Source: Candidatus Gastranaerophilales bacterium
GTDB taxonomy: Bacteria > Cyanobacteriota > Vampirovibrionia > Gastranaerophilales > Gastranaerophilaceae
Assembly (NCBI GenBank): GCA_944323735.1
Contig: CALUTO010000021.1
Coordinates: 1-35,328, forward strand
Direction: 5' to 3'
DNA: 35,328 nucleotides
Part shown: one piece after another, positions 1 to 35,328 of the stretch
How positions within the stretch are numbered: the first letter of the stretch is position 1
Layout of the letters: each line of letters begins with the position of its first letter
Program-made: the position numbers and the translations under genes
The notes under the pieces: generated by a model
Databases searched by the model: none
What the model was told of the DNA's origin: nothing
The model's input: the letters and a program-made list of their open reading frames with translations, nothing else

Positions 1-290
1 AAGATTAAATAAATTGCCAATTAATATTAGATCATAACATAAGAATAAAGATAATTCTGAATCCATGTGTTACTTTTCTAGTTTCTTATGTTATTTTACA
101 TATAGCTGGGTTTAGCACCGTTTTTAAGGTGTACTGATAGTTTGATTATTTTAGTACAGTCCAGTTGTGCAAATATTAAAAAATGACGAAAAATTATCCT
201 ATCCAAAACTACTTTATTCAAATTTTTAGACTTGATTTTATATTTATTTCGAGTGATAGATACTAGAAATAAAGAAAGGCAGGCATAAAA
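1..290. other. A+T-rich non-coding stretch with a 12-bp inverted repeat
   Basis: No convincing reading frame is seen. Bases 34-45 (ATAACATAAGAA) and 83-94 are perfect 12-base inverted arms with a 37-base spacer. A weaker 6-base pair, TGTACT/AGTACA, lies near 130-160. The role is unknown. It could be a regulatory region for the small frame starting at 291, or part of the A+T-rich island that continues to tRNA-Arg. Confidence 0.4.
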
Positions 291-488
291 GTGGATAATT
301 TAAGCAGTTTGACTATTTCACAAGAAGATTTTAATAAAATAAGTAATTTGTCCAAAAACATTTATAACATCGCTGTGGTTATTGATTATTTTTGTAAGAC
401 GTAGCCTGAAATTGAAGAATTATATAATTTGACACCTGTTGTTGATTATATAAAGTTTGAGGCTGATTTACTTCATGCGTTTTTATAA
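291..488 (+). pseudogene. small unknown ORF interrupted by one in-frame TAG
   Basis: A GTG start at 291 follows an AAAGG-like ribosome site about 12 bases upstream and opens a 65-codon frame. The frame reads through one TAG at 402-404 (codon 38) and ends at a TAA at 486-488. Both halves read like protein: the N-terminal part begins MDNLSSLTISQEDFNKISN, and the C-terminal part reads EIEELYNLTPVVDYIKFEAD. The protein is short, acidic and probably helical. I do not recognise the family. It is most simply a recently inactivated small gene whose TAG arose by a point mutation; suppression or a sequencing error are alternatives. The coding period on both sides of the stop is the main reason to list it. 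Confidence 0.45.
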
Positions 489-667
489 ATTATAACAATT
501 ATTAATTATTTTTTATTTTAAAATTTCTTGAATAATCTAATGATGACAACAAGCCTTGTAATAAAACTAATTGCTTTTTTATTAACAAATTAAAACTCAG
601 AAATATTTTTTTAAGTCATAAAAATAATATTTTATTTCAGTAATTAAAACATTATTAAATTGTCTAA
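489..667. other. A+T-rich intergenic stretch after the helicase
   Basis: Very A+T-rich spacer downstream of the minus-strand helicase gene. No clear intrinsic terminator, RNA gene or open frame is visible. Confidence 0.3.
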
Positions 668-3600
668 TTATATTCCAACAGAAATTTGCTCTGGAACTTG
701 TCCTAAAAAATAATCTTCTATATAATTCCATATTTCATCACTTTTAAAATTATTTTGATAAAGATATGTTAACATAGCTACTGAAATTTTGTGTCTTTGT
801 GCAACTTTTTCAAGCAACCTATTATTATAATACTGAGGTTTTCTTATAACCTCTTCCATTGTTTTTGTTTGGTTAATATAGATATAAATTTGACTATTTA
901 CACCACCGCTTGCCTTAAAGTTAACATAGTTTAAGGCCTCTAAATAGCCTAGGGCTGTTATGATTTCTTTCGCTGTTTTTTCTCCTTTACCTTTAACAAT
1001 ATATAATAAACCGTCTTTTTCATTTGCATGTATAAACTTTTTCATATTACATAGCCAACCAATAAAGTTCTCAATAGGTCTATTAAATGTATATGATTCT
1101 ATTCCATCTTGTGTTATCCTTGGTTTCATTATTTCTGCATTCATGGTGTTATTATAATTTCTTATATAATTTTTAATTGTTGAAATTAAAATATTTGCAA
1201 TTCCTGTGGCTCTAAAAGAAGTTATATTTGCTCTTTTGCTAATATAATTAGAAATATTTTTGAATATATCTTTTTCGTTCTTATCATATTCTACTTTTAA
1301 ATATGTTCCGTCGTCTACAGATTTTCTTAAAATGTAATCTATGGCATTTTGTATCTTGGCACAAGTTTCATCTTCAATAAAATCAAGTTGAATACAAGTT
1401 ACTGGCATCATTTTATTTATATTATAATTATCTAACTCCTTGTCGGCAGTATATAGCAAAAATTTAAACTTAGGGAATGATAAGTTTTTACTATAATCCT
1501 TTTCCCATATTTTTTGCAAATTGACCACATAGATATTGCTTGTATTGTTGCATAATCTAAAATTATTAATGCCATACCTTTTTGTTAATCCATCTATAAT
1601 TTCATCCGATATTTCAAAATATCCTTGAGCAAAAAGGGTTGATGGTCGCATCATGAAAGGCGAAAAACCCATTTTTGATGTATAATCTTTTTGTATTAAT
1701 AAAAGTGCAGTTTTTACTTTTGCAATTAATTCTTCTTGAGGAGTTTCTCTTGGACCTTCAAAGATGTATGTAAAATTTTCAGCATCAACCAACATTTCAT
1801 TTCGTTTCTTAGATAAATGTGAACTTAAAAATTCTTCAGAATTCATTTTTATATTAAAAAGTTCATTAACTTTTTGGATTACCTTTATTAGCTGATATTT
1901 TTTTACTGTAGATAAACCATGCAATCTATTAATGTGCTGAAAATCGTTTCGCATGTGAGAATAAATGGCTTCTCCTTGTATTTTTGGATCTCTTGCTGCT
2001 CTGCCAATTTCTTGAACATAATCACAAACATTTCCTGTTGGAGCAAAATGACAAACGATAGCAATATCGCTTATATCTATACCCATGCCAAAAGCTTTAG
2101 TAGCAAGCATGACAAGTTTTTCTCCTGTTCCAAATAATTCTGCACTTTCTTTTTTATCTTCACCACTCATTGGTCCATAATATTTTGCTATTTGTTTTTC
2201 TTTGTCAAAAGTTTTGCAATAATTATAAAAAGATTCTATTAAAGGAATATTTGGAAAATAAATTAAAGTTTTTTTATTCATCATTATTGAACGATCAACA
2301 GTCTTTAATAGTGCTTCAAATTTATCTAATTGATATTGCCCTCGTTGCTTTTTTGTTTCCAATTCAGAAATCTTTATTTCAATATTATCACGCTTGACAT
2401 ATCCTAAATATGTTATCGGTTTTCTCATATTTAAACTGTCGAGCGTTTCTGTATACATATCTTCAATACCACCATATATAGCTGTTGCAGTAAAGGTTGC
2501 AACTATAAATGGATGTGAATCAGGATCTTGTTTTTGTTTTTTTCTAAGTTTTTTTATATAATCACCTAAATACCAATAATCCGGTCTAAATTGTTTACCC
2601 CAAGTTGTAACAATATGGGCTTCATCTATGACTATTAAACCAATTTTCCTGTCACCAATAATTTGCGATATATCACTTCTTGCAAGTAAAGATTCGGGAG
2701 ATAAATATAAAATATGACATTCTCCATCTTTAATACTTTGCATTATTTCCTCTTTTTCAACTTGCGAAATGTCAGAATTTATAGTTTTTGCACTTTTATA
2801 TGATAATTTTTCCAAATTTGAAACTTGGTCATTCATAAGACCAATTAATGGAGAAATTACAAGTGTCACTAAATTATATTTTTCTGCAAGATAAATTGCT
2901 GGAATTAAAAACATTGCTGATTTACCAGCCCCTGTTGGGGCTGTTACAAACATATCAGAGTAGTCATATTCTGGATTTTTTCTAACAGATTCTACTTGTT
3001 TTGCTAAATTGATTATAATGTCTTCTTGAGAAATTTCCTTAACTGTTTTAATGCCGTTTTTTATATCCTCATTGTCATATACTTTTAATTTTCTAAAAGA
3101 ATTGTGTCCCCAATATTGCTTTAAAATTTTTCTAAATTCAGGATTGCATTCAATGCTTTGTTCTTTTTGTTCTATTTTAAATACTTTAAAATTTTTATAT
3201 AATTCTTGTAATAAGGATATTTTTTTAATAAGAATTTCATTATCGCCTACAAAACTATCAATATTTACATTAATATTTTGCTTATTCAATATAGCATCCA
3301 AAAGATACAAATAATCCTCTGTTTCTTGAAGATATAAAATGTTTTCTTTTGGATACTCATTATTTTTTTCAATAATCTCTAACGGTTTATTGCTATCATA
3401 ATTAAATAAATTGACAATTTTTATCCTTGGATCAAAAAGCTCGGTTTCATCATTATACCTAACCCAAAATGAATTATTTATCATCTTTAAATTTGAATAT
3501 ATTTTAGTATATTTTTCTCCATCGTAAACCTGAATATCTGATACACTATCATCGGTTTCATGATCAAAAAAATCTGTTAACTGAAATTTTGTTTCAGTAG

Positions 3601-3895
3601 GTATTTTTATATTTAAAGGATAAAAATTATTAAAAATATTATTGTTTATAATATAGACATTATCATATTCATCGATTATAAATTTGTAAAAATACAAAAA
3701 TTCTTCATAGGAAATTAATCTTCTATTGGAATTGCATAAGTCCATCCAACCCTTTGTTGGTTTTTTATTAAACAATTCTTGTAAATCAATATTGTTGAAA
3801 TCTTCATTTTCAATGCCCCTATATACTACCATATTATTTGATGATAACAAGTTAGATGTTATGTCTTTTGCCTTATTTTTGATTATTTCTAACAT
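668..3895 (-). CDS. RecQ-like superfamily 2 DNA helicase, 1075 aa
   Basis: ATP-dependent helicase of the RecQ-like branch of superfamily 2. Visible motifs are Walker A APTGAGKS near residue 320, then SPLIGLMNDQ (motif Ia), DEAH near 425, TFTATA (motif III), AFGMGIDISD, and QEIGRAARD (motif VI) near 630. The first ~300 residues are an extra N-terminal region with no motif I recognise. About 400 residues follow the helicase core, ending in a short helical, HRDC-like or winged-helix-like segment; that last reading is a guess. It is far longer than housekeeping RecQ (about 600). The start is ATG at 3895, preceded by AAAAGGAG inside the sigma-factor gene, which it overlaps by 23 bases. The pair is therefore one translationally linked operon. 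Base composition is much more A+T-rich than the housekeeping genes from 7.4 kb on, suggesting transfer. The RecQ-like assignment is firm; a defence or mobile-element role is inference. Confidence 0.85.
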   Translation of the reverse strand: MLEIIKNKAKDITSNLLSSNNMVVYRGIENEDFNNIDLQELFNKKPTKGWMDLCNSNRRLISYEEFLYFYKFIIDEYDNVYIINNNIFNNFYPLNIKIPTETKFQLTDFFDHETDDSVSDIQVYDGEKYTKIYSNLKMINNSFWVRYNDETELFDPRIKIVNLFNYDSNKPLEIIEKNNEYPKENILYLQETEDYLYLLDAILNKQNINVNIDSFVGDNEILIKKISLLQELYKNFKVFKIEQKEQSIECNPEFRKILKQYWGHNSFRKLKVYDNEDIKNGIKTVKEISQEDIIINLAKQVESVRKNPEYDYSDMFVTAPTGAGKSAMFLIPAIYLAEKYNLVTLVISPLIGLMNDQVSNLEKLSYKSAKTINSDISQVEKEEIMQSIKDGECHILYLSPESLLARSDISQIIGDRKIGLIVIDEAHIVTTWGKQFRPDYWYLGDYIKKLRKKQKQDPDSHPFIVATFTATAIYGGIEDMYTETLDSLNMRKPITYLGYVKRDNIEIKISELETKKQRGQYQLDKFEALLKTVDRSIMMNKKTLIYFPNIPLIESFYNYCKTFDKEKQIAKYYGPMSGEDKKESAELFGTGEKLVMLATKAFGMGIDISDIAIVCHFAPTGNVCDYVQEIGRAARDPKIQGEAIYSHMRNDFQHINRLHGLSTVKKYQLIKVIQKVNELFNIKMNSEEFLSSHLSKKRNEMLVDAENFTYIFEGPRETPQEELIAKVKTALLLIQKDYTSKMGFSPFMMRPSTLFAQGYFEISDEIIDGLTKRYGINNFRLCNNTSNIYVVNLQKIWEKDYSKNLSFPKFKFLLYTADKELDNYNINKMMPVTCIQLDFIEDETCAKIQNAIDYILRKSVDDGTYLKVEYDKNEKDIFKNISNYISKRANITSFRATGIANILISTIKNYIRNYNNTMNAEIMKPRITQDGIESYTFNRPIENFIGWLCNMKKFIHANEKDGLLYIVKGKGEKTAKEIITALGYLEALNYVNFKASGGVNSQIYIYINQTKTMEEVIRKPQYYNNRLLEKVAQRHKISVAMLTYLYQNNFKSDEIWNYIEDYFLGQVPEQISVGI

Positions 3896-5228
3896 AATTA
3901 TCTCCTTTTATTTTTTTTATTATATTGATTATTTCATTGTAGGAAAATGAGTTTTCATTGTATGAATTTTGTGTTAAACATTCAACAATATTTTCATATA
4001 ATACATCCAAGTCGTTTGTATTTTCATTACAATTTATAACTCTTTTAGCAATTGTGTATATGTCTGGAATATATGAAACATTATTTTTTTTAAAAAAATA
4101 TTGTTTATCAAAAATTTTTGGTTCTAGCAAAGTGTAATCTAAAAAATCATCAACTTTCTTTTTTTGCAACTTAATTCTTAATTTCTTTTTTGCTATATCT
4201 TCAATTTGGCGAATTCGCTCTCTTGTTACCCCAAATATTTTGCCAATATCATTAAGAGTTCTTTCGTTTTCATTGTCATCATCCAGCCCATAGCGAAGTT
4301 TAAGAACATCTCTTTCTTTAGTGGCTAAACAACTTAAACATTCGATAACAATTTCTTTGAGTTGAATTTCAATATTATACTCTTCAGGTTTTCTTATTGG
4401 ACTTATAAAAAAATTCGCACTATTTGAAATTGTATCAAGAATGCTCATGTCTTGTTTTTCTCCAATATAAGCATCTAAATATTCAGGATTTAAATAATGT
4501 TTTTTTAGCACTATTATATCTTTGTATTTTTTTATATCTGCATCAGAAAAATTATCAAATTCATCATTAAAATTTGAAAATTGCCTACTTATTTTTTTTA
4601 TTTCTTCCCATTTGTGCACCGGTAATCTGATTATAAAACCTGTGTCCATGATTTCTCTTTGTATGGTTTGATTGACCCACCATGTAACATAAGTTAGTAA
4701 ATTATATCCTTTTGCAGAATCGAATCGTTGACAGCCCTTAATAAATCCCATTGCTGCTATTTGAAATAAATCTTCATCTTCTAATTTATGATTATAGAAA
4801 TAACTTTGTTGTTTAATTTTTTTAAATAAGTAATTTTTATTTTTGTTTATTAAAATTTGTAGTACTCGATTATCGTTTGTTTTTTGATACAATTCAGCTA
4901 AATATTCATTAGATTCATTTGAAAATCTATTTGTTTTAGTAGTGCATTTTTGAGCATTAATTAATTTTTTATTACAATTAGGATATTTATCTTTTGTAAT
5001 AACAATCGTTTTTTTGGGTACATTTTGAATATTAAATGAATCAATATAAGTATCGTCCGTACTTTTTTCGTCTACAAATCTAATTTCTAAAGAAGATAAA
5101 AAATCACATACTTCATATTGTTCTTTGAGTTCAAGGCAAGAAAAAATGTTATCAAAATCAGAATACAAAAGTTCTTTTTTGGAATTTAAATATGGTTTAA
5201 TGTTTTGTATTATCACATCTTTATTCAT
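3873..5228 (-). CDS. sigma-70 family RNA polymerase sigma factor, 451 aa
   Basis: Sigma factor that would direct core RNA polymerase to particular promoters. Region 2 lies at about residues 140-215: EDLFQIAAMGFIKG, GYNLLTYVTWWVNQTIQREI, then IRLPVH, as in primary sigmas. Region 4 lies at about 290-355: ERDVLKLRYGLDDD and the helix-turn-helix DIGKIFGVTRERIRQIE. Region 1.1 is not seen. There are instead about 100 unassigned residues at each end. In region 2.4 the Gln of the WW-x-x-Q element is kept, but the position matching E. coli RpoD T440 is Gln, which may alter -10 recognition. The ATG at 5228 is preceded by AGGA six bases upstream. The gene overlaps the helicase start and shares its strong A+T bias. 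It is not the housekeeping sigma, judged from its divergence and island setting. Its target promoters are unknown. Confidence 0.85.
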   Translation of the reverse strand: MNKDVIIQNIKPYLNSKKELLYSDFDNIFSCLELKEQYEVCDFLSSLEIRFVDEKSTDDTYIDSFNIQNVPKKTIVITKDKYPNCNKKLINAQKCTTKTNRFSNESNEYLAELYQKTNDNRVLQILINKNKNYLFKKIKQQSYFYNHKLEDEDLFQIAAMGFIKGCQRFDSAKGYNLLTYVTWWVNQTIQREIMDTGFIIRLPVHKWEEIKKISRQFSNFNDEFDNFSDADIKKYKDIIVLKKHYLNPEYLDAYIGEKQDMSILDTISNSANFFISPIRKPEEYNIEIQLKEIVIECLSCLATKERDVLKLRYGLDDDNENERTLNDIGKIFGVTRERIRQIEDIAKKKLRIKLQKKKVDDFLDYTLLEPKIFDKQYFFKKNNVSYIPDIYTIAKRVINCNENTNDLDVLYENIVECLTQNSYNENSFSYNEIINIIKKIKGDNYVRNNQK

Positions 5229-5375
5229 TGCTATTCCTGATAAACATATTATATTATAAAGATTTTTAATTCTGCAACTTTTCTCAACTTCTAAAAATTT
5301 TATTTGTAATCATATAATGATCAGTCTTAACTCATTTTTTTCTATTTCTAACAATTTTTTAAATAGACTTGAAAT

Positions 5376-5403
5376 ATTGTGAGAAATAGTTTATACTCAC
5401 AAT
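5376..5403 (-). promoter_or_regulatory. operator-like inverted repeat ATTGTGAG-N12-CTCACAAT
   Basis: Perfect 8-base arms with a 12-base spacer, about 150 bases upstream of the sigma-factor start. On the minus strand the spacer reads TATAAACTATTT and so contains a -10-like TATAAA; a protein bound to the arms would cover it. No good -35 is seen. The half-site resembles the LacI-type TTGTGAG element, but no regulator gene lies nearby. The binding protein is unknown. Confidence 0.45.
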
Positions 5404-5410
5404 GACATAG

Positions 5411-5427
5411 ATGAATTAATAATTCAT
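5411..5427. promoter_or_regulatory. 17-bp palindrome ATGAATTA-A-TAATTCAT
   Basis: Perfect 8-base arms around a single central A, seven bases beyond the longer inverted repeat. Two palindromes in tandem in the only upstream region of the sigma/helicase operon make it a candidate second operator. In A+T-rich DNA a chance palindrome is possible. Confidence 0.35.
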
Positions 5428-5530
5428 TGCATATATTCTCAAACATTTTTGGTTCGTTTCCAACCTGGGGCATATGTTAAAATCAAACTAACTGTGAAAA
5501 TTAGTCAAACTGCATGAAAAATTACAGAGA

Positions 5531-5611
5531 CTCTGCCGAGCAAAACAATCCTGTGAATTGTTTTGCGAGAGGTAGAACCCCCGTATTTTGCACAGCAAAA
5601 TACAGGGGTGA
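5531..5611 (-). repeat. tRNA-trailer hairpin block 3' of tRNA-Arg
   Basis: The block starts with CTCTGCCGAG (5531-5540). A hairpin with 10-bp arms GCAAAACAAT / ATTGTTTTGC (5540-5549 / 5557-5566) follows, then GAGAGGTAGAACC. A second hairpin then pairs TATTTTGC with GCAAAATA, flanked by CCCC and GGGG. Read on the minus strand it lies directly after tRNA-Arg, followed by no clean T-run. The boxes CTCTGCCGAG and GAGAGG-x-AGAACC recur beside tRNA-Phe at 35.09 kb around a different stem. It could be a transcript-end structure or a repeat element. Confidence 0.6.
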
Positions 5612-5648
5612 AGAATCCCTTTTTTTAAACAATATAAAAATAAAAAAA

Positions 5649-5920
<272 letters not shown>

Positions 5921-6135
5921 TTATGTACCTTTTAATACTAATACAAACATTTTTTTTTGTAAATTTTATTTTTGAGATTTTATGTAGTATTTTATATGCA
6001 CCGCTATTTTGCAACCGATTAACTGTTGTATTCGTTTGAGTCTGTCGAATTTCGGGCATAAAATGTAATCTTAAATATGAGTCAAATCTTATTCAGCATG
6101 TCATTGAATGTTTTATATTTTCTGCCGGTTAAGAA
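5921..6135. other. intergenic stretch with no visible gene
   Basis: A+T-rich spacer between the tRNA-Arg repeat block and the terminator of the following minus-strand gene. I see no open frame with a ribosome site, no RNA fold and no repeat here. Confidence 0.3.
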
Positions 6136-6165
6136 AAAACACCGGCTTTTTTAAACCGGTGTTTT
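6136..6165 (-). terminator. intrinsic terminator of the 6189-6662 gene
   Basis: Ten-base arms AAAACACCGG (6136-6145) and CCGGTGTTTT (6156-6165). The minus-strand product ends in a T-run, TTTTTTC, placed just after the gene's TAA. Confidence 0.85.
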
Positions 6166-6188
6166 CCGTTTTATAGTTTATTAACCCC

Positions 6189-6662
6189 TTATGCGAATTT
6201 CGGTGCTGCATTCTCAATTGCTTTTGATTCAGCATCTTCGACTGATTTAAGTTCAGTCGATACTGCTTTTTGTTGTGTTTCCAGTGTTTTCATTTCCTGT
6301 TCAATCTGATCTTCAATATTTTTAATATTCTGCATTCTCGCCTGAGACATAAAGTCAAAATATGAATTAGTCATGTAAGTTTTTTGTATTTGTTCCTGAA
6401 TTTGTTGAAATATACTGTTTACATTAGCATTATTTCCATTAGAGTTAAACTGACCGCCTTGAAGCATACCCATGAATATATTCATCTGCTGATTGCCTAA
6501 ATTGTTAAAATAGGCTTTCTGGGCTGACATTGCACGTTGAAAATCGCCGGCCGCCTGTGAAAGCGTCTGCTGCTGCTGACTTAATTGCATAATCCTGAAA
6601 TTTAACTGGCTTAAGCGATTAGTCAACATCAATTTTCGTGCTGTGAAAATTGCGTAGCCCAT
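6189..6662 (-). CDS. small unknown Gln/Asn-rich helical protein, 157 aa
   Basis: I do not recognise the family. The ATG at 6662 is chosen because AGAGGA lies eight bases upstream; an in-frame ATG 16 codons earlier has no ribosome site. The protein begins MGYAIFTARKLMLTNRLSQL and has no signal peptide. A helical Gln-rich stretch (MQLSQQQQTLSQA) is followed by a Gly/Asn-rich middle (GMLQGGQFNSNGNN). The C-terminal half is a charged coiled-coil-like helix (IEDQIEQEMKTLETQQKAVS). The composition resembles small secreted or surface-associated helical proteins such as WXG100-type or flagellin-like helpers, but no defining motif is present, so function is left open. It is a single-gene transcript ending at the terminator at 6136-6165. 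Confidence 0.7.
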   Translation of the reverse strand: MGYAIFTARKLMLTNRLSQLNFRIMQLSQQQQTLSQAAGDFQRAMSAQKAYFNNLGNQQMNIFMGMLQGGQFNSNGNNANVNSIFQQIQEQIQKTYMTNSYFDFMSQARMQNIKNIEDQIEQEMKTLETQQKAVSTELKSVEDAESKAIENAAPKFA

Positions 6663-6802
6663 TTTCTCGGTCCTCTCGTGTTTTTTCCTCGTACAATAAA
6701 ATAAAAACATTTTTGTGCGAAAAATTGCCCTTTTAACGAAAAAAAATAATTTTTATGTAAAATTTTCTTTACATTTCTCACGAAATATATACAAAATTTC
6801 TG

Positions 6803-7210
6803 TTATAAATATATATTCTCTGCAGACTGTGCATTTAAAATTTTATTAAGTTTTTTAATAAAGATATCAGGTGTATAGAAATTTTTGTATATATAATCTG
6901 CATTCTGCTCCATGTCTTTTATCAATTGAGGATTATCAATAAGTTTTACAAATTCATTTTTTAAAGCAACCGGGTCGTCTGTCGGGATAACAATGCCGTT
7001 TTTGTACTGTTCAATATACGGTGCCTGACCTACAGACTCTGAGACTATTGACGGAACAGAAAACATTGACGCTTCTGTCACGACATTCGGATCGGGATCA
7101 TCTCTGGAAATACAAACGAGAACATCTATATTCTGGATTGCTTCATAGTATTCCTTTTCTGCAGTAATAAGTGCATACATAATAGGACGTACTCTCCTGC
7201 ATTCCTGCAA
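6803..7210 (-). pseudogene. C-terminal remnant of a GT-B (family 4 type) glycosyltransferase
   Basis: The 135-residue frame reads like the nucleotide-sugar-binding half of a GT4 glycosyltransferase. It has DVLVCISRDDPDPNVVTEAS, where the E of the E-x7-E-like motif sits in VVTEASMFSVPSIVSE, then GIVIPTDDPVALKNEFVKLI. Normal members run to 350-400 residues, so the acceptor-binding N-terminal domain and most of the linker are missing. Upstream to 7386 there is only A+T-rich DNA and the clpB promoter region. No ribosome site stands out before the first ATG. It is most likely a leftover of a deleted polysaccharide-biosynthesis gene. A short expressed fragment cannot be excluded. Confidence 0.7.
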
Positions 7211-7386
7211 ACTTGATAAATTACGTCATGTTTTTGATAAGTTGAAAATTCTAAAAGTAATAATTAATTAAAGATTAATTTTTAGTGATTTTTCAAAAAG
7301 TGTTCTTAAAATGTAAATATAAGTTACGTGTAAAAAAATAATACACATAATACAAACTAAAAGGCAGATTACAACGGAGTAAACAT

Positions 7387-9990
7387 ATGATAGACTTTAA
7401 CAGACTGACAAATAATGCACAGGAAATTCTTTTTTCGGCCCAGCAGCTTATGTCAAAATTCCGGAATACACAAATGGAGCCCGAGCATATAGTGCTGGCA
7501 ATGGAGGAGGACAGAGACGGGATTTCAAAAGACTGCTTAAGTGAACTAAAGCTGCTAAATCCGGACTTTCGTGACGCACTGATGTCACTTGTAAATAACA
7601 GGCCGACTGTCAGCAGTCCTGTTTCTACTCAACAGCTCTATCTTTCCTCGGATACCATTAAGCTCTTTGACATAGCAAAAGAACAGGCGGATGCGCTCAA
7701 GGATTCGTTTATAAGCATTGAGCACATACTGCTTGCTGTTACTGAACTTCAAAATACACAAATTAAGACGTTATTTGACAGGTTTAACGTAACAAAAGAC
7801 AAAATTCTAAACGCAATGAAAAAGATAAGGGGGCATAATAAAGTGGATTCTAAAGATTCAGAAGAAAATTATAAAGCACTTGAAAAATATTCAACGAATT
7901 TAACTGACCTTGCAAGAAGAGGCAAACTCGACCCTGTAATCGGCAGGGACGAGGAGGTCAGAAGAATTATTCAGGTGTTGAATAGACGAACAAAAAACAA
8001 TCCGGTTTTGATTGGCGAGCCGGGTGTCGGAAAAACTGCAATTGTAGAAGGACTTGCGCAGCGAATTATCAGGGGGGATGTTCCCGAAAGTCTGAAAAAT
8101 ACCCAGCTTATTGCACTCGATATGGGAGCACTTGTTGCAGGTGCAAAATTCAGAGGCGAGTTTGAAGAAAGACTCAAAGCAGTATTAAAAGAGGTTGAGG
8201 CATCAGACGGCGAGATAGTTCTGTTTATTGATGAGCTGCATACAGTAGTGGGTGCAGGTGCAACAGAAGGCTCCATGGACGCAGGAAATCTCTTGAAGCC
8301 GCTTCTTGCCAGAGGTGTATTAAGAACTGTCGGTGCTACAACTATCAATGAATACAGAAAATACATTGAAAAAGACCCTGCACTGGAAAGACGGTTTCAG
8401 CCCGTTATGGTTAACGAACCGTCTGTAGAAGACACAATAAGCATTTTAAGGGGACTAAAAGAACGCTATGAGGTTCATCACGGCATACGTATAAAGGATG
8501 CTGCTCTCGTTGCCGCTGCAAAACTCTCAGACAGATATATTACAGACAGATTTCTTCCGGACAAGGCTATTGACCTTATTGATGAAGCTGCATCGTCCTT
8601 GAGAATAGAAATAGATTCAATGCCAGAGGAACTTGATTCGCTGGTAAGGCAAAAAATGCAGCTAGAAATTGAAAGACAGGCAATAAAGAAAGAAGATGCG
8701 TCAGATGAAAATACTAACAAAATCGCTGCCCTGACAAAATTAATAGACGAGCTGGACGGAAAGATTTCTGTGCTAAAAACCCAGTGGGAAGCAGAAAAGA
8801 GCACAATCACAAATGAGGCACAGCTAAAAGAAGAAATTGAAAAGGTCAAAGTACAGATAGAAAAAGCTGAACGTGACACAGATCTGGAAAAAGCGGCAGA
8901 GCTGAAATATGGACGGCTGATTGAACTCCAAAAACAGCTGCAGGCTGCCCAGAAGGGTGAAAAGAATATAAAACATACCCTCTTAAAAGAAGAAGTCGAT
9001 GAGGATGATATAGCTGAAATTGTCAGCAAATGGACAGGTATTGAAGTCTCAAGGCTTGTTGAGAGCGAAATGATGAAGCTTTTAAGAATGGAGGACTATC
9101 TTCACAAACGTGTTATCGGGCAGGATGAAGCAGTGAATACAGTGTCTGACGCAATACGTCGTGCCCGTTCCGGTCTAAAGGATCCTAAAAGACCAATCGG
9201 TTCTTTTATATTCCTAGGTCCGACAGGTGTCGGAAAAACAGAACTCGCAAAATCACTGGCAGAATTTCTGTTTAATGATGAAGATGCGCTGATACGTATT
9301 GATATGTCCGAATATATGGAAAAACATTCTGTTGCAAGACTCGTCGGCGCACCTCCCGGATATGTTGGCTATGACGAAGGTGGACAGCTGACAGAAGCGG
9401 TCAGAAGAAAACCTTATTCTGTCATACTGTTCGATGAAATTGAAAAGGCACACCCCGATGTGTTTAATATAATGCTCCAGATACTTGATGACGGACGTCT
9501 TACTGATTCTAAAGGCAGAACTGTTGATTTTAAGAACACTCTGATTATTATGACAAGCAATATCGGCAGTTCTATTATTCTGGAAAACAGTATAAACTCA
9601 ATGATATCTGACAATGAGTTCAATGATACAAAAGAAAAGGTCATGGAGCTTATGAAAGCACAGTTCAAACCTGAATTTCTCAACAGAATTGATGAAATAA
9701 TATTCTTCAAAGCTCTGACACTGAACCAGCTGTCACAGATTGTAGATATTTATTTCACCGGCTTAAGAAAACTGTTTGCAGACAAAGAAATAAAACTTGA
9801 AATAACGGAGGACGCAAAAGAATTACTTGCAACCAGAGGATTTAATCCCGTATACGGTGCACGTCCGCTCAAAAGGACTATCCGCCAGATGGTTGAAAAC
9901 CCTCTTGCTAAAGACATTCTGTCCGGAAAATTTAAAGAAGGGTGCACTATTAAAATAGATGCAAAAAATGATGAAATAGTATTTAGCTAA
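7387..9990 (+). CDS. clpB: ATP-dependent disaggregase ClpB
   Basis: Hexameric AAA+ chaperone that pulls proteins out of aggregates together with DnaK; cytoplasmic. The length of 867 aa fits ClpB. Domains in order are an N-terminal Clp repeat domain (1-145), NBD1 with Walker A GEPGVGKT near 208 and the ELHTVVGAG pore region, a coiled-coil middle domain (about 400-530, [11 protein letters not shown]), NBD2 with Walker A GPTGVGKT near 610 and the pore loop GYVGYDEGG, and the C-terminal small domain [15 protein letters not shown]. The middle domain separates it from ClpA, and its full length separates it from ClpC. ATG is preceded by CGGAG. No CIRCE element (TTAGCACTC inverted repeat) is visible upstream. 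It is followed by its own terminator. Confidence 0.97.
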
Positions 9991-10007
9991 TTATTGCAAA
10001 GCATAGA

Positions 10008-10040
10008 AAAACGGGAGCATGTTACGACTCCCGTTTTTCG
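10008..10040 (+). terminator. intrinsic terminator of clpB
   Basis: Arms AAAACGGGAG (10008-10017) and CTCCCGTTTT (10028-10037) with a 10-base loop, followed by further T residues, 18 bases after the clpB stop codon. Confidence 0.9.
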
Positions 10041-10045
10041 TATGT

Positions 10046-10076
10046 GTAAAAAAATAGGAGCCGGACAAGGCTCCCG
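10046..10076 (-). terminator. intrinsic terminator of the Nudix regulator gene
   Basis: Arms GGAGCC (10057-10062) and GGCTCC (10069-10074). Read on the minus strand they are followed by TATTTTTTTAC. The hairpin faces the clpB terminator, insulating the two convergent genes. Confidence 0.75.
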
Positions 10077-10111
10077 TTGTATTTGTTTCTAGAAGTATGA
10101 TAGGCTCATTT

Positions 10112-10792
10112 CTATGAGAAGAAATGTCCTCTTTTTGAATTTAGTGTAATTTCGTTAAAAGAATAAAGTCTTGCAGGTCTTTTGGAACCAGATTTTGTGC
10201 ATTCATCAAGCTCTTTTAAAATAGACAGCGCAAGAAATTTCTTTCTGAAATTTCGTTTATCCAACTTTTTGTCCAGAATAAGCTCATAAGATTTTTGTAA
10301 TTCAGTGAGTGTAAATTTTTCAGGCAAAAGCTGGAATGCAATCGGACAGAATTCCAGTCTCTCTCTGACTCTCTTCAGTGAATATTCGATGATTTCTTTG
10401 TGGTCAAAAGCGAGAGGAGGCAGTTCATAGACAGGGTGCCATTCAACCTCTGTAATTTCAGAGTTGTCCTCAAAAGAAAGAACTATATCATCCGAACGTA
10501 TAAGCGCAAAATATGCACAGGTAATAACCCTTGCCGTCGGGTGTCTCAGCGGATCACCGAATGTGTAGAGCTGTTCAAGGTAGATATTCTGCACGTTTGT
10601 TTTTTCTTTTAAAATACGCAGAGCAGCTGCGTCTATTGTTTCAGATATGCGGATAAAGCCCCCGGGAATTGCCCATTTCCCTTTAAACGGTTCATGCGCA
10701 CGTTTGACCAGAAGAACTTTGAGCTTTCCGTCTTTTATTGTAAAAATAACTACGTCTGTTGTGACCTCGTGAGTTTTTGTTTCTTTGAACAT
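10112..10792 (-). CDS. NrtR-type Nudix-related transcriptional regulator, 226 aa
   Basis: Probable ADP-ribose- or NAD-metabolite-responsive repressor. Residues 1-145 are a Nudix fold (LKVLLVKRAHEPFKGKWAIP). The Nudix box is damaged: G45, E51, R59 and E63 are present, but the RE pair reads R59-I60 and the EE pair reads E63-K64. Hydrolysis is therefore probably lost, as in NrtR sensors. Residues ~150-226 look like the winged-helix DNA-binding domain of that family (FTLTELQKSYELILDKKLDKRNFRKKF). The length also fits NrtR. The gene is alone, with a TATAAT promoter and a perfect palindrome just downstream of it, suggesting autoregulation. The regulated pathway cannot be read from the window because no NAD-synthesis gene is adjacent. 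A catalytically active Nudix hydrolase is the less likely alternative. Confidence 0.8.
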   Translation of the reverse strand: MFKETKTHEVTTDVVIFTIKDGKLKVLLVKRAHEPFKGKWAIPGGFIRISETIDAAALRILKEKTNVQNIYLEQLYTFGDPLRHPTARVITCAYFALIRSDDIVLSFEDNSEITEVEWHPVYELPPLAFDHKEIIEYSLKRVRERLEFCPIAFQLLPEKFTLTELQKSYELILDKKLDKRNFRKKFLALSILKELDECTKSGSKRPARLYSFNEITLNSKRGHFFS

Positions 10793-10828
10793 CTAATCTG
10801 TCCCGTTTTAATTTTATCCGTGTTTATT

Positions 10829-10866
10829 CTGCTGTGTACAGCAGTGCATGAGAATTACCTATTATA
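10829..10866 (-). promoter_or_regulatory. promoter and operator of the Nudix regulator gene
   Basis: On the minus strand a -10 TATAAT occupies 10866-10861. The perfect palindrome CTGCTGT-GT-ACAGCAG (10829-10844) follows, about +10 to +25 from the expected start and 37 bases before the ATG. The -35 is weak. A repressor bound at the palindrome would block the promoter. That the repressor is the Nudix/NrtR-like product itself is inference. Confidence 0.55.
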
Positions 10867-10940
10867 TTCTAAATTAAATAGTGTACTTTGTACAAATATA
10901 TTCAAAAAAATTTACAAATTTATTCTCATATAAAAGAAAA

Positions 10941-10959
10941 GACCGCAGGTTATGCGGTC
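10941..10959 (-). terminator. intrinsic terminator of the lytic transglycosylase gene
   Basis: Seven-base arms GACCGCA / TGCGGTC with a five-base loop. On the minus strand it is followed by TTTTCTTTTAT. It lies 30 bases after the gene's stop codon. Confidence 0.8.
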
Positions 10960-10988
10960 CTTTTGGTTTTAAAGAAGATGAAATTTCT

Positions 10989-11597
10989 CTAAATAGATTC
11001 GCTAAGCGTAACAAACGGCAGGTCTGTTATACAATATTCGTTGTTAACCTGCTTTAATACATTTGCAGAGCGGTCTATCATAAGAGACGGATTGCTGTTT
11101 TTCTGGTATTTAGCAATCGCCGGATCCGGATTAGCTTTCTGCTGGCGGTATTCGTCCATGATACCGCTTACGAATCTTTTCGTTTCAGCAAAAGGCGGAA
11201 TTCCTTTATACTTGCTTACGTTACCCGGCCCTGCGTTGTATGCGGCAAGCGCAAGCTCCATAGAACCGAACATTTTGTACATCATTTTGTAATAAGCAAG
11301 TCCGCCCTGAATGTTGCCCGAGAGGGAATAGGGATTGTAGCCTATTCTTCTGGCAGTTGAGGGCAGCAGCTGAAAAACACCCACAGCACCGTAGGGACTT
11401 CTTTTTTCGTGGACAAAACCTGACTCCATTTTTGCTATGCTTAAGCCCAAAGCGGGGTCAATGCCCATTTCAATCGAATGTTTAACAATGTATTCCTTCA
11501 CTGTAACTTTCGATGCCGGTGCTGAGTTTGCTCTTTGTGGACTTGCAATAATGCATAACATGAGTAGTAAGGTTAGTGTCAGTAACTTTCTAATCAA
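10989..11597 (-). CDS. SLT-type lytic transglycosylase, exported, 202 aa
   Basis: Cleaves the MurNAc-GlcNAc bond of peptidoglycan in the periplasm, forming 1,6-anhydro ends. A signal peptide is clear: RK, a hydrophobic run to about residue 18, then an Ala-X-Ala-like end near residue 26. The SLT fold follows with catalytic Glu58 in AKMESGF, AVGVFQLLPSTARRIG, and AYNAGPGNVSKY. The start is TTG at 11597, preceded by AGAGGA at a seven-base spacing; no in-frame ATG is better placed. The gene is monocistronic, with a TATAAT-type -10 about 140 bases upstream and a structured leader, and it ends at its own terminator. The last ~60 residues are a poorly defined tail. It could serve in wall turnover or in making room for an envelope apparatus such as the pilus. 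Confidence 0.9.
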   Translation of the reverse strand: MIRKLLTLTLLLMLCIIASPQRANSAPASKVTVKEYIVKHSIEMGIDPALGLSIAKMESGFVHEKRSPYGAVGVFQLLPSTARRIGYNPYSLSGNIQGGLAYYKMMYKMFGSMELALAAYNAGPGNVSKYKGIPPFAETKRFVSGIMDEYRQQKANPDPAIAKYQKNSNPSLMIDRSANVLKQVNNEYCITDLPFVTLSESI

Positions 11598-11745
11598 ATG
11601 AAAATCCTCTGTTTTGTAACGTATACGGGGTTAGATATTAACACCCGGGGAAGTTTTCCCCGTGAGCAGCTTTGTGTTCAATCGTTTTGACATTCGATTT
11701 AGTCCAAAGTGAGAATAATTTCTCTGCTCTTTCTAATTATAATAT
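11598..11745 (-). promoter_or_regulatory. long structured 5' leader of the lytic transglycosylase gene
   Basis: A -10 TATAAT lies on the minus strand at 11741-11736, giving a leader of about 130 nt. It contains a strong hairpin, CGGGGAA-AAC-TTCCCCG (plus 11646-11652 / 11656-11662). A competing pairing joins ACGGGG to CCCCGT (11625-11630 with 11658-11663). The 3' part, CTAACCCCGTATACG on the minus strand, recalls the conserved end of ydaO/yuaA c-di-AMP riboswitches, which often control wall hydrolases. The matching 5' half of the closing stem was not found. A riboswitch is therefore only a possibility. Confidence 0.35.
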
Positions 11746-11915
11746 TACAAAAAAAACAAAAATCAAGTTTTAGCTGTTATATTTCGCTTTTTAAATAATA
11801 GATTGGGTTTCGGGGTGCTAATTTCTTACAATTCCATTTTGAATGTTAAACAAATTTTTCAAATTAGCTAACAGTTTACTGTTTATGATAATATTAAAAA
11901 GAGGAATATAATAAA
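11746..11915. other. divergent intergenic region between lytic transglycosylase and exonuclease genes
   Basis: A+T-rich DNA between two divergently transcribed genes. AGAGGA before 11916 is the exonuclease ribosome site. No other gene or structure is seen. Confidence 0.35.
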
Positions 11916-12836
11916 ATGCCAAGAAAGAAAATTATTGAAATAGTGCTCGATGTTGAGACAACAGGGCTTGATTATACAAAAGAGAGAATGATTGAATTTG
12001 CTGCAGTGCGGCTGGAAAACGGAAAAATAAAAGCAAAATACGAAACGCTTATTAATCCGAAACAGCATATCAGAAAATCGAGCATGGCAGTGCACGGGAT
12101 TACGCAGGAGATGGTGGCAGACGCTCCGGCTGAAGAGGATGTTATGCCTGATATTCTCGCATTCATCGGGGATTATCCGATAGTTGCGCACAACGCAATA
12201 TTTGACTACAACTTCTTAAATGAGGCCGCAAAGCGTCTCTATAATAAACCTATCTCAAACCCGAGGATAGATTCCCAGCTGCTTTTTAAAGAAGTCTATC
12301 CTGATTTGGAGTCACACGGACTTGAAAATCTGATGAATAAATTCAATGTAAAGTTCGACACACGGCATCGTGCAATGGCTGATACAATGGGGCTTGCCCG
12401 GGCATATCCCGGACTTAAAAAGCTTTATGACCAGAAATATAACTGGCAGCTTAAGCAGACTGAAAATATTGAGTATCTTTTTGAACGTTATATCCGTATA
12501 CAGCAGGCTGTTCAAACTATGCAGTCAGAGCTTCAGGATTTAAAATCCATTTTTAAAATATATTTCGAAGAGGGTGGAGAACCGGTTACGGCTGTAACGG
12601 GAGAAACGCTGGTATACCAGTCAAAGCAGAGTTTTGGGTACGACTTTGTTAAGATAAAAGATATTCTCGATGAAATAGGTGCACTACCGAAAGCCGTAAA
12701 GCTTAATAACGGATTTGTGGACAGGCTCGCATCAAGCCTGAGTCTTGATGAAGACATCAGAGAAAAACTCAAAGATGCACGTTGTGAATTTTCCGAAACA
12801 AGAAATGTCCAAATTGTAAAACCGGACAGACGTTGA
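11916..12836 (+). CDS. DnaQ-like DEDDh 3'-5' exonuclease, 306 aa
   Basis: Two-metal 3'-5' exonuclease of the DnaQ/epsilon type acting on DNA ends. Exo I is LDVETTG with D12 and E14, Exo II is VAHNAIFDYNFL with D97, and Exo III is HRAMADT with H151 and D156, so the full DEDDh set is present. The nuclease domain covers about residues 1-175. Residues 176-306 form an extra C-terminal region with a probable coiled coil (RYIRIQQAVQTMQSELQDLKS) and no motif I recognise. That part could bind a partner, as in epsilon-type proofreading subunits, or DNA. AGAGGA lies about 12 bases before the ATG. Whether it is the replicative proofreading subunit or a repair nuclease cannot be told from sequence alone. 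Confidence 0.88.
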   Translation: MPRKKIIEIVLDVETTGLDYTKERMIEFAAVRLENGKIKAKYETLINPKQHIRKSSMAVHGITQEMVADAPAEEDVMPDILAFIGDYPIVAHNAIFDYNFLNEAAKRLYNKPISNPRIDSQLLFKEVYPDLESHGLENLMNKFNVKFDTRHRAMADTMGLARAYPGLKKLYDQKYNWQLKQTENIEYLFERYIRIQQAVQTMQSELQDLKSIFKIYFEEGGEPVTAVTGETLVYQSKQSFGYDFVKIKDILDEIGALPKAVKLNNGFVDRLASSLSLDEDIREKLKDARCEFSETRNVQIVKPDRR

Positions 12837-12875
12837 TTCCGCCTAAATTGCATTCGGCGTTTTATACGGCAGATT

Positions 12876-14006
12876 TTATACGACTCTGGACAGTCCGCCG
12901 GTGTTGTTTTTACAGCCCGTAACAATTGCTGCCGCCCCGCCTGCAGCCGCACTAATAGCAGCTGCTGCAGAAATCAGTTTATTTTTGCTTTTTGCAGCTC
13001 TGGCTGTTATGTGTTTTATGTTGAAGAGTTTTGCTGCATTTTTACTGAACAGTTTTTCTATAATTTCGTCGGCAAATGGAGAAAGCTCTCTATCCGCTCT
13101 GATTTTTGCCTGAATACGCTGAATTCTTCCAATGTATGAGGAGCGTGCATTTTCACCCTGTTTGCCAAGCGGCGCATCCGTGCCGAAAACTATCCTGTTT
13201 ATACCGTCTTTTGTTTCCTTTTTCAGACGTCTCAATCCCTCTATCAAAACATCTTCATCAACCCATGCAGTATCTGCATAAAGGTTAGCATCCCTGTTTT
13301 TTGCAGCTTCTATGAGTACCTGCAGACCGGCATAGTTGTCTGCTTTTGAGCCCATGCCCATATGTCCCATTATAACAGGGGTATTTATCCCGTCAGTTTT
13401 TAAACGTTTTGCAAACTCATACATTCTGGACGGTGATGAAAATACAGAGTTTTTATTGTCAGAATGAAAAAGCGAGGGCTTGTTATATTTTTGCGCAATT
13501 TTCATGTACGGCAAATAAGTGTCATAATTGTCCGTCACAGACATTCTGAAAATTTCGGGATGGAATTTCAACCCGTAAAATTTGTCATGGTACAGACCCA
13601 TCAATTTTTCTATTTCAGAAGCATTACCGTACCCTGTCTCGCATACAGCTAAAGGACGGACTATTCTGTCAATGGGGGAGGGATTATAGTTCAGTATAGG
13701 TTTTTCGGGTTTTATTATATTAAATTTTTCAAGCAGCCTTTTGTTTCCATTGAACTCGTCAGCACTGGGGCGTCCTTCCAGAATGTTTAGACAGTCGGCA
13801 TCAGAAATTATAATATCAGACGCATTCCAGAACTGATTCTGATTTTTGTTCGCAATCTGGATGCTGTCGTTAAAAATATTTTCGAGTTCGTATTTTGCGC
13901 CTTTGATGTATTCATCGGTATGCAGTTTTCCTGTATGAACATGTGCATCTGTATAGTATTTGTGCACATATCGTGGGTTATTAAACCCGAGCCCGCTAAT
14001 TCTCAT
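12876..14006 (-). CDS. amidohydrolase-superfamily metal-dependent hydrolase, 376 aa
   Basis: TIM-barrel hydrolase of the amidohydrolase-2 type. Metal ligands are suggested by DAHVHTG (H22, H24), GLKFHPE, the mid-barrel LFHSDNK, IMGHMGMGSK, and the terminal FGTDAPLG Asp. The substrate is unknown. The ATG at 14006 is used because it has GGGA about 10 bases upstream; an upstream TTG nine codons earlier lacks such a site. The C-terminal tail ends in a hydrophobic Ala-rich segment (SAAAAISAAAGGAAAIV) followed by TGCKNNTGG, which looks like a membrane or surface anchor. A tail of this kind is unusual for a cytosolic amidohydrolase. It lies downstream of two unknown genes on the same strand and may be co-transcribed with them. 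Confidence 0.75.
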   Translation of the reverse strand: MRISGLGFNNPRYVHKYYTDAHVHTGKLHTDEYIKGAKYELENIFNDSIQIANKNQNQFWNASDIIISDADCLNILEGRPSADEFNGNKRLLEKFNIIKPEKPILNYNPSPIDRIVRPLAVCETGYGNASEIEKLMGLYHDKFYGLKFHPEIFRMSVTDNYDTYLPYMKIAQKYNKPSLFHSDNKNSVFSSPSRMYEFAKRLKTDGINTPVIMGHMGMGSKADNYAGLQVLIEAAKNRDANLYADTAWVDEDVLIEGLRRLKKETKDGINRIVFGTDAPLGKQGENARSSYIGRIQRIQAKIRADRELSPFADEIIEKLFSKNAAKLFNIKHITARAAKSKNKLISAAAAISAAAGGAAAIVTGCKNNTGGLSRVV

Positions 14007-14082
14007 TCTCACTTTATCCCTTATTTTACACAATCACACATATATTTAATGACACAGATAGGTTTGTTACAGCCGGTGAGTT

Positions 14083-15846
14083 TTAAATGACGCTGGCTTT
14101 AGGTGTTTGTGCACCGGCAGAAATTGCAAAAGGGCTGGTTTTTTTATTTGATGTTTCCATTGCCAAATCAATTAACTGATTTGCTTCATTTATTTTCCCA
14201 AGATTGAAAAGTGTTTGTCCCAGTCCGCTTATGCACTCCAATTTTATTATATCACTTGTTGAATTATTTTGCATAGCAATTTCAGCTGCTTTTTTGTAAT
14301 GTTTTTCTGCCTCTTCGTATTTTTTAATACTGTTGCAGGTTTTCGCAAGATTTAGTTCATCTTTTATAAAAATCGAAAGATCGTTTTTCTTAACATTTCT
14401 TAACAATAATTGTTGTTTTTTGTAATCCAGTGCTCTTTGATAAAGCTCCATCGCAAGTTCTCCTTTGCCATATCTTTCATTATACTCCGCAAGCTTTAAA
14501 TAGCTTTTGTACACGCTGTCCTCTGTTTTTGCAGCGATTGATTCAGTGTCTTTTATCTCATCCGCCAGTGCATTACAGGTGCTGAAGCATGCGCCGAACA
14601 TTGATTTTACGCTGGGGCGTCCGCTTCTCTCATAGTCGCAGTTTTTAAAAATAATTTCATCCTGATTGTTAACATCGAAATACAGCTGCAAAGATGAATC
14701 TACAAATTTACCCTTCAAACGCAATTTATTTTGATTTATTGTATTCTCATCAAATACATCTTCGATTTTAAAAAGTTTGTTTTTAAAATCTGTATTGTCG
14801 CCGTATTCTTGATTTTTCAGGTAATTTTTAAAACTTTCAAGCTCGCTTCTGTCTGCAAGCACCTCTTCTTTTTTTAACCCGACATATTTTGTCAGTGCGG
14901 AAAGTCTTTGCATATAACCCGATTCCGGATACTGCACGGTTATTTTGTCAGTAAAGCTGTAACCGGCTATTTTACCATTTTTTCTCACAGGATAAAAATT
15001 ATAAATTCCACGTTTTGCGTTTGTCTCAAGATTATCATAACTTGAATAAAGATGCTGTTTTCCGTCTGCATCGAGAAGTTTTATTATCTCAGCGTCAGCA
15101 AGTTCCAGAAGATTAAACTCGTACCAGTTATTTTGTTTTATGTAATCCGAAATCTGTTTTATCCGTCCGCCGGTATCTTCACCTGTGCTGAGGTAGTGGT
15201 AGAGCTCGGGCTTTAGATTATCACGTTCAGTCAGATATTTAATTGACTGGTATTCAGGATGACCGGCAGGTATGTATACCCTGATTCCGTTTTGTTTTGC
15301 TTTTTTTATTTCCACCAGAAGCGGATAAGTATATTCAATTTTTAGTCCCAGAGGGTCAAGATAATCTATGTATTTTCTGTGTTTTTCCGGTTCTTCGCTG
15401 ATTTTTTTCAAAAAATCAAGAACCTTCGGTTTGTTTTCTTTTATATTTTCAGGTGTAAGGTAGACATCACCTCCGCAGACAGCTCTCATCTGGTCTGTAA
15501 GGTTCAAAAGAGGTACACCGATAAGTACGGGTATAAGAAGATAATCAGGTCTTTGTTCCGGTGGCAAATCATTTATTTTATGCATGGCATGTAAGAGTCC
15601 GTCTACCTGTTTCAAGTCCGGTTCATTCGGATTTTGTTCAACATTAATCTGCTTCAAATTTGTATCAGGTGGCAGTACAGTCCTGGCAAAATTTCGTACA
15701 TCGTCTCCATGTCTTCCGTTATCAAAGAGACAGATATTATAGACACCGAAAGGCTGTCTTAAATGATTATGTCTGAATTGTGATAGTAACGGATAGATTT
15801 TCAATTTTGATAGCCTGTTTTTTTTTATTTTAAAACAGGATGGCAT
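14083..15846 (-). CDS. unknown protein with degenerate subtilase-like motifs and C-terminal TPRs, 587 aa
   Basis: No firm family assignment. Residues 36-65 (VYNICLFDNGRHGDDV followed by LPPDTNLKQINV) resemble the Asp and His segments of S8 subtilases run together. VYIPAGH near 193 sits where the oxyanion Asn segment would be. GACFSTCNALA near 420 looks like the GTSxSxP serine segment with Cys in place of Ser. If related, it is an inactive or altered subtilase. Residues ~435-565 contain tetratricopeptide-type helices (AMELYQRALDYKKQQ, EEAEKHYKKAAEIAMQ, GLGQTLFNLGKINEANQLI), a protein-binding scaffold. No ribosome site precedes the first ATG clearly, so the start may lie further in. It is 37 bases downstream of the 91-residue gene, probably the same operon. 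Confidence 0.65.
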   Translation of the reverse strand: MPSCFKIKKNRLSKLKIYPLLSQFRHNHLRQPFGVYNICLFDNGRHGDDVRNFARTVLPPDTNLKQINVEQNPNEPDLKQVDGLLHAMHKINDLPPEQRPDYLLIPVLIGVPLLNLTDQMRAVCGGDVYLTPENIKENKPKVLDFLKKISEEPEKHRKYIDYLDPLGLKIEYTYPLLVEIKKAKQNGIRVYIPAGHPEYQSIKYLTERDNLKPELYHYLSTGEDTGGRIKQISDYIKQNNWYEFNLLELADAEIIKLLDADGKQHLYSSYDNLETNAKRGIYNFYPVRKNGKIAGYSFTDKITVQYPESGYMQRLSALTKYVGLKKEEVLADRSELESFKNYLKNQEYGDNTDFKNKLFKIEDVFDENTINQNKLRLKGKFVDSSLQLYFDVNNQDEIIFKNCDYERSGRPSVKSMFGACFSTCNALADEIKDTESIAAKTEDSVYKSYLKLAEYNERYGKGELAMELYQRALDYKKQQLLLRNVKKNDLSIFIKDELNLAKTCNSIKKYEEAEKHYKKAAEIAMQNNSTSDIIKLECISGLGQTLFNLGKINEANQLIDLAMETSNKKTSPFAISAGAQTPKASVI

Positions 15847-15883
15847 ATTTTTTATCCGGAGGGATTTTAAAAAGTTACATTAC

Positions 15884-16159
15884 TTAACTTTCTCTGTAAT
15901 GAAGCCGTTCTCCGGTAGTACGGTTAAAAAATTCGCATCTTCCCGTCCACATATCATATTGCAATATAAAATGGTCGGGAAGCCTGTATTCAATGAAACG
16001 TCCTGCAGAATGCACATCATTTATTAAATACGGGATTTTATTTGTCTGTAAAAAATATTCTATATCTGAGCTGGCTGCTATTTCAGCACTCGTCACTTCG
16101 AAATGTCCGTCCTGTGTATCCGATTTTATTATAAAAACCTTTTTTTTGCTGCTATCCAT
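15884..16159 (-). CDS. small unknown protein, 91 aa
   Basis: The protein is unrecognised. It begins MDSSKKKVFIIKSDTQDGHF, has no signal peptide or membrane segment, and looks like a small alpha/beta domain ending in aromatic-rich strands (FILQYDMWTGRCEFFNRTTG). CAGGAAA lies seven bases before the ATG, which makes this a believable gene. It is the first gene of a minus-strand run that continues, 37 bases later, with the 587-residue TPR protein and then the amidohydrolase. It may be a partner or chaperone of one of them, but nothing in the sequence proves it. Confidence 0.65.
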   Translation of the reverse strand: MDSSKKKVFIIKSDTQDGHFEVTSAEIAASSDIEYFLQTNKIPYLINDVHSAGRFIEYRLPDHFILQYDMWTGRCEFFNRTTGERLHYRES

Positions 16160-16348
16160 ATATTTTCCTGATTTTTTATATTAATAAATATTGCATGGTC
16201 AGTGTTTACTTTGTCCATATATAATTAAAAAATTTTTTATTTTAAAGTATTTAAAAAATGCAATTTTGTTTACATATCTTAATATCTAAAAAATGTTTAA
16301 AAACCTTGATATGATAGGATTACGGACTGTTTTTACTTCCAAAAAATC

Positions 16349-16608
16349 TTTTACCACCCTTAAAAGCCTGTCAGTGTCTATGTTTCAGGCATAATTTTTT
16401 TGGATTTTTTTTCATATATAACAAGAATACTATTATATACTATAGTCTATTAATTCTTGTTATATTCTTGTTTACAAGAAAAACAAATTTTCGCAAAAGC
16501 CTTGGCACAAAAAGGCTAAGCTAGAAAAATGATGAATATTATTGAAAAAAACTTGTAAATTATTCCGGTCTTTGTGCTTGTCTGATAAGGGTTTTGAGGG
16601 TGGTAAAA
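16349..16608. repeat. 260-bp unit bounded by imperfect 26-base inverted repeats
   Basis: The left end, TTTTACCACCCTTAAAAGCC (16349-16368), and the complement of the right end (TTTTACCACCCTCAAAACCC) match at 18 of 20 positions; both then reach TCAG. The interior has no coding capacity. It could be a MITE-like remnant, but no target-site duplication is visible, or a long-range stem of an untranslated RNA. Confidence 0.45.
16417..16480. promoter_or_regulatory. cluster of TTCTTGT/ACAAGAA inverted repeats
   Basis: Perfect 12-base arms TATAACAAGAAT (16417-16428) and ATTCTTGTTATA (16453-16464) have a 24-base A+T spacer. The perfect palindrome TTCTTGT-TT-ACAAGAA (16465-16480) follows directly. Four copies of one half-site in 60 bases suggest a binding array for a dimeric regulator. 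Which gene it would control is unclear; the closest starts are over 250 bases away. Confidence 0.45.
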
Positions 16609-16630
16609 ATTTTGCAAAAAAAACAAAAAA

Positions 16631-16659
16631 AATTATTAATATAAACGATATTAATAATT
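16631..16659. repeat. perfect 12-base palindrome AATTATTAATAT-N5-ATATTAATAATT
   Basis: Perfect arms at 16631-16642 and 16648-16659 around AAACG. It may be an A+T cruciform or a protein site. It lies between the 260-bp unit and the terminator of the coiled-coil gene. Confidence 0.4.
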
Positions 16660-16716
16660 CACAAATAATGAGGGCTGCGGCAGTTAATATTCTGCATTTT
16701 AGCAGTTATTAAGCGT

Positions 16717-16748
16717 AAAAAAGAGAAGGAAGCAGCTGCTTCCTTCTC
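16717..16748 (-). terminator. strong intrinsic terminator of the 16755-17099 gene
   Basis: The perfect 26-base palindrome GAGAAGGAAGCAG / CTGCTTCCTTCTC (16723-16748) is followed on the minus strand by TTTTTTACG. It lies six bases after the stop codon. Confidence 0.9.
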
Positions 16749-16754
16749 CTGTTA

Positions 16755-17099
16755 TTAGAATTTAAAAGAATCTTTCAGATTTTGTATGCTTTCTTTTCTG
16801 GCTTCCTGTCTTTTTTTGGCCTCACGCTGCTGTTTTTTAATTGCAGCTTCTCTTGCTTCCTGTCTTTTTTTGATTTCTTCCTGTTGTTTTTTTCTTGCTT
16901 CTTCTCTTTGTTTTTGTGCTTCCTTAATTTTTGCTTTGTTTTCTTCGTTTTTCTTGGTAATTGCATCAATTTTGTTCAGGACTTTTTCTTCCCGTGCCTG
17001 TCTTTTTTTTGCATATTCTTCATAAGAAGTGGCTGCATAAGAAACAGTAGCCGAGAAAATAAATGCTGAAGCGAGCAATAGTGCTGAAAGTTTTTTCAT
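16755..17099 (-). CDS. exported Lys/Glu/Arg-rich coiled-coil protein, 114 aa
   Basis: The product is unrecognised. A clear signal peptide (MKKLSALLLASAFIFSATVSYA, cleaved after AYA or nearby) is followed by about 90 residues of uninterrupted charged helix with repeating KKRQEAREAA and KKQQEEIKKRQ segments. It should form a long periplasmic coiled coil. GGAG stands nine bases before the ATG. It lies 17 bases downstream of the response-regulator gene and ends at a very strong terminator, so it is the last gene of the HtrA-like / response-regulator operon. It could be an envelope-stress periplasmic helper of the Spy type by analogy, but no Spy motif is present. The repetitive codons make homology searches unreliable. 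Confidence 0.75.
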   Translation of the reverse strand: MKKLSALLLASAFIFSATVSYAATSYEEYAKKRQAREEKVLNKIDAITKKNEENKAKIKEAQKQREEARKKQQEEIKKRQEAREAAIKKQQREAKKRQEARKESIQNLKDSFKF

Positions 17100-17116
17100 G
17101 GTTTTCTCCTTTTCTC

Positions 17117-17842
17117 TTATTTTAGCGGGCCGGTTTTCTCTTTTCCGCAGGGAAGGAGTCTGTATCCGCCGCCGTATATAGTTTCTATGTATTCTTTATT
17201 ATTAGATATTTTTTTTATTTTTGTTCTTAAATGTCTTATATGCACCCTTATTGTTTCAACATCATCATTAGGGGAATAGCCCCATATTTCCTGTAAAAAC
17301 TTTGATGATGATACCATATTTTCATGGTTTTGTACAAGCAGGTTTAAAATATCGTATTCAATCGGCGTGAGTTTTGCTGTTTTTTCGCCGATTTTAACAG
17401 AATAAGTCTCTGGAATAAGGGTAATATCACCAACTGTGAGGATTTCTTTTGTTGCCAGAGATTCAGGTATTGAGTGATTTCTTTTGAGAAGAGCACGGAC
17501 TCTTACACGCAGCTCCTCCATTTCAAACGGTTTGACAAGGTAGTCATCGACACCAATGTCGAACCCTTTTACTTTATCTCCGACCATGCCGAGTGCTGTC
17601 AGCATTAGAATAGGGAGGCTTTTGGTATCCGGATTTTCCCTGATGCGTTTTGCTACAGTATAGCCGTCAACCTCCGGCATCATGACATCAAGAATGACCA
17701 GATCAGGTTTTTCCTGCTTTACCAGAGCAAAACCCTTAATGCCGTCCGATGCGGTTATTACGTCGTATCCGAACAGTTGTAAATTTATTTTTATAAGTTC
17801 ATTAATTGCTGCGTCATCGTCTATTACAAGTATTTTATTCAT
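17117..17842 (-). CDS. OmpR/PhoB-family response regulator (RpaB-like), 241 aa
   Basis: Two-component transcription factor. The receiver domain occupies residues 1-120, with acidic D9/D10, phospho-acceptor D52 in LVILDVMMPE, T82, and K104 in YLVKPF. The winged-helix DNA-binding domain at ~140-235 reads LTPIEYDILNLLV, RVHIRHLRTKIKK and IYGGGYRL. The ATG at 17842 is chosen because it has GGAG seven bases upstream; the longer frame from 17875 runs into the preceding gene. The first eight bases (ATGAATAA) overlap the stop of the HtrA-like gene, so translation is coupled. No histidine kinase is encoded nearby, so the signal partner is orphan or elsewhere. Overall it resembles the cyanobacterial RpaB type, judged by eye. 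Confidence 0.9.
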   Translation of the reverse strand: MNKILVIDDDAAINELIKINLQLFGYDVITASDGIKGFALVKQEKPDLVILDVMMPEVDGYTVAKRIRENPDTKSLPILMLTALGMVGDKVKGFDIGVDDYLVKPFEMEELRVRVRALLKRNHSIPESLATKEILTVGDITLIPETYSVKIGEKTAKLTPIEYDILNLLVQNHENMVSSSKFLQEIWGYSPNDDVETIRVHIRHLRTKIKKISNNKEYIETIYGGGYRLLPCGKEKTGPLK

Positions 17843-18908
17843 ATTTTTCTCCAAGCTTGAGAGGAAGTTTAACAATATTTTTCATTCCAGATCTAAACAA
17901 TCCGAAGGTAATTATGTCGCCGGTGAATTTGCTGTTTATATAGTAGAAAAGCTCATCTGCTGTTTCAAATACAAGATTATCAATCGTAACTATAATATCA
18001 CCCTGCAGACCGTATGTATATCCTGTTTTTAAAAGTCCTATTCCCTTCCTGAAACCTGCGTTGCTTGCCGGAGAATTATTTTTTATCTTCTCTATAACAT
18101 AGCAGTATTCATTCGGAAGTTGAAGCTTTTCTACCATAAATTTTCTTTTCAACGGCACTATTTTTTTTATACCGCTGTATGGTTCTCTTTTACGTCCGTA
18201 CAGTTTTAGTTCATTCATTGCTTTTATCATTGTATTCACGGGCATAACATAAATTTTACCCGTGTAATCCTTGTTTTTCTTTTCAAAACTCATTGCCATA
18301 CCGACCATTTCACCTTTTTGATTTAAAACAGGCGCACCTGAATTTTCATACTTCAGACTGCCATCTGTTTCTATCAAACCAAAATAAGACTCTTCCTTGT
18401 CTATTTTAATTCTTTTACCGGTCTCTATTATTTTAACGAATTTCAAGTCATTATTGTTCATTTTTTCTGGAAGAATTATAAGTTTTTCATTTTTTTCCGG
18501 AATATTTGCCACTTTTAGAGTCAGATATTCAGTCCTTCTTCCATAAAATGCTGGCACTCTGAGCAGCGCAAGATTGTGATAATAATCAATACCGATTAAT
18601 TTTGCGTTAAACCTTCCGCCTGTTCGTGTTTTTATTTTTATATCTTTTGTTCCGTCGACAGTTTCAGCAGGCACGAGCACATATCCGCCGTTCATCACCT
18701 GTATACCGTACGATGTCAGCTCGCATTCTGTTTCTACACTAACAACGTATTTTTCATAACTTTTATAAAAATTTTTCGCTGATGTTGATTGTGTTTTATT
18801 AATTTTTTCTGCGCTTTTTATTGTATTTTTAGCGACAGCGAATGCTTTATCACAAATTAAATTTGATATTGTAAAAAAAGTTAACAATAATAATATTGTT
18901 CTTTTCAT
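17835..18908 (-). CDS. HtrA/DegP-like pseudoprotease with PDZ domain, exported, 357 aa
   Basis: A signal peptide (residues 1-24, ending KAFA) precedes a trypsin-like S1C fold and one PDZ domain (about 260-350, SPASNAGFRKGIGLL, QGDIIVTIDN). The catalytic triad is degraded. Where HtrA has His, GYVLVPAETVDG has Glu82; where it has Asp, HNLALLRV has Asn112. The Ser remains (S190, ENSGAPVLN). Proteolysis is therefore unlikely and a binding or sensing role is more plausible. The length is close to single-PDZ HtrA proteins. GGGG lies about 8 bases before the ATG. Its stop overlaps the response-regulator start by eight bases, suggesting a periplasmic sensor or chaperone made together with its regulator; that link is inference. 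Confidence 0.8.
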   Translation of the reverse strand: MKRTILLLLTFFTISNLICDKAFAVAKNTIKSAEKINKTQSTSAKNFYKSYEKYVVSVETECELTSYGIQVMNGGYVLVPAETVDGTKDIKIKTRTGGRFNAKLIGIDYYHNLALLRVPAFYGRRTEYLTLKVANIPEKNEKLIILPEKMNNNDLKFVKIIETGKRIKIDKEESYFGLIETDGSLKYENSGAPVLNQKGEMVGMAMSFEKKNKDYTGKIYVMPVNTMIKAMNELKLYGRKREPYSGIKKIVPLKRKFMVEKLQLPNEYCYVIEKIKNNSPASNAGFRKGIGLLKTGYTYGLQGDIIVTIDNLVFETADELFYYINSKFTGDIITFGLFRSGMKNIVKLPLKLGEKYE

Positions 18909-19011
18909 TATAAACCCCTTTATTTTTCTACATTATAATAAACAAAACAAGATTTTTCATCCATATTTTAAAAAAAAAGAAAAAATTTCGGGCAATTATT
19001 ATTTTTTTTTA

Positions 19012-19032
19012 TTTTTATAGTATTATGTTTTT
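19012..19032 (+). promoter_or_regulatory. 21-bp motif TTTTTATAGTATTATGTTTTT before speH
   Basis: It contains a -10-like TATTAT 50-60 bases before the speH start. The same 21 bases recur exactly at 24565-24585, upstream of the transketolase run in the other orientation. It may be a shared regulatory site or coincidence in A+T-rich DNA. Confidence 0.35.
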
Positions 19033-19091
19033 GATTGTGAAAACTACACTGATAACATGTGAAAGTAAAAAATAGAAAAGGAGCAAACAAA

Positions 19092-19538
19092 TTGGCAAAA
19101 TCAATGACTTTTGAAAATCCCGTAACAGCCTCAAAACCGAAATATCTCGGGCAGCATGTACTGGCGGAGTTTTTTGAATGTGATCCGAATATTCTGAACA
19201 ATTCAGAAAAAATTGAAAAGTTGATGATAGATGCGGCACTGGAGTGCGGCGCAACAATAGTTCAGAAATGCTTTCATATGTTCAGTCCGCACGGTGTAAG
19301 CGGTGTTGTCATCATCGCAGAAAGTCATCTGGCTATCCATACATGGCCGGAACTCGGATATGCTGCTGTTGATTTATTTACATGCGGCGAAAAATGCGAT
19401 CCGAAGGTCGCTTATGAGTTTTTGAAAAAAGCATTTTATTCTAATAAAGCTTCTTTTTCCGAATTAAAAAGAGGCCGGATAGACAATATTACATCAAAAG
19501 TTGAAGAAAGACCTTTTGAAATGATAGAGCAGTATTAA
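19092..19538 (+). CDS. speH: S-adenosylmethionine decarboxylase proenzyme (prokaryotic class 1B)
   Basis: Makes decarboxylated S-adenosylmethionine, the aminopropyl donor for spermidine. It is a pyruvoyl enzyme: the proenzyme self-cleaves between E77 and S78 in AESHLAIHTWPE, and Ser78 becomes the pyruvoyl group. H83 and C98 (FTCGE) fit the conserved processing and catalytic residues. Length is about 148 aa, usual for the SpeH type, versus ~260 for E. coli SpeD. The start is TTG at 19092, eight bases after AAGGAG; the longer GTG frame from 19059 has no ribosome site and begins with an unlikely basic stretch. It stands alone with its own terminator. No spermidine synthase gene is adjacent, so the rest of the pathway is elsewhere or absent. 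Confidence 0.93.
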   Translation: MAKSMTFENPVTASKPKYLGQHVLAEFFECDPNILNNSEKIEKLMIDAALECGATIVQKCFHMFSPHGVSGVVIIAESHLAIHTWPELGYAAVDLFTCGEKCDPKVAYEFLKKAFYSNKASFSELKRGRIDNITSKVEERPFEMIEQY

Positions 19539-19562
19539 TTTATTTAAACTCAATATACTAAA

Positions 19563-19592
19563 AAACAGGTTCATTTGAACCTGTTTTTTTTG
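19563..19592 (+). terminator. intrinsic terminator of speH
   Basis: Ten-base arms AAACAGGTTC (19563-19572) and GAACCTGTTT (19577-19586) with a four-base loop, followed by a T-run. Confidence 0.9.
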
Positions 19593-19631
19593 TTTTCCTA
19601 TCTTAACATCAATTTTTAGTGTAAAAGCAAA

Positions 19632-20303
19632 TTAATACCAATCAAGATTACTTTCTCTAATCATTTTTGCAGAACATCCCCAGCCGCTGGACGCATTTTC
19701 CGTGCAGTCAATTTCTGTTGCATCTTCACCGCCGCCGCAGGGGTAAACTCCGTCAGCCCTGATTTGGAAGCAAACAAGGTCTACACCAATTGTGTTTGGC
19801 TCGTCAGAACCGTTTGTATCAACACGGAACACACCGCAGGTGTTTTTTATGTAATTTCCTTCCGACCCCGAACATTTACGGGTTTGTCTGTTATAAGTTC
19901 CGACTTTTTCATATATCCAGACCATACCATCTGCTGTTGCAAAGGTGTATGTAGACCCGCCGTTATAGTTTGAGCCGGTTGAACCGCCGAGAGTATATGT
20001 CTGATAATCAGCTTTGAAACAACCGCCGCCCTTCTGACAGTTTTGTACAGTGTTCATTTTATTTGCGTACATATCTCCGATAGCCGTGTCACTGCTCCAT
20101 CTCCAGAATTGGAGCGGGCCGTTTTCTGTTTCAAGAAGAGTTGTTGTCTGGGCAATTGTTGCATATGCTTTTTGTGCGCCTGCAAGAAATTCTTTAGAGT
20201 CAGTACTCTTCTTAAGCGTTGGAATAGTCAACGCAGCAATAATCCCGATAATTGTCATCGATAACAGAACTTCTGCCAGGGTAAATGCTAATATCTTTTT
20301 CAA
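19632..20303 (-). CDS. type IV pilin-like prepilin, 223 aa
   Basis: Pseudopilin or pilin exported by a type IV pilus or type II secretion-like machine. The N-terminus MKKILA-FTLAEVLLSMTI is a prepilin signal: cleavage after Ala6, then the Phe and conserved Glu5 of the mature protein, and a hydrophobic helix to about residue 30. The mature part is Cys- and Gly-rich (CQKGGGCFKADYQ, GGSTGSNYNGGSTYTF, CGVFRVDTNGSDEPN, DGVYPCGGG), so several disulfides are likely. The start is TTG at 20303 with AAGG five to six bases upstream. It is the last gene of the run that includes ftsEX and the HDOD gene, 27 bases behind the latter. No pilus assembly genes lie nearby. Surface display or minor-pilin function is inference. 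Confidence 0.88.
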   Translation of the reverse strand: MKKILAFTLAEVLLSMTIIGIIAALTIPTLKKSTDSKEFLAGAQKAYATIAQTTTLLETENGPLQFWRWSSDTAIGDMYANKMNTVQNCQKGGGCFKADYQTYTLGGSTGSNYNGGSTYTFATADGMVWIYEKVGTYNRQTRKCSGSEGNYIKNTCGVFRVDTNGSDEPNTIGVDLVCFQIRADGVYPCGGGEDATEIDCTENASSGWGCSAKMIRESNLDWY

Positions 20304-20330
20304 ATCAGCCTTCTTTCTCTGTAATACTAA

Positions 20331-21134
20331 TTAAGCTTTTAGTGACATAAACAATGCATTTGTTTTTTCATCAATTGCATCTTTAAATTCGTTAAGTCTC
20401 TCCATTGTTATTCCGAAATTTTCGAGTATTTCCGGATCAATTTCAGGTATTTCCGGTGTATCCTGCGCCATCTGGTCGCCTATATGTGTCAGGCAGCTGA
20501 CTTTTGGCATGGAAGAAGCAAGCGGATCGTGGTGATACTTGATACAGTTTGCAAGCAAAACTGAAAGTTTCCATTTTTTTGCAAGCTGAAAACCTAAATC
20601 AGCATGATTTACCCCGAAAGCCTCTTCTTCTGCTTCAATAATATCAGCTCCGTTTTGTACATCAAATTTAACCTTTTGATAAGTCATTGTATCAAAAATA
20701 TTTAGTACAATTTTGCCGATATCGTGCAAAAAGCCTATTGTGAACGCATCACCAGCGTCTGCGGCATCTGTTTCAGAAGCTATGTGCTCGCACGCAACTC
20801 CTGTTTTCAGTGCATGTTTCCACAACTCTTTGCCGCCCTGAGAGGTAAGCATCGGCTTCATTGCTACCGCTATAATTATATTTCTTGTCTGGTTCATGCC
20901 AAGGAGTGCAAGTGCTTTGTTTATAGATGTAATCTCCTGTGCAAACCCGTAATAGGCGGAATTTACCAGTTTAAGAACCTGTGAGGTAAGTGCCTGGTCA
21001 TATGCCATAATTTCACCGAGTTCTTTTGTACCTGATGAATCATTTTTAATTATACCAAGTGCTTTTACTATTACTGTCGGCATAGCCGGCAGATCTTTCA
21101 TTGTTTCGATTAGTTCTAATGCATTTTTAGCCAT
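20331..21134 (-). CDS. HDOD-domain protein, 267 aa
   Basis: HDOD proteins resemble HD phosphohydrolases and often regulate motility, c-di-GMP or stress signalling. Motifs are LPAMPTVIVKAL, the DQALTSQVLKLVNSAYYG helix, FLHDIGKIVL (a remaining HD pair) and KYHHDPLASS. The domain fills about residues 10-215, leaving a ~50-residue acidic tail. Only part of the HD metal-binding set is obvious, as is usual for the family. It begins three bases after the ftsX stop codon (TAA-ATT-ATG), so it is translationally linked to ftsEX, which is unusual company. The pilin gene follows at 27 bases, which would suit a regulator of surface motility. Partner and ligand cannot be read from sequence. Confidence 0.85.
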   Translation of the reverse strand: MAKNALELIETMKDLPAMPTVIVKALGIIKNDSSGTKELGEIMAYDQALTSQVLKLVNSAYYGFAQEITSINKALALLGMNQTRNIIIAVAMKPMLTSQGGKELWKHALKTGVACEHIASETDAADAGDAFTIGFLHDIGKIVLNIFDTMTYQKVKFDVQNGADIIEAEEEAFGVNHADLGFQLAKKWKLSVLLANCIKYHHDPLASSMPKVSCLTHIGDQMAQDTPEIPEIDPEILENFGITMERLNEFKDAIDEKTNALFMSLKA

Positions 21135-21137
21135 AAT

Positions 21138-22046
21138 TTATACCTGTAAGTGTTTCTTTATTGATAAAAAGCTTCCGCCTGCTCCAAAGCCGACTGCCAG
21201 TATAAACATGGCGAGGATGACCGCATTATTAGCCAGAAGCGGGCTGGGGACGACGAAAAATTCGTGCACACGTAAAAGCCCGTTATTAACGGTATTCATC
21301 GGCAAAAGAGCTATGAGCGCACCTGTAAATCCATATATTGCACCCTGCAATATAAGAGGTATTTTGATATACCAGTTACTCACGCCCATAAGCCTCATAA
21401 TTTCTATCTCTTCTTTTCGTGATTGTATAACTAATTGTATTGTATTATTAATTATCGTAATTGTCAAAATTGCAACCAGTATAACAACTACAAGCGTAAC
21501 TGTATGCACAACATTGTTGAACATCTGCATTTTCTTTGCGATATCCTGTGCGTATGTCATATCCTCAACAGAGTCATATTTTTTTATTACCCCGAACACA
21601 CTTTCAATATTTTCCGGTTTATCAACTTTTACATGAAGCGTATCCGGAAGCGGATTTGAAAAATCAGGAACATCTATTTCTCTTTTTAAATCATTCCAGG
21701 ATTTTTCCTTCGGGATAATTTTTACACGCTCAACGTGCTCAATGGTTTTTATTTTTTCAGAAATTTCTTCCGGCTTTGCACTGTCTTTCAGATACACTGA
21801 GATTTCCAGAACATTGCCGAGCTCGGTGACAAAGGAGTTCAAAGACATTGTTGTTCTAAAAAGTGCGCCGAATATAGTCAGGATTGCAGCCATTGTGGTC
21901 ACAATAGCCAGATTTATCCATCCTGTTCTTTTTATTCCGTTGATAGTTTCAAGACCTATACGGTAAATAATTCTCAATTCCCTGAGCCAGTCTTTTGGTA
22001 TACGGGATTTAACCTGCTTTTTTATTCTGCTTTTAGTATCACTCAT
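21138..22046 (-). CDS. ftsX: cell-division ABC transporter permease FtsX
   Basis: Membrane partner of FtsE; couples the divisome to periplasmic peptidoglycan hydrolases. Four membrane segments are seen: LAIVTTMAAILTIFGALF, then an extracytoplasmic domain containing VYLKDSAKPEEISEKI, then VVHTVTLVVVILVAILT, IPLILQGAIYGFTGALIALL and ILAMFILAVGFGAG. The cytoplasmic coupling helix EEIEIMRLMGVSNWYIK is characteristic. The length (302 aa) is normal. The ATG at 22046 overlaps the ftsE stop (TGA at 22041-22039) by eight bases; an upstream ATG 14 codons earlier lies inside ftsE and is rejected. It is followed within three bases by the HDOD gene. The pair may activate the local lytic machinery, but no EnvC-type partner is nearby. 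Confidence 0.93.
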   Translation of the reverse strand: MSDTKSRIKKQVKSRIPKDWLRELRIIYRIGLETINGIKRTGWINLAIVTTMAAILTIFGALFRTTMSLNSFVTELGNVLEISVYLKDSAKPEEISEKIKTIEHVERVKIIPKEKSWNDLKREIDVPDFSNPLPDTLHVKVDKPENIESVFGVIKKYDSVEDMTYAQDIAKKMQMFNNVVHTVTLVVVILVAILTITIINNTIQLVIQSRKEEIEIMRLMGVSNWYIKIPLILQGAIYGFTGALIALLPMNTVNNGLLRVHEFFVVPSPLLANNAVILAMFILAVGFGAGGSFLSIKKHLQV

Positions 22047-22713
22047 AGGTACCTGCTTGTACATCTCTAATAATTTGGCCGTTATCAAGGGTCAAAACTC
22101 TTTTTCTGAAATAATCAACCATTGCATGGTCATGCGTAGACACAAGAACTGTTATGCCCTTTTCGTTTATCTGCTCGAGAATTTGCATAATTTCCATAGA
22201 GTTTTTCGGGTCAAGGTTTCCTGTAGGCTCGTCTGCAATAAGAAGCGGCGGCCCGTTTACTATCGCACGTGCAATACTGACTCTTTGCTGTTCGCCTCCG
22301 GACAGCTCCGAGGGTTTAGCTTTCATTTTATTTACCAGCCCGACCACCTTCAGTGCACCTGTCACCCTTGCCTCAATCTCTTTCGAGCTCATTCCGAGAG
22401 TCCTTATGACATAAGCGCAGTTGTCATATACGCTCTGGTTTGTCAAAAGCTTATAATCCTGAAAAACTATACCCATGCAGCGTCTCAGGTTTGGGACTTC
22501 TTCGGCATCAAGGTCTGCAATATTTATGTTTCCAATCATTACGCTGCCTGTAGTCGGAACTTCTTCTCTGTAAAGAAGCTTCATCAGTGTTGATTTTCCG
22601 GCACCTGATGCGCCGGTAATAAAAACAAATTCACCGGAGAGAATATCCAGATTTATATTTTTAAGCGCATAGTTATTTTTGTATCGTTTTGTTACACCTC
22701 TAAGCTGTATCAT
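22039..22713 (-). CDS. ftsE: cell-division ABC transporter ATPase FtsE
   Basis: Cytoplasmic ATPase of the FtsEX complex. Visible are Walker A GASGAGKS, Q-loop VFQDYKLL, signature LSGGEQQR, Walker B LLIADEPTGNLD, and the switch His in STHDH. Residue count is 224, standard for FtsE. The start is the ATG at 22713, the only one preceded by AGAGG and giving the usual MIQLRGVTKRY beginning; an upstream ATG in the same frame lies inside the transketolase gene. The ATG shares four bases (ATGA) with the stop of the transketolase C-terminal gene, so the division genes are translationally coupled to a pentose-phosphate enzyme. That linkage is unusual. It overlaps ftsX at its 3' end. Confidence 0.95.
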   Translation of the reverse strand: MIQLRGVTKRYKNNYALKNINLDILSGEFVFITGASGAGKSTLMKLLYREEVPTTGSVMIGNINIADLDAEEVPNLRRCMGIVFQDYKLLTNQSVYDNCAYVIRTLGMSSKEIEARVTGALKVVGLVNKMKAKPSELSGGEQQRVSIARAIVNGPPLLIADEPTGNLDPKNSMEIMQILEQINEKGITVLVSTHDHAMVDYFRKRVLTLDNGQIIRDVQAGTYE

Positions 22714-23660
22714 AAGACCTCTAATATCCTCTCTGCAAGGCACCCGCCCGTAAGTCTGTAGTGCTTCATAAGCTCTCTTTGCTCTCCGCTCTGTCCGAAT
22801 TCATCAGAAATACCTATTCTGGTGACTTTTACCGGATAATTTTCAGACAGTGTTTCACAGACAGCAGAGCCGACTGCGCCTATTATTGAATGATTTTCGA
22901 TTGTAAATACTCTGTTTGTTTTCTTTGCAGATGCAATCAGTGTATCTTTATCAACGGGTTTAACCACAGGCATATGAATGATTTCAACATTTTTGCCTTT
23001 TTCTGAAAGCAAATGCGCACAATCAATTGTCTCGGTCAGTGTTTCGCCGTTCGAGATAAGTGTTGCATCTTTGCCCTCTTTAATCACATAAGCTTTATTT
23101 ACATCGAACTTATACGAATCAGGCGCAAAGATGTCCACCACATTTGTTCTTGCCAGCCTGATATACACAGGGCCGTTGTATTCTGCGGCAAATTTTATTG
23201 CCTCATGCGTTTCCGTGCAGTCAGCAGGCACTATGACAATCATGTTAGGTATAAGTCTCATCAGAGCAACATCTTCAAGAGCCTGATGGCTTGCGCCGTC
23301 TTCTCCCACCGTAATACCGCCGTGGGTCGCAACAATTTTTACATTAAATTTCGGATAACATATTGAATTTCTAATCTGGTCGTATGCTCTTCCTGTTGCA
23401 AACATTGCAAAAGTGGAGACAAAAGGAATTTTGCCCGTTGTTGAGAGACCCGCAGCAGTCGTCATTGCATCCTGTTCTGCAATTCCGGCATTAAAAAATC
23501 TTTCGGGAAACTCTTTCGCAAACATTGCCGTCTGCGTTGAACACGACAAATCTGCATCCAGTACCACTATATTTCTATTTATTCTGCCCAGTTCAACAAG
23601 GGTCCTGCCGTATTCGGCACGAATAGATTTTTTTTCGTTTGATTTAACTTTATTGAGCAT
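22710..23660 (-). CDS. transketolase, C-terminal half
   Basis: Second subunit of a split transketolase, carrying the pyrimidine-binding and C-terminal domains. It contains VVLDADLSCST, ERFFNAGIAEQDAM with the catalytic Glu, GGITVGEDGASHQALED, PNMIVIVPADCTET and the small end domain GISDEFGQSGE. The partner half lies directly upstream. The start is the ATG at 23660 with GGGGA close before it; the ATG at 23693 overlaps the upstream gene and has no site. The stop overlaps ftsE by four bases. With the other half it would transfer two-carbon units between sugar phosphates in the non-oxidative pentose-phosphate pathway. A close relative, the 1-deoxyxylulose-5-phosphate synthase C-terminal half, is less likely because the GEDGASHQ and gene-pair architecture fit transketolase. 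Confidence 0.93.
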   Translation of the reverse strand: MLNKVKSNEKKSIRAEYGRTLVELGRINRNIVVLDADLSCSTQTAMFAKEFPERFFNAGIAEQDAMTTAAGLSTTGKIPFVSTFAMFATGRAYDQIRNSICYPKFNVKIVATHGGITVGEDGASHQALEDVALMRLIPNMIVIVPADCTETHEAIKFAAEYNGPVYIRLARTNVVDIFAPDSYKFDVNKAYVIKEGKDATLISNGETLTETIDCAHLLSEKGKNVEIIHMPVVKPVDKDTLIASAKKTNRVFTIENHSIIGAVGSAVCETLSENYPVKVTRIGISDEFGQSGEQRELMKHYRLTGGCLAERILEVL

Positions 23661-23676
23661 ATTCCCCGTCTTTTCT

Positions 23677-24525
23677 TTATTTAGAAAGTTCATCCATAGC
23701 TATTTTAAATTCTTCATCGTTCGGTGCTTTGCCGTGCCAGCCGGCTTTGTTTTCCATATAAGAGACACCTTTCCCTTTTACCGTTTCTGCGATAATAACT
23801 GTTGGTCTGTCCATTGTTTTTGCAGTATTTACTGCCTGATAAATTTCATCAATGTCATGCCCGTCAATTTCCATTGCATTCCAGCCAAATGCTTCAAATT
23901 TGTCTTTTAAAGGCTCAAGAGCTTTTATATTTTCGGTTGAACCGTCAATCTGGAGCTTGTTTCTGTCAACAAAGGCAATAATTTTATTAAGATTGTTCTG
24001 TGATGCATTCATAACTGCCTCCCAGACACTCCCCTCCTGCAGTTCTCCGTCACCCATATAGACATATACATAAGCCGGATTTTTGTCCAGTCTGAGACCG
24101 AGTGCAATTCCGCACGCCATAGAAAGTCCCTGACCGAGAGAACCTGTAGAAACTTCGACCCCTTTTGCATGCCTGCAGGAAGGATGTCCCTGCAGATTTG
24201 AACCTAATTTTCTGAATCCTGAAAGCTCCCCTGGAGGGAAATAGCCGCACCTTGCAAGTACCGAATACAAAGCGGCAGAAGCATGACCTTTTGATAAAAT
24301 AAATCGGTCTCTTTTTTCAAAATCAGGCGAATTATTCCAATCCGGACAAATGTTCATGCATTTTTTATAGAGCACAGCCATGATTTCAACTGCACTTAAA
24401 TTTCCTCCGGGATGTCCGGATTTTGCGCCGTGAATCATTGTAACTATATCTTTGCGCATTTCTTTGCACAGTGCTTTAATCTCTCTTAAGTCATTTTCCG
24501 TTAAAGATTGCAGTTGTTCAGTCAT
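23677..24525 (-). CDS. transketolase, N-terminal half
   Basis: First subunit of the split transketolase, carrying the thiamine-diphosphate pyrophosphate-binding domain. Motifs are GAKSGHPGGNLSAVEIM, SKGHASAALYSVLA, STGSLGQGLSMACG, MGDGELQEGSVWEA followed by DRNKLQIDG (the GDG...N Mg/ThDP motif), and VKGKGVSYME. The length of 282 aa is normal for this half. The ATG is preceded by GGAG eight bases upstream. It is probably the first gene of the ftsEX run or follows wecG/tagA, 78 bases upstream. The 21-bp sequence shared with the speH upstream region (24565-24585) lies in that gap, but no clear promoter was identified. Confidence 0.93.
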   Translation of the reverse strand: MTEQLQSLTENDLREIKALCKEMRKDIVTMIHGAKSGHPGGNLSAVEIMAVLYKKCMNICPDWNNSPDFEKRDRFILSKGHASAALYSVLARCGYFPPGELSGFRKLGSNLQGHPSCRHAKGVEVSTGSLGQGLSMACGIALGLRLDKNPAYVYVYMGDGELQEGSVWEAVMNASQNNLNKIIAFVDRNKLQIDGSTENIKALEPLKDKFEAFGWNAMEIDGHDIDEIYQAVNTAKTMDRPTVIIAETVKGKGVSYMENKAGWHGKAPNDEEFKIAMDELSK

Positions 24526-24564
24526 ATCAGGAACTCCGCCCTTTCGCCTTTAATTGCTTTTTAC

Positions 24565-24585
24565 TTTTTATAGTATTATGTTTTT
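24565..24585. promoter_or_regulatory. second copy of the 21-bp TTTTTATAGTATTATGTTTTT motif
   Basis: Identical to 19012-19032. It lies in the 78-base gap before the transketolase genes, reading opposite to them. A shared regulatory role is only a suggestion. Confidence 0.3.
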
Positions 24586-24603
24586 TTATAGTTTGTACAC
24601 CCG

Positions 24604-25353
24604 CTATTTTGCACAAAATTTTTCTTTTGTTACTTCTATTATAACCTTAATCAGAAATATTGGCAAAGTCGGAAATATCCGTTTAAACCTTTGCGGCTCT
24701 TTTACCGTTCTGTACAGCCATTCCAAACCTGTTTTCTGCCAGAATACAGGTGCACGCTGCACAACACCCGACCAGACATCAAAGCTTCCCCCTATACCTA
24801 TGAATACTGCCTGCGGCAAAATTTTTCTCATTTCACTGTTAAAAATCTCTTGTTTGGGTGCGCCTAGTGCGGTGAATACAACATCAGGCACAGAATTTTT
24901 TATATCCTCTTTGATTTGCTGTTCTTCGCTTTTTGAAAAATATCCGTTTCTCGAATATACAATATTTAGTCCGGGAAATTCTTTCATCAAATTTTCTCCG
25001 GTTTTTTGCAATATTTCTTCTTTTGCACCGAATAATGCAATTTTATAACCGCTATTTGCACACATTGAAATTATTTTCTTTGCAAATTCAATACCGGCAA
25101 TTCTTTCCTGATTTATCCCTTTCAATTTCAGTGCAATTTTAATTCCAACTCCATCAGGAATGACAAGTTCGGCACTGTTTAAAATACTGTTCATAGCATC
25201 TATTGTATGCCCCTGTTTTATCATTTCCGGATTGATTGTAACAATTTGCATGCCGGACTTATCGTCTAAACTGTTTTTTACTCTCTCCAGTGCCTGCACT
25301 GAATTTAGCAGGTCTATTTCATAACCCAGAACTTTTTCTCTCTTTTGCTCCAT
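24604..25353 (-). CDS. WecG/TagA/CpsF-family glycosyltransferase (GT26), 249 aa
   Basis: Membrane-associated transferase that adds a sugar (often ManNAc or a derivative) to an undecaprenyl-pyrophosphate-linked acceptor in surface-polymer synthesis. Family motifs are VTINPEMI, the catalytic DGVGIKIAL Asp, ALFGAKEEIL, VVFTALGAPKQE, and GIGGSFDVWSGVVQRAP followed by GLEWLYRTVKEPQRFKR. The C-terminal basic helix FLIKVIIEVTKEKF probably contacts the membrane. The length is typical. Only a weak AGAG precedes the ATG. No other surface-polymer gene adjoins it except the glycosyltransferase remnant 18 kb away. The polymer and sugar are unknown. Confidence 0.92.
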   Translation of the reverse strand: MEQKREKVLGYEIDLLNSVQALERVKNSLDDKSGMQIVTINPEMIKQGHTIDAMNSILNSAELVIPDGVGIKIALKLKGINQERIAGIEFAKKIISMCANSGYKIALFGAKEEILQKTGENLMKEFPGLNIVYSRNGYFSKSEEQQIKEDIKNSVPDVVFTALGAPKQEIFNSEMRKILPQAVFIGIGGSFDVWSGVVQRAPVFWQKTGLEWLYRTVKEPQRFKRIFPTLPIFLIKVIIEVTKEKFCAK

Positions 25354-25424
25354 GTCTCTATTTTAATAAAACAAATTAAAAACTGCAATATTAATTATAT
25401 AATAATTCCCACAAGCCGGTAAAT

Positions 25425-25868
25425 TTAGTTCATGTCATCAGCTAAATCTATTTTATCTGCAGGTTTGTGCAAATTTTTAAGCGGCAAAATTTCACTGAGA
25501 GCATATTTAAAGGTGTGCGGGATTGCAAGGAGCGTCCTTTTAGAAAGATATTTCACCCCGAGATTTTCCGCAATAAATGCAATATTATATGTTGCAGAAA
25601 CAATAATAACCGGAACGTCCCTGTATTCCGGAAGCTGTTTTATCTGCTTAACAAGCCATTCGCCCGCAAAATCCGGCTCATAATCCTTCTCCATTTGCAG
25701 GTCTGTAATTACTGTATCAAATTTTTCTTTTTTCAGCAGCTCAAATGCCTCTTTTGCAGACAGTGCCGTCGTGAGAGAGTAACTTCCTTTTTCAAAATAT
25801 TTTTCCAGAAGTGTACGCTGCACTTCCTGCCATTCCGGAGTGTCTTCCGCAAGTAAAATTTTAATCAT
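25425..25868 (-). CDS. stand-alone receiver-domain response regulator, 147 aa
   Basis: CheY-like single receiver domain. Phosphorylation is expected at D56 in DTVITDLQM; acidic residues E8 and D9 sit in ILLAEDT, S91 takes the place of the switch Thr/Ser, and K110 in YLSKRT matches the conserved Lys. The C-terminal 35 residues are an unassigned helical tail and there is no output domain. The ATG at 25868 has no ribosome site, but a TATAAT -10 ends seven bases before it, implying a leaderless mRNA. The product may signal to the HDOD/pilin or FtsEX genes downstream, with which it shares strand; this is a guess from position. Confidence 0.85.
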   Translation of the reverse strand: MIKILLAEDTPEWQEVQRTLLEKYFEKGSYSLTTALSAKEAFELLKKEKFDTVITDLQMEKDYEPDFAGEWLVKQIKQLPEYRDVPVIIVSATYNIAFIAENLGVKYLSKRTLLAIPHTFKYALSEILPLKNLHKPADKIDLADDMN

Positions 25869-25880
25869 AATTTGATTATA
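25868..25880 (-). promoter_or_regulatory. -10 element placed for a leaderless transcript
   Basis: TATAAT at 25880-25875 on the minus strand ends six bases before the ATG at 25868, so transcription should start at or within a base of the start codon. No Shine-Dalgarno sequence is present. Confidence 0.5.
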
Positions 25881-25972
25881 CATAAATTGTTTAAACCTGT
25901 ATACATGCTTTTTGTACTGCAGAGCGATTTTTTTTTCATAAAAATTTGTGATTATTATTCTGAGGCATAATT

Positions 25973-26134
25973 ATGAAATTAATCTCCGCAATAAAACTAT
26001 TTTTTTCCCGGCTAAATGAAATTGATAAAAACGCAAAAAAATTTTCTGAAAACAGAAATTCAACCAACCCTTTTGATTTTAAATTTGCACGTACCTATGC
26101 ATGGATTGAAAAAAGAAAAAATAAAGAGCAGTAG
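25973..26134 (+). CDS. small basic unknown protein, 53 aa
   Basis: A 53-residue frame with a good ribosome site (GAGG about seven bases before ATG). It starts MKLISAIKLFFSRLNEIDK and ends in a strongly basic tail (WIEKRKNKEQ). The first 14 residues are amphipathic and could touch a membrane. Net charge is high and positive. It lies divergently from the response-regulator gene, sharing the 104-base region between them, and 215 bases before the aldolase. I cannot assign a family. It is listed because start, ribosome site, length and protein-like composition agree. Confidence 0.6.
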   Translation: MKLISAIKLFFSRLNEIDKNAKKFSENRNSTNPFDFKFARTYAWIEKRKNKEQ

Positions 26135-26304
26135 AATTTGTAAAACAGTCTGGTACATAAATATATAACATGCTTTATCCACAGGTCATAATGTATGTCT
26201 GTGTTCTACCGGCTAACTATGTCATTAAGAGTCTGTGTCCGAAAATCCGCTTGTAAAGAAATTCTGTTTGCGCTAAATTTTTAATAACGAGTTATATAAG
26301 CTTG

Positions 26305-26326
26305 TTATATAAAATTTTTTATATAA
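26305..26326. promoter_or_regulatory. 22-bp A+T palindrome before fba
   Basis: TTATATAAAA-TT-TTTTATATAA is a perfect palindrome about 24 bases before the aldolase ATG. It contains TATATA and overlaps where a -10 would lie, so it may be both core promoter and operator. The rest of the 215-base gap shows nothing definite. Confidence 0.4.
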
Positions 26327-26349
26327 AGTAGCAAAAGAGGAGACATAAA

Positions 26350-27309
26350 ATGTCAGAAAGAAAATTAGTTGGAACAAACGAAATGTTCAAAAAAGCACTT
26401 GCAGGCGGTTATGCTATCGGTGCTTACAATGTTAACAACATGGAAATCCTGCAGGGTATTGCAGAAGCGGCAGAAGAAACACAATCTCCGATTATTCTTC
26501 AGGTTTCCGCAGGTGCAAGAAAATATGCAAACCAGACATACCTTATTAAACTGGTGGAAGCTGCTCTTGCTACTACTACTGTACCTATTGCTTTACACCT
26601 CGACCACGGTGCAGACTTTGAAATTTGTAAAGCCTGCATAGACGGCGGTTTTTCATCAGTTATGATTGACGGTTCAAGATTCCCGCTTGAAGAAAACATA
26701 AAATTAACAAGACAGGTTGTAGAATATGCTCATCCGAAAGGCATTTCTGTTGAGGCTGAACTCGGTAAACTTGCCGGTGTTGAAGACGATGTAAAAGTTC
26801 ATGCAAAAGATTCAACTTACACAGACCCTGAAGAAGCTGCCAGATTTGTAAAAGAAACAGGCTGCGATTCTCTTGCTGTAGCAATCGGAACTTCTCACGG
26901 TGCATACAAATTCAAAGGCGAAGCAAAACTTGACTTTGAAAGACTTGCTGAAATCAAAAAAGCTGTTAATGAAGTTGTCGGCTATGATTATCCGCTTGTA
27001 CTTCACGGTTCGTCATCAGTTCCGGCTGAATTCGTCGCAAAATGCAACAAATTCGGCGGAAACCTTCCAGATGCACAGGGCGTTCCCGAAGATATGCTCA
27101 ACTATGCGTCTAAACACGGTGTTGCAAAAATCAATATCGATACTGACCTGAGACTTGCTATGACTTCAACAATAAGAGAATTCTTTGTTGAACATCCTGA
27201 AAAATTTGACCCCAGAGAATATATGGGACCTGGCAGAACTGCTGTCAAAGAAATGGTTAAGCACAAAATGATTGACGTTCTCGGTACAGCAGGACACGCA
27301 AAAGACTAA
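26350..27309 (+). CDS. fba: class II fructose-bisphosphate aldolase
   Basis: Cytosolic glycolytic/gluconeogenic enzyme cleaving fructose 1,6-bisphosphate. It is the zinc class II type: IALHLDHGAD supplies a catalytic Asp and metal His, EAELGKLAG is conserved, GTSHGAYKFKG holds another metal His, LHGSSSVP the third, and KINIDTDLRLA the phosphate-binding region. The length (319 aa) matches class IIB. AGAGGAG lies seven bases before the ATG. It stands alone between a palindromic promoter region and a strong terminator, as expected for an abundant enzyme. The clean, frequent codon choice also suggests high expression. Its neighbourhood to GlcD gives no functional link. Confidence 0.97.
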   Translation: MSERKLVGTNEMFKKALAGGYAIGAYNVNNMEILQGIAEAAEETQSPIILQVSAGARKYANQTYLIKLVEAALATTTVPIALHLDHGADFEICKACIDGGFSSVMIDGSRFPLEENIKLTRQVVEYAHPKGISVEAELGKLAGVEDDVKVHAKDSTYTDPEEAARFVKETGCDSLAVAIGTSHGAYKFKGEAKLDFERLAEIKKAVNEVVGYDYPLVLHGSSSVPAEFVAKCNKFGGNLPDAQGVPEDMLNYASKHGVAKINIDTDLRLAMTSTIREFFVEHPEKFDPREYMGPGRTAVKEMVKHKMIDVLGTAGHAKD

Positions 27310-27327
27310 TTCTGCTTTATTGCTCAC

Positions 27328-27359
27328 AAAAAGCTCCGGAAAAAACCGGAGCTTTTTTT
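27328..27359 (+). terminator. intrinsic terminator of fba
   Basis: Arms AAAAAGCTCCGG (27328-27339) and CCGGAGCTTTTT (27346-27357) with an A6 loop, followed by TT. Confidence 0.93.
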
Positions 27360-27386
27360 ATAGAACAATGCGGGGATTTATAATTA

Positions 27387-27416
27387 TTGACCGTAAAGTT
27401 TGTTGGGGATTATAAT
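27387..27416 (+). promoter_or_regulatory. strong promoter for a leaderless glcD transcript
   Basis: A -35 TTGACC (27387-27392), an 18-base spacer and a perfect -10 TATAAT (27411-27416) end six bases before the ATG at 27423. No ribosome site separates them, so the mRNA should begin at the start codon. Confidence 0.7.
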
Positions 27417-27422
27417 TTAGAC

Positions 27423-28820
27423 ATGATAAAAGACATAACTTATGACAGAAAAACAATCACCGCTCTGAAGAATATTGTGGGTGAAAAAAATATCATAACC
27501 GACAAAGAAGGCATATATGCCTATACATTTGACTGCTCGCATACACAACAGGACTACGGCAAACCCGTGACAGTCGTTTTCCCTGAAACAACAAAACAGG
27601 TTAGCAGCATAATAAAGTTTGCATCTCAATATAATATTCCGGTAATACCGAGAGGAGCCGGAACAAACCATGCCGGCGGATGTGTGCCTGTTTGCGGCGG
27701 TATAATTCTTCATTTTTCAAAAATGAACAAAATCATTGATATAAACCCCGGTGATTTGACCTGCAGGGTGCAGCCGGGTGTTGTTATTGGAGATTTGCAA
27801 AAAGCAGCGGCAAAATTCGGTCTTTATTACCCTCCTGATCCGTCTAATCTTGCTGTCTCGACAATTGGCGGCGGAATTGCGCTCTCTTCAGGCGGTCCCC
27901 GTACTTTTAAATACGGAACAGTAAAAGATTACGTAATTGACCTTGAAATTGTCATGCCTGACGGCGCAATACTTCACACAGGCTCGAATACGGCAAAGAA
28001 TGTTACAGGCTTAAATCTCACACAGTTAATTGTAGGCTCTGAAGGCACGCTTGCAGTAGTGACAGAAGCCTTATTGCGGCTTATTCCGCAGCCGGAATGC
28101 AAAAACGTGCTGCTTGTATACTTTAACAGTCTTGAAAACGCAGTTAACACGGTTACATCACTGCTAAACAATCACCTTGTGCCCGCAGTCATAGACCTGA
28201 TAGATAAAAAAACAATTAATACAATTGAAGATTTTATGCCGGCAGGGCTGCTTTGCGATAAAGAGGCTGCTCTTTTAATTGAGATAGACGGCGACAGTGC
28301 TTCGGTTGATTTTCAAATGAAAAAAGTTAATGATTTGTGTCTCGAATGCGGTGCCGCTAATATCATCTGCGCAAGAAACATAGAGGAGCAGGAAAAAATA
28401 TGGACAGCAAGACGCTCTGCATTTGCTGCATGTGCAAAGCTTGCGCCTAACGTAATCACAGAGGACGTTGTTGTACCACGCTCAAAAATTTCCCAGCTTG
28501 CAGCCGGCATAGAAAAACTGGCTGAAAAATACGGAATTATTACGCTTATTATGGGACATATAGGCGACGGAAATATTCATCCGAACTTCGCACTCGATCT
28601 TAGAGACAGTGCTGCCCGAATTCGGTTTGAGCAGCTGAAAAAAGAGCTCTTTGAACTCGCTGCATCTCTGGGAGGTACTTTATCCGGAGAACATGGCATA
28701 GGATGCCAGAAAGCCGGATATCTAAACCTTGTTCTCTCAGGCGAAACATACGGATTGATGAAAAAAATTAAAAACGTTTTTGACCCGAAAAATATTATGA
28801 ATCCCGGAAAATTTTTATAA
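27423..28820 (+). CDS. GlcD-type FAD-linked 2-hydroxyacid oxidase/dehydrogenase, 465 aa
   Basis: FAD flavoprotein oxidising glycolate or D-lactate to the 2-oxo acid. The N-terminal PCMH-type FAD-binding domain contains PVIPRGAGTNHAGGCVP and PPDPSNLAVSTIGGGIALSSGG; the C-terminal cap contains GHIGDGNIHPNFALD with active-site His, and SGEHGIGCQKAGYL. Length and order match GlcD. The ATG at 27423 is chosen over the frame start at 27387, which overlaps the -35. No GlcE/GlcF partner is adjacent, so it may act alone or with an electron acceptor encoded elsewhere. Substrate choice between glycolate and D-lactate cannot be made by eye. cutA follows after ten bases. Confidence 0.9.
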   Translation: MIKDITYDRKTITALKNIVGEKNIITDKEGIYAYTFDCSHTQQDYGKPVTVVFPETTKQVSSIIKFASQYNIPVIPRGAGTNHAGGCVPVCGGIILHFSKMNKIIDINPGDLTCRVQPGVVIGDLQKAAAKFGLYYPPDPSNLAVSTIGGGIALSSGGPRTFKYGTVKDYVIDLEIVMPDGAILHTGSNTAKNVTGLNLTQLIVGSEGTLAVVTEALLRLIPQPECKNVLLVYFNSLENAVNTVTSLLNNHLVPAVIDLIDKKTINTIEDFMPAGLLCDKEAALLIEIDGDSASVDFQMKKVNDLCLECGAANIICARNIEEQEKIWTARRSAFAACAKLAPNVITEDVVVPRSKISQLAAGIEKLAEKYGIITLIMGHIGDGNIHPNFALDLRDSAARIRFEQLKKELFELAASLGGTLSGEHGIGCQKAGYLNLVLSGETYGLMKKIKNVFDPKNIMNPGKFL

Positions 28821-28830
28821 GGAGTTTATT

Positions 28831-29178
28831 ATGAAAAATTGTGTTATTTATTGCACGGTTCAGAACGAATTTTCTGCAAGTCTTATTGCCACCACGCTTG
28901 TTGAAGAAAAGCTTGCCGCCTGTGTGAGTATAATAAAAAATGTCGTCTCAATATACAGCTGGGAGGGTATGTCCCAGACAGACAATGAACTGATTTTGAT
29001 GATAAAAACCCGTGAAGAACTATTTGATAGTGTAAAAAACAGGATTTTAGAACTGCATGAAGCACAGGTTCCCGAAATCATTGCAGTTCCGATTACAATG
29101 GGACTTGATTCATATCAGAACTGGATTACGTCCGAAACAAAAAATCCCGATGAAATGGTAAAAACTAATGCAGAGTGA
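28831..29178 (+). CDS. cutA: CutA-family divalent-cation tolerance protein, 115 aa
   Basis: Small trimeric alpha/beta protein, historically linked to copper tolerance; its true role in bacteria is unsettled. Family signatures are IATTLVEEKLAACVSII, YSWEG, ELILMIKTREELFDSV, LHEAQVPEIIAVPI and the YQNWI end. AAGGAGT lies before the ATG at five to six bases. The gene begins ten bases after glcD and its last 11 bases overlap the next gene, so the three are co-transcribed and probably translationally coupled. Length is usual. Confidence 0.93.
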   Translation: MKNCVIYCTVQNEFSASLIATTLVEEKLAACVSIIKNVVSIYSWEGMSQTDNELILMIKTREELFDSVKNRILELHEAQVPEIIAVPITMGLDSYQNWITSETKNPDEMVKTNAE

Positions 29179-29983
29179 CAAAGAATTTCTCGAAATGATA
29201 AAATTTCTTTCCGGACTGGGAATTTCCGTAAAAACAAATACTCTGGCCAGAGGTCATCAAGGGTTCTTTATGAACGGAAGAATAGATATTTCGTCAGTTC
29301 TTGATTTAGAACGTAAAAAACAGGTGCTTGTGCACGAGTTTGCACATTTTGTTCACACACTTGTCGAGCCGGATGTAATGCGTACTCATGGAACGCTTCA
29401 AAGGCTTTTTAAGACGGAAAATACCGGTGTAATTGAACAGGAACTGTTTGATATAACCTACAGTACAGGGAAAATACCGGCACTGGAAAAAATATCTGCG
29501 CTCAAAAAAACAGTAAGCTCAAACATAAAAGGTCTGGATTTAAAAATCAAAGAAAAATATCCGGACTTCAAACGTACTGCAGCTTTTAGCCCTATTGAAA
29601 AACTTATAAAAAAAACTGACGCAAAGTATTTGCTAAAATATGACCGTGTAAGAATAAAAAAACTGCCCGGCATACCGGAAAAACTATATTCTGTGCACGA
29701 TATAGAGCGTAATTTCCCTTCCTTTGACAGCAGCACCGTGAATTATATAAAACTAAAATCCCAGCAAAGATATCTCAGGCGGCTTTCTGCACGTGCCGCA
29801 AAACTGAACAGATATTTCAGACGTCCGTCAGAGCTATTTGCCAGATTTATCGAGTCTTTGTACTCTAATCCTGCATACACAAAATTAAACGCTCCCTGTG
29901 CTTATGCAAGATACATGGAATTGCTTAACGAACGTCACTATCCGTATTTAAAAGAGTTTTCAGAGCTCTTTTTCCATTCCTGA
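29168..29983 (+). CDS. HExxH-motif protein, probable zinc metallopeptidase, 271 aa
   Basis: A zinc-peptidase-like motif, VLVHEFAHFVH (H56-E57-x-x-H60), is followed 160-170 residues later by RPSELFARFIESLYS, whose E222 or E229 could be the third ligand. The spacing is longer than in classic gluzincins, and no signal peptide is seen, so it is cytosolic or leaves by an unknown route. The middle part is lysine-rich and poorly defined. ATG overlaps the end of cutA by 11 bases. The fold resembles ImmA/IrrE-type or toxin-like metallopeptidases only through the HExxH helix. Substrate unknown. Confidence 0.65.
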   Translation: MQSDKEFLEMIKFLSGLGISVKTNTLARGHQGFFMNGRIDISSVLDLERKKQVLVHEFAHFVHTLVEPDVMRTHGTLQRLFKTENTGVIEQELFDITYSTGKIPALEKISALKKTVSSNIKGLDLKIKEKYPDFKRTAAFSPIEKLIKKTDAKYLLKYDRVRIKKLPGIPEKLYSVHDIERNFPSFDSSTVNYIKLKSQQRYLRRLSARAAKLNRYFRRPSELFARFIESLYSNPAYTKLNAPCAYARYMELLNERHYPYLKEFSELFFHS

Positions 29984-30002
29984 CAGTCTTTGTAGTCTCT
30001 GT

Positions 30003-30029
30003 TTCGATTCCGAGATACGGCATATTTTT
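30003..30029 (+). repeat. displaced copy of the tRNA-Phe 3' end
   Basis: TTCGATTCCGAGA-TA-CGGCATATTTTT matches the T-arm, acceptor end and first trailer bases of tRNA-Phe at 25 of 27 positions, in the opposite orientation to the real gene at 35180-35252. Such fragments commonly mark past integration or recombination. Confidence 0.6.
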
Positions 30030-30043
30030 ATCTTATAAAAAAT

Positions 30044-30164
30044 AGAATAATATTTAAAACCGTTTGCAATTTTTTTATCAATTAGCTTAACAAAGTTTTC
30101 TCCCATAAAATCCACAATCTTTTTATCTTTTTCTTTTGAATCTTTGAAAGTGTTTTTTGAGAAA
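30044..30164 (-). repeat. inverted 121-bp duplicate of part of the 968-residue gene
   Basis: Matches 32591-32711 in reverse complement at 119 of 121 positions by eye. It has lost its context and codes only a fragment. It lies between the tRNA-Phe fragment at 30003 and the leuD remnant. Confidence 0.9.
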
Positions 30165-30241
30165 TTTAAAACAGTCAACTATTATTACTGGGGAAATGAA
30201 AACAGAAAAAGTTGCAATTCCTCCTTTTAATACGTATGGGG

Positions 30242-30739
30242 TTAATTTACATAGGAGTTTGATGCAAAACACAAATTTAATCAGCCCCCCGTCGAGCAAA
30301 AACTTAATCATAACATCAGGAAGCGGTGAAAATGTAATTTCCGTGTTTTTTATAATATTTTTAACAACACCTGCTTTTAAGTCAACTTCCAATTCGTCGC
30401 CGGCATCAATTCCATCCGTGTCGCATTCGATTAGCAAAAGTCCGATATTGATAGCATTTCTGTAAAAAATTCTTGCAAAAGATTTTGCAAGGACTGCAGA
30501 AACACCCACTGTTTTTATAATCTGCGGAGCGTGCTCTCTTGAAGACCCCAGCCCGAAGTTATTGCCTGCAACGACAAAATCACCCTTTTGAATTCTTAAG
30601 CAAAAGTTTAATCGGCATCTTCAAGCACATGCTTTGCGAACTCGTTTAAATTGGAACGCAGATGAAACAATCTTCCCGGGGTTATATGGTCAGTTGAAAT
30701 GCTATCTCCGAATTTGAAGGCTTTTCCTCTGTATTCCAT
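30242..30739 (-). pseudogene. leuD: leuD remnant (isopropylmalate dehydratase small subunit), frameshifted
   Basis: The ATG at 30739 has GGAG about eight bases upstream and opens a normal LeuD N-terminus (FKFGDSISTDHITPGR), but stops at a TAA at 30610-30608 after 43 codons. Shifting one base restores the rest: KGDFVVAGNNFGLGSSREHAP, then VLAKSFARIFYRNAINIGLLLIEC and GDELEVDLKAG. A one-base deletion near 30610 is the simplest cause. The C-terminus past LLDGGLIKF (about 30270) is uncertain, so the end given is approximate. Intact LeuD joins LeuC to isomerise 2-isopropylmalate in leucine synthesis. No leuC, leuA or leuB is present in the window. A sequencing error could mimic the shift, but the loss of neighbours and the adjacent rearrangement favour true decay. 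Confidence 0.8.
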
Positions 30740-30875
30740 TGTTTTGACTCCGATATATCCGATAATAAAAAATAATATATTACGAATTATAACAATTTAG
30801 GCAGACGCTAGCAAAAAAATTTGTTTGTTTGTTTGTTTTATAAGTATGTAAAAATCGAAAAGGAAAATATAAACA
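30740..30875 (+). promoter_or_regulatory. upstream region of the 968-residue gene with (TTTG)4
   Basis: Four TTTG units at 30820-30835 run into TTTTATAAG, whose TATAAG (30839-30844) is the best -10 before the ATG at 30876. The repeat therefore lies in or near the -35/-10 spacer, where copy-number change would alter expression. Confidence 0.4.
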
Positions 30876-33782
30876 ATGCGCATTTCTGAAGTAAGTTTGT
30901 TTAGCATTAATAACAATAATCAAAAAAAACAAATAAAAAAAACTGTTGCTGCTCCGATAAACGTAAAGAGCTTGCCATTGACTGCATACCGAGATTTTAA
31001 CCTGAGCTTTAAGGCGCGCCTTAACAGAACTCCGGAAAACTTCTACGCACAGCAGTTTAATATTGATAACATGCCCGAAACAGTCAAAAAATATCTTTTT
31101 GATGATTTTGAACAAAGGCACCACATGCCGCCTGCGCAGCTGCAAAGAGAAGCTTTTGAATACTTAAAAATAGCAGACAGTGTACAGGACGTAAAAGACA
31201 TGTACCCTGACGAACCTTTGTTTGCACATTTAAAAGAACTGAAAGATACAAAACCCTCACAGGGTATTCTTTTGCTTTTAAAATGGGATGCACAAACCTC
31301 GCAGACTCAAATTTTTAAAGATCCTCAACATAAAGACCTCACAACTTACCTTCTAAAAAAGGTTTACCTTGAAGGCAAAACAAACGAAGAATTAAACAAC
31401 GACTTTGACAATGACGCTACAGACGCAATAAAGCGCGAACTCGGAGTTAAGGACAAAAAATATTTTTCCCAATCCAATATTTATACACTGGGCATAAGAT
31501 ACCCCAAACTGCCGTATTACAACTCTTTTCTCGCAACACGAAATGATAAGGAGTACATCCCGCCGGTCAGAAAATCAGGAGTGGCAACCAGTGAAGAAAC
31601 AAAAGAAAAACTCTCCGCCGCAATGACAAAATGGTGGGCAGGGCTTAATGAAATCGAACGCAGCGAGCAGATTCAAAAAATGCTCCACGGCAAAGAGATG
31701 GCAAACTCGATATTTGCAAAATATCAGGGGCAGATTATGACAATAGCTGCGGCGCAAATGGGATTTAGCGAAAAATTATCGGATATTTTTGCTCAAAAAT
31801 ACGCCGATGAAGATTTTATAATAGATTTTCCGACCTTTTCCGAGCAGCAGCGTGAAATTATGCTTGAGTTCTGGAACAAAGACCCCGAGTTCCGAACAAA
31901 ATATTCGCAGGCACTGCAAAATACAATAGCGGAATTTGAAAGTGCATACTACAGCGATGACAAAACCGAGCTTGAAAATCTTTTAAACAAGGCACTGGAT
32001 TTGAAAGCAAAAGTTTTAAACAAAGCAAGAGAAAAACAACACGTGAAACGTGAAATGCAAAAACTTGCGCAGTCCGCTCAACCTCAACAGCCGCAAAAGC
32101 TTGAAAAGCCGGCAGAACCCGAAATAACACAAAAAAACGCCAACAGGCTTTTCAGACAACAGGAATACGAAGCTATGAGATTTTTTACCGATGACTTCAA
32201 AAATGAAATGCTGGAATTTTTGATGCAAAAAGTAAACAACAGAGAAAAAATACAGCTTGTAATGCTAAACAGGCAAAATGCACAGGAACTATTAAAAATG
32301 AATGACGAGGAATTTGCTGCGCTGCAAAAGAAAATGGCAGACAAAGCAGAAGATTTGACCGCTGAGTTCAATTTGTCGCATACTTTAACCGCAAAAACAA
32401 ATGACTTTGTGCTCAGCAAACTTATGTATAAGTATTCAGGCGACCCTGAGGCATTTATCTGTGCACGTGAGGATTTGGTAAACGGTATAAATACAAACAA
32501 TCTTGAAAACACAATTCTTTCTCATAAAGATGAAATGAACAAAGAAATGAAAAAACTGTTAAAAGAACAAAGTAAATTTAAATCCGTATTTTTCTCAAAA
32601 AACACTTTCAAGGATTTAAAAGAAAAAGATAAAAAGATTGTGGATTTTATGGGAGAAAACTTTGTTAAGCTAATTGATAAAAAAATTGCAAACGGTTTTA
32701 AATATTATTCTGACTTAGGACACCAAATGCTTGAAAATATGAAGTTGAATCAGCTTGCACACGGTCTGGATGTTGACAGAATCAACAATTTCCTTGTAAA
32801 AAATTATGCCTCTCTCAGCTTTATCGCAGACACAAACAACGATGCACAGGCACGTGACGCTGCGCTTGAACACTTGATTATGGATTACACGCTTTATACA
32901 ATGTCTTTGAAAAAGCGTCAGCTTGCGAAGTCAGAAACCAGAACCGGCAGCGTAAACAACAATTACGCTCTGGACAAAAATTATGATATAGATTTTACCT
33001 CTCTTTATTCACTAAAAAACGCTTTTAAACAGTATCTGCACAAAAGTACGGCAAAATACTGGGACAACACAACAGAAAATCAATTTTTGAAATATGCCGA
33101 CGAATACCCGAAATTTAATAAAGAGGCAATTGCGACAATTCTGGTAATAAAAATTGATAAATATAAGCCGGCGTTCAAACATAACAGCCCCGCAGAGAAA
33201 AGAAAAGACCAAATTTTTGCTGATACATTTTTAAACATTATGTATGATGATTTTACGCAGAAATTTCCGCAAACTGCAAATGCAAACAATGCAGCCTTGA
33301 ACTATGTATTGTATGAACTTACTCAAAATCCCAAAGCATTGACAACACTGGCTATTGACGCAGGTGATTTTATAAGAAACAACCACATGGAAAGAAAAAT
33401 ACAGGAAAAACAAAGCCTGCTGCAGCAAAAGTATAATGAATACCTGCAACCGCTTTCAGATATGGATATTCAGGATTTTTATTACACCGATTTTGCCTCA
33501 AAGATATCAGAGGTTTTGTGTAACGACAAACAGTATGACGCTATGTATAATCCTGAGAATTTTGAAAAAGCAAAAAAATTCATCCTTCATAAGGAAGCTG
33601 CATCAAAAATCGAAATGAAAAACAAGATACTTGATTTTCTCAAAGACAACAGTGCATTCATAAAACTTATGAACGAAGATTCTTTTGATGAAGCTTTAAA
33701 AGAATTGTTGCTGGAAAAACTTGCTGTTGATTACGTGCGCTCTGTTGCAAGTAAAATAAATGAAGTTGAAAACTTTAAATAA
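30876..33782 (+). CDS. large unknown helical protein, 968 aa
   Basis: I do not recognise the family. The protein begins MRISEVSLFSINNNNQKKQ, followed by an Asn/Lys-rich linker and NLSFKARLN near residue 48; there is no signal peptide or membrane segment. The middle (about 240-275) reads SGVATSEETKEKLSAAMTKWW, close in feel to NUMOD3-type DNA-binding repeats of homing endonucleases, but a nuclease motif was not found. Long charged helices and a Gln/Pro-rich linker (SAQPQQPQKLEKPAEPEI, near 405) follow. Residues ~573-612 are the part duplicated in reverse at 30044-30164. AAAGGAAAA precedes the ATG. It is the only intact large gene in the rearranged block beside tRNA-Phe, which suggests a cargo or effector-like role; that is inference. 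Confidence 0.8.
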   Translation: MRISEVSLFSINNNNQKKQIKKTVAAPINVKSLPLTAYRDFNLSFKARLNRTPENFYAQQFNIDNMPETVKKYLFDDFEQRHHMPPAQLQREAFEYLKIADSVQDVKDMYPDEPLFAHLKELKDTKPSQGILLLLKWDAQTSQTQIFKDPQHKDLTTYLLKKVYLEGKTNEELNNDFDNDATDAIKRELGVKDKKYFSQSNIYTLGIRYPKLPYYNSFLATRNDKEYIPPVRKSGVATSEETKEKLSAAMTKWWAGLNEIERSEQIQKMLHGKEMANSIFAKYQGQIMTIAAAQMGFSEKLSDIFAQKYADEDFIIDFPTFSEQQREIMLEFWNKDPEFRTKYSQALQNTIAEFESAYYSDDKTELENLLNKALDLKAKVLNKAREKQHVKREMQKLAQSAQPQQPQKLEKPAEPEITQKNANRLFRQQEYEAMRFFTDDFKNEMLEFLMQKVNNREKIQLVMLNRQNAQELLKMNDEEFAALQKKMADKAEDLTAEFNLSHTLTAKTNDFVLSKLMYKYSGDPEAFICAREDLVNGINTNNLENTILSHKDEMNKEMKKLLKEQSKFKSVFFSKNTFKDLKEKDKKIVDFMGENFVKLIDKKIANGFKYYSDLGHQMLENMKLNQLAHGLDVDRINNFLVKNYASLSFIADTNNDAQARDAALEHLIMDYTLYTMSLKKRQLAKSETRTGSVNNNYALDKNYDIDFTSLYSLKNAFKQYLHKSTAKYWDNTTENQFLKYADEYPKFNKEAIATILVIKIDKYKPAFKHNSPAEKRKDQIFADTFLNIMYDDFTQKFPQTANANNAALNYVLYELTQNPKALTTLAIDAGDFIRNNHMERKIQEKQSLLQQKYNEYLQPLSDMDIQDFYYTDFASKISEVLCNDKQYDAMYNPENFEKAKKFILHKEAASKIEMKNKILDFLKDNSAFIKLMNEDSFDEALKELLLEKLAVDYVRSVASKINEVENFK
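32591..32711 (+). repeat. source copy of the 121-bp inverted duplication
   Basis: Lies within the 968-residue gene, coding FSKNTFKDLKEKDKKIVDF through NGFKYYS. Its reverse complement is at 30044-30164 with two differences. The reading frame is intact here, so this is the functional copy. Confidence 0.9.
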
Positions 33783-33995
33783 ATATCGTACACAGAATAA
33801 CCATAGTTATTAAAAAAAAACACAAACAACAGTTCCGGCTTAACGCTCCGTATTCTTTGTTTGCGTCCGGGTTTAAAGTATAAGTATAAACAACAAAAAA
33901 CAAATTTTTTAGCCAGCGTTTCTCTTAACAATGCAAGCTTTACATCATATCCGTATTTTGACAAATCGTAATTTTACCGGCAAAGATTTTTTATA
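33783..33995. other. intergenic stretch with a palindrome
   Basis: It contains AATAAC-CATA-GTTATT near 33797-33812 and a GCAAGCTTTAC string at 33933-33943 shared with the tRNA-Arg tandem repeats. A minus-strand frame of 77 codons here lacks a ribosome site and is not accepted. Confidence 0.35.
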
Positions 33996-34052
33996 AAAAA
34001 ATATGCTGCGTCTCACTCTGCCAGGTCAAAAGTGACTAAATGTCACTTTTGA
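33996..34052. repeat. left copy of the tRNA-end plus hairpin repeat
   Basis: AAAAAATATGCTGCGTCTC (the tRNA-Phe 3' end plus trailer, plus-strand view) is followed by ACTCTGCC and a perfect 11-bp hairpin, TCAAAAGTGAC-TAAAT-GTCACTTTTGA (34026-34052). It matches 35067-35123 in direct orientation with three differences. Together the two copies bracket a 1.07-kb block holding the integrase remnant and the 155-residue gene. Confidence 0.8.
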
Positions 34053-34150
34053 AACAGCAGATGATTTTTACACATTTTATTATGATTTGTATTCATTAAT
34101 TTATAACCTTTGGTGTCATAAGAATAGAAACTTATACATATTTGCTTACA

Positions 34151-34618
34151 TCATACAGCACGACCAGGAACATAAATTGTGTCAATCAAATTACCTTTTT
34201 TGTCTAATTTTTTAAATACAGCCATGTCATCTTTCCATGTTTGTACCACGTAGTGATTATCTGTTTTATACACAAGCCCGACCTTTGGTAATATAGCCTG
34301 TTTCATATAAGTATCATTACCAAATATAAATTTTCCAACTTTTGGTGAAAAAGAAGTATGCAATTCATTTACATAACCCTCATCTTTTAGTTGGTCGTCT
34401 ATTTGTTTAATTAATTGTTTGTTTTCCTTATTTCTGTTAATATTTAATTTTGACAGAATTTTAGAGAAAAATGAAGAATTATTTTTTTCAACTCCTTGTG
34501 AAATAGTTTTCTCAGAAAATTGCACATTACCGGATGATAAATTTTTTTTGAAACCTTGTCCTGAATAATTTAATCTTTGAAGTCTATTCATAACTCCACA
34601 AAGTGATACACTGTTCAT
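34151..34618 (-). CDS. small unknown protein, 155 aa
   Basis: The family is not recognised. It starts MNSVSLCGVMNRLQRLNYSG, has a Ser/Asn-rich N-terminal third (GFKKNLSSGNVQFSEKT), a Lys/Asn-rich middle (LNINRNKENKQLIKQ), and a C-terminal part of likely beta strands (KVGKFIFGNDTYMKQAI, HYVVQTWKDDMAVFK) ending in GRAV. No signal peptide is seen. AAGG is about 12 bases before the ATG, which is wider than usual, so the start is uncertain. It is enclosed between the two copies of the tRNA-end/hairpin repeat together with the integrase remnant, and so is a likely passenger gene of the former element. Confidence 0.65.
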   Translation of the reverse strand: MNSVSLCGVMNRLQRLNYSGQGFKKNLSSGNVQFSEKTISQGVEKNNSSFFSKILSKLNINRNKENKQLIKQIDDQLKDEGYVNELHTSFSPKVGKFIFGNDTYMKQAILPKVGLVYKTDNHYVVQTWKDDMAVFKKLDKKGNLIDTIYVPGRAV

Positions 34619-34734
34619 TCTACTAACTACCTTTCTAGCAAAACGCTTTTTTAATAACCCTTATACAAATAATAAGTTTTATGAAATTTTTTAATTGACT
34701 AAAAATAAATAAAACTTAATAAAACTATACAAAA

Positions 34735-35007
34735 GTGGTGGATTTTACATACCGGCCCGACAATAAATTGCCGTATGACAATATTGCAAAATCAATCAAA
34801 AATGCCTGCGAACGAGCAGGCATAAAAGATTTTCGTTTTCACGACCTGCGGCATACAGTTGCGACAAGGCTTGTAGAGAAGGGGGTGGACATCCGGACAG
34901 TACAGGAGATAATGGCACATAGCTCAATTGTTACAACACAGCGATACATGCACCCGACACCAAAACGGAAACTCGAAGCGGTAGCAGTATTAAATTCATA
35001 TTGTTAG
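34735..35007 (+). pseudogene. tyrosine integrase C-terminal remnant
   Basis: The C-terminal half of a phage-type or XerC/D-like tyrosine recombinase. HDLRHTVATRLVEKGVDIRT contains the second Arg and adjacent His (R39, H40), IMAHSS gives the next His (H62), and TTQRYMH the catalytic Tyr71. The N-terminal DNA-binding domains, the first Arg and the Lys are absent. The frame opens at a GTG with stops just upstream and no ribosome site. Full members need about 350-400 residues, so it cannot act alone. Immediately downstream the string ATTACACACAG is repeated in tandem (35030-35051), and the block is bounded by tRNA-Phe end repeats. Confidence 0.85.
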
Positions 35008-35066
35008 TATTTTATTCAAATAGTAAAATTACACACAGATTACACACAGCGAAAAACAAAACCCTG

Positions 35067-35123
35067 AAAAAATATGCCGCGTCTCACTCTGCCGAGTCAA
35101 AAGTGACTAAATGTCACTTTTGA
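35067..35123. repeat. right copy of the tRNA-end plus hairpin repeat
   Basis: AAAAAATATGCCGCGTCTC is identical to the real tRNA-Phe 3' end region at 35172-35190. CTCTGCCGAG (35087-35096) and the 11-bp hairpin (35097-35107 / 35113-35123) follow, then GAGAGGGGAGAACC. It is the 1,071-base-spaced partner of 33996-34052. Confidence 0.85.
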
Positions 35124-35136
35124 GGAGAGGGGAGAA

Positions 35137-35153
35137 CCTTGGTTCGATTCCGA
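35137..35153 (+). repeat. inverted fragment of the tRNA-Phe T-arm
   Basis: CCTTGGTTCGATTCCGA is the exact reverse complement of 35189-35205 inside tRNA-Phe. A tRNA-Phe transcript running past its end could fold this back on its own T-arm (17 base pairs). Confidence 0.8.
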
Positions 35154-35179
35154 TAAGAAATTTTGAGAATAAAAAAATA

Positions 35180-35252
35180 TGCCGCGTCTCGGAATCGAAC
35201 CAAGGACACAGGGATTTTCAGTCCCTTGCTCTACCAACTGAGCTAACGCGGC
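35180..35252 (-). tRNA. tRNA-Phe(GAA)
   Basis: A 73-base cloverleaf on the minus strand. Acceptor arm GCCGCGT/ACGCGGC with discriminator A, D arm GCTC...GAGC, anticodon arm AGGGA-CTGAAAA-TCCCT giving anticodon GAA, and T arm CTTGG-TTCGATT-CCGAG. CCA is not encoded. Its 3' end is repeated nearby several times. Confidence 0.96.
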
Positions 35253-35328
35253 ATATTGTATTTATTTTTCAACGGTTGGCAGAGCAAGCTCTACCACAAT
35301 CTAAAAGGTTTCCGGCTTCGCCTGCAAC
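35253..35328. repeat. tRNA upstream repeat at the window edge
   Basis: TTGGCAGAGCAAGCTCTACC (35274-35293) is followed by ATCTAAAA and a GGCTTCGCC-type hairpin. The order GGCAG...ATCTAAAA...hairpin is the same as in the 90-bp unit upstream of tRNA-Arg, although the intervening bases differ. Confidence 0.45.

Follow-up and report, generated by a model that had tools for sequence, protein, structure and literature searches.

A sigma-70 family factor and a RecQ-like helicase encoded side by side: a sporadically distributed gene pair with a possible role in defence

The locus and its two proteins

The window analysed here is an entire contig (C21, 35,328 bp) of a 2.06-Mb genome; the nearest relatives with the same genes belong to Candidatus Gastranaerophilales. 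At one end of the window, the minus strand encodes a sigma factor followed by a helicase, with a tRNA-Arg gene on the upstream side. The contig ends 667 bp past the helicase, so that the outer boundary of the pair lies outside the window. The features are as follows:

3873-5228, minus strand: sigma-70 family factor, 451 aa, gene 1 of the cassette (Pfam Sigma70_r2 and Sigma70_r4; AlphaFold pLDDT 85)
5064-5228, minus strand: N-terminal domain of the sigma factor, residues 1-55, conserved and probably similar to region 1.1 (Pfam Sigma70_r1_1 in 7 of 73 members)
4644-4799, minus strand: sigma region 2, residues 144-195, for -10 recognition and core binding (Pfam PF04542)
4176-4340, minus strand: sigma region 4, residues 297-351 (Pfam PF04545), with the -35 helix VTRERIRQIE, the same as in RpoD of this genome
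3876-4136, minus strand: C-terminal tail of the sigma factor, residues 365-451, lineage-specific (only in the Gastranaerophilales copies among those aligned)
3873-3895, minus strand: 23 bp shared by the two reading frames, the helicase start preceding the sigma end
668-3895, minus strand: RecQ-like SF2 helicase, 1075 aa, PADLOC family C3a193 (PDLC01089, E=1.1e-151; AlphaFold pLDDT 88)
3164-3895, minus strand: N-terminal region of the helicase, residues 1-244, well folded in the model
1826-3163, minus strand: RecQ-type core, residues ~245-690, with Walker A at 2918-2938 and DEAH at 2615-2626 (structure match to BLM, 7aud_F)
668-1825, minus strand: family-specific C-terminal region of the helicase with a putative winged-helix-like stretch at ~875-1075 (from the secondary structure of the model)
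5648-5723, minus strand: tRNA-Arg (ACG), its 3' side facing the cassette (ARAGORN)
5705-5920, no strand assigned: tandem array of a 90-bp unit (2.4 copies) that includes the 5' end of the tRNA and lies on the far side of it from the pair

The initial annotation had described two overlapping genes of very low G+C, a sigma factor extended at both ends and a 1075-residue RecQ-like helicase with a large N-terminal region, and this description holds in each respect. Both open reading frames are present and overlap by the 23 bp listed above. The pair has a G+C content of 26.2%, compared with 37.6% over positions 5600-35328, and a third-position G+C of 0.16-0.18, about half that of the other genes checked (0.30-0.40); these values fit acquisition from elsewhere. 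The extensions of the sigma factor amount to about 100 N-terminal residues and an 87-residue C-terminal tail, and roughly 245 residues at the N-terminus of the helicase have no Pfam or PDB sequence match.

The first gene encodes a member of the sigma-70 superfamily (TIGR02937, 73.5 bits; cut-off 42.9) that does not match group 1, the RpoD group, in the C-terminal model (142 of the 354 bits required for RpoD_Cterm) or in region 1.2. Regions 2 and 4 are kept in all 73 sigma relatives, region 3 scored in 61 of them, and region 1.2 in just two. Seven other sigma-like matches were found in this genome, the best of which is a clear RpoD; in the alignment with this protein, region 2 of the cassette sigma departs in places, unlike the -35 helix. 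A scan for -10 and -35 elements upstream of 72 sigma genes revealed no distinctive motif (8.60, versus 8.39 +/- 0.12 for shuffled sequences) and thus gives autoregulation no support. Together with the RpoD-like -35 helix, this result argues against a wholly private promoter. At the N-terminus, the AlphaFold model places a helix-strand-helix-helix-strand arrangement in residues ~1-55 (pLDDT above 90, and 91-97 for residues 1-50), followed by a disordered linker. With reserve we regard this domain as region-1.1-like, a weak assignment: the best E-value among the seven members that match Sigma70_r1_1 is 3.1e-4, a profile built from 45 of these domains, aligned by hhalign with the complete E. coli RpoD, falls on residues 7-59, i.e. 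on true region 1.1, without being significant, and a PDB profile search with the sigma N-terminus gave no significant match.

The helicase contains DEAD and Helicase_C domains at residues 313-635 (Pfam) with intact motifs. Its modelled core superposes on BLM (7aud_F) with a VIA-align Z of 37.7 and 2.4 A over 399 residues, and Z values of 30-38 to BLM, RECQL5, WRN and E. coli RecQ identify the fold as RecQ-type. By sequence, the protein scores below the RecQ cut-offs (TIGR00614, 176.9 of 219.8 bits; TIGR01389, 193.3 of 640.2), and neither RQC nor HRDC is matched in Pfam at an E-value of 0.001. C624 is the only near-invariant cysteine among 80 family members; the zinc-binding cysteine set is not conserved. 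Outside the core, an alignment of 45 members gave nothing in Pfam or PDB by sequence for the first ~245 residues, and a PDB sequence search with the last ~360 residues gave no significant match. Structure searches used the whole models, and their match lists were taken up by hits to the two cores, of the helicase and of the sigma factor.

Linkage and distribution of the pair

A scan of 84,980 species genomes yielded 247 helicase relatives, of which the best 80 of 247 loci were kept and plasmid matches added. Since the search for these loci used only the helicase, adjacency to a sigma gene was not selected for. The linkage count refers to the main family with at least 1.2 kb of upstream sequence; a distant, lower-scoring branch was excluded. 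Among these main-family loci, this sigma gene is adjacent to the helicase gene or one gene off in 80 out of 81, the exception being L084. It lies directly upstream in 69 of the 80, is separated from the helicase by a nuclease-like gene in six, and is divergently oriented in five. The spacing of the 65 co-directional adjacent pairs is tight, with a median of 4 bp; 26 of them overlap, and 61 fall between -60 and +30 bp. The linkage set includes near-identical copies (L067 and L149, L119 and L148), and the sigma frame is broken in L078, L109 and L110.

Of 300 genomes drawn separately from one Bacillota class, 15 contain the helicase (about 4-5%). A sigma gene adjoins all 11 intact main-family copies, several of which come from genomes also represented in the linkage set above, as well as one degraded copy; it is absent beside the three distant homologs. 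Rarity of adjacency would have spoken against the pair; the counts of 80 out of 81 loci and of 12 out of 12 main-family members in this sample show instead that the two genes are regularly neighbours. The pairwise distances of the sigma factors and helicases are strongly correlated (Mantel r = 0.87; maximum of 0.25 in 1000 permutations). This parallel divergence supports co-travel rather than contact, as linked inheritance alone would give the same result. Judged by these relatives, sigma factor and helicase are a real two-gene cassette.

The hosts belong to at least three phyla and comprise Gastranaerophilales, many Bacillota and Mucispirillum; plasmid copies are found in E. faecium and L. 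plantarum. Among 146 relatives of the window genome (itself included), the pair is present in four and absent from 142. The helicases of the four carriers, which belong to different families, are 65-78% identical, and the genes occupy different chromosomal places with different neighbours. The window helicase is the only RecQ-family match in its genome. We nevertheless reject a housekeeping RecQ, because the helicase is absent from most relatives and because several Bacillota carry the cassette in addition to a true RecQ. Hence, the initial view that this is no housekeeping pair is borne out, although the helicase is the sole RecQ here.

The same annotation took the tRNA gene with duplicated ends for the setting of a mobile or defence module. 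Mobility is supported by the sporadic occurrence, the plasmid copies and the varied sites; the repeats as island ends are not. The 90-bp repeats were considered as attachment sites or an insertion scar and rejected, because they lie on the tRNA 5' side and are shared with relatives that lack the pair: the same array occurs in the congener G003, and copies of the tRNA end in G001. The 3' side of tRNA-Arg, where the cassette is situated, looks variable in the genus. In G002 it is occupied by a reverse-transcriptase-like ORF, in G001 by duplicated tRNA 3' fragments and a resolvase-like ORF.

Neighbouring genes and known systems

The neighbours of the cassette include genes that match type I restriction-modification (RM) systems, methyl-directed type II and type IV restriction endonucleases, DndF, GajB and a DRT helicase, as well as BREX DUF6079, Schlafen AlbA_2, McrB-like and HNH proteins. 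Type I RM genes are found near the pair in Paenibacillus, Thermoflavimicrobium and E. faecium, on whose plasmid pW142 the pair directly follows the type I RM operon. A CRISPR array is nearby in two loci, one of them with Csx1 and a 26-repeat array; nearly all loci contain none within the stretch examined. Type I methylase genes (N6_Mtase) number seven in 0.43 Mb of flanking sequence where about 0.3 are expected (77 in about 105 Mb of 30 host genomes); this over-representation of about 20-fold is somewhat uncertain as a figure, because Paenibacillus and a related genus account for five of the seven, which are therefore not fully independent, and because the flank model was built from the hits themselves. 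Many loci have no defence neighbour and are flanked by permeases, phosphatases or chemotaxis genes instead. The methylase excess, the PADLOC matches among the neighbours and the genes of RM, BREX, Gabija, Dnd, Schlafen and CRISPR/Csx1 type show that the pair is often located near defence genes, in line with the initial suggestion of a mobile or defence module.

In 14 loci, the same operon contains a third gene for a predicted nuclease-like/SF1 helicase of ~655 aa (two of these loci show only its end). The protein combines a UvrD/Schlafen-type SF1 helicase domain with an N-terminal part whose D...ExK residues are PD-(D/E)XK-like, and it resembles PADLOC C3a187 'NERD+UvrD'. In the main branch it has no match to Pfam NERD, and the nuclease fold is suggested by the D...ExK residues only. 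Most loci, the window among them, lack this partner. The distant helicase branch has no sigma gene; in two of its loci, L154 and L202, a NERD-type gene lies directly downstream (read from the sequence in L202). This suggests that the sigma factor is a regulatory addition and not part of catalysis; on the same comparison of loci, the partnership of helicase and nuclease-like protein may be older than the association with sigma. In viral contigs, an alignment-based search found three distant helicases, of which one lies at the end of its contig, and no sigma gene beside them; single-sequence searches of these contigs gave no match.

Parts of the cassette have counterparts in known systems. Nearly the whole window helicase matches PADLOC C3a193, 'poss. 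alt. Cas3' (residues 57-1066 on model positions 52-981 of 983). The C3a series is said to be the type III CRISPR accessory family list of Shah et al. 2019. The C3a193 model covers the helicase only; for the sigma gene there is no corresponding entry. A RecQ-like helicase in a two-gene cassette is also known from PsyrTA (RqlHI), where the partner of PsyrT is the nucleotide-binding PsyrA. The window helicase scores 165 bits with PsyrT; however, its partner is a sigma factor (80 of 81 loci) and not a PsyrA-type protein, and both its terminal regions are specific to the family. The RecQ-like core is shared with DpdF of the Dpd (7-deazaguanine) system (up to 207 bits in PADLOC), but the NCBIfam DpdF model gives 134.7 bits where 550 are required, and no dpd genes were noted nearby. 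With the NERD+UvrD proteins (C3a187, Nhi, DRT NERD-helicase), the likeness lies in the similar third gene of the 14 loci and in a NERD-UvrD gene that adjoins the distant branch. A defence system with a sigma factor has been described in MZA, which consists of MzaA and MzaB-E (PMC9523054). The sigma core of the window protein matches MzaA at 142 bits, compared with a cut-off of 800, and the match is confined to the generic sigma core; no mzaB-E partner genes were named in the neighbourhoods scanned, whose lists are not exhaustive and which end, in this contig, 667 bp past the helicase. The literature searched, with many subscription journals outside its coverage, held no description of a sigma-helicase pair, which is weak evidence of novelty. 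Thus, the helicase is already catalogued and sigma factors in defence are known, while the pair itself is probably new.

Possible functions of the cassette

We infer a function in defence, together with the activities of both proteins and a 'backup sigma' trigger, and combine them in a tentative proposal, the likeliest of those considered here, that may well be right as a whole. According to this proposal, the mobile two-gene module would act in defence against phages or plasmids. The helicase would be the DNA-processing effector, by ATP-driven movement along invading DNA or by its unwinding, and in some relatives it would act with the nuclease-like/SF1-helicase partner from the same operon. 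The sigma factor would join core RNA polymerase as a dedicated regulatory subunit; its region-1.1-like domain would probably keep the free protein off DNA, and its unchanged -35 helix would let it read RpoD-like promoters. The cassette, and perhaps other promoters, would be transcribed when the usual sigma factor is in short supply or has been inactivated, as a phage anti-sigma protein might do. The lack of a sigma gene in the distant branch and its divergent orientation in five loci favour a regulatory role, and a backup sigma that expresses the cassette when RpoD is blocked would fit both the RpoD-like -35 helix and the absence of a special upstream motif.

The main rival explanation makes the sigma factor a targeting partner, which would bind the helicase, either by itself or by way of RNA polymerase, and bring it to promoters of incoming DNA, with the open complex as loading site. 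The tight spacing and frequent overlaps suggest that the two proteins are made together, they diverge in parallel, and the large family-specific parts of both could bind each other; but the five divergent loci show a layout more typical of a regulator and its target, and the distant branch presumably works without sigma, so that we consider targeting rather unlikely, if worth keeping in mind. It is improbable, too, that the sigma factor guides a DNA-targeting immune complex, in which the holoenzyme would mark promoters active on the incoming DNA; the helicase, alone or together with the nuclease-like partner, would then load at these sites and dismantle the invader. By analogy with the RecQ-like PsyrT, which is described as harmful in the free state, the helicase might instead be harmful by itself and be restrained by the sigma factor until infection releases it, in the manner of a toxin-antitoxin pair. 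A small two-gene mobile cassette, of which a degraded copy shows the dispensability, would suit such an arrangement, as would the PsyrT score; that score, however, stems from the common helicase core alone, the partner of PsyrT is a different protein and no sigma factor, and divergent genes as in the five loci argue against it, which leaves a very small chance for this model.

Two further explanations dispense with defence. The cassette could serve the replication, transfer or repair of a mobile element, as copies on plasmids and near recombinases and the variable 3' side of tRNA-Arg would permit; but it occupies many unrelated chromosomal sites with no shared integrase, relaxase or replication gene and is located among defence genes, and we regard element maintenance as decidedly doubtful. 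Little credence can be given to a role in general stress or DNA repair, in which the helicase would be controlled by an alternative sigma factor of its own. The RecQ-type core and the several hosts without another RecQ would agree with it, yet most relatives do without this helicase and without any RecQ, hosts with a true RecQ carry the cassette as well, and its distribution is patchy.

Sigma factors are rare in immune cassettes. If the proposal of a defence module with a regulatory sigma subunit is true, the sigma/helicase pair would link transcription initiation to defence, and two ideas would become testable: that a spare sigma factor counters the take-over of the polymerase by phages, or that a sigma factor aims DNA-processing enzymes.

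The sigma-free sister form

Two helicases of the distant branch, i.e. the lower-scoring C3a193 relatives outside the main family, lack an accompanying sigma gene. At one of these loci (L154:5414-10721) the helicase is followed directly by a NERD+UvrD gene; at the other (L202:1429-6186) a NERD-type gene lies immediately downstream. This combination of a sigma-less distant helicase with a NERD-type gene is a sister form of the sigma/helicase cassette.

Genomic neighbourhoods of the family

A near-identical block (L067 and L149) occurs both on pCXA, a plasmid of Exiguobacterium, and on a contig of E. chiriqhucha; it is composed of a divergent sigma gene, the helicase, an HNH gene and plasmid partition genes. 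On an IMG/VR contig, a C3a193-family helicase (L153:7734-10916) is flanked on both sides by phage structural genes and adjoined by an ADP-ribosylglycohydrolase-like gene; such a gene is likewise present in Selenomonas, downstream of the cassette (L096). Elsewhere, the stretch immediately upstream of one sigma/helicase pair (L117:3222-4862) holds a Csx1-like gene together with a CRISPR array that has at least 26 repeats. In a single genome, G701 (loci L204 and L205), stops and frame breaks disrupt sigma and helicase genes alike.

Surroundings of tRNA-Arg in the window genus

Tandem copies of the tRNA-Arg 5' end (5705-5920 in the window; congener loci L187 and L188) recur among congeners. In congener G002, the same tRNA-Arg is adjoined by a reverse-transcriptase-like ORF (L185:5057-5566). 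Congener G001 carries two copies of a tRNA-Arg 3' fragment near a resolvase-like ORF (L186:12171-12436 and 13000-13599), and these fragments together with the ORF likely mark an integration hotspot in the genus.
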